From Deltaproteobacteria bacterium (GTDB lineage Bacteria > Desulfobacterota > DSM-4660 > Desulfatiglandales > Desulfatiglandaceae): a DNA stretch of 64,000 nucleotides. The stretch is taken from contig JAIPDI010000006.1 of NCBI GenBank assembly GCA_021737785.1, positions 62,001-126,000 on the forward strand. Direction: 5' to 3'. The position numbers were made by a program, and so were the translations under genes. This document shows, one piece after another, positions 1 to 64,000 of this stretch (position 1 is its first letter; the number at the start of each line of letters is the position of its first letter). A model generated the notes under the pieces. That model saw nothing but the letters and a program-made list of their open reading frames with translations. It was not told where the DNA came from and searched no databases.

Positions 1-258
1 CGCACGGCCAATCTTTCCGGACATCTCCGAGGAACGATTTTTCGAAAGGTGCGCATCGTCTGTCCTTTTCAAGGGGGGGGCCTCCCCCGTATCCGTGGAT
101 TTGGCCATCTCCTCTTCAACCATGAGATCAAAGGCCTTGTAGTTGGGCGTATCCTTATTGGCGATATTGGATACGATGAGATGATGCTTCATGGACCTCA
201 GGTCCAAGGCCTTTTCGATAATGGGGAATGCCCCTTTGAAAAGTCTTCCCGATTCCAT
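1..258 (-). CDS. flgB: Flagellar basal-body rod protein FlgB, N-terminal part (3' end outside window)
   Basis: The minus-strand reading frame opens at an ATG at 258 behind a strong GGAGG ribosome site about 6 bases upstream. It runs without a stop to the window edge, giving 86 codons. The protein carries the FlgB rod signature ALDLRSMKHHLIVSNIANKD at about residues 17-36, followed by TPNYKAFDL, which matches the N-terminal rod-family motif in which the ANxxTPxYK stretch is conserved. FlgB is the proximal rod subunit of the flagellar basal body in the periplasm. Downstream genes, probably flgC and fliE, would lie outside the window. A run of eight G (73-80 on the plus strand) sits inside the coding region. 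The frame shown is open, but such a tract could slip. The gene follows the flrC-like regulator by 117 bases on the same strand. Confidence 0.9.
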   Translation of the reverse strand, partial: MESGRLFKGAFPIIEKALDLRSMKHHLIVSNIANKDTPNYKAFDLMVEEEMAKSTDTGEAPPLKRTDDAHLSKNRSSEMSGKIGRA

Positions 259-298
259 CGTCTGTCCCTCCTGTTCTCACGAATCCATAAATTGTGTC

Positions 299-314
299 CG
301 CAGGCAACCTGCCG
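299..314 (-). promoter_or_regulatory. Candidate sigma-54 promoter for flgB
   Basis: On the minus strand the sequence reads CGGCAGGTTGCCTGCG, which has GG and GC elements exactly 10 bases apart and a GGCA/TGC match to the sigma-54 consensus TGGCACG-N4-TTGCW. Transcription would start near 288, about 30 bases before the flgB ATG. The middle of the match is weak, so this is tentative. It is supported mainly by position and by the sigma-54 activators next door. Confidence 0.35.
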
Positions 315-375
315 CATTCCGGCAGCACTGATGGATATACCGAACACCGGACTCTTTAATTTCTCCGTCCTCTTA

Positions 376-1743
376 TTAATCCATGGACCCAGGCAGGCCT
401 TCCTCCTTGTACTCTCGCAATTTATTGCGCAATGTCCTGATGCTGATACCCAGCATCTCTGCCGCATGGGTCCGGTTATCATCCACTTCCCTTAATGTCC
501 GGAATATCAATTCCCTTTCCATCTCCCTCACTGTCTGGCCAGGCCTTATCTGATTTGACCGAGGTCCTATATCTGCCGCACCTTCCGGAAACAGATGTTC
601 AGGTAGGATCGTATCCTCTTCCGTTAAAAGAACGGCCCGCTCGATCGTATTCTCCAGTTCCCTGACGTTTCCTTTCCATGCAAGGCCCATCAGCAATGAA
701 AGTGCCGAATCGGATATCCCTTTTACCGGCCTTGCGTAGAGTGATCCGTATTTTTCCATGAAGTGTCGGGTCAGAAGGGGGATATCCCCCTTTCGCTCCC
801 GCAACGGGGGGATGGTGACGGGGATAACATTGACGCGATAAAACAAATCTTCCCTGAATTTCCCCTCTTTCACCGCACTTTTGAGGTCCCTGTTGCTAAT
901 GGCAATAACTCTCACATCTATGGGAATGGCCCTGTTCCCGCCGACCCGGTCCACCGCCCTTTCCTGGAGCACCCGTAGCAATTTGGCCTGAATCGGCATG
1001 GGCATTTCACTGATTTCATCCAGAACGATCGTCCCCTGGTTGGCAAGCTCAAATTTACCTCTTTTTTTATTGATGGCCCCGGTAAACGACCCCTTTTCAT
1101 GACCGAACAACTCGCTTTCGGCCAGACCTTCGGGGAGCGAAGCGCAGTTTATGGCGACATAAGGTCTGTCATCCCCCCCACAGTGTCTGTGAATAAATGA
1201 GGCCAAGACCTCCTTCCCGGTGCCACTTTCTCCCTGGATAAGCACAGTGGCTTTACTCGGCGCAATATCCTTTGCCAGTTTCAAGATCTTTAACAACTTC
1301 GGATCCGTGGTCACCATCGTCTTGGATGGCGCATCCATCTTCTGGTACAGGCGGTCGGGACTGACCCGCATCTGACCATTTGATTTTTTGCAGGCATTCT
1401 TGACCACCATCTCTAATGTTTCCGGGGAAAACGGCTTCAATATATAATCTGAGGCCCCCCGTTGCATCGCTTCCACTGCATTTTCAATCGTTCCATCGGC
1501 TGTGGTCATGATAACGGGCACATGGGGAGACACCCTTTTCAGCTCGATCAGGACTTCTATCCCGGACATTTTCGGCAACTTCATGTCGGCGATTACCAGA
1601 CTGAAGTTACCCTTTCCGAATTCGTCGAGGGCCTGCAGGCCGTTTGTTGCAGACACTACCGAGTACCCATTACTGCTCAGTGCGCGGGTCAGCGATGACC
1701 GCATGTCAGCTTCATTATCGACAATCAGTATGGGATGCGACAT
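376..1743 (-). CDS. FlrC-like sigma-54 response regulator next to flagellar rod genes
   Basis: A 455-residue NtrC-family activator in three parts. The receiver domain (about 1-118) has phosphoacceptor D53 in IADMKLPKM, T80 and K103. The AAA+ domain (about 145-375) has Walker A GESGTGKE at 171-178, a sigma-54 contact loop at 218-223 and Walker B VLDE near 240. A Fis-type helix-turn-helix lies near 425-448 (HAAEMLGISIRTLRNKLREY). The contact loop reads GSFTGA rather than the usual GAFTGA; GSFTGA is a tolerated variant in some members. The closeness to flgB and a sigma-54 promoter upstream suggest the FlrC/FleR role, activating basal-body and hook genes when phosphorylated by a kinase of the FlrB/FleS type. 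No such kinase is encoded in the 590 bases upstream. The assignment to FlrC rather than another NtrC member is inferred from context. Confidence 0.8.
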   Translation of the reverse strand: MSHPILIVDNEADMRSSLTRALSSNGYSVVSATNGLQALDEFGKGNFSLVIADMKLPKMSGIEVLIELKRVSPHVPVIMTTADGTIENAVEAMQRGASDYILKPFSPETLEMVVKNACKKSNGQMRVSPDRLYQKMDAPSKTMVTTDPKLLKILKLAKDIAPSKATVLIQGESGTGKEVLASFIHRHCGGDDRPYVAINCASLPEGLAESELFGHEKGSFTGAINKKRGKFELANQGTIVLDEISEMPMPIQAKLLRVLQERAVDRVGGNRAIPIDVRVIAISNRDLKSAVKEGKFREDLFYRVNVIPVTIPPLRERKGDIPLLTRHFMEKYGSLYARPVKGISDSALSLLMGLAWKGNVRELENTIERAVLLTEEDTILPEHLFPEGAADIGPRSNQIRPGQTVREMERELIFRTLREVDDNRTHAAEMLGISIRTLRNKLREYKEEGLPGSMD

Positions 1744-2333
1744 TCAATTGCTCCTTGTCCTGCCCGCCCCCGTCGAGAACCCAGGCCCTGCATCGGACAA
1801 CTCCTTTCTACACGATAGATGATCGCCGATCTCGTCATACTCAATGGGCGTCACGAAAATACGTCTAAGATTGTCCAATACCGAGGTATTCCGGAGAGGC
1901 ACGCAGATCAAATCTGCAAGACCCATGCCGTCATTTTGTACGGACAAGGCTGGAAAGAATAGGTGCTTGAACAGTGGCAATGTTTCTGCTCACGGCTGTT
2001 TGATTTGACTTCAGCGGATTCTCTTCTTCAAGGAGTGAGGCACCCCCAGCCCAGCATAGACGGAGGCCCAAGGAAGCCCCTGGGGGGCGAAAAGCAACCA
2101 TACTCAGAGGGCAGGTTGGATTGGAAAGGTTGGAAAACCGGAAGAATGGGGAGGTATTCCGCGGCTCCCCCCTCCGCTGTTCCCGCCCGTTGTCCTTGCC
2201 GGAATGATTCACCTTATTCGAGTCCCACTGGAAGGGGTGGGTTTCAGGAAAAATACGGTGAAGCTCGGCGGGCGCCATGTCAATTTGTGACTGTCGGGCG
2301 TCACTTCCTTGACAGGCCTTTGATCAAATTAAT
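1744..2333. other. Non-coding interval between the two flagellar regulators
   Basis: 590 bases with no open frame that has both a ribosome site and protein-like composition. A minus-strand open frame (1744-1980) abuts the flrC-like start codon but resembles no kinase or regulator. The interval holds the sigma-54 promoter at 1915-1930. If a flrB-type kinase gene was ever here, nothing recognisable remains. Confidence 0.5.
1915..1930 (-). promoter_or_regulatory. Sigma-54 promoter of the flrC-like gene
   Basis: The minus strand reads CGGCATGGGTCTTGCA. Against TGGCACG-N4-TTGCW only positions 1 and 6 differ, and the GG-N10-GC spacing is exact. The start would be near 1903, leaving a leader of about 160 bases before the ATG at 1743. 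This agrees with the known FlrA-dependent, sigma-54-dependent control of flrBC in vibrios. Confidence 0.65.
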
Positions 2334-3398
2334 CTATTGAGAGAGTGGTTCCAAGAGGTTATGTCTCTTTATTTTTTCCACAAGCGTTGTCCTGTTGAGC
2401 TGGAGCAGCTTTGCAGCCTGATTCTTTACCCAATTCGTGCGCTTCAACGATTCTAGGATAAGGGCTCTTTCGTACTCCGTCACCGCGGAATTCAGGTTAA
2501 TCCCATCTTCTGACATGGATATGTTCGCCGGTTCGGAGCAATGCGTTTCTTTCATGAGCTTCTGAGAAAGATCCTGGGATTCAATCCATCCTCCCTCTTT
2601 CAGTACCACCATCCGCTCCACAGCGTTTTTAAGCTCTCTCACGTTTCCGGGCCATGAATAACTCTGCATCGCCTTCAGGGCATCCTCAGAAACCCCTTCG
2701 ACCCTCCTGCCGTTCTTTTTGTTGAACTCATGGAGAAAATGAGAGATCAGAAGCGGGATGTCGGACTTTCGTTCACGCAACGCAGGGACCTTTATTGGAA
2801 CAACATAGAGCCGGTAAAACAGGTCTTCTCGAAATTTCCTCTTCACCACCAGTGATTCCAGGTCCGCGTGGGTCGCAGCGATGATTCTTACGTCAGCGTG
2901 CAGGGTTTTTGAGCCTCCCACCTGTTCAAATTCTCTTTCTTCCAACACCCTCAGGATCTTTACCTGCAGGTTGGTGCTCATATCCCCGATCTCATCTAAG
3001 AAGACGGTCCCACCTTTCGCCAACTCGAATTTTCCGGGTTTGTTTGAACTCGCACCTGTAAACGCACCCCGAACATGGCCGAACAGCTCACTCTCCAGGA
3101 GATTTTCCGGAATAGCGCCGCAATTTATGGTAATCAGCGACCTCTCCCGTCGATTGGACCTGCTATGAATCGCGCGCGCAACCATCCCCTTGCCGGTCCC
3201 GCTCTCTCCGGTAATGACCACGGTACTTTCGCTGTCAGCCACCTTCTCGATAAGGCTGTATATGGTGCACATCTCCTTGCTGCAGCCGATAATGTCACCA
3301 TATTTATGAGAGCGCGCAGGATCATCCGCCGCTTGGCATGCAGCGGTTGCCGGGGGTGGATGTCCTGAGTCCTTCACCTTCAATGCTGCGTTCAGCAA
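2334..3398 (-). CDS. FlrA/FleQ-like sigma-54 activator without receiver domain, TTG start
   Basis: A 354-residue enhancer-binding protein with only about 38 residues before the AAA+ domain. Walker A is GESGTGKG (64-71), the sigma-54 loop is a canonical GAFTGA (111-116), and Walker B TVFLDE is at 131-136. The C-terminal helix-turn-helix ([19 protein letters not shown]) closely resembles the DNA-binding end of FleQ/FlrA, the master flagellar activators. The start is a TTG at 3398 with a GGGAGG ribosome site 6 bases upstream; no ATG with a comparable site was seen nearby. FlrA/FleQ normally has a longer N-terminal domain, so this is a short form with no phosphorylation site. It probably heads the flagellar cascade. 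It has its own near-perfect sigma-54 promoter at 3602-3617, suggesting autocontrol or control by the regulator at 3958-5367. Confidence 0.75.
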
Positions 3399-3957
3399 TT
3401 GTGTCCCTCCCGTTTGGCTGGGTGTCTAAATTATTTCGTCATTATCGTCCGCTATGTTCCTTGGGGAACACTCCGCCGCACTTAAGTCGATCATCCCGAT
3501 TATCGATGCCTTTGCAGATTCAAGCATTGACCGGGGAAGCGCATACCCTGTCTTCCGGCCATGGAAAAAATGCCTGCCCAGAGGGCTTCCGTGTTAATCT
3601 CAGCAAACCCCGTGCCAGATGCGACCCAGGACCTCAAAAAAATAAATTTGATAGTGATTAGAATAATATGGAGAGATTAGGAAGACTCAAAGAATGCCTG
3701 CTTTAAGGCCGGATTTTTGCAGAACGAGAAACCGATGCAGGTGCCCTTTCTGCACAAAAGCAAGCCTGCTTACACATCAGTGGCAAACCCTGAGGCCAAC
3801 ACACAGAAATTAATATCCGATAAAAATCCTTTCAATTTGGTGAGTTAGGCACGAAGACCAAGGGATTTTCGGCTTTCGCCCTATCCGGCTGAGGATGAAA
3901 AAAGGTAGAAACAAAGATTGGGATACCCCAGGGGGGGGGGGCATTTGCAATCTGCAA
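3399..3957. other. Leader/intergenic region with sigma-54 promoter and an 11-G tract
   Basis: 559 bases without a credible gene. It carries the sigma-54 promoter at 3602-3617 and, close to the 3' end of the next minus-strand regulator, a run of eleven G at 3931-3941 just beyond that gene's stop codon. Nothing else stands out. Confidence 0.6.
3602..3617 (-). promoter_or_regulatory. Near-perfect sigma-54 promoter of the flrA-like gene
   Basis: The minus strand reads TGGCACGGGGTTTGCT, a full match to TGGCACG-N4-TTGCW. Transcription would begin near 3590 and run about 190 bases to the TTG start at 3398. This is one of the best promoter matches in the window. Confidence 0.85.
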
Positions 3958-5367
3958 TTATACATTCGCATTTTGCAAGGCGTTCTGAGGGATCCCATAT
4001 TTGGCGATCTTTCGATATAAGGTGCTCAGATTTATGCCGAGCAGCCGGGATGCATCGGGTTTACTTCCCTTTGTTTCAGCCAATGCCCTTCTGATGAGGG
4101 CGACCTCGTTCTCTTCCAGATTAAAGTTTCCTGCTCTGGCATTAACATCTCTACCTGAACCTCTGACAACAGGGGGTAGATCATCCATCCCGATGGTCTC
4201 GGCTACTCCAAGGGCGAATGCCCTCTCAACGGCATTCTCGAGTTCTCTTACATTTCCCGGCCAGTCGTACTCCAAAAAGAGACTCAAGGCTTCAGGAGAT
4301 ATTTTTTTCACGATCTTTCTCTTGTTCGTTTCTCCGAATCTGTTGATAAAATGATTGACCAGGGGGGGGATGTCTTCTTTTCGCTCTCTCAGTGGAGGGA
4401 TCTGAATAGATACCACATTCAGGCGGTAATAGAGGTCGCGCCTTAGCTTTCCGGTCTCCAGTGCCTCACTGATGTCTTTGTTGGTGGCCGCAATGACCCG
4501 GGTATCCACATATGTTTCCCGGGTATCCCCGACAGGCCGTATCTTCCTTTCCTGTAGGGCCCGGAGGAGCTTAACTTGTAAAGGGGGGGGCATTTCAGCG
4601 ATTTCATCCAGAAAAATAGCGCCTCCTTCAGCGGCCTTCATAAGTCCCTCTTTGTTGCGGATAGCCCCTGTAAAGGCGCCTTTTACATGGCCAAAGAGTT
4701 CGGTTTCCAGCAGACCTTCAACCAGGGCGCCACAATTTATGGAAATAAACGGGCCGTTTTTCCGGTTGCTGTTATTATGGATCACCTTGGCGAGGACTTC
4801 CTTCCCTGTCCCGCTTTCCCCCTGGATCAGAACCGTAGGGTCATCCATACTGATTCTGTCGATGATCTCATAGATGTCCTGCATCCCCGAACTCAACCCG
4901 ATGATATCATCGTAGCGGTACCTTTCTTTCAATTTATATTTCAAATGGAGGTTTTCTTGTTTCAGCCTCTTCTTCTCTAAAATCCTGTCAATCAGCAGTT
5001 TCAGGCGATCCAGGTTGATCGGCTTCTGCAGATAGTCGTATCCGCCCAATTTCAGGGCCTTGATTGCACTCTCAATGGATCCATATCCGGTCACGATGAT
5101 GACTTCGGTTTCGGACTGGATTTTTTTTACGGCCTTGAGTAGTTCAAGACCGCTCAGTTGGGGCATGTTGAGATCGGTAATAACCACGTCAAAATTGTCC
5201 TTTTGCGCCAGTTCAAGTGCGTTTCGTCCGTTTTCTGTAACGACGACGCCGTAGCCCCTTCGAGACAAATATGTCTTTACGATGGAAAGCATATCTTTCT
5301 CATCGTCCACAAAGAGGATTTTCGATTCCACATACTGTTGTTTCGTCATCTCTCTTTCGGCCATCAT
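3958..5367 (-). CDS. NtrC-family sigma-54 response regulator
   Basis: A 469-residue, three-domain regulator. The receiver (about 15-130) has D65 in VVITDLNMP and K115. The AAA+ domain has Walker A GESGTGKE at 183-190, GAFTGA at 230-235 and a Walker B FLDE near 252-255. A Fis-type helix-turn-helix lies at the end (SRLLGINLSTLYRKIAKYGI). It starts 44 bases after the CheX-CheX-FliN gene and is very likely co-transcribed with it, so it may respond to motor or chemotaxis status; the target genes are unknown. Two eight-base G tracts (4362-4369 and 4583-4590 on the plus strand) lie within the gene and would truncate it if they slipped. The start is uncertain between tandem ATGs at 5367 and 5364, with only a weak ribosome site. 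No partner kinase is in the window. Confidence 0.85.
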   Translation of the reverse strand: MMAEREMTKQQYVESKILFVDDEKDMLSIVKTYLSRRGYGVVVTENGRNALELAQKDNFDVVITDLNMPQLSGLELLKAVKKIQSETEVIIVTGYGSIESAIKALKLGGYDYLQKPINLDRLKLLIDRILEKKRLKQENLHLKYKLKERYRYDDIIGLSSGMQDIYEIIDRISMDDPTVLIQGESGTGKEVLAKVIHNNSNRKNGPFISINCGALVEGLLETELFGHVKGAFTGAIRNKEGLMKAAEGGAIFLDEIAEMPPPLQVKLLRALQERKIRPVGDTRETYVDTRVIAATNKDISEALETGKLRRDLYYRLNVVSIQIPPLRERKEDIPPLVNHFINRFGETNKRKIVKKISPEALSLFLEYDWPGNVRELENAVERAFALGVAETIGMDDLPPVVRGSGRDVNARAGNFNLEENEVALIRRALAETKGSKPDASRLLGINLSTLYRKIAKYGIPQNALQNANV

Positions 5368-5411
5368 GCCCCGTTTCTCAAACCGCCTATCGTCATCGCA
5401 GCCATCCTAGG

Positions 5412-6911
5412 TTATTCGCTCAGTGTCCTGATCCGCTCCATTCGGGTGACTACCTCGGTAATCCGGATCCCATATTTTTCGTGGTCCACAATGACCGACC
5501 CCTTCGCGATCAGTTTGTTATTCGCATATATATTCAGGTCCTCGTTTTCAACATTCGACAGAATAACCGGGGCGCCGGGTGCAAGTTCGCTGACTCTGCC
5601 GATCGTCATCCGGGTCTTTCCCAATTCCACACTGATCTCAACCGGTATATTGAGAACAAATTCGAGATTGGGTGAAGCCTCCTGCAAACCAATTTCCTGC
5701 GCCCCAACCTGGGGGTGTGCACAGTCTTCGGCGGGTATTCGTCCTGAAACGCCTGCTTCCTGTCCAACAGCAGCCGCCTCTGCTAATGGCCCGGGCAGGG
5801 ACGTCTCATCAACAGAGACCCCGGCATCATCTGCCTGGGCCTTGGCCTGAGCCACAATCTCATCGATTGTTGCGGAATTTAGTTCGTCATTGATCGAAGC
5901 CTTTGCATTTTCATCAATTTTCACACAGACCTGTACAAAGATATCATGTTCGTAGAATCTGAACGCAAACTGCTCATATCTGGCCATATTGAGGGTTTCG
6001 ATTCTGAAGTCATCACCGATGGTAATGGAGGGCGGCGATATCTCACATTTCAATCCCGAGTCGCAGAAACCGGACTTGAGATTCCCTGCTACGATATTAC
6101 ACAGTTCCCCGATCACATCCTTGGTTTGTTCATCGCCGTCCACCTCTTCCAGGGGGATGCCCATCATTTTGGAAGCCACAATCCTCGAAAATGTCTTGCC
6201 TAACTGTATATTGACGCTACCCGCGACCTCCCCTGCGAAATTAACGGCCCCTACCGCTCGAACCCCTTCAATGTGCTGCCCGTCTTTTGAATCTGACAAC
6301 TCCAGCTTCATGGACAGCATCAGATCAAACAACTCTATAACCGTATCTCCGGCAGATGAAATGATATCCAGTCTTTCAAACTTGTTGATATCGATACTTG
6401 TTAACTTTCTCAATGCCTCAGGGGGTGCATCTTCAGCGAGTTTCAAACATACTTCCACCAGAAAGTGGTGCTCCTGGTAGCGGAAAGCAAATCGTTCATA
6501 TCTTGCCATATTGAGGGTCTCAATATCGAAGTTCTTCCCCAACGTCACCGTGGGGGAAGAGATAACGCAGGAAAGACCGCTGTCGTTCAAGGCTGACTTG
6601 AGGTTTCCACCCACGATATTGCACGTTTCAAGGATGACATCTTTTATCTCATTTTCTCCCTCGATCTCCTCTAAGTCCATCCCAAGCATTTCCGAGGTCA
6701 TCAAGCGCGCGAAGGCATCTGTTGTTTCGACTTTTATGGCGCCGATAATCTCTCCGGCAACACTCACGGATCCTGCGATCCGGGGCGAGTCCCATCCTGA
6801 GAGATTTTCAGGATCGCACGGTTCAACCTCCATAGAGAGCATGGTATCAAATAAATCCATGACAGATGCGATCACCGGCCCCTTTATCTCAAATGTGGTA
6901 ATCTCTTGCAT
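5412..6911 (-). CDS. Tandem CheX-like phosphatase domains fused to a FliN/SpoA motor domain
   Basis: A 499-residue protein with three recognisable parts. Residues about 10-160 and 183-335 are two CheC/CheX-family domains. Each keeps the catalytic pattern DxxxExxN with a Pro 22 positions later: D91, E95, N98, P120 in the first; D265, E269, N272, P294 in the second. A low-complexity Ala/Glu/Pro linker (about 340-412) leads to a SpoA domain (about 415-485) of the type that forms the FliN switch ring, with LEFVLNIPVEISVELGKTRM typical of FliN. In this family CheC and CheX dephosphorylate CheY-P, and FliY of Bacillus and Thermotoga joins one CheC-like domain to SpoA. This protein would be a double-headed version that places CheY-P phosphatase activity on the motor. 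It lies directly upstream of a response regulator. The fusion is seen directly; the activity is inferred. Confidence 0.85.
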   Translation of the reverse strand: MQEITTFEIKGPVIASVMDLFDTMLSMEVEPCDPENLSGWDSPRIAGSVSVAGEIIGAIKVETTDAFARLMTSEMLGMDLEEIEGENEIKDVILETCNIVGGNLKSALNDSGLSCVISSPTVTLGKNFDIETLNMARYERFAFRYQEHHFLVEVCLKLAEDAPPEALRKLTSIDINKFERLDIISSAGDTVIELFDLMLSMKLELSDSKDGQHIEGVRAVGAVNFAGEVAGSVNIQLGKTFSRIVASKMMGIPLEEVDGDEQTKDVIGELCNIVAGNLKSGFCDSGLKCEISPPSITIGDDFRIETLNMARYEQFAFRFYEHDIFVQVCVKIDENAKASINDELNSATIDEIVAQAKAQADDAGVSVDETSLPGPLAEAAAVGQEAGVSGRIPAEDCAHPQVGAQEIGLQEASPNLEFVLNIPVEISVELGKTRMTIGRVSELAPGAPVILSNVENEDLNIYANNKLIAKGSVIVDHEKYGIRITEVVTRMERIRTLSE

Positions 6912-7129
6912 AGGTTCCTTTTTCTGACAAAACAGTTTGGCCGCTTAAGGGTATTTCATAATTCGCGACCGATTCACCCATCCAACGGTTTAATTTCTTG
7001 CCCACGACCCTGCCATCTGTTCACTTTGGATTCCCTCAATCCCCGATAGGCATTCTATGAACCCTGATCTTCACCCAGACTATCGATTGATGGCTTTTTT
7101 CAGAGTCTCAGACGTAACGCTCCGACGAT

Positions 7130-7789
7130 CTACTCCTTGATATATTCTTTGACCAGGCCCAGCATTATGCTTATTTTGGTTGGCTTTGACAGGACAGGAT
7201 ATCCATATTTCCTGACCTCGTCATCCAGCGCATCTTTCAACGGTCTCACTCCGAAAAAGCCGCTGATGTAGATCACTTTTATCGTGGGATCTTTCTCCCG
7301 AATCTTGCTTATAAGTTCCAACCCATTCATCTTAGGCATGACGATGTCTGTAAAAACAAGGTCCGGTTTGAATTTCAGATACGCCTTGTACCCTTTATCC
7401 CCATCCACAGCGACTCTCACATCATACCCTTCCATTTGAAAGACATCCCTGAGCGTCTCCTGTAAACCGAATTCATCTTCCACAACCAGTATTTTCTTTT
7501 TTGCGGAGCTGGATTTTAGATTATCCTTGCTTCGAACCAATTCTACAAGGGACCTGTCATCCACGGATTTTAGACTTTCATTCAATCGATTGAGCTTCTG
7601 CTGGAGCTGTCTTGCCTTGTCAGCGTTTCCAGGATTCAGATCCGGATGATATACCTTGCTCAGCAGGCGATAGCTCGATTTTATATAGGATATCGCCGAT
7701 CTCTCGCCAAGTTCGGAACAGATCTCCCTGGCCTTTTCAAGGAGCCCAAGCGCAGACAGATCTCTTTCCAATACGTATAATTTCTTCAT
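7130..7789 (-). CDS. J-domain fused to a response-regulator receiver domain
   Basis: A 219-residue protein. The first ~75 residues form a DnaJ-like J-domain with the invariant HPD at 48-50 (KVYHPDLNPGN). Residues about 98-217 form a CheY-like receiver with E104/D105, phosphoacceptor D148 in LVFTDIVMP, S176 in the switch Ser/Thr position and K202. A start at 7789 (MKKLYVLERD) is preferred because AGGGGC lies about 8 bases upstream; an ATG at 7819 has no ribosome site. J-domains stimulate Hsp70 ATPase, so phosphorylation might control recruitment of DnaK; this is inference. It stands alone, with the repeat element at 7847-7984 just upstream, among motility genes. The missing Gly/Phe and zinc regions rule out a full DnaJ. 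Confidence 0.8.
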   Translation of the reverse strand: MKKLYVLERDLSALGLLEKAREICSELGERSAISYIKSSYRLLSKVYHPDLNPGNADKARQLQQKLNRLNESLKSVDDRSLVELVRSKDNLKSSSAKKKILVVEDEFGLQETLRDVFQMEGYDVRVAVDGDKGYKAYLKFKPDLVFTDIVMPKMNGLELISKIREKDPTIKVIYISGFFGVRPLKDALDDEVRKYGYPVLSKPTKISIMLGLVKEYIKE

Positions 7790-7846
7790 ATTCAAGCCCC
7801 TGAAATAACGGATGATCAATAATCAAAAGGTATCCAACCCACTAAA

Positions 7847-7984
7847 TAGTGCCTGAACGAAAACCCTGTTCAGGCACTATTGAATATTCAAGAATTGAAA
7901 ATTGATGGAACAAAATTTACATTAACAGAACCTCTTCTCATAGTTCACTGTTTCTTGATTTTTCGGGTTTCCGTTCGGGTACTA
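7847..7984 (-). repeat. MITE-like inverted-repeat element, copy A
   Basis: Read on the minus strand it begins TAGTACCCGAACGGAAACCC and ends in the hairpin GTGCCTGAACAGGG ... GTTCAGGCACTA (7847-7879 on the plus strand). The ends are imperfect inverted repeats of TAGTGYCTGAACGAAAA. The two bases outside each end are TT and TT, a possible 2-base target duplication. It shares order and sequence with copies at 40485-40638 and 49660-49815, including a central AT-rich part with TTCCATCAATTTTCAAT. It has no coding capacity. Confidence 0.75.
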
Positions 7985-8364
7985 AATATCAACTGCCCGA
8001 GAATGCGGGCATCCATTTAAAGCAGCCATGGGCTTATCGTTGATCGGATATCACACCACTATAGCAAGCCCATCGGGGTAAATCCTTTAATTGCTGAAAA
8101 ATCTCTGCATGAATCATGCCCAAGCATGTATATCAAGCCCTTTGGTTCCATGGATAGGTACAGAACATATTAGAGAGAAAAGAAAGAGGGAAACAAGAAT
8201 GGATGTCACTTCCCAGCGCGTGTTGAACCGACGATAGAGGCCCTTTAGCATATTTTCAAGAATGCAGCCTCCCACCCTCAATGGGCTCCGCGTCAAAACT
8301 TCGACGACATAAGGGCTGGGTTGACAGGCTGGGCACCTCTTGGCGGTATCATTGGGAAAGCCGG

Positions 8365-8408
8365 GAGTTATTCAAGTTGGGAGCATCTGAGCACCATTTG
8401 AATAACTC
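8365..8408. repeat. Hairpin with 11-bp perfect stem
   Basis: GAGTTATTCAA at 8365-8375 pairs perfectly with TTGAATAACTC at 8398-8408 across a 22-base loop. It lies about 70 bases before the ATG of the next plus-strand gene, so an operator or leader structure is possible. It has no T-run and is unlikely to be a terminator. Confidence 0.5.
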
Positions 8409-8476
8409 TCCACAAAAACACTCGACAATCAGAAATACAGGCACTAAACTGTAAACCAGTCTTGCGGCCGTTCACA

Positions 8477-9229
8477 ATGACCTGGCTGAAACAACGACTC
8501 AATGCCAATATTTCAGCAGAAAGTTTGAAACGACATCAAATGCGGACCGAAGATATCATTAAAGGCCTGTTGAATCTTACTCGAATTTCAACTCAGAATG
8601 GCGAAGAGCAGATTGAAGAGGCTAAGATTATCGATGTCCTGGATGCCCTGCTCGCCTCAGATGATCTGGCTCTCACAGAGCTGATCCCCATATTGCTGTC
8701 GCTCTTTGCACAAAGCGGTTTTTCCATGGACCTGACGCCTCTCTTTGATAAATACGGGATAGGGAGTCAACAGGGGGAGACACTGCAGAAATTTCTTCTG
8801 ATCACCCTCTCTATGCTAAAGGAAGAAAATCTTCCGCTCCCAGCCGATTGCAGCAAACAAGAAACTTTGCTGAAAAAGAGGTGGGGGGATCTGGCATCGA
8901 CCGATATACTTGAGTTGGGAGATGGGATTTCACTGCAGATGAACCGTCTGAGAGAGGTCTTCAGGCGATATACCAGTCAGCTGCATGCGGTTCAACCAAT
9001 CCGGAGCAAAGAAGCGCAAGGAGACTCTACGTCATCCCCCCCCCGGTTTCATCGGCAATTGAGGCTTCTTTTCCCAGCAAAACAAGAAGAGCTGATTCTG
9101 AAAAAACTTAAAGGAGACCCCTTGACCAAGACGGAACGAGAATATTACTCTCGGGTAGTAAAAAAGAAGTTGAAAATGTTGGCAGACAAGAACCTCCAGG
9201 AACTTGCGGCAAGGCTTATTGCGCGTTAG
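8477..9229 (+). CDS. Hypothetical protein with charged C-terminal helix
   Basis: A soluble protein of about 250 residues that I do not recognise. It has no signal peptide or membrane segment. The middle is helical and Leu-rich. The C-terminal 50 residues have a distinctive conserved-looking stretch, LFPAKQEELILKKLKGDPLT followed by KTEREYYSRVVKKKLKMLAD, reminiscent of a DNA- or RNA-binding helical tail. The ATG at 8477 is used; a TTG at 8462 in the same frame is possible. Neither start has a clear ribosome site. A nine-base C run (9036-9044) lies just before the conserved tail. It is convergent with the HDOD gene at 9254. Its place among motility genes is the only hint of function. Confidence 0.6.
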   Translation: MTWLKQRLNANISAESLKRHQMRTEDIIKGLLNLTRISTQNGEEQIEEAKIIDVLDALLASDDLALTELIPILLSLFAQSGFSMDLTPLFDKYGIGSQQGETLQKFLLITLSMLKEENLPLPADCSKQETLLKKRWGDLASTDILELGDGISLQMNRLREVFRRYTSQLHAVQPIRSKEAQGDSTSSPPRFHRQLRLLFPAKQEELILKKLKGDPLTKTEREYYSRVVKKKLKMLADKNLQELAARLIAR

Positions 9230-9253
9230 AATCTGCGCATCCATGATTCCAAA

Positions 9254-10333
9254 TCAGGCAGGTTCCTCCAGGACCTCCGACATAATATTTTCCACGGACT
9301 CCCCGATTTTCCTCTGTAACAGAGTCACTTCTTCCTCATCAATGTCCAGGAACTCGATAGCTTTTTTATCCGCCGCGTAAAGCATATCATCAACCCCAAT
9401 ACCGTATCCACATCTTCTGGCCATAATATCGGCCAGGTGAACAACATACCCCAATGCGCCGCTTGACGAGATGGGGCGATGGTGAGTTGCCACAGATTTC
9501 ATTAAAGTCAGGGGAAGGCCCCATTCCCCGAACATTTCAGCACACACCTCGGCATGGTTGATCCCCAAAATTATCTTTTCCGCTTGCAGGAGTGTATGAG
9601 ACCCATCGCCCATAATCTCGTCAAATGCGGCTTTTCTTTCAAAAATATACGGGTCCAGCATAATCATACCGGCGTCATGAAGAATTCCGGCAGAAAATGC
9701 ATCTTCGGCGAGTTCCGGACATTTCTTGGCGGCAAGTAGTTTTGAACCCACGGCAACAGCCAATGAATGACGCCACAGGATCCCTGAATCGAGACCATAG
9801 CCCCTCAGATTTTCTCCCAAAAAACCTCTGGCGCCCGCCATCGTAATAATTTCTCCCAGAATTTTATTCCCGAGGAGAACAGAGGCATGGTTTATGGAGG
9901 TCACCTTTCCGGACAGGCCATAATAAGCGGAGTTGGCGACTCTCAGTGCATTGGTCGTGATCCCCTGGTCCGTCTCGATCACCTCCGCCAATTCTCTCAA
10001 TCCGGAGAAAGGGTTCGACATCACCATTTGCGCCTTGGCAATAACTTGAGCCACCGGCGGAATAAAACCCATCAGGCACATCCGGATTTTGCTGGTGAGC
10101 GCCCGTACTTTTGCAGGATCGTGTTCTGCAGGCGCGTGAACGCTCGGATCTCGAGGCGCTGAGACGTTATCATCAGGAACCATCGGGGAAGTCCCCTTTT
10201 CCTTCTCCTGGGGCCGGGCGAACCGGATCTGGCAATTACATTTTTTGCACTTAAACGCAACCGTCTTGCTCTGAGGCAATAATTCCTCGGGGATTTGATA
10301 GGTGGACTTACAGCCCGGGCAAACTATTCGCAT
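9254..10333 (-). CDS. Zinc-ribbon plus HDOD signalling protein
   Basis: A 359-residue cytosolic protein. The N-terminus is a MJ0042-type zinc ribbon with C5xxC8 and C29xxC32 (MRIVCPGCKSTYQIPEELLP start). After a Pro-rich linker an HDOD domain spans about 80-290, with the usual core of this HD-related, apparently non-catalytic output domain (IETDQGITTNALRVANSAYY and AGILHDAGMIMLDPYIF). HDOD proteins often act in two-component and c-di-GMP networks controlling motility. The start at 10333 is chosen because AAGGAAA lies 7 bases upstream and the ribbon begins at residue 5; an upstream in-frame start would add 11 residues without a ribosome site. It is divergent from the lytic transglycosylase gene, with a sigma-54 promoter between them that faces the other way. 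Confidence 0.75.
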   Translation of the reverse strand: MRIVCPGCKSTYQIPEELLPQSKTVAFKCKKCNCQIRFARPQEKEKGTSPMVPDDNVSAPRDPSVHAPAEHDPAKVRALTSKIRMCLMGFIPPVAQVIAKAQMVMSNPFSGLRELAEVIETDQGITTNALRVANSAYYGLSGKVTSINHASVLLGNKILGEIITMAGARGFLGENLRGYGLDSGILWRHSLAVAVGSKLLAAKKCPELAEDAFSAGILHDAGMIMLDPYIFERKAAFDEIMGDGSHTLLQAEKIILGINHAEVCAEMFGEWGLPLTLMKSVATHHRPISSSGALGYVVHLADIMARRCGYGIGVDDMLYAADKKAIEFLDIDEEEVTLLQRKIGESVENIMSEVLEEPA

Positions 10334-10767
10334 TGAAATTTCCTTATCCCTGTTGTGAACACACAAGAGTCACCGCAACATCTTCTGAAAAAAAAGGTGT
10401 CGACATTTTATAGACCCCTTTTTGCCATGTCAATCGCCCATTTACCTAACCCTTTTTTTGTTCCGGCAAATGCGATAGCGATGCATAAGGCGGCACGAAT
10501 ATTGCTTCATTATATCACCTTGACTTTGTGATAAACAGGACATCGGATGTTGGGTTCATTCCAGCTAGATAGAGGAATATGTGGGCGGTTCCATATGATT
10601 TCCATCCAAAATCCGGCCGACCTAAAGGCGAAGAACGCCCATAACTTCAGATCTCTCGGAGGCATTTTTCTTGACACCCATGCATATCTCTCTTAAGCTT
10701 CATCTGCTGACGCTCAGGATGAGGGATATTCCTCCCGAATGTAAGAACTGGTTTTGGTGAATTCGAA
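10334..10767. other. Divergent intergenic region with sigma-54 promoter
   Basis: 434 bases. The sigma-54 promoter at 10491-10506 points to the transglycosylase gene with a leader of about 250 bases. Within the leader a very short frame (10579-10644, 21 codons) follows GAGGAAT; I do not claim it as a gene. A small hairpin TATCAC/GTGATA lies near 10514-10534. Confidence 0.45.
10491..10506 (+). promoter_or_regulatory. Sigma-54 promoter upstream of the lytic transglycosylase gene
   Basis: CGGCACGAATATTGCT matches TGGCACG-N4-TTGCW at every position but the first, with exact GG-N10-GC spacing. The predicted start is near 10517, about 250 bases before the ATG at 10768. Confidence 0.7.
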
Positions 10768-11586
10768 ATGAAAGATAACCGCGGCCATAGAAAAAAGACC
10801 AAAACAGCGACCGTCCCTGTTTTCCCATCTCACTCCTGCAGCCGCTTTGGCCGGCCAGGATTATGGATGCCTGTCTTTGCCTGTCTGATCCTTCTTGTCT
10901 TTACCGGAAATGCCGCTGCAATATCATTGAAACTCAAGTTGGAAATGCTGGGTTACAATGAAAATGAAATACGGGCGATTCTTTCCGGAAAAGAACGCCG
11001 GGCAGACATCGACAGGAAAATCCGGATGAAAATGTTGTGTCTTAATGTTCCCCCGCGCCCGTTGTCTGCGAATACGGTCAATTATGGGCTTGAAAAAGGT
11101 TACAAAGAGAGCGCCGTTACCCCGGATCTTGAAAAACAAATACCTTTGCCCGGCATTGAGGGGTTGCCCACAAAACGACCTAACCTTCAAGAGAGGGAGA
11201 AACAATATCTCCCCATCATCCGAACCGCGGCAAAAAATGCCCGTCTTGACGAAAGCCTCATTATGGCGGTGATCAAGGTGGAATCCAACTTTGATCCGGA
11301 GGCCGTCTCCCCCAAAGGCGCCATCGGCTTAATGCAGTTGGTGCCTTCCACCGCAGACTTTCTCGGAGTGACAAATCCTTTTAATCCCACACAAAATATC
11401 CATGGCGGGGCTAAGTACCTTTCTCAATGTATCGACACATTCCAGGACATGGAATTGGCCCTGGCCGCATACAATGCCGGACCGCATCTGGTCGGTCAAT
11501 TAAAAAAGGTCCCTCCCTACCCCGAAACCCGGAATTTTATCAAAAATGTCTTTTTGTACAGAAAGATGTATGACGGATTGCTGTAA
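10768..11586 (+). CDS. Soluble lytic transglycosylase (SLT domain), secreted
   Basis: A 272-residue protein. A basic N-terminus and a hydrophobic segment (about 33-50) ending in NAAA-I suggest export to the periplasm. The SLT fold occupies about 145-272: catalytic Glu172 in IKVESNFDP, the following SPKGAIGLMQL, then GGAKYL and AAYNAGP, in the order seen in family 1 transglycosylases. The enzyme cuts peptidoglycan between MurNAc and GlcNAc with formation of 1,6-anhydro ends. A sigma-54 promoter upstream and the following motAB suggest it opens the wall for flagellar assembly; this role is inferred. The N-terminal ~95 residues between signal and catalytic domain are not recognised. The ribosome site is weak (GGTGA), so the start could be internal. 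Confidence 0.8.
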   Translation: MKDNRGHRKKTKTATVPVFPSHSCSRFGRPGLWMPVFACLILLVFTGNAAAISLKLKLEMLGYNENEIRAILSGKERRADIDRKIRMKMLCLNVPPRPLSANTVNYGLEKGYKESAVTPDLEKQIPLPGIEGLPTKRPNLQEREKQYLPIIRTAAKNARLDESLIMAVIKVESNFDPEAVSPKGAIGLMQLVPSTADFLGVTNPFNPTQNIHGGAKYLSQCIDTFQDMELALAAYNAGPHLVGQLKKVPPYPETRNFIKNVFLYRKMYDGLL

Positions 11587-11958
11587 TTAACTCCCATGCC
11601 CTCGCCCCCGAGTCTTTTTGCACCCCTGAAGAGGTCCCAACCTGTTTGCCATTTTTTGATATCTCCAGGTGATATCACCTTCTCGCCGTTAATACTTTTC
11701 CGTGACAGATGCGTCCCAAGCTTCGTGTAAAGCCTGGCCAAATCTCGCCCGTGAGGTTCATCCCGAGGTGAACCCCTTCGAACTTCTGGATGGGTAAAGC
11801 CATTCCTTGCCCCAAGGGCAACTTTTTCCCATATGCAAAGGATATCACAATTTATCTAACTAAATGGAATTATTCGACTTAAATCAAACGACGCCGCGTG
11901 GCATAAACTGTGCATCAGATCTCTACCCAAAGACAACTTCAGTGAAGGAGAACAGCCC
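11587..11958. other. Intergenic region upstream of motA
   Basis: 372 bases without a gene. It contains the sigma-54 promoter for motA at 11899-11914. No strong terminator was seen after the transglycosylase gene. Confidence 0.5.
11899..11914 (+). promoter_or_regulatory. Sigma-54 promoter of motAB
   Basis: TGGCATAAACTGTGCA has TGGCA and TGCA with GG-N10-GC spacing; positions 6, 7 and 12 of the consensus differ. Transcription would start near 11925, about 34 bases before the motA ATG, leaving room for its AAGGAG ribosome site. Confidence 0.65.
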
Positions 11959-12798
11959 ATGACCCAAATGCTACTTCTCATCGCCGGACTGGCGATTTTT
12001 TCGCTCTTTATCGGAAATGTGGTGGGGGATCTATCCGACATGACCAACCTGAAGAGCTACCTCCTTGTTTTCGGGGGGACCCTGATTTGCGGCTTCATGG
12101 CATTTCCCCTCAAGACATTCAGAGGACTCTTGAAGAGCCTCCATCAGGTTTTCCGGCATGACGAAGGGGACAATAAGACCTTGCTGTATGAAATAGAAAC
12201 ACTTGCCCACGTCAGATGGCTGTACGGGATCAGAGAGCTGGAAAAAGAAGGGAAAAGGGCCGGCAACCATTTTCTTCGCAAAGGAATTGAATTTATAGTA
12301 GATGATTACCCCCGGGAGGAAATTGATGAGATCATGGATAGGGATTTTGACATCTATTTATCAGGGAAAATGGCACAGGTCAATATCCTGAACACCCTCG
12401 CAAAGCTTGCGCCGGCTATCGGTTTTGTGGGTACGATCATCGGTCTGATCAGCGTGCTCAATAACATGCAGAATCCAGACGAAATCGGTAAAGGGATGTC
12501 TCTTGCGTTGCTGACCACATTATATGGATCATTGCTCTCCCACTTTCTATTTGTCCCGCTGGCCAAGAAGCTTTCCGAATACACAAGAACCGAGTGCATT
12601 CAGCTCAGCATCATAAAGGAAGGGGTGATGGCAATTTCCGATAAGAAGAATCCCAAAGTCGTTTCTCATCATCTGCAGTCCTATCTGACAACTCATTCCC
12701 TTCAGGATGCACGGAGTCCTGACACATTGTCCCCTTCAGGAAACCTTCCTGAAAAATCTTTTTTCCAGAGACTGCTCATGAAAAAGGAAACCGGTTAA
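11959..12798 (+). CDS. motA: Flagellar motor stator protein MotA
   Basis: A 279-residue MotA/TolQ/ExbB-family membrane protein with four hydrophobic segments: about 4-20, 34-50, 148-166 (LAPAIGFVGTIIGLISVL, with the conserved Pro and Gly of the proton-channel helix) and 180-202. A cytoplasmic loop of about 95 residues lies between segments 2 and 3. MotA surrounds MotB to form the ion channel of the stator in the inner membrane and pushes on FliG. The ribosome site AAGGAG is 8 bases before the ATG. It forms an operon with the next gene, 15 bases away. Length and topology fit the PomA/MotA group. The coupling ion cannot be decided from the sequence. Confidence 0.9.
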   Translation: MTQMLLLIAGLAIFSLFIGNVVGDLSDMTNLKSYLLVFGGTLICGFMAFPLKTFRGLLKSLHQVFRHDEGDNKTLLYEIETLAHVRWLYGIRELEKEGKRAGNHFLRKGIEFIVDDYPREEIDEIMDRDFDIYLSGKMAQVNILNTLAKLAPAIGFVGTIIGLISVLNNMQNPDEIGKGMSLALLTTLYGSLLSHFLFVPLAKKLSEYTRTECIQLSIIKEGVMAISDKKNPKVVSHHLQSYLTTHSLQDARSPDTLSPSGNLPEKSFFQRLLMKKETG

Positions 12799-12813
12799 CC
12801 GAGGTTTGAAGTG

Positions 12814-13719
12814 ATGGACAATCAATTCCTCTTTTCCAGGCAAAGAGACACCACAAGAAGCGATATACTTAGGGCGGGTTCCGTTGAGGAAGACACGTTT
12901 TCATGGGGCCTGGCAGATCTTCTGATGCTTCTCCTGATCTTTTTTATATTCCTGTACGTCCAATCTTCAGGTCAGATACTTTCCGGCGCCCCCACTTCAC
13001 CTTCTTCAACCGCCGCCGCATCTGTAGCGGCGGTTCATCCGGGGCCTATCCCCCTTCATCGGATGGAATCCCCCATCTTTACACCCATTTCCAACAAACC
13101 GAACGAGGTCCCCACCCTGAGGGATACACATCCCTCCAAACCCATGAACACAGCGCCGGTTGTTTCCAATTCGCCGGCAATTCCGGAACCACCGCAGAAA
13201 CCTCTGGAAACGGAAATTTCCAGAGGATCATGGTCCGAAGGTTCCATGGAGGGCCTGCGCCAGGAGGCCCTAAGCGCCATACATGAAACCGAGGAATCGG
13301 CTTGCTCCATCAGATGGAACCAGAATAGGCTTGTCTTTGTTTTAGGCGAGCGATTCACCTTCCCTGTTGGCGAAGCGCATTTATTGGCGGACTTCGAGCC
13401 GACGCTGAACCAGATTGCCGGCCTTATCGCCGCCAAAAAAGAATACAGAGTCATGGTCTCAGGTCATACCGATGACACCCCCATCGCAACGGATCAGTTT
13501 CCCTCAAACTGGGAGCTGTCCGCGGCCCGGGCAATCACCGTTGCCAAATCCATCATTCGAAGCGGGGTTGATCCACGCCGGATAACCATCCAGGGATACG
13601 GCGAGTTTCGTCCCCTCCACGAAAATTCATCTCCTGAAAACAAAGAGGCGAATCGAAGAGTCGAGATCGCCCTGTTCAAGGAAGATTACAGAGAACAGGA
13701 TTCTGAACCCCTCTATTGA
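12814..13719 (+). CDS. motB: Flagellar motor stator protein MotB (OmpA-like)
   Basis: A 301-residue stator partner of MotA. One membrane segment (about 31-50, WGLADLLMLLLIFFIFLYV) contains the essential Asp near residue 35 that carries the transported ion. A Pro/Ser/Thr-rich linker of about 100 residues follows, and then an OmpA-like peptidoglycan-binding domain (about 170-290) with GHTDDTPI, NWELSAARA and NRRVEI. The stator is anchored to the wall by this domain. The start may be the GTG at 12811 or the ATG at 12814; GAGG lies 6 or 9 bases upstream, so either works. The linker is longer than in enteric MotB, where the plug and linker total about 60 residues. Confidence 0.9.
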   Translation: MDNQFLFSRQRDTTRSDILRAGSVEEDTFSWGLADLLMLLLIFFIFLYVQSSGQILSGAPTSPSSTAAASVAAVHPGPIPLHRMESPIFTPISNKPNEVPTLRDTHPSKPMNTAPVVSNSPAIPEPPQKPLETEISRGSWSEGSMEGLRQEALSAIHETEESACSIRWNQNRLVFVLGERFTFPVGEAHLLADFEPTLNQIAGLIAAKKEYRVMVSGHTDDTPIATDQFPSNWELSAARAITVAKSIIRSGVDPRRITIQGYGEFRPLHENSSPENKEANRRVEIALFKEDYREQDSEPLY

Positions 13720-14084
13720 GCTTTGCAGGTGAAACCGGTCCTGGGTCGTCGTTGCAGGGAAACTGTAATCTTGTTTCGGGACCTGTTGCGGGATAGCGGT
13801 CGAAGCGAAATGCAGATCCTGCAGGTTGCGTGACCCTCGGGCAACCCCTCCATCTATTCAATCGATAACCCGAAGACCATCCCTGTTCATTGCCATACCA
13901 CCGGCGCAATAGTCCCTCACCTGTCAACGGCCGCTCGGCCCGATCAAACACCTCATATATGGCACACATTATATTTTTTTTATTTTTTTTAAATAGTACT
14001 AAAGTTTTAATCCCTGACTCCCGATAACAGGATAAGAGGGATAAAAGGTTCAGTCGAAAACAGAATAGGAAGAGGAGGTTTGCC
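13720..14084. other. Intergenic region with sigma-28 promoter
   Basis: 365 bases between motB and a small gene. Apart from the FliA-type promoter at 14000-14027 and an AT-rich run just upstream (13971-13999), no feature is evident. Confidence 0.5.
14000..14027 (+). promoter_or_regulatory. Sigma-28 (FliA) promoter
   Basis: TAAAGTTT at 14000-14007 and CCCGATAA at 14020-14027 match the flagellar sigma-28 boxes TAAAGTTT and GCCGATAA, with a 12-base spacer instead of 11. The start would fall near 14034, about 50 bases before the ATG at 14085. This marks the small gene as a late (class III) flagellar gene. Confidence 0.7.
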
Positions 14085-14375
14085 ATGATTGATTCTGCAG
14101 CCGCAGGAATGAGCCTGAATGAACAGCAACTGAATCATCAGAATGTCGTCAAGGCCCAGGTCCACTTTGTTCAGGAAAATAATAAACTTAAGGAAAACCG
14201 TCCGGTTGAAGCTGCTGAAAACAGCCCTGAGCCCGATATGAAGGGGGAGGGGGAGACACGGACAAAAACAGTCATAGATGAAAATAACATGGTCGTCGTG
14301 GAGAAATATAATGAAGAGGGGGAGTTGGTAAACAAGACCCCGCCGGGGTATGTCCCCCTCAGCGAACTGCTTTAA
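14085..14375 (+). CDS. Small FlaG-like candidate late flagellar protein
   Basis: A 96-residue hydrophilic protein with a GGAGG ribosome site 6 bases before the ATG. The N-terminal half is Asn/Gln/Glu-rich and probably flexible. The C-terminal part (VIDENNMVVVEKYNEEGELV followed by NKTPPGY) has the same layout as the C-terminal half of FlaG proteins, where a strand-turn-strand ends in an IPP motif, but similarity is too slight to name it. It has a sigma-28 promoter, so it is probably made with flagellin. Flagellin and filament-cap genes are not in the window. Alternatives are an export chaperone or an anti-sigma factor; the FlgM motifs are absent. Confidence 0.6.
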   Translation: MIDSAAAGMSLNEQQLNHQNVVKAQVHFVQENNKLKENRPVEAAENSPEPDMKGEGETRTKTVIDENNMVVVEKYNEEGELVNKTPPGYVPLSELL

Positions 14376-14952
14376 CACCAGCGCAAAGTCTCTTTTTTAG
14401 AATCCGCATCAATGACCGTATGCCCTGCGGGTGAAGGCCGGCCAATTGATCCTCTAACTCATGCACCTGCAGGGATTTCTTTGTCCTGAAGAAGCCTTCC
14501 CCGAACAGCTCTTCTTGGAGTTCTCCCGGTAGCCCTGCTGATCATAACCGCTGTTGCACTGCAAAATTTTCCCACTGAATTCAAATGTCGGACGTTGGAC
14601 GTCCGGATCGTCAATACTATGCCCCTCTCGCGCCGGAAACCCAACCGGAATCGTCCAGACGTCACCTCTTTATGGAGCCGTAAAAACCATCTCTTCGTGC
14701 AATTCCAGACAGTTAATCCCAATGTGCACGGCTCGGATCTCAAAAATAGCGTATGGATGTCTTCCAAACGCTTTTTTGCATGGATATTGCATAATTCTAA
14801 AGATCAGGAGACGCATAAACCGCATGGCACCGGGGACGAGGATGAACGGGACTCACACGGCCTTAAGAAATCGACACCTTGTACCGATACATCAGATAAG
14901 GGCCGCAAGAGAATCCACTGTTGATTGATTTTGAGAAAGGATAACAATAACC
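14376..14952. other. Gene-poor stretch
   Basis: 577 bases in which overlapping frames on both strands are open for about 100 codons but lack ribosome sites and protein-like composition. I see nothing I can support here. Confidence 0.4.
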
Positions 14953-15141
14953 ATGTATCTTACCGCCAAAAACGGCTTGAGCATTCATGACATCCAACAG
15001 ATTTTCTTCGAAGATCAGTGTCTTTTTGACAAGACCATCGCAGCCCTGAAACAAAGAAAATACATTGACAAATTGAATGCCGGTCAACCTCAACATCCCT
15101 TAACTGCACCATATGATGGCGAAGGCCGCCAGAGGCTATAA
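14953..15141 (+). CDS. Possible small protein, 62 residues
   Basis: A short frame starting MYLTAKNGLSIHDIQQIFFE, with AAAGGA about 13 bases before the ATG, which is rather far. Composition is protein-like in the first 40 residues (a helix with FFEDQCLFDKTIAALKQRKY). No family is recognised. Weak call. Confidence 0.3.
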   Translation: MYLTAKNGLSIHDIQQIFFEDQCLFDKTIAALKQRKYIDKLNAGQPQHPLTAPYDGEGRQRL

Positions 15142-15148
15142 TTCAGCA

Positions 15149-15186
15149 GGGGGGCTTTGAAACGTCATCTATGTTTCGCTCCCCCC
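15149..15186. repeat. Hairpin with G6/C6 base
   Basis: GGGGGG at 15149-15154 pairs with CCCCCC at 15181-15186, and an inner GAAAC/GTTTC stem closes a 9-base loop. It lies directly after the possible 62-residue gene. There is no T-run. Confidence 0.45.
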
Positions 15187-15346
15187 ACCGGCATGGCTAT
15201 ATGTTGCCGGTCCCTGCGGATGAATCCGCGAGTGCAGCAAAAAATGGCGGTCACACTCAAGCGACTGTTCAGATTCAGATAAAGTTATGCGGCGGTGTTG
15301 ACGATAATATGGGAGGTACGATTCCATCTGAAAAGAGGATAGAGCA

Positions 15347-15553
15347 ATGTTAACTCTTCCATTTATAGAAAAAGCTATCGACTTTCTTTCCACTAAACAT
15401 GGATGCGACAGAAATCTGTTGGGGTATGTAGGCACATGGGAATTTCCTGCCAGAGAAAAAAAACTGGTCTTATTTAACATAGAAGATCCGGCCAGCCCAT
15501 TGTTTAGGTCCACTGTGGCTTATGAGATCATGTATGCACATTTGGGCGGATGA
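15347..15553 (+). CDS. Small hypothetical protein, 68 residues
   Basis: ATG with AGAGGA about 7 bases upstream. The product (MLTLPFIEKAIDFLSTKHGC start) has a helix followed by a strand-rich part (LLGYVGTWEF, KKLVLFNIEDP) and reads like a small soluble domain. I do not recognise it. A strong hairpin follows at 15619-15649, which supports a transcribed unit ending here. Confidence 0.45.
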   Translation: MLTLPFIEKAIDFLSTKHGCDRNLLGYVGTWEFPAREKKLVLFNIEDPASPLFRSTVAYEIMYAHLGG

Positions 15554-15618
15554 TATAGCGCTTTCTGATTTTGCACTAACCCATCGAATTAATAACCTAT
15601 TTTTCGTTTCCTAAAATA

Positions 15619-15649
15619 TGCCGCCTTGGCCGGTTAGGCCTTGGCGGCA
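15619..15649 (+). terminator. Terminator-like hairpin
   Basis: TGCCGCCTTGGCC and GGCCTTGGCGGCA pair as a GC-rich stem (with a 2-base TT/TT mismatch) around a 5-base loop. GATTTTAT follows, a weak T-run. It probably ends transcription of the 68-residue gene. Confidence 0.5.
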
Positions 15650-16227
15650 GATTTTATCGTCCACAAAGCATCCCCCGCTCTTGGCGTTGCACAAAAATCT
15701 GCATAAATTTGAGTTTGACAACGGTCTTCCGATTTCCTATGTTATTTATATTGAGGAAAAATAGAAAAGATTTACCCCCCAAGAACCGTGGCAGACGCGT
15801 CGTTTTCAGCGTTGATTAACGTCAAAGCAGGAATCAAAGAGAGCGTTCCGTCGTCGATTCTCAAATCCCTTTGAATGGGTTTCCCGAAAATGGTCGTTGC
15901 AGACGCCTTGATGCCGATAGATAGTTTTCTCCCTGTGCCCATAGGGGCTGATAATCGTCCGGGCATGGAATATCGATATCTCCCGGCCCGATCCAGGGAG
16001 CCGGTGGTATTTGAGGTGTGTTCCCCTGCCCAATCATCGTTCGTTTACGGATCCGACGGACAGGAAGTGATCACCCCCAAAAGGGGGCAGTTCATAGACT
16101 GCTATATTTGATCTCCCGCGTCATCCGCCCGGAGAATTTTCGAGGCGTGTTTTAGGCCCTTATTTCCTGGTCTTCTGTCATGAAAAACAAGAAAATATGG
16201 CCATCCTTCCACTGCGCGCTTAGCCCT

Positions 16228-16307
16228 CCGTCATTCCGGCACGTTTCTAGCCGGAATCCAGAAATACGGCGGAGTGGATTCCGGCTAAGGGCATGCCGGA
16301 ATGACGG
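16228..16307. repeat. 80-bp palindromic repeat (GTCATTCCGGC type)
   Basis: CCGTCATTCCGGCA at 16228-16241 is the exact inverse of TGCCGGAATGACGG at 16294-16307. Inside it TAGCCGGAATCCA and TGGATTCCGGCTA form a second perfect inverted pair. The whole can fold as one long cruciform. A related but shorter copy lies at 43323-43426. Similar GTCATTCCGGC palindromes are dispersed in many proteobacterial genomes. Confidence 0.7.
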
Positions 16308-16398
16308 GACAGTACTCAGGCGTTTTGGTTGCGGGTATCCGCTTTAGCAAACTCCCGGGGTAGAAATCCTTACACATACCCTCTCGACAGGTTCTTCG

Positions 16399-18108
16399 TC
16401 AAACTTCGGTGTTAATCGCCCCTGAAGGTTTGGCGTGTTGGGTTGGGAGAAATAATCTGACGACGTTACCCGTAGCTTCCGGGTGACTGAGTTCAATTCG
16501 TCCCCTGTGGGCTTCGATGATCTTTCTGGCCAGGGGAAATCCCAAACCTTGGTCAAAGGACTTTCCGGAAAGATTCGAATCCAACAGGAGGTTTCGGATC
16601 GTCTCCAGAATAGGGGCCCCATCATCGGAAATGGTCAGGGCCACTTCATTCGTTAAAGCAGACGGCCGTATGGATAACACTATCTGACCGCCGGTTTGAT
16701 CGATCGCCTCTGCCGCGTTTTTGATAAACTGCCGCATTACCTTTATCATGCCATCCCTGTCCATCGGAATCTTCAAGGTTTCACGATAAAAATCTCTAAT
16801 GACCCTGACGTCCCTTTCGCGAAACAGATCCGCAAGCTCATCGACGACCTCATTAACGAGAGGAATCAGGTCCCTTTCGGAAAAAGAGGGTTCATAGATC
16901 TGTGAATAATCGACAATTTCCCTGAGAATCCGCTCTAACCGTTCGGATTCCTTTGCAATAATTTTAGCGTATTCTTGGGCGCGATTTCTTTCGGAGGCAT
17001 GGCGCGACAGTCTTTCGGCAAAGCCCCCAATGGCCAGAAGCGGATTGCGAATCTCATGGGCGACCGCGTCCAAAGTGTTGTTGAGGGTCTCCTGGCGGCC
17101 AAGGTCAGCCGCTTGCGAAATCTCGACCAGCGACTGATCGTAGGACTTGACCTTTGCAACGAGCCCCTGGATCGACGTATCCAACGAAGCCGTGAGCCTG
17201 GCTAAGGCGAGGTTTGCCTTTTCCATGACGGCAATGATATCCTTTTCCGAATCAATCTCTATTCTGAGTTGTTCTCCCAGTTCTTCCACCTTGCCGAAAG
17301 TCATCGACAGGATGTCGTCCACCTGGTCCTTATCGAGAAAAAAAAGTTCCCGGGCCACTTTGTGGAGCTCGTACAGGGTGTCTGTCGACCCAAAAACGAT
17401 TTCTGTCGCCCTCCTCGCCAACTCCACGATCCTGCACAGGGTCGGCCTGTCCGACGACAGGGCCTCATCCCCGAAATATCTCTGGCACTCCACCAGGTCT
17501 TCAGAAAACCGCCATCGCTGAAGGACAAGCGCCCCCACCTTTCGATGGTGAATCCCGAACTTTTCCTCCTCCGATGAAATAAGTGCCTCCAGGGGTTCAT
17601 CTCCCCTGAAAAACGTTTCCTCCGGGTCGGATATGGCACTGTGGAGCATGAGCTGACCGACCTCCAGGAGCAGACCACCGACAAAGGCCTCTTCCGGGCG
17701 CAAATCAACCAGCCTCGCAGTCGAGGTGAGTTCCTGAGCAATCAATGCCCTGTAGAGGGAGGTCTTCCAGAAGCTGTTGTAATCCACACCGCCTTTCCGG
17801 TCAGCTGGAAAGGTATCTCGGAGGGAAAGGGTTAATGCCATGAGGCGCACACGCTTGAAACCCAACAATACAATGGCTTGAGGGATGGATGTGACCCGAG
17901 CCGGCCGGGAAAAAAACGCACTCCCCGTCAGTTTGAGAAGCCTCGTGGCCAGGGCAGGGTCCTTTTCAATAATGTCAGCCAGGTCCCGTGCGCCCTTTCG
18001 GTCGTCTGTGGCCAGTTCGACTAACCGAACGGCGAGAGGAGACAGCCCTGGAACGCCATCACTTTGTACGATCTTCTTAAGCAATTTTGCCTTGCGCTGA
18101 TCTCTCAT
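16399..18108 (-). CDS. HDOD-domain histidine kinase
   Basis: A 569-residue soluble sensor kinase. The N-terminal ~220 residues are an HDOD domain (IIEKDPALATRLLKLTGSAF, then IPQAIVLLG). A coiled linker follows (about 280-340). A HisKA dimerisation helix has phospho-acceptor His351 in AHEIRNPLLAIGG, and a HATPase domain (about 450-560) has its N-box (KNAAEAID), a DDGAP G1-like box and GLGFPLARKIIEAH. No membrane segment is present, so the input is cytosolic. The G1 box reads SDDGAPI, where DxGxG is usual. Its cognate regulator is not adjacent; one of the two NtrC-type regulators in the window is a possible partner but this is a guess. HDOD kinases are found in chemosensory and c-di-GMP networks. 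It lies alone on the minus strand between plus-strand genes. Confidence 0.8.
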   Translation of the reverse strand: MRDQRKAKLLKKIVQSDGVPGLSPLAVRLVELATDDRKGARDLADIIEKDPALATRLLKLTGSAFFSRPARVTSIPQAIVLLGFKRVRLMALTLSLRDTFPADRKGGVDYNSFWKTSLYRALIAQELTSTARLVDLRPEEAFVGGLLLEVGQLMLHSAISDPEETFFRGDEPLEALISSEEEKFGIHHRKVGALVLQRWRFSEDLVECQRYFGDEALSSDRPTLCRIVELARRATEIVFGSTDTLYELHKVARELFFLDKDQVDDILSMTFGKVEELGEQLRIEIDSEKDIIAVMEKANLALARLTASLDTSIQGLVAKVKSYDQSLVEISQAADLGRQETLNNTLDAVAHEIRNPLLAIGGFAERLSRHASERNRAQEYAKIIAKESERLERILREIVDYSQIYEPSFSERDLIPLVNEVVDELADLFRERDVRVIRDFYRETLKIPMDRDGMIKVMRQFIKNAAEAIDQTGGQIVLSIRPSALTNEVALTISDDGAPILETIRNLLLDSNLSGKSFDQGLGFPLARKIIEAHRGRIELSHPEATGNVVRLFLPTQHAKPSGAINTEV

Positions 18109-18257
18109 AGTTATATTATACCATAATGGGTTTCAATTTACCAAAGGGTTTCTTTCCGGGGCATCCGGGTAACATTGAGATCACTCGCGGGAAACAGTTT
18201 AATGAACTACGGTGAAGGAGAACAAAATTTTCGAAGAAAGGAGAAGTCAGGGTACAG

Positions 18258-18494
18258 AAAAAACGACGCTTCAGCCGGGTTCGTTTTGGAATTGAGGCTC
18301 AACTGATGGTGGATAAAAGCGTCAATGGAACCGGCGAGGTGATGGATCTCGGTGTTGGTGGATGCCTTCTCGGGATTACTGCAGATCTGAAGCCGGGCAC
18401 CGCCTTTTCCCTGAGATTTGTTCTAGGCAGTGCTGACGCGGGGCCTGAGTCAATTCCGATGAAATATCGGGCAAAACTCACCTCAATGACTTGA
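18258..18494 (+). pseudogene. Truncated PilZ-domain remnant
   Basis: The frame reads KKRRFSRVRFGIEAQL and, 13 residues on, VMDLGVGGCLLGI, i.e. the RxxxR and D-x-G-x-GG elements of a c-di-GMP-binding PilZ domain. No ATG, GTG or TTG lies upstream in the frame before a stop at 18213, although AAAGGAG sits at about the right place. The only ATG (18306) is inside the domain and would remove the binding motif. The frame stops at TGA 18492-18494 before the last PilZ strands. I read it as decayed, or alternatively as using a rare start codon. Confidence 0.45.
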
Positions 18495-18515
18495 AAAATT
18501 GGCATACCTCCTTCC

Positions 18516-18531
18516 TGGCACATTTTATGCT
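18516..18531 (+). promoter_or_regulatory. Sigma-54 promoter upstream of the PilZ/cheX block
   Basis: TGGCACATTTTATGCT matches TGGCAC and TGCT with correct GG-N10-GC spacing; positions 7 and 12 of the consensus differ. The first clear gene downstream begins at 18834, about 290 bases from the predicted start. Confidence 0.6.
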
Positions 18532-18833
18532 TACAAATATCATGCATCTTGATGGTTTTAACGGAACCTTTTCTCGGGGCCAAGACCCAACATGCCCGGA
18601 ACAGTCATAATATAGGTTCCATGGATAAAAGGGCCTGTGAGAAAAATTGACAGCGCGTTGCATGGATGAACCGCTCTTCATTGAAATTGAGGCATAAAGC
18701 GATGTCCCTTATCCTCAAGAGGGGTCACAAAAGGCGTATCGAGATCTTCCAGACGGAGCTGCATATTTCACATGTGTTATAAATCAATCAGCTGCAGCGG
18801 CGACGAACCTGCTTGAGGAGAGTTCCATTTCTT

Positions 18834-19505
18834 ATGGATATTAGAATCTTACTCATCGCAATGGAGGAATGGGAGAGAAACGTATATTGTGAATCGATCA
18901 GACGGCTCGGGGTCACCGTGAATGCAGTTCCGTCGCTAAAAGGCCTGGATGCCGATGTGACGGATCTCTATTTCGATGGCGTCGTCATTGACATGCCCAC
19001 GAAAATATATGCTCTTAAAAATGACAGGGAATTCATCTACAGTACACTAAGAAAATTTCCAGCAGCACATGTGAGCCTTGAAAAAGGAAGCAGGCAGATA
19101 CGGGTGTTTTATCCCGGCCAGAAACCGGGCGCGACACTGCTCGATTTTATCAACGGCAAATGCCGGCCCTTCACGCCGCGCCGGCTGGGTTACCATATCA
19201 GAAAAGAGATCCATTTCAACGTCATCCTGTCCAAGGACAAGGCTTGTGGAATCTCAAATTCCGAAAAAACGGTAACCGTGGATGTATCTGAAAAAGGATG
19301 TTTTCTCTTTTCAGTCAACGACTGGGCCCCCGGCGACACGGCCTGGCTCACGGTTATGGAATTGACCGACAGAACGCCCATAAGTGCCGAGGTATGCCGC
19401 TGCGTTAAATGGGGTGAGGGGTTGCAGGTGCCCGGCATTGGCGTCAAATTCAAAGTTATTAAAGAATTGCAGACCAAAGAAATCTCGAAAAAGCTGTGGA
19501 GCTGA
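18834..19505 (+). CDS. PilZ-domain protein with N-terminal receiver-like half
   Basis: A 223-residue protein. Residues 1-~100 (MDIRILLIAMEEWERNVYCE start) have alternating strands and helices like a receiver domain but lack a clear phosphoacceptor set. Residues ~115-215 resemble PilZ: VTVDVSEKGCFLFS supplies the D-x-S-x-x-G motif and the end (IGVKFKVI) matches the last strand. The arginines of RxxxR are not intact (RKEIHF), so c-di-GMP binding is uncertain. The ATG at 18834 is preferred over a TTG at 18813, with GAGGAG upstream, though at a long distance. It precedes cheX by 97 bases on the same strand and probably shares its transcript. The role is likely control of motility. Confidence 0.65.
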   Translation: MDIRILLIAMEEWERNVYCESIRRLGVTVNAVPSLKGLDADVTDLYFDGVVIDMPTKIYALKNDREFIYSTLRKFPAAHVSLEKGSRQIRVFYPGQKPGATLLDFINGKCRPFTPRRLGYHIRKEIHFNVILSKDKACGISNSEKTVTVDVSEKGCFLFSVNDWAPGDTAWLTVMELTDRTPISAEVCRCVKWGEGLQVPGIGVKFKVIKELQTKEISKKLWS

Positions 19506-19602
19506 AAACCGGGGGTGGTCCCTCGGTCCATGACTCAGCCATCGGGCATCCCTCCACAGCAGAAAAATTCGAATTTCTTCTATTTAAAATCAGGAGGCTT
19601 AA

Positions 19603-20061
19603 ATGGATGTCAGATATATCAATCCTTTTCTGGCTGCAGTGAAGGATGTTTTTGAAACCATGATAGAGGTATCTTTCAGCGTGGGGAAACCTTGTCTTAA
19701 GAAGGACGGGATACCTTCCCATGAGGTAAGCAGTATCATCGGGATATCAGGTGAGGTCACCGGATCTGTGGTGATCAATCTTTCGGAAAAGACTGCACTG
19801 CAGCTTGCCTCCGCATTGCTTGGCGAACAATTATCGGAGCTTGACGAGGATTGTGTGGATGCTATCGGAGAAATCGCAAATATGGTTGCCGGGAGTGCGA
19901 AGAACGGTTTTCCTGTCGCCAACACGTCACTTTCGGTTCCCACTGTGGTTATTGGAAAACATGAGGTAAATTATCCATCTTCCATTCCCATCATTTCTAT
20001 TCCGTGTGAAACCAGTGAGGGAGAGTTCGGCGTCGATATCGCTCTCAAAGTTACCCATTAG
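19603..20061 (+). CDS. cheX: Chemotaxis phosphatase CheX
   Basis: A 152-residue single-domain CheC/CheX-family protein with AGGAGG 5 bases before the ATG. It has the catalytic D86xxxE90xxN93 motif (DAIGEIANMVAG) and the usual GISGEVTGSVVINL strand near 47-60. CheX dimers remove phosphate from CheY-P. It is a free-standing relative of the two domains fused to FliN at 5412-6911. The stop codon overlaps the base of a hairpin of the repeat family (20059-20088), and a second hairpin follows, so transcription probably ends there. It is convergent with an MCP gene. Confidence 0.85.
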   Translation: MDVRYINPFLAAVKDVFETMIEVSFSVGKPCLKKDGIPSHEVSSIIGISGEVTGSVVINLSEKTALQLASALLGEQLSELDEDCVDAIGEIANMVAGSAKNGFPVANTSLSVPTVVIGKHEVNYPSSIPIISIPCETSEGEFGVDIALKVTH

Positions 20062-20088
20062 CCTGAACGGAGTTTTCGTTCAGGCACG
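20059..20088. repeat. Solo terminal hairpin of the MITE-like family, copy D
   Basis: GCCTGAACG and CGTTCAGGC pair around GAGTTTT, followed by AC. This is the right-end hairpin of the elements at 7847, 40485 and 49660 without the remaining ~110 bases. It overlaps the cheX stop codon and may act as its terminator. Confidence 0.6.
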
Positions 20089-20132
20089 AGTTACCCTCAA
20101 ATCATTGAGTTAACGGCATTGAGCCTAAAATT

Positions 20133-20172
20133 ACAGCAAGCAAAGACAGTCGTCTTGCCTCTTGCTTGCTGT
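20133..20172. terminator. Hairpin between convergent cheX and MCP genes
   Basis: ACAGCAAGCAA (20133-20143) pairs perfectly with TTGCTTGCTGT (20162-20172). It lies between two genes that end facing each other and could terminate from both sides. There is no long T-run. Confidence 0.5.
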
Positions 20173-20202
20173 GATCCAAATCGCTTGACCATTTAGGACA
20201 GA

Positions 20203-22275
20203 TTAGAAACCCTTGAAATCGTCATCATCCATCGGAATGGTCTCTTCGGGCCTGGCATCATTTTTCTTGCCCGGCGCGGAAAGCGCCTTCAGTTTATCTG
20301 ATTTCTGTTGCCTCTTCTTTACGGCCGTCTTTGAGGACCGGACGTGTTCGGTTGACGAAGATCCTGCCGTTTTAGCCGAAGATGAGACCTTGGATTTCCG
20401 GATTGATTTTGCACCGACCATAGCAGACAATTCGGCGACAAACACCTGCATCTGTTCAGTCTGTGCACTCATCTCCTCAGAGGCGCTGGCAGACTCTTCC
20501 GCATTGGCAGCCACCTGCTGCACCACCTTGTCCATCTCAGTTACGGCCCTGTTGATTTCCTCAATCCCCTGGGCCTGCTCATTGGATGCAGCAGAAATCT
20601 CCTCCACCAGATGACCCACCTTCTTACCGATCTCCATGTTCTCGCTGAATGCCTCCTGGGTAGACTGGGTCAGTGAATTGCCGTTTCTGACGGCCTTGAT
20701 GGTATTCTCAATCAGATTGGAGGTGTTTTTGGCTGCGTCTGCCGCCCTCAGTGCAAGGTTCCTGACCTCGTCGGCCACAACGGCAAACCCTGCCCCTGCT
20801 TCACCTGCACGTGCCGCCTCCACGGCGGCATTGAGAGCCAGCAGATTGGTCTGAAAGGCGATTTCATCGATGGTCTTGATGATTTTACCCGTCTCTTCAC
20901 TGGACTTAGTGATCTCCTGGACGGCATCGGCCATATCGGTCATGTGTTGGTTCACCTTTTCCACGATCTGTCCGGCCTCGGTCATCATGGTCTTGGCCTC
21001 ATTCGCATTATCCGCATTTTTCTTTGTCATGGAGGACATCTCTTCCAGTGAGGAAGAGGTCTCTTCGATGGAGGCCGCCTGCTCGGCCGCACCTTCTGCC
21101 AGGGACTGGCTGCCGGCCGACACCTGGTGTGCAGCAGAGGCCACCTGATCTGATCCATCGGTGAGCCCGACAATGATGTTTTCGATAGGCCTTGCAATGG
21201 ATTTTGAAAAGATGAGGGTCAGTGGTATGATCAATAGTATGCAGGCCAGGTATATAACGCCAAGGAGTCGGATCATCTGCCAGGTATTTGCTTTGACAAT
21301 GTCCTTGGGGAGGAGGACGGCAATGGCGCCGGTATTCCCTCCACTTCCGCCCAGGGGGAGGACTCCCTGAAAACAATCCCCCTTTTCCAGTTGAACATCA
21401 TTGAGCAGGACCTCCTGATCGGAAAGGGTCCACGCATCTTTCTTTTTGATGGTATCCGGAAGTTGAAGGGCGGTGTAATCCGCATTATTACCGATGCTCA
21501 ATCCCTTCCCGGTAAATATATTGATTTGGAGTCCTGTGAGGGCCGACATATCGGTGAGAAAATCCTTATCGAGTTTTCGAATCGCCGCTGAAAAACCGAC
21601 CTGACTCTTAACAAGCCCATCCGATTTTGCGTCGTAGCCCTCGGCCATAACGGGAACAGCGCTCACCAGGCAGATGTAGCCTCCCATCTGTTCAAACTGT
21701 ACGGATTCCTCCTTGGGAATCTTCTCTCCATAGTTCATCTTCATGTTCATTGTTGGCCGGGATTCAGATTCTTTCCAGGCATCCGGGGTTATCTGTTCTC
21801 CTCGTTTCAGGGAAAGGCCCCAGGACTTGCCCTTTGTACCTGGAAAATATCCGATGGCATATGTCTGATCGTCCCTCTCAAGTGCGAAAGACTTGAGATT
21901 TCCCATCGCATCATACATTCCCAATTCCCATACATCCGACATGCTGGCGATATTAAAGAGGGTAGAGACGATCTCCTGAAAGGTGTTCCGGGTGATGGAG
22001 CTGACATCTCCTTCTTGGTAATCGGAAAGAAACTTCATCTTTCCTCCCATACCATCAACCGTCGCAGCCTGCTGCGAATCAAGCAGAATATTTTTCTGTT
22101 TCACCTGCAGGTCTTTCCGGATGATGTTTATGGCGGTCTTGATCCGATCATACGCGGCCTCACTATTCTGTCGGTTAATGACGATTGAGACCGCAATCGT
22201 GGTAACGACCATTACCAGAACCACGATTGCCAGCGAAGTGAAAACCAATTTGGCATTGAGCTTCATTCTTCTCAT
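20203..22275 (-). CDS. Methyl-accepting chemotaxis protein with large periplasmic Cache-type sensor
   Basis: A 690-residue transducer. A membrane segment (about 9-31) is followed by a periplasmic domain of about 290 residues, which looks like a double-Cache fold ([32 protein letters not shown]). A second membrane segment lies near 333-355. The cytoplasmic part has the invariant MCP hairpin ([20 protein letters not shown]) and methylation helices. The C-terminus is a basic linker ending [10 protein letters not shown], similar to the ends of two other MCPs here. Ribosome site GAGG is 6 bases before the ATG at 22275. The signalling half resembles that of the MCP at 27976-30690, while the sensor differs. 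With the decayed cheW upstream and the MCP at 22602, it forms a cassette. The ligand is unknown. Confidence 0.9.
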
Positions 22276-22601
22276 TCTGTTCCTCTCCCCTCCTGTTTTA
22301 CCTTTAAGCGTCGATCATTGCGCTAAATCTACAAGGGACCTGACCTCATTATCAATTCAGATTCACCCCCGTCATGTACAGGGTTGGCATCTGGACATCA
22401 GCACATAGGCCTTCATCACTAACCAAACGGGGCCTCGGATACGTCACAGGGATTGCGTTTCCCTTGAGGCGGACGACACCTCTTACAACGTCGGGCGTCT
22501 GGGATACGGTCAGAATGGCATTATCCTGGCCGTCTCTTGGATCATCAATATACCGACCCCCGAATCATTTACACCGCTTGTTCGGCTGATGGCCAGGCGG
22601 C
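22276..22601. other. Interval between two MCP genes, largely a cheW ruin
   Basis: 326 bases; most is the cheW-like remnant described separately. The rest shows an AGGAGGGG ribosome site for the MCP at 22275 and no independent promoter that I can recognise. Confidence 0.5.
22352..22564 (-). pseudogene. Decayed cheW remnant
   Basis: A minus-strand frame without a start codon encodes TVSQTPDVVRGVVRLKGNAI followed by PVTYPRPRLV. This lines up with TSVPQTPDFVKGVINLRGKV, then IPVVDLRRRF, in the intact cheW at 30733-31245. Only about 70 codons are left; the frame is closed by a stop upstream, and both the N- and C-terminal CheW strands are missing. It lies between two MCP genes in the same position as the intact cheW in the second cassette. 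It was probably lost after duplication of the cassette. Confidence 0.75.
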
Positions 22602-24545
22602 TCAAAAGTTTTTAAAATCCGCATCATTCAGGGAAATCAGCTTTCTGTTTTCCTCCGTTTCAGAAACCGCCCGACCTCTTTTCTCGGTCCTTTTTCTGGA
22701 TACGGCCCTCCCTCCTTTTGCCGACCTCTCCATCATAGCGGTTGTTGGGCCTTCTGAAACGGCTCCGGCACGCCTTCTTCCCGTTACCAGGGCGATCAAC
22801 TCTCCCACATTCGCCCTCATTTGCTCTGCCTGAGCATTCATCTCTTCGGAGGCAGCCGCCGACTCTTCAGCATTGGCCGCATTCTGTTGGACCACCTTAT
22901 CCATCTCCGTGACGGCAGTGTTTACCTGTTCGATCCCCTGGGCCTGTTCATTGGACGCCGCCGCAATCTCACCGGTCAAATGGGCCACCTTGGAAGCGCT
23001 CTCCGCCACCTTTGTGAACGCCTCATTGGTCTCCTGAACCATATCAGAACCGGCGTTGACCTTCTTCACAGTGCCTTCGATGAGGTTCGCCGTGTTCTTT
23101 GCAGCATCCGCAGCCCTCAGCGCCAGGTTCCTCACCTCGTCCGCAACCACGGCAAATCCGGCCCCAGCCTCACCGGCCCTTGCCGCCTCAACCGCGGCAT
23201 TCAAGGCCAGTAGATTGGTCTGAAAAGCGATCTCGTCGATGGTCTTGACAATCTTAGATGTCTCTTCGCTCGCCCGGGAGATCCCTTCCATAGAATCGAT
23301 CAGATGGTTCATAGATGTGTTCGCTTGCCCTACCACCTGATTGGCCTTTTTCATGAGACCGTCCGCCTGATTGGCATGGTCCGCATTCTGCTTGGTCATG
23401 GAGGATATCTCCTCCAGAGAGGAAGATGTCTCCTCGATGGAAGCTGCCTGTTCTGCCGAACCTTCGGCCAGAGACTGACTGGATGCGGAAATCTGAGAAG
23501 AGGCCGTTACAACCTGGTCCGTACTGCTTGAGATATTTGCAATGGCCTTTCTTAAAGAGCCGTTAATCGCCCTTATGATTAAAAACGCCGAGAGTATCAA
23601 AAAGACAATGGCAGTCAGGAGGACAATCACACTCACGACGTCGCTGGTTTGCCCGTATTTTTCAATACTGGCCTTGGTCAGTGCAACGATCTCTTCCGCG
23701 GTTTGTTGCGCCTGAATCCCTGTCTGCTTGAGCTTGGCCGACAGGTCCTGATTTTTTCCCCACTCTTTAAACAACACATCCCCAGCCTGTTCGATTACGG
23801 CCATGTCTTTTTCTGCCGCCTTCCAGATCTCATTAAACTCAGACGCGTTTATTGACTTCAAAACGGTATCGATGTTCCTTTTGAGCAGTTGGGTTTTGGC
23901 GTCAACCGTCTTTTTGACTTCATTAAATTGCTCGACATTCGAAAACAGGAGGAGATTCTGGATGTTCAACAATTTTTCGTTCCCCACCCCCAGGAAATCG
24001 CTGATCTCTTTTCGCGCCCCCGCTTTAGTTGAATCCAGGAATTCCCCCTGTGTAATCAGCATGGCGTCTTCCTGATCAATGGACCCGACGATCTTTTGAA
24101 GGGATGCATTCATCTGCTGAATGCTGGCCGCGAGTTCCGCTTTCGCCTTGTCCATGGATTCTATGTTTTGGACCACCTGTTCAAAGATCGCGCCATGAGC
24201 ATGAATGATTGCGGTCACCGCATCCACCCGTTCCTTTATCTCAGGGTCAACGGCCCTGGCCTGCAGGCCCAACGCGGTTTTCTCAATAGCGCCAAGATGT
24301 TCCTTATATTCTGTGAGCAAGGCCTTGTCGTGGCGGTTTATAAACTGTTCTTCGATCAACATCATCCTGACAATCCCTGCTGAAGCGGCCTGGCTCTCTC
24401 TTCCGACAATGATATCCCGACCCTTGTTGGCATCGAGATACTTGTTGACCCCTGCGATGGCACCCATTCCCACGATGGCTAACACGGGCAAGATGATGAC
24501 CTTGGCCCGAATGCTTGAAAATGTGACCCATTTCAAAAGTGACAT
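22602..24545 (-). CDS. Methyl-accepting chemotaxis protein with helical periplasmic sensor
   Basis: A 647-residue transducer from the ATG at 24545, which has GGGGGG about 5 bases upstream; an in-frame upstream ATG at 24587 has no ribosome site. Membrane segments lie near 14-33 and 305-330. The periplasmic part (about 270 residues) is almost wholly alpha-helical, like the four-helix or double four-helix (HBM) sensor families. The cytoplasmic part has the MCP hairpin [20 protein letters not shown]. The end is a basic, flexible linker finishing [11 protein letters not shown]. The signalling half is closest to that of the MCP at 31411-33636. It follows the secreted Cache protein gene by 72 bases on the same strand and is likely in one operon with it. 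Confidence 0.9.
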
Positions 24546-24617
24546 AAAATCCCCCCGTAAATGGCAAGGCGCCCGCGTTCCCGGCATGGCGAATACGGTG
24601 CGCTTGCCACAATGGTT

Positions 24618-25088
24618 CTATTCGTAAATCCCGGCAAGCATGGCCACATCCTCACCCGGCACTTTGTACACATACGTTATTTTGGGTGAAGGGGTCTTTT
24701 CTCCCGGCTTGGGCCACATGTAGCTTACCCAACCTTCGCCCTTGTTCTTGGCCATATTGATGAATTCCGCGAAAAACAGTTTTCCGCCCGCATCCTTGGC
24801 CGCTATAAGATTCTTGCCGATGAGTTTGGGTTTGATGGGGTGGGCGATGTTGCAAGTCTTGTTCAGGTCCAGACAGAATACATAGGTATCCTTCCAAACA
24901 AATGGGCCATTCTTGTCGTTGATTGTTTCGAGAGCGGCATCCAACCCCTTTTCCTTTACCATCGCCGCCGCTTCTTTGCACTTAGCCACGCATTCGTCTT
25001 TTGTGGCCTGCTCCTCGGCAACAGCCAGCCCGCCCAGAAAAATACCCACGGATAATACAAATAACAGAGTAAAAATCCTTCTCATCAT
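24618..25088 (-). CDS. Secreted single-Cache-domain protein
   Basis: A 156-residue protein with a signal peptide (1-~24, ending LAVAEEQ). The rest is one small-molecule-binding Cache domain: FVWKDTYVFCLDLNKTC, IGKNLIAAKDAGGKLFFAEF, GEGWVSYMWPKPGEK and a closing strand. The same motif set occurs in the sensor of the MCP at 31411-33636 ([13 protein letters not shown]). There is no second membrane helix or signalling domain, so the product should be free in the periplasm. A good ribosome site (AAGGAGAAGTT) precedes the tandem ATGs at 25088. It sits directly before an MCP that lacks a Cache domain and may hand ligand to it as a binding protein; this is inference. Confidence 0.8.
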   Translation of the reverse strand: MMRRIFTLLFVLSVGIFLGGLAVAEEQATKDECVAKCKEAAAMVKEKGLDAALETINDKNGPFVWKDTYVFCLDLNKTCNIAHPIKPKLIGKNLIAAKDAGGKLFFAEFINMAKNKGEGWVSYMWPKPGEKTPSPKITYVYKVPGEDVAMLAGIYE

Positions 25089-25250
25089 AACTTCTCCTTT
25101 TATTTTGCGTTAATATCCAACTTCCTTGTTTTCAGTGTGTTGTCTGCCTTCTTTAGTGTCCCCTCCTTTCCTCTCATTTTCTACTCACTTCCGCCAAGGC
25201 AATCGGCATTGACTTGATCTATCACAGCCCCAATCCCGATGCTGAAAAGG

Positions 25251-25267
25251 CGGCATTCAAAATGCCG
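25251..25267. terminator. Small hairpin after the haem-MCP gene
   Basis: CGGCATT and AATGCCG pair around CAA, about 100 bases beyond the stop of the minus-strand haem-MCP gene. Stem of 7, no clear T-run; possible weak terminator. Confidence 0.35.
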
Positions 25268-25366
25268 GGGGTCATAGCAAACCAGTTTGAAACGGCTCAA
25301 AATCAACCTCTTTGATCCGGATGATCTCTTTGCCCCCATTTTCCCTTTCTCTTGATTTTCAGCGTC

Positions 25367-26902
25367 CTATTCTGCTGTTTCATTGGCGGTTCGGTCTTCA
25401 AGGCCCAAAAACGGCCTCTTCGAATTCCGATTGCCCTCAATCTTGAAAGCGAGTACTGACGCTACCAATCCTTCTGCATTCAGGGCATTTTTCTGATTCG
25501 CCGCATCTATTTCCACGGCCGCCTGATTAATTTGATCGATGCCTTGGGCCTGTTCCTTTGAGGCCTCGCTGATCTCGCTGACCAACTCGCCCACCCGGAT
25601 CACGCTGCCGGCGACCTCGGAAAATGCCTTGTTGGTTTCAACCACCATGGCTGTCCCGTCATGAACCTTGTTGCCCGTGGTCTGGATCAACTCCGAGGTG
25701 CCCCTGGCGGCCTCGGCAGCACGCAAGGCAAGATTCCTGACCTCATCGGCCACCACGGCAAAGCCTGCCCCCGCCTCACCCGCCCTGGCCGCTTCGACCG
25801 CCGCATTCAGCGCCAACAAGTTGGTTTGAAACGCGATTTCATCGATGGTCTTGATGATCTTGGACATCTCGTCGCTTGCCTGGCTGATGGATTCCATTGA
25901 GTCGGTCACGTTGGCCATGAATTTATTTGCCTTTTCAATGATCTTAGTGGCTTCATGCATCAGCTGATCTGCATGGGTTGCATTTTCAGCATTTTTCTTG
26001 GTTACCGCCCCCATCTCCTCCAGAGATGCGCTGGTTTCCTCCAGCGCAGAGGCCTGCCCGTTGGTTGCATCAGATAGCTTCTTGGCAGCAGTTAGGATAT
26101 CCCCCAAGATGCTTCTGAAACTTTCGTTGACGCGGTTCATTCTGTTGGTGACATGACTTATCTCGTCCCGGTTTTTGACCTCCACCACCGACGTCAAATC
26201 GCCCTGTCTCATCTTCCCTGCCAGGTTGAGCAGCCTCTGGATCGGGCCATCAACTAAGCGGTGAAACACAAGATAGACCAACAGGATCATGACGATCAGC
26301 CCTGCGATTCCCACCATCAAGTTCATATTGCGGGCGGAAACGGCCGCGCCAAGTGCCTTTTCTGATGACGCGCGCACCAGCATTCCGCCCAATACCTTTC
26401 GCGAACTTCCGTGGCAGTGAAAACAGCGGGCATCATTGTGAATGGGGCGCAGAGTACTCAAAAACGGCACGCCATTGATCGATTCTTCAAGGGGTTCAAT
26501 GGGGGCTTTTCCGGTTTCGATCATCCGGCTCACTATTTCGGCCCCCGATTGATGTCGCAGAACGGCATCCATGGACCGACCTGGCATACTTTGGTCCGTA
26601 GAAAAGGAGATCGTCCCTAGAAAGTCGTATATCATCACCTCAAGGCCGGAGATATTCTCCTTGAGCCGCTCAAACTGCTTTACCACGTTGTCATTATCGC
26701 CCACGGCCAATGAGTCAATCATACCCCCCTCAATAGCCGCAGCCAGCATTTCGGCATCATGCTCGATCTGGTCCTTTAGCGCCGCTGTCTGGTTTTGAAC
26801 ACTGGTGATGCTCATCACACCCACGACCAGGATCAGGAGCATCAATACAGCGGTCATGACTTTGATCCACAACTTTTCGCTGAAATATGAAAAAATCTTC
26901 AT
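25367..26902 (-). CDS. Methyl-accepting chemotaxis protein with periplasmic c-type haem site
   Basis: A 511-residue transducer. Membrane segments lie at about 13-33 and 193-213. The periplasmic domain between them (~160 residues) contains a haem-attachment motif, C160-F-H-C163-H164, in [21 protein letters not shown] domain follows (about 214-270), then the MCP hairpin [20 protein letters not shown]. Geobacter MCPs with a PAS-like periplasmic domain and covalent c-haem are known redox or gas sensors, and this protein has the same plan. It has no DFKxF tail. A GGAGGAGCC ribosome site precedes the ATG. It lies 83 bases after a tetrahaem cytochrome gene and shares its sigma-54 promoter. Likely signals are redox potential, NO, CO or O2; which one cannot be told. 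Confidence 0.88.
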
Positions 26903-26985
26903 GGCTCCTCCAGGATCTGTTTGATAACCCGATCATCTCACATCCGTCCCCTGCCCGGCGATCCGGCGACAGGTTGGATTTGGGA

Positions 26986-27471
26986 TCAGTGTGCGCCCCC
27001 ATAGATCAGTGGCCTGAATTTGAACGCATCAACCCTTTCGGCACTGTGACATTTCTCGCAATCGCCAATCGACAGTCTTCCTTTTATGTCTTCCGAATCC
27101 TCGGTTTCACAATGAACACTGCCCGGCCCGTGGCAAACCTCGCAGCCGGCATCCTTAAGATGCGGGGTCTCCTTTTGAGATATGAAACCTCCTGGTTCGC
27201 CATATCCTGTGGTATGACACCTTAAACACCCCTTTATCTCGACTTCAGTCAAACCTTTCTTCATACGTTGGATACTCTTAAATGAAGAGGCCTTCTTAGT
27301 GTACGCTGCAAAGTTTTTGAATTCATTCTCGTGACAGTCCTTGCAAGCTGCTGAGCCGACATACACCTTGCCCTTATTATCGGTTGCGTACCCCCCCTCA
27401 ATCCCAAAGAGAATCATGACGGTACAACCGATGACGGCGACGAAATACCTTAAAGGCGTTTCTTTGTTCAC
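26986..27471 (-). CDS. Secreted tetrahaem cytochrome c, c554-like
   Basis: A 161-residue protein with an N-terminal hydrophobic export segment (about 10-29) and four CxxCH motifs at 43-47 (CKDCH), 82-86 (CLRCH), 110-114 (CEVCH) and 138-142 (CEKCH). The surroundings (YVGSAACKDCHENEFKNF and CHGPGSVH) fit the cytochrome c-554-type multihaem family. It is a periplasmic electron carrier or small haem reductase subunit. The start is a GTG at 27471 with GGGAGG 8 bases upstream. It comes first in a sigma-54-driven operon with a haem-bearing MCP, which suggests that the cytochrome either reports its redox state to the transducer or is induced with it. It is short for a respiratory reductase. Confidence 0.85.
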   Translation of the reverse strand: MNKETPLRYFVAVIGCTVMILFGIEGGYATDNKGKVYVGSAACKDCHENEFKNFAAYTKKASSFKSIQRMKKGLTEVEIKGCLRCHTTGYGEPGGFISQKETPHLKDAGCEVCHGPGSVHCETEDSEDIKGRLSIGDCEKCHSAERVDAFKFRPLIYGGAH

Positions 27472-27591
27472 GGCACAACCTCCCTTCTTCGCATTAGACT
27501 TTCTATGCTTCTACGAGTGCTGCCGGACACCCTATCGTTGACTCGTCTGAATGTGAACGTGTATGGTTGTAAGAGATCACCACAGTGTATG

Positions 27592-27607
27592 AGCATTATC
27601 CGTGCCA
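27592..27607 (-). promoter_or_regulatory. Sigma-54 promoter of the cytochrome/haem-MCP operon
   Basis: The minus strand reads TGGCACGGATAATGCT: the whole -24 box and TGCT of the -12 box match, with exact spacing; only position 12 is off. The start would be near 27580, about 110 bases before the GTG at 27471. Confidence 0.8.
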
Positions 27608-27912
27608 AAGCATGATTTGCCTGACTTCTGCGCCAGGCCCGGGCTGGAGGCATATATTTATCTCGAAGACGGTATTGCGTTCGGGGAAAAGGGGAGATAA
27701 AGTCCCTCCGTATGGAACAATTATCCGATGAATTGAATGATTTTAGCCGAATGAACGCCATCGGATACAAAATGTGATAGGAAACCAGTTCGATACTTCG
27801 TCAATTTTTTGACTCGGACAGGAAAAAACATAATTTTATCAAGTTTTTCGGAGGGCTGATCATGACCCTAACCATATTAAATCCCGATAAACGGGTTTAA
27901 TACGGGTTTAAT

Positions 27913-27955
27913 ACGGCAGGGCAACGATCCTCCACAATAACCGTTGCCCTGCCGT
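27913..27955 (-). terminator. Strong hairpin after the 904-residue MCP gene
   Basis: ACGGCAGGGCAACG (27913-27926) pairs perfectly with CGTTGCCCTGCCGT (27942-27955) across a 15-base loop. It begins 20 bases past the stop codon. On the minus strand it is followed by ATTAAA rather than a T-run, so termination may need a factor. Confidence 0.6.
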
Positions 27956-27975
27956 AAAGGAGCTTTTATCTCTGG

Positions 27976-30690
27976 TCACAGCTCCTCGACGTCTTGATCA
28001 TCCATCGGGATAATCTCCCCAGGCGTCATCTTTTCCTTCTTCTTCGGGACGTCGAGGGCCTTGATCTTCCTCTTGTCTCCTGCTTCCATGGGAGGATTCA
28101 GGAAATCCGTTTTTACGGGACGGACCGCTACCACCTCAGTGGAGATTGCCTTCCCTCCCACCATGCCTACCAGTTGAGCGACATAGGCCTGCATCTGCTC
28201 TGCCTGGGCACTCATCTCCTCGGAGGCGCTGGCCGATTCCTCGGCATTGGCAGCCACCTGTTGAACCACCTTGTCCATTTCCGTGACCGCCTTGTTGATT
28301 TCCTCGATCCCTTGGGCCTGTTCATTGGACGCCGCCGAAATCTCATCCACCAGACCTCCTACCTTCCGGGAAATCTCCATGTTATCCCTAAAGGCCTCCT
28401 GAGTGGTATGGGTCAGTTCATTGCCGTTTTTGACCGCCTTGATGGTATTCTCGATCAGATCGGATGTGTTCCTGGCCGCATCCGCCGCCCTCAAGGCCAG
28501 GTTCCTCACCTCGTCCGCCACCACGGCAAACCCCGCGCCCGCCTCCCCGGCCCGTGCCGCCTCAACCGCGGCATTCAATGCCAGAAGATTGGTCTGGAAG
28601 GCGATCTCATCGATGGTCTTGATAATCTTGCCGGTCTCTTCGCTGGACCGGGTGATTTCTTCGATAGCGCTCAACATATCGCCCATGTGCTGGTTTACCT
28701 TGTCTACAATCTGTCCGGCCTCTCCCATCATGGTCCTGGCCTCATCGGCGTTCTCGGCATTTTTCTTTGTCATGGACGCCATTTCTTCAAGCGATGAAGA
28801 GGTCTCCTCGATGGAAGCCGCCTGTTCAGCCGCCCCCTCTGCAAGGGACTGGCTGCCGCTGGAGACCTGATGAGAGGCGGAAGCCACCTGATCTGAACCG
28901 TTGTTCAGCCCTTGGATAATCCGTCTGATGGGACCGGTGATGCTTCGGGTAAGGAACAAGGCAATTAACGCCCCTAAGATCACAGCCGCGATCAGGCCGA
29001 CAACCATGATCCACGACGAACTTTTCAGCAGGTCCACAGCATCTGTTGCAACCTTCCCGGTCGCTTGCATACCGGCGCTTGTCATACTCCTGCAGGCATC
29101 AATCACCCCTTTTCCCGCAGCTTCCCCCTTGTTGCCGACATCCCGCATCATCTTCCAATTGCCCAGGAAGTCCACCATGGCCCCCCTGAAGGCGTTGCCG
29201 GCAGACTCGACCTGCTCAATTCGGTTAAGATCCACATCCCCCTCGGTGATCTTCCTCAGTTCTTCCAGCGTCAGTTTGATCTTGGGGAAATTGTTCAGTG
29301 CTTCTTCCATGATGGCGGGCTGCTCCAGGGCCTGGGCCTTAAAGACCTTCACCCTGGTGTCATTCTCCAGATCAATAATCGCATTGACCAGCATGATCTT
29401 TGTATTCCGATCATACATATCAGCGGCCAATTTCTTCTGCTGGCCTTCCAAAAAGGTTTCGCACTGCGCCACGTATTGACCAGCTGCCTGATCCATGGCA
29501 TAGCGAAACTCCGAGAGGGTTCGGAAGTCCTTCAGGTATGATCTGATCACAGAGATAAAGTCCTCTGCCGCAGCCTCAATCTTGTCAACGCGCTGGAGAT
29601 CTTCCGTATCGGGGGTGATCTTGCGCAGTTTGGAGGAAATTTCCGTTACTCCTCTGAATCCGATCTCCGCCTCCTGTATAAGCTTCGGATCCTGGGTGGC
29701 CTGGGCCTTGTAACTCATAATCCAGGCCGCGGCCCCCGCTTCTATGATGTCGTTAACCAGGCCGATCTTCTTCAGGCTTTCTTGGACGTTGACCGTGGAC
29801 CCGCCGGGCTCTCCCAGCATCTTGTCATTCAAACCGTCCAAAAAATCATTGCAGGTCTTCATATACTCGGCAGCGACCGTTTCCATCTTCTGCCCCGCAA
29901 GAATCATCTCGCCGGTCGTCTCGATGTAATCCTCCATGTTCCGTGCATAGACCTGGGCGGCCGCCGCTATGTCATCGACCCGTTGGGTATCCTCGACGTC
30001 CTGCGTAATTGCCTTAAGTTCCTCCACATACGTATCGAGGCCTGCCAAAAGTTCGATGGCCACCTCCACAAGGGTCATGCTGTTGGTGGCCTGCCCCTTA
30101 AAGTTGATTTCGCGTGCCTTGACGCCGAGATTGGCGATCTCGTTTACAATCTCGACTCTCTTCTGTGCTCCGGCCAGATCGTCTTTGAAGGCCCGGTTCT
30201 GATCTGCGAGAAATTCATTGCAGATGCCCATGTATTTATCGGCAGAGGCGTCAAGGGCGGCCCTATTGTCCCGCATCCTGGCAACGATCTGACCCGTCTG
30301 ATCAATAGATTCGCCATACGCATGTATCGCCGTTGTGGCGACCTCCAGATGTTCTCTCAAGCCCTTGAGGTGCTTCGATCTCTCTTCGAGCTGTCCGCCT
30401 TGTTCAATGGCGTTATGAGCGGCACGTAGCTCCTGCTGCGCCTCATCATAAAATATCTGATCCCCGGTAAAAATGTACCCCCGCATGGCATACATCAGAC
30501 GGTTGGCAGCGGCGCGAAGCTCAGCGGCCATGTCCACTTCAGGGACATACTCTTCGGCCAGTTTGGTGCTTTCGGTCTCCACCGTCCCCATCTGTACGAC
30601 ACCTACACCGCCCAGGATTGCCGCGATCGCGATCAATATACCGAATCCCAAGGCGATCTTTGTACCCAATTTCATGTTGTTCAACAGCAT
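27976..30690 (-). CDS. Large MCP with four tandem helical repeats in its sensor
   Basis: A 904-residue transducer. Membrane segments lie at about 11-31 and 560-582. The ~530-residue periplasmic part is all-helical and built from about four units of ~125-135 residues; each has a QA-containing helix (FKGQATNSM, YKAQATQDP, FKAQALEQP), a LxxITxDxxDxxRVDxIxxAA segment and a following helix with Cys (YMGICNEFL, YMKTCNDFL, YVAQCETFL, VIDACRSM). This resembles an expanded HBM-type sensor. The cytoplasmic domain has the MCP hairpin. The tail ends IIPMDDQDVEEL, a degenerate form of the tails of its paralogues. The start is uncertain: the ATG at 30690 sits directly against GGAGGG, and an ATG 15 bases further in is also possible. 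It follows cheW by 42 bases and probably belongs to that operon. Confidence 0.88.
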   Translation of the reverse strand: MLLNNMKLGTKIALGFGILIAIAAILGGVGVVQMGTVETESTKLAEEYVPEVDMAAELRAAANRLMYAMRGYIFTGDQIFYDEAQQELRAAHNAIEQGGQLEERSKHLKGLREHLEVATTAIHAYGESIDQTGQIVARMRDNRAALDASADKYMGICNEFLADQNRAFKDDLAGAQKRVEIVNEIANLGVKAREINFKGQATNSMTLVEVAIELLAGLDTYVEELKAITQDVEDTQRVDDIAAAAQVYARNMEDYIETTGEMILAGQKMETVAAEYMKTCNDFLDGLNDKMLGEPGGSTVNVQESLKKIGLVNDIIEAGAAAWIMSYKAQATQDPKLIQEAEIGFRGVTEISSKLRKITPDTEDLQRVDKIEAAAEDFISVIRSYLKDFRTLSEFRYAMDQAAGQYVAQCETFLEGQQKKLAADMYDRNTKIMLVNAIIDLENDTRVKVFKAQALEQPAIMEEALNNFPKIKLTLEELRKITEGDVDLNRIEQVESAGNAFRGAMVDFLGNWKMMRDVGNKGEAAGKGVIDACRSMTSAGMQATGKVATDAVDLLKSSSWIMVVGLIAAVILGALIALFLTRSITGPIRRIIQGLNNGSDQVASASHQVSSGSQSLAEGAAEQAASIEETSSSLEEMASMTKKNAENADEARTMMGEAGQIVDKVNQHMGDMLSAIEEITRSSEETGKIIKTIDEIAFQTNLLALNAAVEAARAGEAGAGFAVVADEVRNLALRAADAARNTSDLIENTIKAVKNGNELTHTTQEAFRDNMEISRKVGGLVDEISAASNEQAQGIEEINKAVTEMDKVVQQVAANAEESASASEEMSAQAEQMQAYVAQLVGMVGGKAISTEVVAVRPVKTDFLNPPMEAGDKRKIKALDVPKKKEKMTPGEIIPMDDQDVEEL

Positions 30691-30732
30691 CCCTCCGGAT
30701 AAATTCGGTGTTAGTGTGATGTGCCTCTCATT

Positions 30733-31245
30733 CTAAGCGACCTGTCCCAGCATGGCGGCTTCTTCAGCGCTGAGCACCCTGTCAATATCCAGGAGGATCT
30801 TGACCCCGCCTTCAATCTTGGCCATCCCAAGGATGTAGTCGGTATTGAGCCGGGTACCAAAAGTCGGGGTCTCCTCGATGTCTTCCCTTTTGATGTTCAA
30901 CACCTCGGATACGGAATCCACCACAATTCCGATCATGACCATCCCTGTCTCCCCCTGGATCTCCACTACGATGATGCAGGTCCGCTCTGTATAGTCGATC
31001 GCCTTCATCCCGAACCTGCGCCTCAGGTCCACCACGGGGATCACCTTCCCTCTCAGATTGATTACCCCTTTTACAAAATCCGGCGTCTGCGGCACCGAGG
31101 TGATCGGCATCATCCCGATGATCTCCTTGATCTTCAGGATGCCGATGCCGTACTCCTCATCCGCCAGCGTAAAGGTCAGAAATTTACCTTCTTTGTTGAG
31201 AACAGCGCCGGTTTCCATGTCCATTTTTCTTGCTGGTTCAGCCAT
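30733..31245 (-). CDS. cheW: Chemotaxis coupling protein CheW
   Basis: A 170-residue CheW from the ATG at 31245 (AAAGGAC ribosome site); the frame is open further upstream but without a ribosome site. Core motifs are GIGILKIKEIIGM, TSVPQTPDFVKGVINLRGKV, IPVVDLRRRFGM and the C-terminal GIVVDSVSEVLNI. CheW bridges MCP tips and the CheA kinase in the array beneath the inner membrane. No cheA, cheY, cheB or cheR gene is in the window, so the core genes are elsewhere. It lies between two MCP genes on the same strand, and a decayed copy lies in the same position in the first cassette. Confidence 0.92.
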   Translation of the reverse strand: MAEPARKMDMETGAVLNKEGKFLTFTLADEEYGIGILKIKEIIGMMPITSVPQTPDFVKGVINLRGKVIPVVDLRRRFGMKAIDYTERTCIIVVEIQGETGMVMIGIVVDSVSEVLNIKREDIEETPTFGTRLNTDYILGMAKIEGGVKILLDIDRVLSAEEAAMLGQVA

Positions 31246-31410
31246 TGTCCTTTCACTCCTTTCCTCTTTTCCATAACGTAGGCCACATCCCTTCTTGCAT
31301 CTGTTTGGGATCGAGGGTTTAATCATGTAAAAGGGCTTTTGTGTTTTGTGTGATGTCAAAGCAAAGGGCGGGAACACTGCCCCTTGCTTCCTGTGCACCC
31401 GTTTATCTGA

Positions 31411-33636
31411 TTAAAAGTCTTTAAAATCAGAATCATTTAGGGGGATCCGTTTCCTGGGTTCCTTTGTCTCGCGGAATGTCTGCTTTCTTTCCACTGAGCG
31501 TTTCCTGGAAGCCAAAAGAGCCCTTTTGTGCTGCTCGTCCGCTTCTTCGGTCATTGCCTGTTCCGAAGCCGCCGTGCCCTTCTTTCTTCCCCCTACAAGT
31601 GTCATTAATTCTCCCACATTCGCCTTCATCTGCTCGGCTTGGGCAGTCATCTCCTCAGAGGCAGCCGCCGACTCTTCAGCGTTAGCCGCATTCTGCTGGA
31701 CCACCTTATCCATCTCCATCACTGCCGTGTTCACCTGTTCAATTCCCTGGGCCTGCTCGTTGGATGCCGCAGCAATCTCGCCGATCAACTGCCCAACCTT
31801 GGAAGCGCTCTCTGCCACCTGGGTGAACGCCTCATTGGTCTTCTGAACCATATCCGAACCATCCTTGACCTTCTTCACGGTTCCTTCAATGAGGTTGGCC
31901 GTGTTCCTGGCAGCATCCGCTGCCCTCAGCGCCAGGTTCCTCACCTCATCGGCCACCACGGCAAACCCGGCACCCGCTTCACCGGCTCTCGCCGCCTCCA
32001 CCGCGGCATTCAGTGCAAGGAGATTCGTCTGAAAGGCGATCTCATCAATGGTCTTGATGATCTTGGATGTCTCTTCACTCGCCCGTGAGATCTCTTCCAT
32101 GGAACCGGTCAGGTGGTTCATAGAGGTGTTTGCTTGTCCCACTACCTGATTGGCCTCCTTCATGAGACCGTCCGCCTGGTTGGCATGGTCCGCATTCTGC
32201 TTGGTCATGGAGGATATCTCCTCCAGGGACGACGAGGTCTCCTCTATGGAGGCCGCCTGTTCAGCCGAGCCTTCGGCCAGAGACTGGCTGGAGGCTGCGA
32301 CCTGCCCGGATGCAGCCGCCACCTGATCAGCCCCGGAGGTAAGCCCTTCGGTTATCCGGTTGATAGGGTTGACAATGCTGCGCCGCGTAAAGACAAAAGA
32401 GGCGATGAGGGCAAGGATAACAATCGCCAAGGTGACGGCGCCTATTAACCACAATACCCGGTTGATGTTATCCATAATCTCTGATTTCTGTTTTTCGATT
32501 TGCAGGTTCAGTTTTTCCTGGGCCGTTTTCACCTCCCCATCCAGCAGTGTCTTCCTGGCCTGCACAGCTGTCTCGATGTCATCAATATAGAGACCTGTAC
32601 CAATAACCCATCCCCATTCTTTGAAAAGCATGACAAATGAGAGTTTCGGTTGAGGTTTATCCGCTCCGTACTTCGGCCAGTAATAATCTACAAACCCCTC
32701 CCCTTTATCGCGGCAGACCTTCACAAACTCCACAAAGAGCTTTTTCCCGTTGGGGTCCTGGTTTTCTGAGAGATCTTTGCCGTTTAACTCGGGCTTATAT
32801 GGATGCATGATCATGGTGGGGTGCATGTCGTTAATCCAGAAATAGTCCTTATTCTCAGGACCGAAACGAAGGGCCTCGATGATTTGGGCGGATTCGGATT
32901 TCAGTTTTGCCTCGGCTACCTCCAGGTATACACCTGACCCGATAACCCAATTCCAGGGCTTAAACAATTTGACAAATGAGAGTTTCGGTTGAGGTTTATC
33001 CGCTCCGTACTTCGGCCAGTAATAATCTACAAACCCCTCCCCCTTATCGCGGCAGACCTTCACAAACTCCACAAAGAGCTTTTTCCCGTTGGGGTCCTGG
33101 TTCCCGGAGAGATCCTTGCCGTCCAGATCAGGATTGTATGGATGCATGATCATGGTCGGGTGCATATCGTTAATCCAGAAATAGTCCTTATTCTCAGGAC
33201 CGTACCTGAGGGCCTTTATCAGATCAATGGCCTTTTCCTGCTTTTCTTCGAGACTCATCCCCTCCTGTTTCTCAACGGCTTCCAGTATCCCGTAGGCCGT
33301 ATTTACCGCATTCTGAAGCTGCCTCTGATAAACCCGCGCAAGTCTCTCAGTGTCATGCGCATCCTTGTATGCCTTTTCCAGAACGCCCATGACGGTCTGG
33401 ACCTCGGACTTCAGATATTCCTTTTTTGTCGCCAGGGCATCCGCTCGAAAGTTTTCAAGCCTCGCCTTCCCCGCTGCCTCTATTGAGGCTATGTTGGCGG
33501 CGCCTAACGTTTCAATGTTGACAACGGCCATCTCCCCGCTCTTGTTTAATTGCCAAACGGCCATCAGGCCCACCACCCCAGCGGTCAGGACAAGGGCTAT
33601 TGCAATCAATGCCATGATTTTTGTGCTGATTTTCAT
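31411..33636 (-). CDS. MCP with two nearly identical tandem Cache domains
   Basis: A 741-residue transducer from the ATG at 33636, 8 bases after GGGGGG; an ATG at 33642 is too close to that site. The membrane helix at about 5-27 is followed by a helical stretch and then two Cache_2-type units with the same motifs in each: [39 protein letters not shown] and [16 protein letters not shown]. The repeat period is 113 residues and the DNA is almost identical across about 150 bases. A second membrane helix (about 395-417), a HAMP-like segment and the MCP hairpin follow. The tail ends [11 protein letters not shown]. Such Cache domains often bind small carboxylates; the ligand here is not known. It is the first gene of an MCP-cheW-MCP cassette. 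Confidence 0.9.
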
Positions 33637-34119
33637 AATCATATCCCCCCATATGCTAAAGAACGTTCAAGCTTTTCATGTCACCCACCTTTCTCCGGTC
33701 AGTGACAGCTTTTAATGTCCTGGGAACACAACTACCTTTCTGGTTCCGAGTATCAGAGAAGGGGAGGATGAAAACTCAGATCAATCCATTTGAAGAAACA
33801 GCATAACCGTTCAATTCGGAGCCTTTTCTACCGCTGAGTTCCCGGGGACCCTCATTAATATTTCCCGGGCCTGCTACAATGTGTGAGTGGTAGTTTTCTG
33901 CACACGATCAACGTTCCTCCTTGTCAAGGCTTTCGGCACACCTTAATAACCGTCACGAACAAAATCGACCGCCGCGAGTCACAATAATACCGCGGTATCT
34001 GAAGGGCGCGTGGGTCCTTACACTCAGCTTCAACTATTAAGAGATGGTAACTTTCCTTCTTTTCACCACCTTATTAAAGGGCCATGGAATATGGTGTATG
34101 GGCATGATGGTAAGCACAA

Positions 34120-34135
34120 TGCAGTAAGCGTGCCA
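34120..34135 (-). promoter_or_regulatory. Sigma-54 promoter match far upstream of the MCP-cheW-MCP operon
   Basis: The minus strand reads TGGCACGCTTACTGCA: full -24 box and TGCA, only position 12 deviating, exact spacing. The start would be near 34108, about 470 bases from the MCP start at 33636. Confidence 0.6.
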
Positions 34136-34410
34136 GAGTGATTAGCAAAGAAATAGTGGTGCAATTCAGGTGGGTTGGCATCCCGATCAAGAAACCGGCA
34201 TCATCAACCGAAAGAGTTGCTGGCCAGAGATCAGCTACCCGTCAAACTCTTGACTCCTACAAAAAAACCCGGTTCCGACCTCAAAATGACAGACGATTGC
34301 AGGCGAGCTTCATATCGAGATCTTCATCCCAAAGAATTCCCATCTTTCTGGCACATAGGGAATCAAACACATAGAATTCCGATCATATGCAAAAAGGTTC
34401 AATATATAAA

Positions 34411-34448
34411 AAAACGGGCAAGTTAGCTAAAGCCAACCTACCCGTTTT
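34411..34448 (-). terminator. Rho-independent terminator of the tRNA-Pro gene
   Basis: AAAACGGG and CCCGTTTT bracket an inner GTTAGCT/AGCCAAC stem. On the minus strand the hairpin is followed by a run of T. It lies 13 bases beyond the CCA end of the tRNA gene. Confidence 0.8.
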
Positions 34449-34461
34449 AATGACTTCTTAC

Positions 34462-34538
34462 TGGTCGGGACGCGGGGATTTGAACCCCGGACCCCCTGAA
34501 CCCCATTCAGGTGCGCTTCCAGGCTGCGCCACGTCCCG
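34462..34538 (-). tRNA. tRNA-Pro (anticodon GGG), CCA encoded
   Basis: The minus strand folds as a 77-base tRNA. Acceptor CGGGACG pairs with CGTCCCG, followed by A and an encoded CCA. The D arm contains GCGCAGCCTGGAAGCGC. The anticodon stem CCTGA/TCAGG encloses ATGGGGT with anticodon GGG. The T arm has GGTTCAAATCC. It reads proline codons CCC and CCU. It is a single gene with its own terminator. Confidence 0.95.
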
Positions 34539-34692
34539 TATATTGGGGCTTATTCTATAACACCTGCCCCCGTTGTCAAGCGATAAAATGGATTCGGTCA
34601 AAAAGGTCCTTGTTACTTTTACCGGTAGAGGATATGATGGCCATCATTGGAACATCGTCCCGTTTTGATGATCCACTTTCCGGATGTGAGTC

Positions 34693-36531
34693 ATGAGCCG
34701 TCTTGACTGTATCAGCAATCGGAATATCAAAATCATCGCTGCCTATGTCAAGAGCAGGATCGGCAGTTGCCAGTCCCTGTTCGATGGGCTGCGGTTCCCG
34801 GAAGACCAGTACCATTCCCTGGAAGATTTTTTCCTGAACGAAGATGAATGGACCACATACGATAACTTCGAACGCATCTTCAGAAAAGGGAAAGAGCTGG
34901 TTGGCGGGCCCGATTTCTTTTTCAAATGCGGCGCATCTTCAGCCAGTCTCCGTTCATGGGGACGCTTCCATTACTTTGTGCGGGTGTTCGCATCCCCTAA
35001 TGACGGTTTCAGGCGGGTGCCCTTTTTCAACAAAAACTTCGACGATACCAAAGACATCGAGGTTATCCTCCCGCCTGTCTACAATCGCCGAACAAGAAAG
35101 ATCAGGACCCTCCTGAAGGTCCGGTTGCACGACGATATCGATCCCCACCGAGATTATATAGGGGATCTTTACACGCGAGGCATTCTCTCCTCGATCCCGA
35201 CTATCTGGGGACTGCCCCCGGCGGTCATTCGACAGATCATGACCCCATACAACCCCGAGATCCTTCTCAACACGGAACCCGAACTCATCCCCTACGCCCT
35301 GCATGCCAAGATAGAAAGCGGCTTCCTGACCCTGAAAGGAACGGAAACCGGCCCGCGTCTCAAGGTGGGGAAAAAGGTTCTGCTTGAGCCGGAAAGCGTT
35401 GGCGGGCAGGAGATTTTTTTGGGCAAATGGAGCGAAATCCCCACCGGTTTCAACCCATCCCCGGGAGATCAAAGACAGGCGATCCTCATTACAGAGACCT
35501 TTCAAGTCGGCAGTCGGATACTGCTCATGGCCGGGGATATCTATATGGCGCCTTATTTTGTCCTTGACGTGTCATATGATCGATTATCCATCTATAACCG
35601 TGTCCGCCAGATATTCAGGATGCGAAGCAACGAGGGAAGCTCCGGCCAGGATTTGATAGAGACCCTGAATCAGCTCAGAATAAGCATGAGCGCCAAGAAT
35701 CGAGCCTACCTTGTGCTGGAAAAAACCAATGAAGAACTGACAGAGGCCAAGGCTCGCTTGGATGCGTACAACAAAGAACTCGAAAACAAGATTGAAGAAC
35801 GGACTTCCCAACTTCGCAAGGCTCAGCAGGACCTTCTTCGGCTGAATTGCAATCTGGAAGAAAAGGTTCAAGCCCAGGTCATTGAGTTGGAAAAACATAA
35901 TCAGCTGCGCCGGTACCTCTCCCCCAAACTTGCGGAGAAAATCTTGAACAGCGAAGATACGAGGTGGACACAACCCCAGAGAAAGATGATGACCGTGGTC
36001 TTCACCGATATCAGAGGATTCTCCTCTCTCACCGACAGCCTGGAACCGGAGGAATTGTTTCAGCTCTTGAACAGCTACCACTCGGAAATGATCCGGATTG
36101 TTCATGACTACGACGGGACATTGAACAAGATTGTGGGCGATGGTCTCCTCATCTTTTTTGGTGATCCGATTCCGATGGACGATCATGCAGACAGGGCCGT
36201 CCGCATGGCCATGGACATGCAGAGAAAGGTTGCCGAGCTGTCGGATGAATGGGACCGGTACGGGCACCGATTGGGCGTGGGAATCGGCATCAACAGCGGG
36301 TTCGCAACCGTGGGCAATATCGGGTCAGACGCCTACAGTGATTACACGGTGATCGGCAACCAAGTCAATGTGGCCTCTCGCCTGGAAACCATTGCCGGGC
36401 CCGGACAGATCCTGATCAGTCAAAGGACCTATCACGCGCTTAAGGACACCTTGGCGGTCCAAACAATGGGAGATATCGAGGTGAAAGGGATTCACACCCC
36501 TGTAAAGGCCTATTGCGTGGTATGGCAATGA
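34693..36531 (+). CDS. Class III nucleotidyl cyclase with unknown N-terminal sensor
   Basis: A 612-residue soluble protein. Residues ~1-300 form a domain I do not recognise (YDNFERIFRKGKELVGGPDF; WGRFHYFVRVFASPNDGFRR). A coiled coil runs from about 335 to 402. The C-terminal catalytic domain (about 430-610) has metal-binding Asp439 in VVFTDIRGFSSLTD and Asp483 in KIVGDGLLIFFGDP, plus GIGINSG and NQVNVASRLE. It should make cAMP or cGMP; Lys479 before VGDG favours ATP. It is near the chemotaxis block but not in an operon. There is no clear ribosome site before the ATG, so the start could be a little further in. Intact active-site residues suggest it is active. Confidence 0.85.
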   Translation: MSRLDCISNRNIKIIAAYVKSRIGSCQSLFDGLRFPEDQYHSLEDFFLNEDEWTTYDNFERIFRKGKELVGGPDFFFKCGASSASLRSWGRFHYFVRVFASPNDGFRRVPFFNKNFDDTKDIEVILPPVYNRRTRKIRTLLKVRLHDDIDPHRDYIGDLYTRGILSSIPTIWGLPPAVIRQIMTPYNPEILLNTEPELIPYALHAKIESGFLTLKGTETGPRLKVGKKVLLEPESVGGQEIFLGKWSEIPTGFNPSPGDQRQAILITETFQVGSRILLMAGDIYMAPYFVLDVSYDRLSIYNRVRQIFRMRSNEGSSGQDLIETLNQLRISMSAKNRAYLVLEKTNEELTEAKARLDAYNKELENKIEERTSQLRKAQQDLLRLNCNLEEKVQAQVIELEKHNQLRRYLSPKLAEKILNSEDTRWTQPQRKMMTVVFTDIRGFSSLTDSLEPEELFQLLNSYHSEMIRIVHDYDGTLNKIVGDGLLIFFGDPIPMDDHADRAVRMAMDMQRKVAELSDEWDRYGHRLGVGIGINSGFATVGNIGSDAYSDYTVIGNQVNVASRLETIAGPGQILISQRTYHALKDTLAVQTMGDIEVKGIHTPVKAYCVVWQ

Positions 36532-36625
36532 GCGATCACTAATGGCCAGCTATTGGTATCCTATTCATACACCCTGAGACGCAGATTCCCCATGAAACTG
36601 CTCCCTGAAAAGGGGTCTCTATCGC

Positions 36626-39148
36626 TCAAAACAGGTCGTCCAGATCCGAGTCCCCTCCCCCCGGCATCCTCCCATGGGCCCGCATATACAGCTGGATCAA
36701 CTCACTTTCCCGCTGGGTATACATCATATTTTCTTCCACATCGAACCAGGCGGCGGAACCTGCTGCGTCCAGTTCTTGCAGGAGGCGCTTTCTCAGATTC
36801 GATGTCCCTTTGATGGCCACCACATTCTTTTCAATGTCAAAGAGACGATACACGCCCTCTGTTTCCGGGACCTGTGCCAGGGTTTCCCGGTTGAAGGTGA
36901 CCCTCCTTTCCGGGGGAGATGGGTTGCTTCCCAAAAAAAGACGAAGATCGCACTGGAGACATCTTCGGGCCTCTTTGATTGCCTGCGCATCGGTCAATCC
37001 GAGGGAAATCTCCCGGAATCCCTCCCGCCTGGATTCGAGGGCGATTTCCGCGACCTTTTCGCGCTCCCGGAGCGCAAATCCCTCATCCCTGCCCAGATAT
37101 TGGGAAAGAACCTCCCGCTCATACAGGATCTCATCCAGATCCCCCGTACCGCCCAGCAACCTGTCGATGGACGAAGCGGCCTTACGGCCTGCGGCGATGG
37201 CATGGATGATCGCCCCGGACATGGCCACCACATCGCCTCCGGCATAAATCCCTTCCATCCCTGTGTCGAGGGTGTCCTGGTCCACCACGATAAGACCTCT
37301 CTTCACGGAGAGACGTCTGTCGCCTTCTGCAAACGACAGGTCAGCAGCCTGGCCGATGGCCATGATTACCTGGTCGCCTTCAATGATCCTGGTGGTGTCA
37401 TCGAATATCGGACAAAATGTCCCTTTTTCATTGAGCACGCGCAAGCATCTGACCAGCTCTACGCCGGTGATCCGGTCACCCCTGCTCAGGATCTTCCGCG
37501 CCCCCCAGGAGGAGAGGATCTTAACCCCTTCGGCAAGAGCGCCCTCGATCTCCCCCGCGTGCGCGGGAATCTTGTCCCGGCCTTCCAGGCAGACCATGGT
37601 CACATTCTCGGCGCCACATCTCAGTGCCGTACGTGCTGCATCGACCGCCACATCCCCCCCGCCGATCACGATGACACGGTCCATCAGCTGGACACTTTTC
37701 CCCTCAGCAACCTTTGCAAGCAAATCAACCCCCCCCAGCACTCCGGGCAGATCTGATCCGTCGATCGAAACCCGCCGGCTCAGCTGGGCTCCGACAGCCA
37801 GAAACACAGCATCAAAGCCGACGCTCTTGAGCCGATCCAGATTGAAATCTTTTCCCAGAGACTCCCGGGTCCTGATTTCGATGCCGGTATCCAAAATATC
37901 CTGTATCTCCTTGTCCAAGACATCCCGGGGGAGGCGATAGGAAGGGATGCCGTAGCGCATCATGCCCCCGGCTGCCGGACGGGCCTCGAACACGGTCACC
38001 ATATGGCCCTTTTTACGCAGATAAAAGGCGGCGGTCAGACCGGCCGGACCGGACCCCACGATGGCCGCCTTTTTCCCCGTATCCGGCGACGGTGCGCTGG
38101 AATTCTGCCAGAGCCCATTTTCCCCATCAGCAGCATATCGTTTCAATGCGCAGATCGACAGCGGGGCATTCACCTCTCCCCTGCGGCAGACATCCTCGCA
38201 GGGATGGATGCATACCCTCCCCAATATACCGGGGAACGGGACCTTTTCCCTGATCACGGCACGGGCCTCCTCCCGCCTCCCTGCGGCGATCAACCTCAGA
38301 TATGCAGGGACATCCATGTGGACCGGACAGGCCGTCCTGCATGGGACCATGTCCGTCGCCCTTTTCCCGGGAAAGTACGCCTTGTCCATCAACGCCCCGG
38401 TAGGGCAGACCGCAACGCAGGCAGTACAGAACTTGCACCCGGACTCCTCCAAAGAGGGGGCTAAGGTGCCGATCTGGACCCGGTCATTTTCATCGTAAAC
38501 AAACCCGATGGCTTCGATTCCCTTCAAATCACGGCATGCCCTGACGCATCGGGTACACCCGACACAGAGGGTGTAATCCCTCACGAACAGGGGATGATGA
38601 TCAATAATGGGGAGGTCGGTGGGAATCCATCCGGGCGTGGAAGGGAGTATCCCGATATAATTGACCACATCCTGGAGTTCGCAGTGCCCGAATATTGTGC
38701 AGCATCTCTCGTTTTCCGGTACATTGGAGGAACACTGATCCCTGCTGCACCCCTCCTGCTGGGCGCAGGTAAGGCAGGCATGACGATGCCGTGCGAGGAT
38801 GGCGGCCAGGTTTTCCTGCCGTCTGGTACGGATCCGGTCATTCTCGGTGACGACCGTCATCCCTTCCCTCACTCCGGTCCGACACGATGCCACCAGATCA
38901 GCCTCACCTGTCACCTCCACCACGCAGAGGCCGCATCCCTTGCCCAATTGACCGGGCATGGCGTTTTCAATCCTCCTGTCTCCCTGATAGACCATCCCGG
39001 CCGGAAGCGTTCCTTCGGCTGTCGGCAGGTCCGGATGATAACAAAGGACCGGGATATAGATATCCGCAGCCTTTGCCGCTTCCAGAATAGTGGCGCCCTC
39101 AGGGGCTTCAATCTCCCGCCCGTTTATGGTCAATTTCACTTGTGCCAT
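36626..39148 (-). CDS. BzdV-like iron-sulfur flavoprotein oxidoreductase with a GIY-YIG-like tail
   Basis: A 840-residue cytosolic electron-transfer protein, starting at 39148 behind GGAG. In order: a 2Fe-2S ferredoxin domain (about 1-95, with GKGCGLCVVEV); a Cys/His iron-sulfur region (HACLTCAQQEGCSRDQC); two 4Fe-4S motifs (CVGCTRCVRAC and CKFCTACVAVCP); and a glutamate-synthase-small-subunit-like flavoprotein with its N-terminal Cys cluster (CRTACP, CIHPCEDVCRRGE), an FAD motif (GSGPAGLTAAFYL) and an NAD(P) motif (IGGGDVAVDAARTA). The last ~85 residues (VPETEGVYRLFD, then IKGTSNLRKRLLQEL) look like a GIY-YIG fold without its usual catalytic residues. Position after two Bzd-type ATPase genes suggests it passes electrons from NAD(P)H or ferredoxin to a benzoyl-CoA-reductase-like system. 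Confidence 0.8.
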   Translation of the reverse strand: MAQVKLTINGREIEAPEGATILEAAKAADIYIPVLCYHPDLPTAEGTLPAGMVYQGDRRIENAMPGQLGKGCGLCVVEVTGEADLVASCRTGVREGMTVVTENDRIRTRRQENLAAILARHRHACLTCAQQEGCSRDQCSSNVPENERCCTIFGHCELQDVVNYIGILPSTPGWIPTDLPIIDHHPLFVRDYTLCVGCTRCVRACRDLKGIEAIGFVYDENDRVQIGTLAPSLEESGCKFCTACVAVCPTGALMDKAYFPGKRATDMVPCRTACPVHMDVPAYLRLIAAGRREEARAVIREKVPFPGILGRVCIHPCEDVCRRGEVNAPLSICALKRYAADGENGLWQNSSAPSPDTGKKAAIVGSGPAGLTAAFYLRKKGHMVTVFEARPAAGGMMRYGIPSYRLPRDVLDKEIQDILDTGIEIRTRESLGKDFNLDRLKSVGFDAVFLAVGAQLSRRVSIDGSDLPGVLGGVDLLAKVAEGKSVQLMDRVIVIGGGDVAVDAARTALRCGAENVTMVCLEGRDKIPAHAGEIEGALAEGVKILSSWGARKILSRGDRITGVELVRCLRVLNEKGTFCPIFDDTTRIIEGDQVIMAIGQAADLSFAEGDRRLSVKRGLIVVDQDTLDTGMEGIYAGGDVVAMSGAIIHAIAAGRKAASSIDRLLGGTGDLDEILYEREVLSQYLGRDEGFALREREKVAEIALESRREGFREISLGLTDAQAIKEARRCLQCDLRLFLGSNPSPPERRVTFNRETLAQVPETEGVYRLFDIEKNVVAIKGTSNLRKRLLQELDAAGSAAWFDVEENMMYTQRESELIQLYMRAHGRMPGGGDSDLDDLF

Positions 39149-39178
39149 AAGATTCTCCATGGCTGGTTCCTCACGGCA

Positions 39179-40084
39179 TCACTTCTTTCTCCCCTTGCCC
39201 CTCTGGCAGAGGGCATAGCCGAACAGGGCCGCGCCCAAAGCACCGGCAATCTGGGGATCCCACCGGGTCTTCATAGGTCTGAGTTTGAGCAACGGCACCA
39301 ACCGTTCCACAACCCCCCGGTTTTTCGCCATGCCGCCGGTAACGGCAAACTCGGGCGTCACGCCGAGCCTCTCCACCAGAGAAAAGATCCGTTCTGCCAT
39401 GGCTCTGCAATAGCCGGCCAGTACCTGTTCCGTGGTCCATCCCTTTCGAAGCAACCCGACGGCCTCTGATCTGGCATAGACCACGCAGGTGTTCGATACG
39501 GCCTCCGGCTCCGGGCCTTTGTATTGAAACGATCGATCCCCCACCTCGTGGATGGGGACGCCCAAGAGGTCCGCAAACACCTCCATGCCCCGGCCGGTTC
39601 CGGCCGCACACTTGTCGTTCATCAAAAAGTTGGTCACCTTTCCCTGTTCATCGCATTGGATGGCCTTGATATCCTGTCCGCCTACGTCCAGGATCGTGCG
39701 CACCTCCGGACCATAGATAAGATTGGCTCCTCTGGAATGGCACGCAATCTCGGTAATGGACCGGTCAGAAAAGGGGACGTTGACCCGGCCGTAACCGGTC
39801 CCCACACAATAATCCATCCGGTCTTCGGGCATGTCGATGGCCTCAAGGACATCATTCAGCACATCTCGGGCGCTGTTGGAGCTGTCGGGTCCGGTCCTTT
39901 TACTGGAATAGGCAAAGATTTGCCCATCCGCCATTATGCAGGCCTGAGAACTCACAGAACCCACATCAAGCCCCACGGTGATAAATCCGGCATCTCTCCA
40001 GTCCATATCGGGATTCTTCCAGTTGGATGCGGGCCAACGCCAGAATTCCTGCTTTTTCTCTTCCGCCATCTCCTTGCTCTCCAT
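39179..40084 (-). CDS. BzdP/BcrA-type ATPase (ASKHA fold, 4Fe-4S binding)
   Basis: A 301-residue member of the BadF/BadG/BcrA/BcrD family. After a ~33-residue extension (FWRWPASNWKNP), the sugar-kinase/Hsp70-like core starts with GLDVGSVSSQACIM; GTGYGR, VGGQDIKAI and VTGGMAKNRGV follow. Two cysteines, in NDKCAAGTGR and NTCVVYARSE, sit where the bridging 4Fe-4S cluster of this family is held between subunits. Such ATPases drive electrons to very low potential for benzoyl-CoA reductase or 2-hydroxyacyl-CoA dehydratase. The N-terminal extension favours the BzdP/BcrA type. The stop lies 31 bases before the oxidoreductase start. No good ribosome site was seen before the ATG at 40084. Confidence 0.85.
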   Translation of the reverse strand: MESKEMAEEKKQEFWRWPASNWKNPDMDWRDAGFITVGLDVGSVSSQACIMADGQIFAYSSKRTGPDSSNSARDVLNDVLEAIDMPEDRMDYCVGTGYGRVNVPFSDRSITEIACHSRGANLIYGPEVRTILDVGGQDIKAIQCDEQGKVTNFLMNDKCAAGTGRGMEVFADLLGVPIHEVGDRSFQYKGPEPEAVSNTCVVYARSEAVGLLRKGWTTEQVLAGYCRAMAERIFSLVERLGVTPEFAVTGGMAKNRGVVERLVPLLKLRPMKTRWDPQIAGALGAALFGYALCQRGKGRKK

Positions 40085-40190
40085 TTATGAAATCGACTCT
40101 CGATGAATCGCCGAGGGATACTGGTCGGCGATGACCCCGTAACCTTAGAGTCTTTGTCTGTAACTTCTCTGCAACGTGCGAAGAAGTTTG

Positions 40191-40418
40191 CCCGTGGGGG
40201 TCTCTGCTTCCCGCCCAAGAGGCGGGACAAAAACCGAATACAGCTCCTGGGGACGGCAGCAGGGCTTTACAATACAGTCTGTTCCAGCCCCAAGTACAGG
40301 CTTTCATGGGACGGTATGTCCTTGCTGCCTTTTCGTAAACATTATTCGGAGCCTGGGGGCGGCCGCCGAACCATACGACCGCATTTTATTGCAGCTCTTG
40401 AGCAGAGACCCCCACGGG
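40191..40418. repeat. 18-bp perfect inverted repeat, arms 192 bases apart
   Basis: CCCGTGGGGGTCTCTGCT at 40191-40208 and AGCAGAGACCCCCACGGG at 40401-40418 are exact inverses. The enclosed ~190 bases contain partial GC-rich repeats (CTCCTGGGGACGG and GCCTGGGGGCGG). It may be a non-autonomous element or a structured RNA. Confidence 0.6.
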
Positions 40419-40451
40419 TGTCCAGAACGCTTCCGGGACTTGGGTGAAACC

Positions 40452-40480
40452 TTTTGGTTGCGGCTGTTAGGCCGCCTTGG
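40452..40480. repeat. Arm 1 of a 29-bp inverted repeat flanking the bzdQ-like gene
   Basis: Its inverse, with 25 of 29 bases the same, lies at 41804-41832. Each arm is itself hairpin-forming (GGCGGCC / GGCCGC type). Weaker similarity extends beyond the arms, including CAAGTCCCGGAA here (inverse strand) and CAACTCCCGGAA there. Confidence 0.6.
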
Positions 40481-40484
40481 TAAT

Positions 40485-40638
40485 TAGTGTCTGACGAAAA
40501 CCCGGAAATCCAAAAAGGGCGGACCCGGAAACTTGGTTTTATTAATTTCAACGCTATTCCATCAATTCTGAATTCGCAATTTCTCAATTCGCAATTGTGC
40601 CTGAATCACGCCAAGGCGTGATTTTCGTTCAGGCACTA
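40485..40638 (+). repeat. MITE-like inverted-repeat element, copy B
   Basis: Starts TAGTGTCTGACGAAAACCCG and ends in the hairpin GTGCCTGAATCACGCC - AAG - GCGTGATTTTCGTTCAGGCACTA. Outside the ends are AT and AT. The terminal 45 bases are identical to those of copy C at 49771-49815. It ends 5 bases before the stop codon of the bzdQ-like gene. Confidence 0.8.
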
Positions 40639-40642
40639 ATTA

Positions 40643-41416
40643 TCAGGCCTCTTTCGCGGCCATTACGGCCGCCCCCACCGCAGCGCCGAATTCAGGCGCA
40701 TCCGGGATACAGAGATGTTCCATCCTTAATTCGCGTTTCAAGGCGTCAACAAGTCCCGGATTACGGGCCGTACCCCCGAGCATGGCCACATCTTCATTGA
40801 CGCCCACCTTTCGTATCATGGAGACAATACGGCCGCCGATTGCGTCATGAATCGCCCTGCTGATATCAGATTTATCGGTCTTGGCATGAATGAGTCCAAC
40901 CACCTCGGATTCTGCAAAGATGACGCACTGTGCATTCATGGGGATCTTTTTGCCCGACTTCAAGGCGAGTTCGCCCATCTCCTCCAGACCCACTTTGAGG
41001 GCTCTGGCCATGGCCTCGATATAGGTCCCCGCGCCGGCCGCGCATCTCTCATTAATGGCAAAATCCACCACATTTCCCTCGTCATCAATCCTGGCGGCCC
41101 TCCCCTCTTCAGCGCCCACATCCATCACGGTTCGGGCGTCGGGATAAAAATAAATGGCCCCCTTTGCCATGGCCTGTATATCGTTTACCTTCATATCAGC
41201 AATCTTGACGGCCATTTTGCCCGATCCGGTTACGCCAATCTTCTGCAGCTCATCCCTTGTCGCGCCAGCCGCTTCCAAAGCCGTTTCAAGGGACGCTTTC
41301 ACAGCCGTTTCCTGATCAGAACCGGTCGGGACAGCGCCCATGCCGATGATCTTCCCATCCTTCAAGATTATGCTCTTAGTGGTCCTGGCGCCGCAATCTA
41401 TTCCTGCGGTTAACAT
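40643..41416 (-). CDS. BzdQ/BcrD-type ATPase (ASKHA fold, 4Fe-4S binding)
   Basis: A 257-residue protein of the BadF/BcrA family, without an N-terminal extension. Core motifs are AGIDCGARTTKSIIL, GVTGSGKMAVK, VMDVGAEEGRAARI and LGGTARNPG. The two cluster cysteines appear in NERCAAGAGTYIEAMA and NAQCVIFAESEVVGL. It should form a heterodimer with the BzdP-like protein, the pair sharing one 4Fe-4S cluster and coupling ATP hydrolysis to electron transfer. GGGGGA precedes the ATG at 41416 by 9 bases. The gene is separated from its probable partner by a repeat-filled gap. The catalytic subunits (BzdN/BzdO or HgdA/HgdB types) are not seen in the window. Confidence 0.85.
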   Translation of the reverse strand: MLTAGIDCGARTTKSIILKDGKIIGMGAVPTGSDQETAVKASLETALEAAGATRDELQKIGVTGSGKMAVKIADMKVNDIQAMAKGAIYFYPDARTVMDVGAEEGRAARIDDEGNVVDFAINERCAAGAGTYIEAMARALKVGLEEMGELALKSGKKIPMNAQCVIFAESEVVGLIHAKTDKSDISRAIHDAIGGRIVSMIRKVGVNEDVAMLGGTARNPGLVDALKRELRMEHLCIPDAPEFGAAVGAAVMAAKEA

Positions 41417-42110
41417 TTTTCCAATCCCCCGTTATTGTTTAGGATTGCCGATCGAATGGTGCAGGGTTTCAAAGAAGGATTCAATCAATACTCCGAGGCA
41501 AAGATATCTGACCTTTTTTTGCTTATCATGGATCTGGGGGACCGCAAGGAACTTTTGCGAGTAACGGGCTTGCGGACCCTGAGAATAAAATGATGGAATA
41601 TTGGAGGGGTTGAATATTGGGTGATAAAGCAGAAAGAGTCTTCAAAATGGGATACGTTCCTTATTCAGACCCAGTATTCCCCTGTTCCATAAATTCCACC
41701 ATTCCAAGGTGTCATGGAATTTTTAAATTAACAAATAAGTGCTTTATTATCAAATAGTTTCTAACATTCTGAAAGACGATCTCTCATATTAACGGGCAAA
41801 GGCCCAAGGCGGCCTGATGGCCGCAACCAAAAAATCTTGGTGCAACTCCCGGAAATTTTCCCAGCATTTTGTTCGTGGGACGTCCCATCTTCGGCGTTGC
41901 CATACAAACTCCTCAAGAAGATGTTTCTTCCAAATTATACTAATACTCGTATTTTTTCATGCAAATACATGGCACACCCCATTTATCCCCGGGTTCATTA
42001 TGATAAATAAATACTTAAACGTAACATATTTACCGCTGCCATTCAGGCTTAAACGCAATGGCATAAGATCCGGAAAGAGTGCTTTCCATCGCCATGGAAA
42101 AAGGAGGACA
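41417..42110. other. Divergent intergenic region
   Basis: 694 bases between the bzdQ-like gene and the baeRF gene. It contains the second arm of the inverted repeat (41804-41832). The frame of the baeRF gene is open upstream through this region, but that part is repeat-derived and lacks a ribosome site. No clear promoter was found. Confidence 0.5.
41804..41832. repeat. Arm 2 of the 29-bp inverted repeat
   Basis: CCAAGGCGGCCTGATGGCCG followed by CAACCAAAA is the inverse of 40452-40480 with four changes. The pair brackets the bzdQ-like gene and MITE copy B, about 1.3 kb apart. Confidence 0.55.
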
Positions 42111-43265
42111 ATGCAATTGATGGACTTTTTTGGGACAGACGATCTCAGGAGGCTGGCGGAAAGACAGGATATCCCCTGTATTTCCATTTTTATGACCACG
42201 CAGCGCACAGATGCGGAACAAAATCGAATTCGGTTCAAGAACCTGCTGGGAAAAGCAGGGAGGATGCTTGCCGCTGAAAACAAGGAAAACAGGGACATGG
42301 GTGAAGAGATGAAATCCGCCCGGAACTTGCTTGAAGACCTTCCCTTCTGGCAGCATCAGAGCGATGGACTCGCCCTGTTCATGGGGGATGGTATCTTCCA
42401 AACTTACCGACTTCCGTTGCCCTTCGAAGACCTGGCGGTTGTCTCCAACCGTTTCCATATAATGCCTCTGTTGCCCCTTGCCATGAACGACATGAAATTC
42501 TACATCCTGGCTTTGAGTCAAAAACATGTTCGGCTCTTCCGGTGCACACGTCAGGAAATAGAGAGGGTGGATTTGGAAGGGATGCCCGAAGATCTCGAAG
42601 ATGCCCTCAAATACGATGACCTGGAAAGGCAGCTCCAATTCCATACAGGTGCAGCTGGAACCGGCGGAAGACGGCCTGCCATTTTTCACGGTCACGGGGT
42701 TGGAACTGATGACGCCAAGGACCGAATCATTCGATATTTCCAGCAAATAGATAAATGGGTCCATACCGTGATGCGCGAGGAGAACAGTCCCCTTATATTG
42801 TCGGGGGTGGAGTTTCTCCTGCCGCTGTATAAAGAGGTCAGTTCCTATCCCCGTCTTATGGAACAGGGCATTCTGGGCAATCCCGACGAGTTGGGAGAAA
42901 CAGAGCTTCATAAAAAGGCATGGGATCTCGTGGCACCGCATATCAGAAAGGCCCAGGATGATGCCATTGCCAGGTACAAGGACAGCATCGGCACGGGAAA
43001 GACATCCAATGATCTTGAGGAGATTATCGCATCGGCGGCTCACGGACGAATAGGCGTCCTTTTCATTGCAGGGGATACCCAGAAGTGGGGTCGTTTTGAT
43101 CCGGACAGCGGGATGATCGAATTTCACCAGGCGCAAGATTCCCAAAATGAAGATTTATTAAATCTGGCGGCCGTGCAGACCCTCACAAAAGGGGGGGACG
43201 TCTACGTGGTGAAACAAGAAGAAGTTCCTGACGACGCTGTCGCGGCTGCTCTGTTTCGCTATTAA
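42111..43265 (+). CDS. Bacterial archaeo-eukaryotic release-factor family protein (baeRF)
   Basis: A 384-residue cytosolic protein with AGGAGG close before the ATG; a second ATG at 42120 is also possible. It fits the baeRF families, bacterial relatives of eRF1/Pelota: an N-terminal part (RRLAERQDIPCISIFMTTQR), a central baeRF core (FYILALSQKHVRLFRCTRQE) and a C-terminal L7Ae-like fold (AAHGRIGVLFIAGDTQKWGR; DLLNLAAVQTLTKGGDVYVV). Known members are predicted to act on ribosomes, perhaps in rescue or modification, with little experimental work. It is divergent from the bzdQ-like gene and not in an operon. A seven-base G run lies near its 3' end (43191-43197). Confidence 0.75.
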   Translation: MQLMDFFGTDDLRRLAERQDIPCISIFMTTQRTDAEQNRIRFKNLLGKAGRMLAAENKENRDMGEEMKSARNLLEDLPFWQHQSDGLALFMGDGIFQTYRLPLPFEDLAVVSNRFHIMPLLPLAMNDMKFYILALSQKHVRLFRCTRQEIERVDLEGMPEDLEDALKYDDLERQLQFHTGAAGTGGRRPAIFHGHGVGTDDAKDRIIRYFQQIDKWVHTVMREENSPLILSGVEFLLPLYKEVSSYPRLMEQGILGNPDELGETELHKKAWDLVAPHIRKAQDDAIARYKDSIGTGKTSNDLEEIIASAAHGRIGVLFIAGDTQKWGRFDPDSGMIEFHQAQDSQNEDLLNLAAVQTLTKGGDVYVVKQEEVPDDAVAAALFRY

Positions 43266-43322
43266 CTCTACAGTCCAAGTTCTCGTAATATATTGATTTT
43301 ATTGAATGTATAAATTCCAGGC

Positions 43323-43426
43323 CGTCATTCCGGCGAAAGCCGGAATCCAGTGTCTTTTTGATAAGTTAAATGTTCTGGATGCCGGTCGAAGATCCCGTAC
43401 TTGCGGGGATCAAGTCCGGCATGACG
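43323..43426. repeat. Palindromic repeat (GTCATTCCGGC type), second copy
   Basis: Begins CGTCATTCCGGCGAAAGCCG and ends GTCCGGCATGACG. The left part folds as CCGGC-GAAA-GCCGG; the ends pair as CGTCAT and ATGACG. It is related to 16228-16307 and lies between the baeRF and mscS genes. Confidence 0.65.
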
Positions 43427-43466
43427 TGAGAATGGACTCTCAAGCTATTAAGTATTGCAAAAAAAA

Positions 43467-44567
43467 ATGGGTCGAAGCATGACGGACCGGATCGTCGGCT
43501 ACCTCAAAAACTGGGAAAGCTATGCACTGAGCCTTGGGATTCTGTTGAGTGCAGTGGTTTGCGGTATCATCCTTCATTATCTGCTCTTCAAGTTCATGGC
43601 GCGGGTATCCAGGGGATTTGGGACCATAACGGCTGCATCCATAGTGAAATATTGCCGTCCGCCATCCAGGCTTCTACTGCCGCTTCTGGTACTTCGATTG
43701 TCATTACCCCTTGCTGAAATGACTCCAGAGGTTCGGAATTTTGCGGACCATACCCTGGGGCTGGGCATCATTTTGGCGCTGGCCTGGTTAATGGTCAAGC
43801 TGGCCTATGTCGGAGAAGTGCTCATTCTCCATAGATTCGATACCACCGAAAAGGATAATCTCAGGGCCAGGAGGATGCAGACCCAGATCGTGGTCCTTCG
43901 CAGAATCGTGATCGCGGTAATCGTCGTTCTTGCCTTTGCCACCATATTGATGAGCTTTTCAAAGGTGCGGCAACTGGGTACGAGCATTTTGGCATCTGCG
44001 GGGATATTGGGGATCATCCTGGGGTTTGCAGCGCAGCGGTCCATTGCCACCCTCTTTGCAGGATTTCAGGTGGCCGTGGCCCAGCCGATCAGGCTTGACG
44101 ATGTGGTGATTGTTGAAAACGAATGGGGGAGGATTGAAGAAATCACGCTTACCTATGTTGTGGTTCGGATCTGGGATTTGAGACGTCTGGTGGTGCCCGT
44201 CACTTACTTTCTGGAAAAACCTTTTCAGAATTGGACCCGGGTCTCCGCAAACCTCTTGGGCTCCGTATTTGTGTATGTGGATTATTCTGTGCCTGTCCAG
44301 GCCGTAAGGGAGGCGCTGCAGCGAATTGTTGAAAATTCGGAGCATTGGGATGGCAACGTTTGTGTCCTCCAGGTGACAGACGTCTCTGAACACACTTTGG
44401 AACTTAGGGCGCTCATGAGTGCCTCGGATTCATCAAGGGCCTGGGAATTGCGCTGCCAGGTAAGAGAACGCCTCGTGGAATTCATTCAGAAGACCTATCC
44501 GGAAGCGCTCCCCCTCCTGAGGACGGAACTGCGGGGGCCTCAGGAAATAGTGTCGAAGACTGCATAA
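43467..44567 (+). CDS. MscS-family mechanosensitive channel
   Basis: A membrane protein of about 366 residues. Hydrophobic segments lie near 20-45, 60-80, 95-115, 145-165 and the pore helix 175-200 (LGTSILASAGILGIILGFAA), rich in Gly and Ala as in MscS TM3. The beta domain follows (QPIRLDDVVIVENEWGRIEE, then ITLTYVVVRIWDLRRLVVP) and an alpha/beta C-terminal domain closes the cage. It relieves osmotic downshock in the inner membrane. There is no ribosome site; the ATG at 43467 or that at 43479 may be used. More membrane helices than the three of E. coli MscS place it with the five-helix subgroup. It stands between a repeat and the selenoprotein gene. Confidence 0.85.
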   Translation: MGRSMTDRIVGYLKNWESYALSLGILLSAVVCGIILHYLLFKFMARVSRGFGTITAASIVKYCRPPSRLLLPLLVLRLSLPLAEMTPEVRNFADHTLGLGIILALAWLMVKLAYVGEVLILHRFDTTEKDNLRARRMQTQIVVLRRIVIAVIVVLAFATILMSFSKVRQLGTSILASAGILGIILGFAAQRSIATLFAGFQVAVAQPIRLDDVVIVENEWGRIEEITLTYVVVRIWDLRRLVVPVTYFLEKPFQNWTRVSANLLGSVFVYVDYSVPVQAVREALQRIVENSEHWDGNVCVLQVTDVSEHTLELRALMSASDSSRAWELRCQVRERLVEFIQKTYPEALPLLRTELRGPQEIVSKTA

Positions 44568-44756
44568 TCATGGACATCCGGTTATTGCGCTACGCCATCC
44601 TCCACGTGGAATACAGGATAAACCCCATTACGTCTCGACGTCGTCTCGCGTAAGATGACCTCATGAAAATTGAACCCTTCTTTTTCATAAATGCCATGTG
44701 TCTGAATTGGCAAACGATCATTTCTCGAATAATGAACTGGTCCGGAGGATAAGCAG

Positions 44757-46124
44757 ATGCCTTCTCAAAGGCTGTTGGTCATCGGAGGGAATGCGGCAGG
44801 GATGACTGCGGCCGCAAAGGCCGCGCGGCTCAATAAGGAGCTGGAAATTACGGTATTTGAAAAGGGCCGCCACGTCTCCTATGCGGCCTGAGGAATTCCT
44901 TATCTTATCGGCCGGGTGGTCGATAGTCCCAGGCATCTGATAGCAAAAACTCCGGAAGCGTTATGGGAGGAACAGGGCGTTGTTGTAAAGGTGCTCCACC
45001 AGGTGGAAGAGATCGACCTGAAACAGACGAGGATACGTCTTCGAGAGCAGGACAATCCCGACACCTGGTGGGAAGCCTATGATATGCTTATGATCGCTAC
45101 GGGCGCGCTCCCGATCAGGCCGCCGGTGGAAGGCATCGCCGCCAGAGGAATATTCGGAATTAACACCCTGCAGAGCGGTCTGGAGGTGATGGCGTTTATT
45201 GAAGAGAGAGGCCCGAAAAATGCTGTGGTTATCGGAGGGGGGTATATCGGTCTTGAGATGGCGGAAAATCTTATTTTGCGGGGGATGCACGTCAGTCTCA
45301 TAGAAAGGGCCCCGGAGGTGATGGGGACCCTGGACCCGGACATGGGAACGCTGGTTTCAAAAGCGCTGATCGATATAGGGGTAAAGCTTTATAGAAAAGA
45401 AAGCCTTGAAGGCTTCGAGGTCAGCAAAAAACACGTTCAAAGCGTGGTAACCGACAAGAGGACATTGCCGGCCGACCTGGTTATCCTTGGCATGGGCGTA
45501 AAACCCAACGTTTCCCTTGCCAAAGAAGCAGGAATTAAACTTGGCCTGAGCGGGGCCGTCCAGGTGGATGATACCATGCGAACCAGCGACGACAATGTGT
45601 GGGCTGGAGGGGATTGCGCCGAATCCTTCCATCTGATCAGCAGACGGCCTGTAAACATCGCCCTGGGTACAGTGGCCAACAAGCACGGCCGGGTCGCCGG
45701 GACGAATATGAGCGGCGGGTACGCTGTTTTTCCGGGGTTGGTGGGGACCGCCGTCAGCAAGATATGCTCACTGGAAGTGGCCAGGACCGGTCTTCAGGAG
45801 AAAGAACTTCAGCAAACCGGGAGAGAATATGTGTCGGCGGTTATAGAAAGCACAACACGAGCAAGCTATTATCCGGATGCAGGCACAATTTCAGTGAAAA
45901 TCCTGGCTGAAAAGGGGAACGGGAGGCTGCTTGGAGGTCAAATCGTTGGGAAGGAGGGTGCTGCCAAACGTATTGACATATTGGCAACGGCACTGCACGC
46001 CGGGATGACCGTGGAGGAAATCGCAGACCTCGATCTAAGCTACGCGCCTCCCTATTCCCCTTTGTGGGATCCGGTGGCCATCGGCGCTCGTATCGCTATG
46101 AAAAAACTGGCTGAACATCAGTGA
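44757..46124 (+). CDS. CoA-disulfide-reductase-like flavoprotein with selenocysteine (in-frame TGA) at the catalytic position
   Basis: From the ATG at 44757 (GGAGG 8 bases upstream) the frame runs 456 codons with one TGA at 44889-44891, codon 45. Before it are the FAD motif (LLVIGGNAAGMTAAAKAARL) and HVSYAA, and after it GIPYLIGR. In CoA-disulfide reductases and NADH oxidases this stretch is SYAxCGxPY, so TGA replaces exactly the redox-active Cys (Cys43 of the staphylococcal enzyme; Cys42 in the paralogue at 50055). The rest is intact: NAD motif VVIGGGYIGLEMAENLI, GVKPNVSLAKEAG and dimerisation domain SYYPDAGTISVKILAEKG. A hairpin 12-35 bases past the TGA could be the SECIS. It should reduce CoA or protein disulfides, persulfides or O2 with NAD(P)H. 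The rubrerythrin gene follows by 63 bases. Confidence 0.85.
44904..44926 (+). promoter_or_regulatory. Putative bacterial SECIS hairpin
   Basis: CTTATCGGCC pairs with GGTCGATAG (one bulged T, one G-U) and leaves a GGGT loop, 22-25 bases after the TGA at 44889. Bacterial SECIS elements lie within the coding region just after the UGA, with a short stem and G/U in the apical loop, at about this distance. Confidence 0.6.
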
Positions 46125-46187
46125 AAGAACGTTTTGTCTCGGTTGACCCTTGGTCGTCAGCCGATATCATCATTGGAGGAGAATACC

Positions 46188-46736
46188 ATGAAACAGATGA
46201 CCGAGCAGAATCTTATCAACGCCTTCGGGGGAGAAAGCATGGCCAATATGCGATATCGTCATTTCGCAAAAAAGGCAGACGATGAGAAACGCGCGAATGT
46301 GGCGAGGCTGTTTCGCGCCATATCCCATGCCGAGTTTATCCACGCAGGCGATCACTACCGCGAGTTGAGACACCTTAACGATGGGTTTGTCGCTAACAGC
46401 ATGGGGGCCTTCGGTCCCGGTGATACCCTGAAGAATCTGGAATTGGCCATCGCCGGCGAGACATTTGAGATAGAAGAGATGTATCCCGCCTATATGGAGA
46501 TCGCAAAATTTCAAGAAGAAAAAGGCGCCTACAGGAGCTTTGAATGGTCCTACAAAACAGAAAAAATGCACAAGGCCCTGTTTGAAAAGGCAAAATCCGC
46601 AGTGGCAGAAGACCGGGACGCCGACCTGGGTCCCATCCAGGTATGCGAAGTGTGCGGGTACACCCTTGAGGGCGAAGCGCCGGATCAATGTCCGGTTTGC
46701 GGCGCGCAGAAAGAAAAGTTCAGCGCTTTCCAATGA
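46188..46736 (+). CDS. Rubrerythrin
   Basis: A 182-residue protein with GGAGGAG before the ATG. The N-terminal four-helix ferritin-like domain has di-iron ligands in NAFGGESMANMRYRHFA, SHAEFIHAGDH, AIAGETFEIEEMYPAYM and EWSYKTEKMHKALFEKA. The C-terminal rubredoxin-like Fe(Cys)4 domain has CEVCGYTL and CPVCGA. Rubrerythrin reduces hydrogen peroxide in the cytoplasm of anaerobes, with electrons from rubredoxin-type donors. It follows the selenoprotein flavoprotein gene closely, and that protein could be its reductase; this is inferred from position only. Confidence 0.9.
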   Translation: MKQMTEQNLINAFGGESMANMRYRHFAKKADDEKRANVARLFRAISHAEFIHAGDHYRELRHLNDGFVANSMGAFGPGDTLKNLELAIAGETFEIEEMYPAYMEIAKFQEEKGAYRSFEWSYKTEKMHKALFEKAKSAVAEDRDADLGPIQVCEVCGYTLEGEAPDQCPVCGAQKEKFSAFQ

Positions 46737-46924
46737 TTTTTTGGGTTCATAGGACACTGTTGAACGCCGTACATTCCGAGAACCGGTCGTCCTCCACCTT
46801 TACATTCCAGTGAACGGTATTATTTTATAGGGGAGTTTTTTGGATTTCGAAATAATGCCATGACACAGTTTTCTCGTTATCCATGTTTCATTTACGGATA
46901 CGGGAACAGAGGAGGACTTTACAT

Positions 46925-49348
46925 ATGCAATACACTCAAGGAGATAAGAATTCGATGCTGCCGCGGGATATTTCAATACTTCCGCTGAGGAATACGGTAG
47001 CATATCCATTTTCGGTGATGCCCCTGATTGTGGGAGTTCGACGATCCGTCAAACTTATTGAAAAGGCAGCCGAAGGCGATGGAATCATTGGTCTTGTCGC
47101 ATCAAGAGACGGGGCGATCGAGGAACCCAACCCCGGACAAACCTATGAAGTAGGAACCCTTGCAAAAATTGAGCGGATTGTCCAGGAATCCGGAGATAAT
47201 CTGCAGATCGTGGTCAGGGGGATCGAACGTTTTCGAATCGACAACTGGCTTTCCACCACCCCATATCTCAGGGCGCATGCCGTGAAGGCGCCTGAGATAG
47301 TGGAACAGGACGTTGAGATGGACGCCCTGATGCGGAGTCTCGAGGAGGTAACGGAAGAAATAATAGAGGTTTCCCCGAATCTGCCTAAGGAGGTAGGTAA
47401 ATTCCTCCGCCACATTAAAGATCCCGGCCAATTGGTGTATATTGTAGCGGCCACAGTAAACCTGGACGTAAAAAAGGGCCAGGCGCTGCTTGAACTGGAT
47501 GGCATGAAGGACAAACTGCGGATGCTTGTTGCACATCTCTCCAGGGAAAAGGAAGTCATGAGCCTGAACAAGAAAATACGTTCCGAGGCCCACGAAGAGA
47601 TGGACAAGGCCCAGAGAGACTATTACTTGCGCCAACAGCTCAAGGCGATTCAGAAAGAATTGGGGGAAAGCACCGAGGGTGCCTCGGCCTCCGATGAATA
47701 CGCCGAGAAGCTAAAGGAGGCAGGATTGCCTCCAGAGGCCATGAAGGAGGCGGAGAGGGAACTTGCCCGCCTCTCCAACATGTCTTCCCAAGCCCCTGAG
47801 TACTCTATCATCAAGACGTATCTGGATTGGCTTCTGGAACTCCCTTGGACCAAAGCCAGCGAAGACCAGATGGATATTAAATCTGCGCGCACAATCCTGG
47901 ATGAAGACCATTACGATCTTGAGGAGGTCAAAGAGCGGATTATTGAATATCTGGCGGTCCGCAAGCTGCTCGCGGAACGTTCGGACCAGGCCGGTGAAGA
48001 GAAAGACACTGAAGGGAAAATCGAGGGGATGGGCGCGATTCTGTGCTTTGCAGGGCCCCCGGGAGTCGGTAAGACCAGCCTGGGACAGAGTATTGCCCGG
48101 GCCCTGGGTCGACGCTTTACCAGAATGAGTCTGGGCGGCATGCGGGACGAGGCGGAAATCCGCGGTCATCGCAGGACCTATATCGGCGCCATGCCCGGCC
48201 GCATTATCCAGGCCATTAAGCGCGCCGGGACCCGCAATCCCGTCTTCATGCTGGATGAGGTGGACAAGGTCGGCAGCGACTGGCGAGGCGATCCAAGCAG
48301 CGCACTGTTAGAGGTGCTCGATCCCGCCCAAAACCATGCTTTTCGAGACCATTATCTGGATGTGGATTTTGACCTCAGTGACGTGATGTTTATCACCACG
48401 GCGAATCAGCTTGAAACGATTCCATCCCCTTTGCGGGATCGGATGGAGATTATCCAGCTGGATGGATATACGGAATACGAAAAACTTCATATTGCGCAGA
48501 GATTTCTCGTTTCACGGCAGTTGAAGGCCAACGGCCTCAGAGAGGAAGAGATGGATTTCGAGGATGAAGCCATTCGAAAGATCGTTCAGGATTACACCCG
48601 GGAAGCAGGTGTCCGAAATCTGGAGAGAAATATCGGGGCGGTATGCCGCAAAGGGGCGGTCGGAATCGCAGAAGGCCAAATCAAGCACATCCATGTGACT
48701 CCCGAGGTGGTCAGGTCATATCTTAAAAAGGAACGGTTTGAATCGGAACTGTCCGAAGTCATCGAAATACCCGGGATTGCCACAGGGTTGGCGGTTACCC
48801 CTGTGGGGGGCGACATTCTGTTTGTGGAGGCTACCCTTATGAACGGCAAAGGTCGGCTGACGTTGACGGGCCAGTTAGGGGACGTGATGAAGGAAAGCGC
48901 ACAGATCGCCCACAGCTATGTTCGCTCCAAGATCAACACGTTGCAGCTGGACCTCTCTCTTTTCAAGACCGCCGATATCCACGTGCACGTGCCTGCGGGC
49001 GCCATACCCAAGGACGGTCCCTCTGCCGGGCTCGCCATGGTCACGGCGGTTATCAGCCTCTGCAGCGGCCGGCCCGTCCGGAGCGATGTGGGTCTTACCG
49101 GAGAGGTGACCCTTCGGGGCAGGGTTCTGCCGGTGGGGGGCATTAAGATGAAGCTGCTTGCTGCACATCGTGCAGGGCTCAAAACCGTGATTCTTCCGAA
49201 GCGCAATGAGAAGGATCTGGAAGAACTTCCTGAAGAGGTGAGGGAGGATCTGAACATTGTGCTGGTGGAAACCATAGACGAGGCCTTAGAGGAGGCCCTA
49301 TGCTCTGAGAAAAAAGAGGTGGATCTGCATATGGTTGCCAACGGCTGA
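46925..49348 (+). CDS. lon: ATP-dependent protease Lon
   Basis: A 807-residue Lon protease. The ATG at 46925 has GGAGG 9 bases upstream; the frame upstream of it is open but without a better site. Order: N-terminal substrate domain (ILPLRNTVAYPFSVMPLIVG), helical part, AAA+ domain with Walker A GPPGVGKT at 377-384 and FMLDEVDKVG, and the C-terminal protease with Ser700 in KDGPSAG and Lys743 in GGIKMK. It degrades misfolded and regulatory proteins. Its position between rubrerythrin and the CoA-disulfide reductase suggests a stress function, though Lon genes are also often isolated. A strong terminator follows. Confidence 0.97.
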   Translation: MQYTQGDKNSMLPRDISILPLRNTVAYPFSVMPLIVGVRRSVKLIEKAAEGDGIIGLVASRDGAIEEPNPGQTYEVGTLAKIERIVQESGDNLQIVVRGIERFRIDNWLSTTPYLRAHAVKAPEIVEQDVEMDALMRSLEEVTEEIIEVSPNLPKEVGKFLRHIKDPGQLVYIVAATVNLDVKKGQALLELDGMKDKLRMLVAHLSREKEVMSLNKKIRSEAHEEMDKAQRDYYLRQQLKAIQKELGESTEGASASDEYAEKLKEAGLPPEAMKEAERELARLSNMSSQAPEYSIIKTYLDWLLELPWTKASEDQMDIKSARTILDEDHYDLEEVKERIIEYLAVRKLLAERSDQAGEEKDTEGKIEGMGAILCFAGPPGVGKTSLGQSIARALGRRFTRMSLGGMRDEAEIRGHRRTYIGAMPGRIIQAIKRAGTRNPVFMLDEVDKVGSDWRGDPSSALLEVLDPAQNHAFRDHYLDVDFDLSDVMFITTANQLETIPSPLRDRMEIIQLDGYTEYEKLHIAQRFLVSRQLKANGLREEEMDFEDEAIRKIVQDYTREAGVRNLERNIGAVCRKGAVGIAEGQIKHIHVTPEVVRSYLKKERFESELSEVIEIPGIATGLAVTPVGGDILFVEATLMNGKGRLTLTGQLGDVMKESAQIAHSYVRSKINTLQLDLSLFKTADIHVHVPAGAIPKDGPSAGLAMVTAVISLCSGRPVRSDVGLTGEVTLRGRVLPVGGIKMKLLAAHRAGLKTVILPKRNEKDLEELPEEVREDLNIVLVETIDEALEEALCSEKKEVDLHMVANG

Positions 49349-49379
49349 TAAGACCCCTTGCGGTCTTCCATGAAAGGGT

Positions 49380-49410
49380 CCGGGAGCGTGCCTCCCGGGC
49401 TCTTTTTTTT
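49380..49410 (+). terminator. Rho-independent terminator of lon
   Basis: CCGGGAG pairs with CTCCCGG across a five-base loop and is followed by GCTC and eight T. It lies 32 bases after the lon stop codon. Confidence 0.9.
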
Positions 49411-49659
49411 CATACCGGGAAAATCATGAAAGAGCCCCTCTCGGGAGAGGGTTCCATGAAGAGTGATAGGGAATTCCCCTGATCGACAACCCGTTTGAGT
49501 AATGCCTTTAGCTTAACGATCTGAGGGTCACCACACCTTCTATCCCCCCGTATTCACATATTGACGGGGCTTAAGTTAAGGGTTGAGTTGTTGGCGATTG
49601 ACGTTTCCCACTCTGCATGAGAACTCGGCAAAGAAGATATCTCCTTGCCGCTGAATACC

Positions 49660-49815
49660 TAGAGTCTGAACGGAAACCCGGGAAATCAAGAAACAGTCAA
49701 TTGTGAGAATCCGTTTTGTTAAGCTTAAATTTATTCCATCAATTTTCAATATTGAAATCTTCAATATTCAATTGTGCCTGAATCACGCCAAGGCGTGATT
49801 TTCGTTCAGGCACTA
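49660..49815 (+). repeat. MITE-like inverted-repeat element, copy C
   Basis: Starts TAGAGTCTGAACGGAAACCC and ends with the same hairpin as copy B (49774-49813) and ACTA. The flanking bases are CC and CC. The middle contains TTCCATCAATTTTCAATATT as in copy A. No coding capacity. Confidence 0.8.
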
Positions 49816-50054
49816 CCTGTTCTCTTGTTTCCGAATACACGATCCACCCTATTCCCCCGCTAATATTGTATCGATTAACCTAAACAGGGTTTCACTACCG
49901 TGGGTCGCCGATGAGCGATATGTGTCTATTTTGTTTCAGCTCTCGGAAAGAGATCCCCACGCGTTCGCGAGAATTACCCATAAACCAACTTCTCTGCAGG
50001 TTTTTCTGCAAGGCAGGATTACAGATTTTCAGGACGAACACGGGAGAACGACTG

Positions 50055-51722
50055 ATGAGACTTATCGTTGTGGGAGGCGTTGCAGGCGGCGCCACTGCAG
50101 TGACACGCGCCAGAAGACTTTCCGAAACTGCGGACATTGTCCTGTTTGAACGCGGATTCTATGTGTCCTATGCCAATTGCGGATTGCCCTATTACATCGG
50201 AGGAGAAATCGAAAAGCGGGATGATCTGTTCATCGCCTCTCCGGAGCGGCTCAAGGCCAGATATCGTATTGACGTGAGAACCTCACAGGAGGTTATGGAG
50301 ATAGACCGAAGCGTAAAGGAGGTTACGGTAAAGGACCACACCACCCAAGAGGTATTCAGGGAAGGTTATGACAAACTCATTCTCTCCCCCGGTGCCCGCC
50401 CGACAATGCCCCCGATTCCCGGCATAAACTCCGGCAAGGTCTTTACCTTGAGGGATCTGCCGAATTCGGACAGCATTAAGCACCACCTGGCCGGGAATAA
50501 CATTAACTCCGCAGTGATAGTGGGAGGCGGATCCATCGGACTGGAATCGGCTGAAAATTTCAGCCGTCAGGGTGTGTCGGTGAGTATTGTAGAAATGGGC
50601 GATCAGGTGATGCCGGGCCTGGACTACGACATGGCGGTACTCATTCACCGGCACCTGCGGGATCAAGATATCGATCTTCATCTGGGGGAGAGTGTCGACC
50701 GGTTTCATGAACAGGAAGACCGCATCGTGGTCAGCACCGCGAAAGGCCTCAACATAACAACCGACCTGGTGTTGCTTTCCATCGGCGTAAGGCCGGAAAA
50801 GATCCTTGCAGAGAAATCGGGATTGTCCATAGGAGAGCGCGGGGGGATCGTGGTGGATGATACGATGCGCACCTCGGATCCGGACATTTATGCCATAGGT
50901 GACGCCATAGAGGTTCAGGATTTTGTCTCAGGCGAAAAGCGTCTGCTCGCTCTGGCAGGCCCGGCCAACCGGCAGGGAAGAATTGCGGCGGACAATGTAA
51001 TGGGCCGTCAATCCCGATTTACGCCCGTTTTGGGAACAAACATAACCCGGGTTTTTGATTTGGTAGCGGCTTCCACGGGTAACAGCGAACGCTCCCTGAT
51101 GAGAACAGGAACACCGTACAGGATGTCCTTCACCCATTCATATCATCACGCATCCTATTACCCCGGAAGCAGACTCCTTTCCATCAAATTGCTTTTCAAC
51201 CCGGAAGGGGGAAAACTGCTCGGTGCGCAGGTGGTGGGGGAAGAGGGTGTGGACAAACGAATTGATATACTGGCTACGGCCTTGCGAGCCGGCATGTCGG
51301 TGTACGACCTGGAAGAGTTGGAGCTTGCCTATGCACCCCAGTTCGGCTCCGCCAAAGACCCTGTCAATATCGCGGGATTTGTATCCGCCAATATACTCAG
51401 GGGGGATGTGGAGGCGGTCCATTGGAACGAACTGGAAAGCTTGGATAAGGACCGATACGTGCTGCTGGATGTACGCACGTACGAGGAGGTGAAACAGACC
51501 GGAACCATCATGGACGCCGTACATATTCATATCGACGAATTGCGGGATCGACTGTTCGAACTCGATGCCGGCAAGGTCTACATTGCGTACTGCACGGTAA
51601 GCCTGAGAGGATACATCGCATGCCGGATTCTCGTTCAAAATGGCTTTAAGGCCAAGATTCTGAGCGGCGGCTTTGAAACGTGGTCACCGGTCCAGGAAGA
51701 TAAGGAAGAGAGGAGCAGATAA
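50055..51722 (+). CDS. CoA-disulfide reductase with C-terminal rhodanese domain (persulfide reductase type)
   Basis: A 555-residue flavoprotein starting at 50055 (GGAG 9 bases upstream). FAD motif [19 protein letters not shown]; catalytic Cys42 in [16 protein letters not shown] motif [16 protein letters not shown]; dimerisation domain ([20 protein letters not shown]) with the conserved Tyr pair. The rhodanese domain (about 450-552) has active-site Cys513 in AYCTVSLRG. Fusions of this kind in Bacillus and Shewanella reduce CoA disulfide, CoA persulfide and polysulfide with NAD(P)H, using the rhodanese Cys as acceptor. It is the Cys-containing paralogue of the TGA-containing gene at 44757. It heads a long plus-strand run of redox genes. 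Confidence 0.92.
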
Positions 51723-51876
51723 TGCGTCCGTCGCGCAAAAGAGTTTCCCTTTTCCCCACTTGATCGGATTTCGTATCACCGATCGTCCTATCTGCCATTA
51801 TCCCCGTTTCAACAGGGAACGGGGTTCAGGAGGCAGGCGGATTGACTGCGAAAGAGAGTTCCAGGGGAGGCTATGT

Positions 51877-52272
51877 ATGCAAATCTGGTTGAAAAGGGCG
51901 TATGAAGGGCCCGGTTCTCAGGACGGGACCAGAATCCTGGTAGATCGGCTGTGGCCCCGGGGTCTCAGCAAGGAAGCGGCCCATATCGACGTATGGCTCA
52001 AGGAGATAGCGCCGAGCGATACCCTCCGCAAATGGTTCGGTCACGACCCGGATAAATGGGAAGCCTTTAAGAGGCGTTACTATGGGGAATTGGAGGCTCC
52101 AGGGAATGAGGCGATTGACAAACTGGCAGAGATCGCTGCAAAAGGGAGGGTCACCCTTGTTTTCGCGGCCAAGGATGAGCGGTTTAACAATGCAGCGGCT
52201 TTAAAAGAATATCTGGAGGAAAGATTTCCTCACCGATCTGAAAACCCATACAAGGAGGATATGGCGACATGA
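51877..52272 (+). CDS. DUF488-family protein
   Basis: A 131-residue protein with GGGAGG before the ATG at 51877. The motifs [26 protein letters not shown] and [17 protein letters not shown] are those of the DUF488 family, small proteins of unknown biochemical role found often near redox and oxygen-response genes. [20 protein letters not shown] near the end matches the family C-terminus. The stop codon overlaps the next start (ATGA), so the hemerythrin-like gene is translationally coupled to it. Confidence 0.85.
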
Positions 52273-52817
52273 TGCCCATCGGCCCCTTGATGATCGAGCA
52301 CAGGCTCATCGAAAGAATGATCACCTTAATGACCGAGCAACTCAACCAGCTGCAAAAGGATCACCGAATCGACGTTCGGTTTATTGAACAGGCAGTCCAA
52401 TTCATGAAGGCCTATGCAGACCAGTGCCACCATGGAAAAGAGGAGGACATCCTTTTCAGGGAGCTACGGAATAAACCCATTACCCAGGAGCATGATCGAA
52501 TCATTACAGAACTCATGGAGGAACACGAGTGGGGAAGAAACACCACAGGCCGGCTCGTGGAGGCCAATGAACGCTATGGAAAGGGGGAAGACAAAGCGCT
52601 CGGCACAATAGAAGCATGTCTTAAAGACCTGGTGGCCTTTTATCCCCAACACATCCGGAAGGAAGATAAGGGCTTTTTTATACCGGTCATGGACTATTTC
52701 ACCGAAGAGGAGAAAGACGCCATGTTGAAGGAAGGGCAGGCCTTTGACAGCAATCTGATTCATCAAGAGTACGATCGCATGGTTTCCCAATTGGAAAATA
52801 ACAAGGAAAGACAGTAA
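52269..52817 (+). CDS. Hemerythrin-like HHE-domain protein
   Basis: A 182-residue protein of the hemerythrin HHE cation-binding type. Iron ligands are suggested by [33 protein letters not shown] and [20 protein letters not shown]. The last motif is the HIxxEDxxxF pattern of this family. The di-iron centre binds O2, NO or peroxide. It overlaps the DUF488 gene by 4 bases. The adjacent small gene at 52856 has its own good ribosome site and may be in the same operon. Confidence 0.85.
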
Positions 52818-52855
52818 AAAAAACTTCAAACCAAAGGGATAGAAGGAGGTGTGTC

Positions 52856-53071
52856 ATGGCTGTTTCGGAAAAATACGGGAAAATATCCATTCCCAAGATT
52901 GACGAGGATGAACCGGTATTTGTTCTCAGGGCCCAAGATAGGCTGGCTGAGCCCACTATCATCATGTACCAGACTTTGGCGCGATCCCACGGCGCATCCG
53001 TGACAGAAGGCATTCAGGCCCAGATAGATGCCTTCAGGGCCTGGACCGGTCAAAAGAAGCTGCCGGATTAG
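52856..53071 (+). CDS. Small conserved-looking hypothetical protein, 71 residues
   Basis: AAGGAGG 7 bases before the ATG. The product reads ISIPKIDEDEPVFVLRAQDR followed by LAEPTIIMYQTLARSHGA, and has the look of a compact helical protein. I do not recognise a family. It is probably the third gene of the DUF488/hemerythrin operon. Confidence 0.65.
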   Translation: MAVSEKYGKISIPKIDEDEPVFVLRAQDRLAEPTIIMYQTLARSHGASVTEGIQAQIDAFRAWTGQKKLPD

Positions 53072-53348
53072 GTTCCAGAAAGGTCTTTCGCGGGAACTCC
53101 CCACGGTATAAGCCCTGTGGCACGTTCATGAAATACCTCGGTTGTATCAATAAAATACGTGGTTAACCCCATTTCCGGATCGAAAAGAAGCGCATAATTT
53201 GTCGATGTCCAGGCAGAGGAATGCGTCTCGCGGTCCGCTGTGAAGGCAAATCGAACCATCCGATGAGAAAAGAGAGAACACAGGGCAAGACAGGTGATGC
53301 CACATTATCCTACCGTATTTTTGTTCATGACAGAAAAAGAGACGGCCG

Positions 53349-54596
53349 ATGACGTTGTATGTGACCAACACCCTCACCCGGAAAAAGGAGCCTTTTAAGA
53401 GCAGAGTAGAAAAAAGGGTCAAGATGTTTACCTGCGGGCCTTCCATTTACAGGAGACCCCATGTCGGCAACTTCGCCACGTTCCTTTTTGAAGACATTCT
53501 GCAAAGATATCTGGAATACTCTGGTTATGAGATCCAGAGGGTAATCAATTTTACCGACGTGGAAGACAAGGCCTTGGAAGAGGCAGCGCAAAAGGACATC
53601 TCCCTATCCGCGCTCACAGAGCCCGTGGCGAATCGATTTCTCAAGGAAGCCGCCTCTCTTCAAATGCGACTTCCCCGTGAGATTCCCCGATCGTCCACGC
53701 ATGTCGATGAGGCGGTTCGCCTCATTCAGGAACTCCTGAAAGGAGGATATGCCTATTGGCATCAAAACGATGTATTTTATGACCCGCTGAAATTCAAGGG
53801 ATTCGGAAAGCTTTACGGATTGGACATGAGCCGGTGGCCGAAAAAAAAGAGACATTTTCGAAAGGATACCTATCCCGGACAGCGCTGGAACCTTGGGGAT
53901 TTCATTCTGTGGCATGGGTATCGTCCGCACCAAGACGACAGATTTTATTGGGATACACCCATCGGTAAGGGACGGCCGGCGTGGAATATACAGGATCCGG
54001 CGATCATCAGCAGCAGACTGGGCTACCAAATCGACATTGCCTGCGGTGGCGTGGACAACCTTTACCGGCATCACGACTATACCATCGCAGTCATGGAAGC
54101 TGTCTCTCAGCGTCTTTTTTCCCGTTACTGGCTCCATGGGGAACATGTCCTGCTGGATGGCCGCAAGATGTCCAAAAGCAAGGGAAATATTCTTTATTTG
54201 GAAGATATCCAAGACAAGGGATTTACCGCGAAAGATATCCGATTTTATTTGATATACGGTCACTATCGAAAAAAGATAAACCTCACTTTGAAGCAGCTGC
54301 AAAAAACGGCTGATCAGTTAACATCTTTCAGGGATACGGTCCGAAATGTGTGCCATTCATCCGGGCCCAGGGGTCGGCGTGCGCAAAACACCGGCGAACT
54401 TATTCACGATCTGACGAGAACATTCGAAGACAGGATGAATGATGATCTGGATGTACGGGGGGCCTTCGACAATATCGCGTCTATATTGGGAAAATTGAAT
54501 GCCCTCCATAACGGACACGGTTTGTCCAAACATGACCGGACGCAGATTCTTCACGCTCTCGAGAGAATCGACAGCGTGTTCGGGGTTTTATTTTAG
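53349..54596 (+). CDS. Cysteinyl-tRNA-synthetase-like paralogue with altered zinc site
   Basis: A 415-residue class I tRNA-synthetase-like protein. It has C29 in FTCGPSIY, HVGN (38-41, the HIGH motif) and KMSKS (273-277). The catalytic core is of CysRS type. In CysRS the substrate-thiol zinc is held by four residues; by eye the first (Cys) is kept, the second falls at NIQDPA where CysRS has HIECSA (Cys to Asp), the His of HHD is kept and the fourth (Glu) seems to be Thr. The C-terminal anticodon-binding part is short, about 120 residues. It may therefore be a CysRS-derived enzyme for another amino acid or thiol, as MshC is, rather than the housekeeping CysRS. Only a weak ribosome site is seen. 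Confidence 0.75.
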   Translation: MTLYVTNTLTRKKEPFKSRVEKRVKMFTCGPSIYRRPHVGNFATFLFEDILQRYLEYSGYEIQRVINFTDVEDKALEEAAQKDISLSALTEPVANRFLKEAASLQMRLPREIPRSSTHVDEAVRLIQELLKGGYAYWHQNDVFYDPLKFKGFGKLYGLDMSRWPKKKRHFRKDTYPGQRWNLGDFILWHGYRPHQDDRFYWDTPIGKGRPAWNIQDPAIISSRLGYQIDIACGGVDNLYRHHDYTIAVMEAVSQRLFSRYWLHGEHVLLDGRKMSKSKGNILYLEDIQDKGFTAKDIRFYLIYGHYRKKINLTLKQLQKTADQLTSFRDTVRNVCHSSGPRGRRAQNTGELIHDLTRTFEDRMNDDLDVRGAFDNIASILGKLNALHNGHGLSKHDRTQILHALERIDSVFGVLF

Positions 54597-54709
54597 CCGG
54601 TCGGTGAGGGAAAAGACAGCCGGCCTCGGTCAAGGAAGAGGTCTGGAATACCAGCCTCATGACCGAATTCATAAACCTGGCACTGATTACAGAAAGGAGA
54701 GATGACATT

Positions 54710-55015
54710 ATGCCGGAATTTGCACATCCTTTTGCAGGGTTGACCCTGGATAGAAAAATCACCCATGAGGAGTTGATACGGGCTATACGATATAGTATCG
54801 CCGCGGAATATGAGGCCATTCAACTCTACATGCAGCTTGCGGAATCCACGGATAATGAAAAGGCGAAGGCGGTCCTTGTGGACGTGGCCAACGAGGAGCG
54901 GGAACATGTGGGAGAATTCCTGAGGGTGCTAAGGGAGTTGGCTCCCGATGAAGAGGAGTATTACCAGAAAGGTTCAGAAGAAGTGGAAGAGCTGTTCAAG
55001 AAGCTTTCCAAATGA
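54710..55015 (+). CDS. Encapsulin-type ferritin-like protein
   Basis: A 101-residue, two-helix ferritin-like protein with AAAGGAGAG before the ATG. ITHEELIRAIRYSIAAEYEA and VANEEREHVGEFLRVL closely resemble the ferritin-like domain fused to the Pyrococcus encapsulin and the free encapsulated ferritins; both supply Glu and His iron ligands (E-Y-E-A and E-E-x-x-H). Such proteins oxidise Fe(II) and need a shell to store it. No encapsulin shell gene and no obvious C-terminal cargo-loading peptide are seen in the window. It could alternatively be a free peroxidase-like di-iron protein. The next gene is the selenoprotein at 55124. Confidence 0.75.
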   Translation: MPEFAHPFAGLTLDRKITHEELIRAIRYSIAAEYEAIQLYMQLAESTDNEKAKAVLVDVANEEREHVGEFLRVLRELAPDEEEYYQKGSEEVEELFKKLSK

Positions 55016-55123
55016 CCCTGCTGAAAGAGGGCGATTCACTCACTCCTCTTTTTCTGGCGTCTCCCGGCGCATTATGGGGAAGATGCTTCCCGGGACAACA
55101 TAGAATCGATGAAAGGAGATTTC

Positions 55124-55687
55124 ATGGGAACGGTACCTTGGAAAGAGAATTTGGATCAGGAATTGGATGCGGCGCAGAGTCACGATAAGCCCTTGTTTCT
55201 GGATTTTTTTAATCCCGGGTGAATCGGCTGCAAACAGATGGATGCGGTTACGTATCCCGATAAAGACGTTATCGAGCAAATCGAGAAACATGTCATCCCT
55301 GTTCGCATCCCTTTTGACAACCCCCTCGCCGAGGAATTTGTGGTGAAATGGACGCCCAATCTCCTCTTTCTGGATCGGCATAGAAAGACACATCATCGGG
55401 TTATCGGCTTTTTACCGCCGGAGGAGTTGATTCCGACCATTCTGTTGGGAGTCGGGAAGACATATTTGGAGACGGAAGAGTTAGATCGTTCCCTCGGAGT
55501 GTTGAATGAAATGATCGAAAAACATCCCTTGAGCCACGCTGCTCCTGAAGCCGTGTACTTTATCGGGGTTTCGCTGTACAAAAAAACCCACAAGGCCCAG
55601 CCTCTCAAGGAGGCATACGAAAAAATTCAAGCCAAGTACCCCAATTCGGAGTGGGTCAAGAGGGCGGCCCCCTACCGGCTGCTCTAA
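55124..55687 (+). CDS. Thioredoxin-like selenoprotein (UxxC) with TPR-like tail
   Basis: From the ATG at 55124 (AAAGGAG, 5 bases) the frame has 187 sense codons with one TGA at 55220-55222, codon 33. The context FLDFFNPG-U-IGCKQMDA is that of a thioredoxin CxxC active site, so TGA replaces the first, nucleophilic Cys (U33-I-G-C36). The sequence after it is fully thioredoxin-like (TYPDKDVIEQIEKHVIPVRI; TPNLLFLDR, with the cis-Pro loop region near it). The last ~80 residues form helix pairs like TPR units (YLETEELDRSLGVLNEMIEK; YFIGVSLYKKTHKAQPLKEA). Without recoding the product would be a 32-residue peptide. A perfect 18-bp hairpin follows the gene. Its substrate is unknown; the neighbours suggest thiol or persulfide reduction. 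Confidence 0.85.
55228..55247 (+). promoter_or_regulatory. Possible SECIS hairpin of the thioredoxin-like gene
   Basis: CTGCA pairs with TGCGG (one G-U) around AACAGATGGA, which begins 11 bases after the TGA. An outer ATCGG/CCGAT pair could extend it. The match to known SECIS shape is weaker than at 44904. Confidence 0.35.
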
Positions 55688-55709
55688 CCCATCTGCGCAG
55701 ATTGGTGTC

Positions 55710-55748
55710 AACAATAACATCTCCGCAAGGTGCGGAGATGTTATTGTT
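55710..55748 (+). terminator. Terminator with perfect 18-bp stem
   Basis: AACAATAACATCTCCGCA and TGCGGAGATGTTATTGTT pair completely around AGG; the 3' arm ends in TTATTGTTCTTG. It lies 22 bases after the selenoprotein stop and may serve both strands, since a minus-strand gene ends at 55857. Confidence 0.8.
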
Positions 55749-55856
55749 CTTGTGATAAAGGGCAATCGATGTGGAATACCGAAGAAGGAACTGTGTGAGC
55801 CGGGATTCCCCTGAATGTGGCTTTTCTTGATCTGTTTCGAAAGAGGCCGTCCGGAA

Positions 55857-56279
55857 TCACTCAGGGAACTTCAGGGTAACCGTCTCCACATTTTCCTTTT
55901 TCTTAACCTTTACCTTCAGATCAATACTTCCATCACGGATTCCCAGAGCGAGAACGGTGCTGCCCTTGTCCTCTTCCAGAAAGGTTATTCGTCTTATCAC
56001 ATCGATGATCCTCTGACCGATGGCGGAGCCGGGGGATGGAAGCGCTTCCTCTCTGTATTCCGCGGTGACGTTGATCTGTCCGTCTCCGGATTTGGAAATG
56101 GCAATTTGTTTTGCATTCATATTGATACCGTAAAGGGCGGCCAGGGCCAGCCATTTCAGTGCCGCTTCCTGTTCGTCCTTCTCTTTTTCCAACTCATACA
56201 TCTCCTTCATCGGATCGGTGGTGGCAAAACAATCAATCAGTTCCTGAGTCTTTCGGTGCAATGATTCTTTGTCTTTCAT
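55857..56279 (-). CDS. Hypothetical protein, 140 residues
   Basis: AAAGGAG is 8 bases before the ATG at 56279. The N-terminal half is helical and acidic (DPMKEMYELEKEKDEQEAAL, then KWLALAALYGINMNAKQI); the second half has alternating strands (GQINVTAEYREEAL; GSTVLALGIRDG; IDLKVKVKKKENVETVTLKF). No family is recognised, and it has no signal peptide. It is the only minus-strand gene within the redox run and ends facing the selenoprotein terminator. Confidence 0.65.
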   Translation of the reverse strand: MKDKESLHRKTQELIDCFATTDPMKEMYELEKEKDEQEAALKWLALAALYGINMNAKQIAISKSGDGQINVTAEYREEALPSPGSAIGQRIIDVIRRITFLEEDKGSTVLALGIRDGSIDLKVKVKKKENVETVTLKFPE

Positions 56280-56847
56280 AAGCCTACTCCTTTCTTTACC
56301 AAGATCTTCTTACCTTCGAGTCCCGGAAGACCTGCCATTTTTGCGCTTCGATAATGATTTTTCAGAGCACTCTGTTTGATTTTCATCTATGTATCCGGAA
56401 ATAGTTGGAATGGCCATACCTTAAATCCTGTATATTCTCCTTCGCAAGAATTTATTCTTTTTCCCGTACCCATTTCCGGTCAGGACTGTTTCCAAACCAT
56501 ATTGCTGCTGAAATGAAGCATCTGCTCAAGGCAAGAGAGCCTCCGGATGGCCACAGCTTGTTTACCGGGGACGCAGGTGTCCTCTGAATCGAAAGCCATA
56601 CTGTTTTTAACGTTATGGCGGAAAATCCTTCTCTTGCACGCACGAGATCTTTTCTCTTAAGGATACACCCTCACGACAGAGCGAATACGTTATGGACCTG
56701 ATTGTCTTATGATTCTGTATGGGCCAGCATTGAACTTAAGGATTTTCCTCCAGGGGACATCGCTTCCGGTGTTCATCGAGGGAGTTCCCCATAGAATCCG
56801 TATATTTTAAGCTATCGACACATGACTTTTTTGGAAAGGAGCTGTTT
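56280..56847. other. Divergent intergenic region
   Basis: 568 bases between the hypothetical gene and the GYD gene. Only short frames without ribosome sites are present. No repeat or clear promoter was recognised. Confidence 0.5.
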
Positions 56848-57156
56848 ATGAAAATCTATATTATGCTCTCCCGATTGGCCCCGGGATCATTGGAGTCTCC
56901 CAACACACTTGAAGATCTGGAAAAAAAGGTCATGGAACGCATCCGTAGTGCATGCCCCCAAGTGGAATGGATCCATAACTTCGCCGTCTTAGGACCTTAC
57001 GATTACCTGGATATATTTCGCGCACCGGATACAGAAACCGCTTTCAAGGTATCCACGCTGGTTCGCACCCTCGGGCATGCCCGTACTGAAATATGGGAAG
57101 CCACAGAGTGGACCAAGTTTAAGGATTTAATACGGAAATTGCCGGGCAAACAGTAG
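56848..57156 (+). CDS. GYD-domain protein
   Basis: A 102-residue protein with AAAGGAG 8 bases before the ATG. KIYIMLSRLAPGSLESP at the start, and VLGPYDYLDIFRAPDTETAF with the G-x-YD motif, match the GYD family, a ferredoxin-like alpha/beta fold of unknown function. The family name comes from the G-Y-D motif, here GPYD. It probably forms dimers. The next small gene lies 107 bases downstream. Confidence 0.8.
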   Translation: MKIYIMLSRLAPGSLESPNTLEDLEKKVMERIRSACPQVEWIHNFAVLGPYDYLDIFRAPDTETAFKVSTLVRTLGHARTEIWEATEWTKFKDLIRKLPGKQ

Positions 57157-57263
57157 CCGACATCTTATACTCAGAAAGCCGGCTCATTGCTATGGAAAGA
57201 AGTTGAGCCGCCACAGTGAGTGGAATAAGGGACTTCAAGAACATTCCAAAGGAGAGAAGTGAA

Positions 57264-57488
57264 ATGGCAAAGCTTATTTATCATGCAGACGACGGTCGGG
57301 AATTTCATATCGCTACTGAAGATTTCATTTATCTCAAGACTCGGAAAGGCGTGGAAAGGAACTGGGAGTGGCAATACATCACCTCTATTCATGGGGAGAT
57401 AAACAAAATTTTTGAACAAGCCGAAGGGATGTACGACAGGATCAACACCCTGCTGCCGAAAGATATCCCGATGGGGGCACTCAAATAG
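57264..57488 (+). CDS. Small hypothetical protein, 74 residues
   Basis: AAAGGAGAG precedes the ATG at 57264. The product (LIYHADDGREFHIATEDFIY, then LKTRKGVERNWEWQYITSIH) is soluble and rich in aromatic residues. I do not recognise it. A good ribosome site and place in the gene run support it as real. Confidence 0.6.
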   Translation: MAKLIYHADDGREFHIATEDFIYLKTRKGVERNWEWQYITSIHGEINKIFEQAEGMYDRINTLLPKDIPMGALK

Positions 57489-57722
57489 GCGCTCTTCATG
57501 ACCGGCCTTATCCGGCGCAGGAAGTTATCGGAAAAATCTATTGAAATGGAAAGGCTGTCAACCATCAGAATTCCGCGAGAATGACACAAATACCAGGGAG
57601 TGTTCAACAGCAGAAAAGCGCTGTTGATGAACATCTGATGAAATGGAAACCCGCTTCGGAGGAATTCGGTTGCAGGATGAACCCCGGTTTCTGCCGGAAG
57701 CATCATGAGAAAGGATCGAAAT

Positions 57723-58238
57723 ATGAAGGAACGACAAGGCCTGATTACTTTTCAAAATAGTCCGCTGACGTTAATCGGCGAGCCTGTGGTCACAGGAATG
57801 CCGGCACCCAATGTGACACTGGTTACCAATGATCTTGAGACAACCACGTTGGATAAAGACAGGGGTAAAGTGCTTATTGTGGCTACCGTGCCCTCACTGG
57901 ATACCTCGGTTTGTTCCGAGGAGACAAAACGTTTCAACAGGGAAGCGGAGTCCCTCCCCGGAAATGTCAAACTGGTGGTCGTCAGCATGGATCTTCCTTT
58001 TGCACAACAACGCTGGGCCAAAGAGTACAATGCCACAAACATAACCTTATTGTCCGACCATAAAGAGGCCTCCCTCGGACAGGGATTCGGCGTCCTGATC
58101 AAGGAGCTCAGACTGCTTGCCAGAGCGGTCTTCGTCATAGATGCTTCGGGAAAGATTACCTATGTGGAGTTGGTCAAGGAAATGACCGATCTGCCCGATT
58201 ACGAAGCGGCGCTCAGCGCAGCCCGGAAGAGCGTCTGA
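57723..58238 (+). CDS. Tpx-type peroxiredoxin lacking the resolving cysteine
   Basis: A 171-residue thiol peroxidase. The start at 57723 has AAAGGA 8 bases upstream; an ATG at 57705 overlaps that site. Tpx signatures: FQNSPLTLIGEPVVTGMPAP, then TVPSLDTSVCSEETKRFN with peroxidatic Cys64 in TSVC, SMDLPFAQQRW and ARAVFVIDASGKITYVELV. The family normally has a resolving Cys in the FAQKRFC stretch about 34 residues later; here that stretch is FAQQRWAKEY. Cys64 is the only Cys in the protein. It must therefore work as a 1-Cys enzyme with an outside thiol or selenol reductant, perhaps one of the nearby thioredoxin-like proteins. Confidence 0.88.
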   Translation: MKERQGLITFQNSPLTLIGEPVVTGMPAPNVTLVTNDLETTTLDKDRGKVLIVATVPSLDTSVCSEETKRFNREAESLPGNVKLVVVSMDLPFAQQRWAKEYNATNITLLSDHKEASLGQGFGVLIKELRLLARAVFVIDASGKITYVELVKEMTDLPDYEAALSAARKSV

Positions 58239-58313
58239 CGTGCGCAACTTGTTTGCACGTACTGTGGGTCTTTCGGATTGAACAGAAGACGGACAGCAGG
58301 AGGAAAACTGCAA

Positions 58314-59162
58314 ATGGTTGAAAACGATCAAAACATTACGCAACAGGGGATGCACGAACAGGAGGAGAGGGGGATTAAGCAGACACTCTCGATGATAAAG
58401 CACAAAATTGTGGTGATGAGCGGTAAAGGGGGTGTGGGCAAAAGCAGCGTGGCCGCTTATCTGTCCGTTGCTCTGGCCAAAAAAGGCTACAAAGTGGGAT
58501 TGTTGGACGTAGACCTTCACGGCCCCAGTATCCCTCGTTTGCTGGGATTAAAAACCGGCATATTGGCCGGTTCGGAGGCGGATAGAGTACCGGCGGTCCA
58601 GTATCTATCGAATATGTGGGTGGTATCCATTGAATCATTGATGGGTGAAAACAGAGATATTGCCACTATCTGGAGGGGACCGATGAAGATCGGGATCATT
58701 CGACAGTTTATCGGCGAAATTGACTGGCAGAACCTGGATTATATGATCATCGACTCACCGCCCGGTACGGGAGATGAGCCGCTAACCGTGGCCCAGACGG
58801 TTCCGGATGCCAAAGCGATCATTGTGACGACACCCCAGGAGATTTCCCTGGCGGATATCAGGAAGTCGATAGATTTCTGCCGCCAGGTAAACATGGAAAT
58901 ATTGGGTGTTGTAGAAAACATGAGTGGTCTTATCTGTCCACATTGCGGAAAGATGATAGAGCTTTTTAAGACGAAGGGGGGAAGTCAGATTGCGGAAAAT
59001 GAAAATCTCACACTTCTTGGGACACTGCCGCTGGAACCCGAGGTCATCACCCAGGCGGATATCGGTGGGGTGGAGTTTCTGAATGACCGGGATCTGGCTT
59101 TTACCCGTGCCTTCGATAAGCTGGTGAATGCGGTGGTGAACCGCGCTGAAAGAAGCACCTGA
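58314..59162 (+). CDS. Mrp/NBP35-family Fe-S carrier ATPase
   Basis: A 282-residue ATPase with GGAGG before the ATG at 58314. A deviant Walker A (MSGKGGVGKSSVAAYL) is at about 36-50, followed by GLLDVDLHGPSIPRLLGL, DSPPGTGDEPLTVAQ and the CxxC cluster site in GLICPHCGKMIELF. The family binds a 4Fe-4S cluster between two subunits and hands it to target proteins. It lacks the N-terminal MIP18-like domain of E. coli Mrp. Nfu is encoded nearby, so a local Fe-S assembly or repair role is likely. Confidence 0.92.
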   Translation: MVENDQNITQQGMHEQEERGIKQTLSMIKHKIVVMSGKGGVGKSSVAAYLSVALAKKGYKVGLLDVDLHGPSIPRLLGLKTGILAGSEADRVPAVQYLSNMWVVSIESLMGENRDIATIWRGPMKIGIIRQFIGEIDWQNLDYMIIDSPPGTGDEPLTVAQTVPDAKAIIVTTPQEISLADIRKSIDFCRQVNMEILGVVENMSGLICPHCGKMIELFKTKGGSQIAENENLTLLGTLPLEPEVITQADIGGVEFLNDRDLAFTRAFDKLVNAVVNRAERST

Positions 59163-59312
59163 AACCCAGGATATCCTTAATGCGGTCCCTGTCGAGCCTG
59201 ACATCCGATATCCTCATCGAAAGCCATACAATTGATCCTGTTTGAGTTTGGAGATCGGCTCCTTATTATGACGGGAAAACCCATAACCTCACAAAACAAA
59301 GGAGAAAGGTCC

Positions 59313-59438
59313 ATGAGCGAAGTAAAAAATGTCGGAGAAATTTACAAATGTGACATCTGCGGCAACGTGGTTGAGGTAAAAGAAGCAGGCGGAGGCGAAC
59401 TCGTCTGTTGCGGCGAACCCATGAAGTTAGTGACATAA
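59313..59438 (+). CDS. Desulforedoxin-like protein, 41 residues
   Basis: AAAGGAG precedes the ATG at 59313. The whole 41-residue product is a desulforedoxin domain: C13xxC16 ([12 protein letters not shown]) and the adjacent pair C32-C33 ([12 protein letters not shown]), which bind one Fe in a distorted FeS4 centre. The same domain begins desulfoferrodoxin, but the superoxide-reducing part is absent here. It is a small electron carrier typical of sulfate reducers. It lies between mrp and nfu. Confidence 0.92.
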
Positions 59439-59517
59439 CATGTCAGAGAAGGATCCCGTATCCCCTGGATACGGGATAGCTATGAACATATGATTTTCAA
59501 AGGAGAGAAATTGGCCC

Positions 59518-59736
59518 ATGAAAGATGAAGTTGAGAGTGTCTTGAATGAAATTAGACCGTCACTCCAGGCGGACGGCGGTGACGTAAAACTGGTGGATAT
59601 TGAAAACAATATCGTTAAGGTCAGACTGACCGGCGCATGCGCCGGTTGTCCCATGTCCGAAATGACCCTGAAAAATGTCGTTGAACAGCACCTGAAGATG
59701 AGAATGCCGGAGATCTCAAGGGTCGAAGCCGTATAA
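59518..59736 (+). CDS. NifU C-terminal-domain (Nfu) Fe-S scaffold protein
   Basis: A 72-residue single-domain Nfu protein. LNEIRPSLQADGGDVKLVDI and C41xxC44 in TGACAGCPMSEMTLKNVVEQ are the family marks. Two subunits hold one 4Fe-4S cluster between their CxxC motifs and pass it to acceptors. AAAGGAG lies about 13 bases before the ATG. It probably shares a transcript with mrp and the desulforedoxin gene. Confidence 0.93.
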   Translation: MKDEVESVLNEIRPSLQADGGDVKLVDIENNIVKVRLTGACAGCPMSEMTLKNVVEQHLKMRMPEISRVEAV

Positions 59737-59754
59737 CGATGAGATGGGGGTCCT

Positions 59755-59796
59755 TGTCTGGTGGGTCAAAAGATGTGTCTGGTGGGTCAAAAGATG
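59755..59796 (+). repeat. Tandem 21-bp direct repeat
   Basis: TGTCTGGTGGGTCAAAAGAT plus G occurs twice in direct tandem after the nfu gene. There is no sign of more copies. Confidence 0.8.
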
Positions 59797-59884
59797 ACTA
59801 TGGCCCCTGCCTCTGATAGATCTGTAAACCTCTGATTCATGTGATTCATTCATTGGACATGGTCACAGGACCGGTGAGAAGTCA

Positions 59885-60892
59885 ATGATTCTGGAGCGAT
59901 TAAAAGAAAAAGCGGTTTTGGGAGACGGAGGAGCCGTGTTCGAACTGGAGCGCCGCGGCTATATGAGTGCGGGTCCATTCGTTCCGGAAGTCGCGATTCA
60001 ACATCCGGAAGCCCTGCGGCAACTTCAAGTGGACTTTGCCCGGGCAGGGGCTCAGGTCCTTCAGGCGTTGACCTATTACGCGCACGAAGAAAAACTGAGG
60101 CAACTGGACATGGCATGGGCATTGGAGGATATCAATGTTGCCGCCGTTACCATAGCCAGGGAGGTTGCGGATGCTTACGGCTGCCTGGTGGCCGGCAACC
60201 TATCCAATACTTGGGTTTACGATCCAAGGGATCCTTCCTCCCATAGAAAAACCCGGGAGCAGTTCGACCGGCAACTTTTATATCAATTGCCCCATGGGGT
60301 TGATTTTGTCATTGCCGAAACACTGGAATACTTAGGGGAGGCCAAGATTGCATTGGAAGCGATTAAAGCGACGGGAAAACCGAGCATGATAACCCTTGGC
60401 TTCAAATCGACCGATCGAACATTGGAGGGCGTTTTACTGGAGGAGGCCTTCAAGGAACTTGAAGATGCCGGTGCCGATATCCTTGGTACCAATTGCTTTC
60501 GCGATCCCCCGAGGATGATGCCCCTTGCCAAACGAATACGGGAAACCGTCTCCTGTTTTGTGGCTACCCAGCCCGTGGCCTATAGATGCACGGATGAAAG
60601 GCCGTTTTTTCAAATTCAAGAAATTGAAGGCCGCCCGGCGTTCCCATTAGAGCTGGACCCGTTTGTCCTGACCCGGTTCGAAATGGCTGAGTACGCCCTG
60701 GAAGCCCAACGGTCGGCCATCAATTACATAGGCGGTTGTTGCGGGACCGCTCCCCACCACCTTCGGGCAATGGCTGAGGCATTGGGCAGGGCCGTGCCCA
60801 ACAGCAGGTATTCTCCCAGGATGAAACTTCATCCGGACAACATTCTGAAGCAAACGGGAGGTGTTCAAAATGCATCAGGAGACGCTCAGTAA
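59885..60892 (+). CDS. Homocysteine/betaine S-methyltransferase-family protein
   Basis: A 335-residue TIM-barrel methyltransferase of the homocysteine S-methyltransferase family. Zinc ligands are Cys204 in ILGTNCF and Cys285/Cys286 in IGGCCGT. The start (LKEKAVLGDGGAVFELERRG) and the AGAQVLQALTYYAHEEKL stretch resemble betaine-homocysteine methyltransferase. It should transfer methyl from a betaine or thetin-like donor to homocysteine or another thiol. It overlaps the next gene by 23 bases. The ribosome site is weak. The methyl donor is not known. Confidence 0.82.
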   Translation: MILERLKEKAVLGDGGAVFELERRGYMSAGPFVPEVAIQHPEALRQLQVDFARAGAQVLQALTYYAHEEKLRQLDMAWALEDINVAAVTIAREVADAYGCLVAGNLSNTWVYDPRDPSSHRKTREQFDRQLLYQLPHGVDFVIAETLEYLGEAKIALEAIKATGKPSMITLGFKSTDRTLEGVLLEEAFKELEDAGADILGTNCFRDPPRMMPLAKRIRETVSCFVATQPVAYRCTDERPFFQIQEIEGRPAFPLELDPFVLTRFEMAEYALEAQRSAINYIGGCCGTAPHHLRAMAEALGRAVPNSRYSPRMKLHPDNILKQTGGVQNASGDAQ

Positions 60893-61274
60893 AGCGGTGG
60901 AATTGGCCAATCGGTTGGGCCATGTATTTGTAGCCACGGCAGACGCAGAAGGGTTGCCTCATGTGGCTGCTGCGGGAAGTCTTGAACTGATATCTCCGGA
61001 TCAGGTTTCTGTCTCCTCATGGTTCTGCCCGACTACCACTGACAATATTGAAAGGAACCCCCGGATCGCCCTTGTCATTTGGGATAGAGAAAACGATGTT
61101 GGGTATCAACTCCTGGGGAAGACATCCCTTCCCAGGGATACGGCCATAATGGATGGTTTTTCTCCGGAACTTGAGCAGAAGGGGGCCATACCTCAAGTCG
61201 AATGGCGGCTGCTTGTCCACGTGAACAACATCATCGCCTTCTCACATGCGCCCCATAGTGACAAAGAGGAGTGA
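60870..61274 (+). CDS. Pyridoxamine-5'-phosphate-oxidase-family flavoprotein
   Basis: A 134-residue split-barrel protein. The ATG at 60870 has GGGAGG 8 bases upstream and overlaps the end of the methyltransferase gene, indicating coupling. FVATADAEGLPHVAAAGSLE and NPRIALVIWDRENDVGYQLL are family features. Members bind FMN, F420 or haem and reduce small molecules, or act in stress; the real substrate is unknown. It ends the plus-strand run. Confidence 0.8.
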   Translation: MHQETLSKAVELANRLGHVFVATADAEGLPHVAAAGSLELISPDQVSVSSWFCPTTTDNIERNPRIALVIWDRENDVGYQLLGKTSLPRDTAIMDGFSPELEQKGAIPQVEWRLLVHVNNIIAFSHAPHSDKEE

Positions 61275-61373
61275 TCCGGTTGCATCCCACCTGCCTGTCT
61301 GACGGATATTTACCAATTCGGCGGACAAAAATTCATTGAGAACAAATTCCCGGGTTGATGCCCAAGGCAGCCT

Positions 61374-62384
61374 TCAGAAAACACCCGGAACAATTTCACC
61401 GCACTCCGGGCACCGAGAATTCCTTATCCTGTTTTCCAAGGTAACAAAGCCGCTGCGATGGATCAGGGTGTGCCGGCAATGGGGGCAGGCGGTATCCTTC
61501 TCCTCACCGGGAAGGTTGCCGATGTATATGAAATGCAATCCAGCCTCTTTTCCCATGGTGTAGGCTTTCCTGAGGGTTTCAGCCGGGGTGGGATAGGCAT
61601 CATTATATTGATATCCCGGATGAAACCGGCTGATGTGCCATGGGATATCGATGGATACGCCTGCAATGAACCTGGCGATGTTCCGCAATTCCTCATCACT
61701 GTCATTTTGTTCGGGGATGATAAGGGTGGTAACCTCTACCCATATGCCCAGCGCTTTCATTGTACGAATAGAATCGAGAACCGGCTTGAGCCGGCCTTGG
61801 CAGACGCTCTTATAGAATTCATTATTGAAGGACTTGAGATCGACGTTACAGGCATCCAGATGGTCGGAAACGGTCTCTAATGCCTGTTTGGTCATGAATC
61901 CGTTGGTTACGAAGACATTGGCAAGACCCGCTTCTTTGGCAAGCCTTGCTGTATCATATGCATATTCAAAAAATATAGTGGGCTCGGTGTAGGTATAGGC
62001 GATACTTTTACACCCCGCTTTTTGGGCCTCTGCAACGATCTGCTTTGGGGAAAAGGACCGACCGGGAAGCTCTGAAACACCTTCCTCTTCAATCTGAGAG
62101 ATTTGCCAGTTCTGGCAGAACCCGCAATGAAAATTGCATCCCATAGTGGCTATGGAAAAGCTCAGGGAACCGGGTAAAAAATGATAAAGGGGCTTTTTCT
62201 CAATGGGATCGCTGTTCGCGGCCACCACTTTTCCATAGGCCAGCGTATTCAGTTTGCCGCCGATATTCTTTCTGACTTTACAAAAGCCCGTGTCTCCATC
62301 CTTAATGCGGCAATGATGGTTACATAAAAAGCAGTGTACATCATTATTCTCCAGAGTTTCGTAAAGCATGGCCTCTTTGCACAT
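61374..62384 (-). CDS. amrS: AmmeMemoRadiSam-type radical SAM enzyme (AmrS)
   Basis: A 336-residue radical SAM protein, often called a pyruvate formate-lyase activating-enzyme homologue. The cluster motif is C83xxxC87xxC90 (MGCNFHCGFCQNW). N-terminal cysteines (CFLCNHHCRI, GFCKV) and a C-terminal zinc-ribbon-like pair (CPHCRHTL, CPECGEI) are typical of AmrS. IAYTYTEPTIFFEYAYD and VDLKSFNNEFYKSVCQGRLK are family signatures. It generates a 5'-deoxyadenosyl radical for a still unclear reaction. The usual Memo and AMMECR1 partners are not seen beside it. GGGAG precedes the ATG. It is convergent with the flavoprotein gene. Confidence 0.88.
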   Translation of the reverse strand: MCKEAMLYETLENNDVHCFLCNHHCRIKDGDTGFCKVRKNIGGKLNTLAYGKVVAANSDPIEKKPLYHFLPGSLSFSIATMGCNFHCGFCQNWQISQIEEEGVSELPGRSFSPKQIVAEAQKAGCKSIAYTYTEPTIFFEYAYDTARLAKEAGLANVFVTNGFMTKQALETVSDHLDACNVDLKSFNNEFYKSVCQGRLKPVLDSIRTMKALGIWVEVTTLIIPEQNDSDEELRNIARFIAGVSIDIPWHISRFHPGYQYNDAYPTPAETLRKAYTMGKEAGLHFIYIGNLPGEEKDTACPHCRHTLIHRSGFVTLENRIRNSRCPECGEIVPGVF

Positions 62385-62862
62385 AGTCTTTTTCTCCCTT
62401 TAACCCATTCGGCGAGCAGCCATACCTGGCCCGTCGGATAGAAACCACTTTTCCTGGCATGATGGAAGCTTTTGGCCCCGCACACAATGGGGTATATCCT
62501 GTATTTGGGCTTGCCCAATGGGAACGGTTGATGCGGAGAATCCGTCCATGCCCGCAAAGCCGCAACCCTTTGGCCGAAGAAGCGGCAATCCAATAGACGG
62601 ATAGGCTGAAGGATGAGGGATACCATCTCATTTTAGACATGATCAGGCCGGCAATGGTGGAGCGATATCGGTCGCTGGTGTCAAACCGCCGCCTCCGTAC
62701 ATAATTTTCATTCCAGAAATAGAGTCTTCACCTGATGGCTTTTGGCCTCTATAGAGGGTCAAATAGTCACAGACCGTTGCACCCGATGGACAGACGACGG
62801 ATAACATTCTGGCAGCAGGTGGCTGAGAAACTTTTCTTGACTCATGAAAGGAGTGAACGGAA
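62385..62862. other. Divergent intergenic region
   Basis: 478 bases. Several frames of 60-125 codons are open on the minus strand but overlap the AmrS start and lack ribosome sites and family resemblance. No repeat or clear promoter. Confidence 0.45.
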
Positions 62863-63066
62863 ATGGCAACAAACCATGTCGAAGCCCAAATCGATGAAAA
62901 AAGGTTGGTCTCATATCTGGAGATGGGAATATCGGCCGAGGATATCTGCAATGAACTCGGTGTTAAAATGACCTCTCTTCAAAAAGCGGTCAATGAAGTT
63001 TGTTCAAGGAATCCTGATTTAAAAAAGCCCGATGGCTTGATTTCCAAATCCGGCGGGGGTGAATAA
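62863..63066 (+). CDS. Small protein with helix-turn-helix-like core, 67 residues
   Basis: AAAGGAG lies about 9 bases before the ATG. The sequence DEKRLVSYLEMGISAEDICN followed by ELGVKMTSLQKAVNEV has the spacing of a helix-turn-helix, in which AEDICNELGV would be the turn region. It may be a small DNA-binding regulator. I do not recognise its family. The transporter gene begins 184 bases further on. Confidence 0.6.
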   Translation: MATNHVEAQIDEKRLVSYLEMGISAEDICNELGVKMTSLQKAVNEVCSRNPDLKKPDGLISKSGGGE

Positions 63067-63249
63067 CGCCTGGTCGAGGGGTCATGACAACCGGGCTAAC
63101 ATGAAACCACTTGCCGTTGCCGAGTCGCTTCCGGGATATTTCGAAAATCACGGCTTGGGCTTCTATGAAGCCTCCCTCCCTGCAACAAGCCACGCTGGAT
63201 TTTCAGTATGTTCCAGAAGTTCCGGTACGGATAGATCAAGGGCAGCTCC

Positions 63250-64000
63250 ATGATTAAGTCATTTGCCTTTTCAGCGGGGTTGATGCTTTCCCCGGAGGTC
63301 TTGATCATTGTGGGCCACCTGGCAGGCCGGATGCCTACGGTTTTTTTGTTGTTGCTGGGCGCAGGGGCCTTGTGTCATACCCTCACGTCAAGCGTGTATA
63401 GCAGAGTGGTCCACTCCCAATTTGGAAGATTTTCCGGCGAGGCTGAATTCATTCGCCATGCCCTGGGTCCAAGACATGCGCTCGTCTTTTCACTCTTCCC
63501 GCGACTGTTGATGTTTTTTTGTCTGGCCACCTCTGTCTTGGCCACGGCCGGTTATGCATTGAATGAAGTATTTGTGTATTGGTTTCCTAACCTTGGCTTC
63601 TCATTCTGCCTGATAGGCCTTATCCTGGCATTGAATCTTGCTGGGGAACGTGCTGTAAACCTGGGCCAGGTCCTCTTTGTGTCTGTTTCGATTCTTGGAC
63701 TCTTGGTCCTGGTCATCGTGGGTTTCGCAAGGCTCGATTCGTTCGGAAGCGCGGCACCCCTCGTTGCTTCTCCGGGTCATGAGGTATTGGATCACCTGTT
63801 TTGGCCGCTGGCCGTCTTCGTAGGTTTCGAGCTTTCCCTGTTTTCATGGACGGGTCGAAATCCGGGCCTTTTCCCTGTACGCGCAATGGTTTCGGCCATA
63901 CTGGGGATAGGATCTCTCCTGGCGCTGTGGGGGCTGGTGTCCCTGGCCCACGTTTCATCGGAGAGACTTACCGAATCGACCTTGCCCCACGCGCTTGCGG
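63250..64000 (+). CDS. Multi-pass membrane transporter, APC-superfamily-like, N-terminal part
   Basis: The frame opens at the ATG at 63250 (AAGGGC about 6 bases upstream) and continues to the window edge, 250 codons. It has about seven hydrophobic segments: near 4-24, 28-47, 75-100, 112-130, 135-158, 180-200 and 215-240. The start (FAFSAGLMLSPEVLIIVGHL) and spacing of helices resemble amino-acid permeases of the APC superfamily, but no family-specific motif was identified. The 3' end is missing. The substrate is unknown. Confidence 0.65.
   Translation, partial: MIKSFAFSAGLMLSPEVLIIVGHLAGRMPTVFLLLLGAGALCHTLTSSVYSRVVHSQFGRFSGEAEFIRHALGPRHALVFSLFPRLLMFFCLATSVLATAGYALNEVFVYWFPNLGFSFCLIGLILALNLAGERAVNLGQVLFVSVSILGLLVLVIVGFARLDSFGSAAPLVASPGHEVLDHLFWPLAVFVGFELSLFSWTGRNPGLFPVRAMVSAILGIGSLLALWGLVSLAHVSSERLTESTLPHALA

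Follow-up and report, generated by a model that had tools for sequence, protein, structure and literature searches.

This locus raises the question of whether an in-frame TGA codon is read as selenocysteine (Sec) and, if so, what the resulting protein would do. Within the window (i.e., the whole stretch of 64,000 nt that was analyzed), the frame at positions 55124 to 55687 starts with ATG, has TGA at codon 33 as its sole internal stop (context, FFNPG-U-IGCKQM), and continues through 154 sense codons to TAA. Direct reading of the frame and of the ribosome-binding site ahead of the ATG thus confirmed what the first-pass annotation had described. The same annotation held that a conventional gene finder would start the gene at 55238, and the standard-code open reading frame (ORF) list indeed yields only 55238 to 55687 (149 amino acids [aa]) at this locus; because this ORF starts at 55238, the UxxC site is lost from the predicted product. 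Standard ORF calling therefore truncates a widespread selenoprotein family at Met39 and removes its active site. The features referred to below are as follows.

55112 to 55119, + strand: ribosome-binding site (AAAGGAGA), read directly; gap to the ATG, 4 nt
55124 to 55687, + strand: predicted selenoprotein coding sequence; 187 residues, codon 33 TGA as Sec, stop codon TAA
55124 to 55435, + strand: thioredoxin-fold domain (PF13098), from Pfam; closest solved fold, DsbD-gamma
55220 to 55222, + strand: in-frame TGA, predicted Sec33, residue 1 of UxxC, from codon comparison among homologues
55229 to 55231, + strand: Cys36, predicted resolving cysteine of UxxC; invariant in 94 Sec-form genes
55240 to 55257, + strand: bacterial SECIS (bSECIS) hairpin GGAUGC-[NGUNAC]-GUAUCC; 6-bp stem, loop at 55246 to 55251, invariant GU at 55247 to 55248
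55355 to 55357, + strand: Pro78 of the WTP motif; invariant in 55 sequences, non-Sec forms included
55436 to 55684, + strand: C-terminal helical tail, about two predicted TPR repeats; conserved end W-x-K/R-R-A-x-P-Y-R-L
55710 to 55748, + strand: probable transcription terminator; perfect inverted repeat of 17 bp around a 5-nt loop, 22 nt past the stop codon
44757 to 46124, + strand: second TGA gene, a pyridine nucleotide-disulfide oxidoreductase (CoA-disulfide reductase/NADH oxidase type); TGA at 44889 to 44891, SYAA-U-GIP

On the basis of the comparisons described below, 55124 to 55687 is almost certainly a genuine selenoprotein gene in which TGA codon 33 is read as Sec. Our best explanation as a whole (i.e., Sec insertion at UGA 33 by way of a SECIS, yielding a UxxC thioredoxin-fold redox protein with a TPR tail) has a probability of roughly 0.93. 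The alternative that survives best, a chaperedoxin role, differs from this explanation in function only, with an identical Sec reading, and is weighed below together with the fold; the others concern the TGA itself.

Conservation of the TGA codon

Scanning 84,980 species genomes with the Sec residue masked as X, so that Sec did not bias the search, yielded 202 relatives. Codon 33 was TGA in 80 of 80 genome loci (the best 80 of the 202 relatives), which places the in-frame TGA, as judged from these alignments, far beyond chance. A search of 99 relatives gave 11 other genomes with full-length homologues, each with one TGA. After de-duplication at 93%, all 94 distinct Sec-form genes had TGA and never TAA or TAG; these 94 genes were chosen for one in-frame TGA, and the unselected count is that of the 80 loci. 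Family members were found in 84 of the 395 genomes of the phylum surveyed. The Sec-form relatives belong mainly to Desulfobacterota and also to Nitrospirota and anammox planctomycetes, and members include the isolate Geobacter argillaceus as well as metagenome-assembled genomes (MAGs) labeled Syntrophus, Desulfomonile, Nitrospirae, Nitrospinota, and the anammox genera Brocadia and Jettenia (some of the MAG labels are unreliable).

Of the ten genes retrieved that lack TGA, eight encode Cys at this position (CVGC, CGGC, or CxxS types), and the other two do not. Both Sec- and Cys-bearing homologues therefore align at codon 33, where the first-pass annotation had proposed looking for Cys, and its claim that Sec replaces the active-site Cys agrees with the Cys found at the aligned position of most non-Sec homologues. 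A tree of 104 proteins (unrooted and with long branches) requires three switches between the Sec and non-Sec states.

Could the locus instead hold two short frames or a decayed gene, with a 32-codon stub ending at the TGA and the 149-aa ORF from 55238 as the real product? Standard ORF calling yields exactly this ORF, and Met39 is well conserved (92 of the 94 Sec-form genes). However, the 26 codons upstream of the TGA are conserved as protein (variation of 0.61 at third codon positions versus 0.35 at first and 0.26 at second positions), and W6, F28, N30, and P31 are invariant in close homologues. Moreover, the stop is always TGA in the 80 loci, no ribosome site was seen by eye ahead of Met39, the non-Sec homologues read straight through the site, and translation beginning at Met39 would leave the thioredoxin fold truncated. 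We consider this reading very improbable. Even less credence attaches to a sequencing error or a pseudogene: a lone in-frame stop is compatible with either, but TGA recurs at this codon in 80 loci drawn from many independent assemblies, that of the isolate G. argillaceus among them, and a covarying hairpin lies downstream of it. Error had earlier been judged unlikely from the presence of two TGA-at-Cys genes within 11 kb, and the second TGA does lie about 10.3 kb away.

Several members of the family depart from the common form. One genome (G385) has three copies of the Sec form; two of these (L162) lie about 7 kb from each other, and the second has UTGC, not UIGC. A divergent Sec subfamily (L184) has DFWFDG-U-LGC; its Cys counterpart (L152) has DFWFDG-C-VGC and comes from a genome in which no SelB exceeded the cut-off. 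Two homologues (L159 and L161) have no Cys at the active-site motif and retain both the tail and the WTP motif.

SECIS hairpin and Sec machinery

The range from 55223 to 55260 had been proposed for SECIS prediction, and a covarying hairpin was found inside that range, 20 to 37 nt after the U of the UGA. Among 41 distinct sequences, 99.0% of the cells pair in this hairpin versus 86.6% in shuffles, and shifted registers pair in at most 57.5% of the cells. Both sides were changed in 32 cells versus 6.3 in shuffles, the observed value being reached by 0 of 500 shuffles. Loop positions 1 and 4 covary (A-U, G-U, G-C, C-G, and U-A) around the invariant GU; since these are the third codon positions of Ala (or Thr) and Val, protein selection cannot account for their covariation. 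Codon +10 is NCG in all 94 Sec-form genes (Thr ACG, 83; Ser TCG, 10; Ala GCG, 1), and its G is the 3' partner in the C-G closing pair; Asp +7 is GAT in 74 of 75 cases, a synonymous constraint. RNAalifold recovered the same 6-bp stem unprompted, and the hairpin was not found in the non-Sec genes. Judged by covariation, the hairpin at 55240 to 55257 is a real SECIS.

The Escherichia coli fdhF SECIS, which is bound by SelB, has a G-C pair and an exposed G and U, and the in-loop pair around the GU in the present family resembles this arrangement. Taken as a set, the homologues show a bacterial SECIS that covaries cleanly and has a base pair closing off the invariant GU in the loop. The bSECIS model specifies a loop of 3 to 9 nt, a stem of 4 to 16 bp, a G in the first two loop positions, a distance of 16 to 37 nt from the UGA, a minimum free energy (MFE) of −7.5 kcal/mol or lower, and an in-loop pair that is mostly present (PMC13188914). 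The window hairpin agrees with the model throughout (loop, 6 nt; stem, 6 bp; G at loop position 1 or 2; spacing, 23 nt; MFE, −10.4 kcal/mol). Rfam searches of the window and of the site returned no match to a SECIS family. A first fold of 55215 to 55270 gave a different, weak structure (z, −1.3), which was discarded when the homologue comparison revealed the true hairpin instead.

The Sec machinery was searched for in the source genome (5.33 Mb; 96 contigs). A tRNA-Sec was found at 73.6 bits, and ARAGORN called the same tRNA as tRNA-SeC with anticodon TCA (i.e., tRNA-Sec[UCA]). The genome also carries selA (616.9 bits), selB (397.4 bits), and selD (372.9 bits, with one TGA inside the gene). 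The check for selABCD proposed by the first-pass annotation thus returned this tRNA and all three genes, and the genome is not one that lacks the Sec machinery. SelB exceeded the cut-off in 17 of 17 Sec-form Desulfobacterota genomes tested, and no SelB did so in 4 of 10 genomes bearing non-Sec forms. It was also present in 9 of 11 further Sec-form genomes, mostly of other phyla; the remaining two are MAGs from other phyla, in which SelB is probably missing because the MAGs are incomplete. A genome-wide reading of UGA as another residue, such as Trp, which a TGA-open frame by itself cannot discriminate from Sec, is the least probable alternative of all, given that ordinary genes end at TGA (e.g., 44757 to 46124), that the homologues without TGA mostly have Cys and none has Trp, and that the Sec machinery and a SECIS are present.

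Under the Sec reading, SelB carrying Sec-tRNA(Sec) would bind the hairpin at 55240 to 55257, and Sec would be inserted at UGA codon 33 to give the 187-residue protein.

Predicted fold and function

The protein matched Pfam Thioredoxin_2 (PF13098) at 8.5e-11 (42.6 bits; cut-off, 27), and the TPR match in Pfam was weak. An AlphaFold model from a 55-sequence alignment had a mean pLDDT of 97.9 and a pTM of 0.92. In this model, residues 1 to 108 match DsbD-gamma (1vrs_E; Z, 14.7; 1.7 Å over 105 residues), and residues 98 to 187 match BamD and a designed TPR (Z of about 12 to 13, near the tool's unremarkable level for helical repeats). The active-site motif U33-I-G-C36 (i.e., UxxC) opens a helix; Pro78 of WTP, which we take to be the cis-proline position of the thioredoxin fold, is invariant as expected for such a residue. 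The predicted architecture is a thioredoxin domain closest to DsbD-gamma followed by about two TPR repeats. The tail that had been noted is present in the model, for which the earlier term "TPR-like" was too weak. The protein has no recognizable signal peptide, and its location is presumably cytoplasmic.

In UxxC thioredoxin chemistry, Sec attacks the oxidized target and Cys resolves the product. Here, Sec33 would attack an oxidized thiol or disulfide, giving a mixed selenide-sulfide that Cys36 would then resolve, with release of the reduced target; the thioredoxin reductase of the cell, or a donor like it, would reduce the resulting Sec33-Cys36 bond. The tail, with its two TPR repeats, probably serves to position partner proteins. 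The likeliest reading, and one that we favor with reservation, is a cytoplasmic disulfide reductase choosing its targets by the TPR tail. Because some members have only CxxS or no Cys, the fold and tail of those members would serve without full redox cycling.

Alternatively, the protein may be a chaperedoxin like CnoX (YbbN), in which the TPR tail would hold unfolding clients and the UxxC site would protect or reduce their cysteines. The domain order is the same (i.e., a thioredoxin domain and then C-terminal TPR helices), Foldseek ranks YbbN (3qou and 3qdn) sixth and seventh with alignments of 190 to 200 columns, and in Caulobacter, CnoX acts as a CxxC oxidoreductase and likewise has a TPR tail (PMC8129009). 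However, the full-length superposition on YbbN is poor (root mean square deviation [RMSD], 11 to 12; 11.9 over 192 aligned columns for 3qou), the tail comprises about two repeats versus ten helices in the longer TPR part of CnoX, the thioredoxin domain is closer to DsbD-gamma, and CnoX has SxxC or CxxC rather than UxxC. We regard this role as unlikely; under it, strict anaerobes and anammox bacteria would have a selenocysteine chaperedoxin whose Sec might speed the repair of oxidized clients on the TPR tail, which, if true, would represent a protein-folding factor dependent on selenium. The Trx-TPR architecture offers a testable function.

Family identity and gene neighborhood

A Sec "thiol:disulfide interchange protein" with PF13098 and UxxC (WP_011366075.1) was predicted previously (PMC9312934, PMC13188914), and such proteins were listed for Geobacter metallireducens, G. 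uraniireducens, and Syntrophus aciditrophicus (PMC1794560). Among the inspected genomes of Geobacteraceae, TGA-bearing genes of the PF13098 type were either members of the window family (including the divergent branch) or W-U-P-H-C thioredoxins. Since the taxa match and the other such genes are canonical thioredoxins, the window family is very probably the named family, WP_011366075.1 being matched by description and taxa rather than by alignment. The two share the Pfam domain, a UxxC with Sec first, and the taxa, window-type homologues occurring in Geobacter and Syntrophus, whereas the accessible portions of the published lists give no TPR tail, SECIS covariation, or such taxonomic breadth. 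Prediction of the named family dates from the 2000s, with no characterization since, a precedent missing from the earlier annotation. The main-text passages searched in three other papers (PMC8318568, PMC1914089, and PMC1242214) do not name the family.

Among other known systems, DsbD shares a thioredoxin-fold disulfide reductase domain (DsbD-gamma, its C-terminal domain); however, it is a membrane protein whose site has Cys and which contains two additional domains, while the window protein is small and stand-alone and has a TPR tail. The canonical Sec thioredoxins of Geobacteraceae and Syntrophus also have a UxxC thioredoxin fold, but their site is WUPHC or WUGHC, they lack the TPR tail, and they are encoded by separate genes in some of the examined genomes. 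On a contig labeled Syntrophus (L080, 4451 to 5300), a canonical Sec thioredoxin (W-U-G-H-C) lies directly upstream of a family member. No NCBIfam model exceeded its cut-off for the window protein, which matched DsbD, TsoB, YbgF, and BamD weakly. The TsoB (NF045694), VPGUxxT (NF041383), and Trx7/PDZ (NF041199) selenoproteins have a related Trx-like domain but differ in motif or architecture, and their scores were far under the cut-offs (50 versus 805, 32 versus 275, and 20 versus 300 bits, respectively). No NCBIfam model covers the family, and the homologue set would be suited to building a family model and a readthrough reporter.

No gene was widely shared among the neighborhoods of 81 loci, and the genome context therefore does not point to a partner or substrate; a rubrerythrin-type gene upstream recurred in only 3 of these loci. 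In the window, the selenoprotein gene comes after a Rubrerythrin/EncFtn-like gene, with rubrerythrin, hemerythrin, and one peroxiredoxin-type gene in its vicinity, and these neighbors fit a role in oxygen or redox stress without proving one.

The second TGA gene of the window (44757 to 46124) matches a known UGxP selenoprotein type and, from its sequence, is of the type of the Sec "NADH oxidase" also listed for G. metallireducens (PMC1794560). A related enzyme with a C-terminal rhodanese domain is encoded at 49911 to 51722 (+ strand), with an ordinary Cys (SYANCGLP) where the gene at 44757 has Sec.
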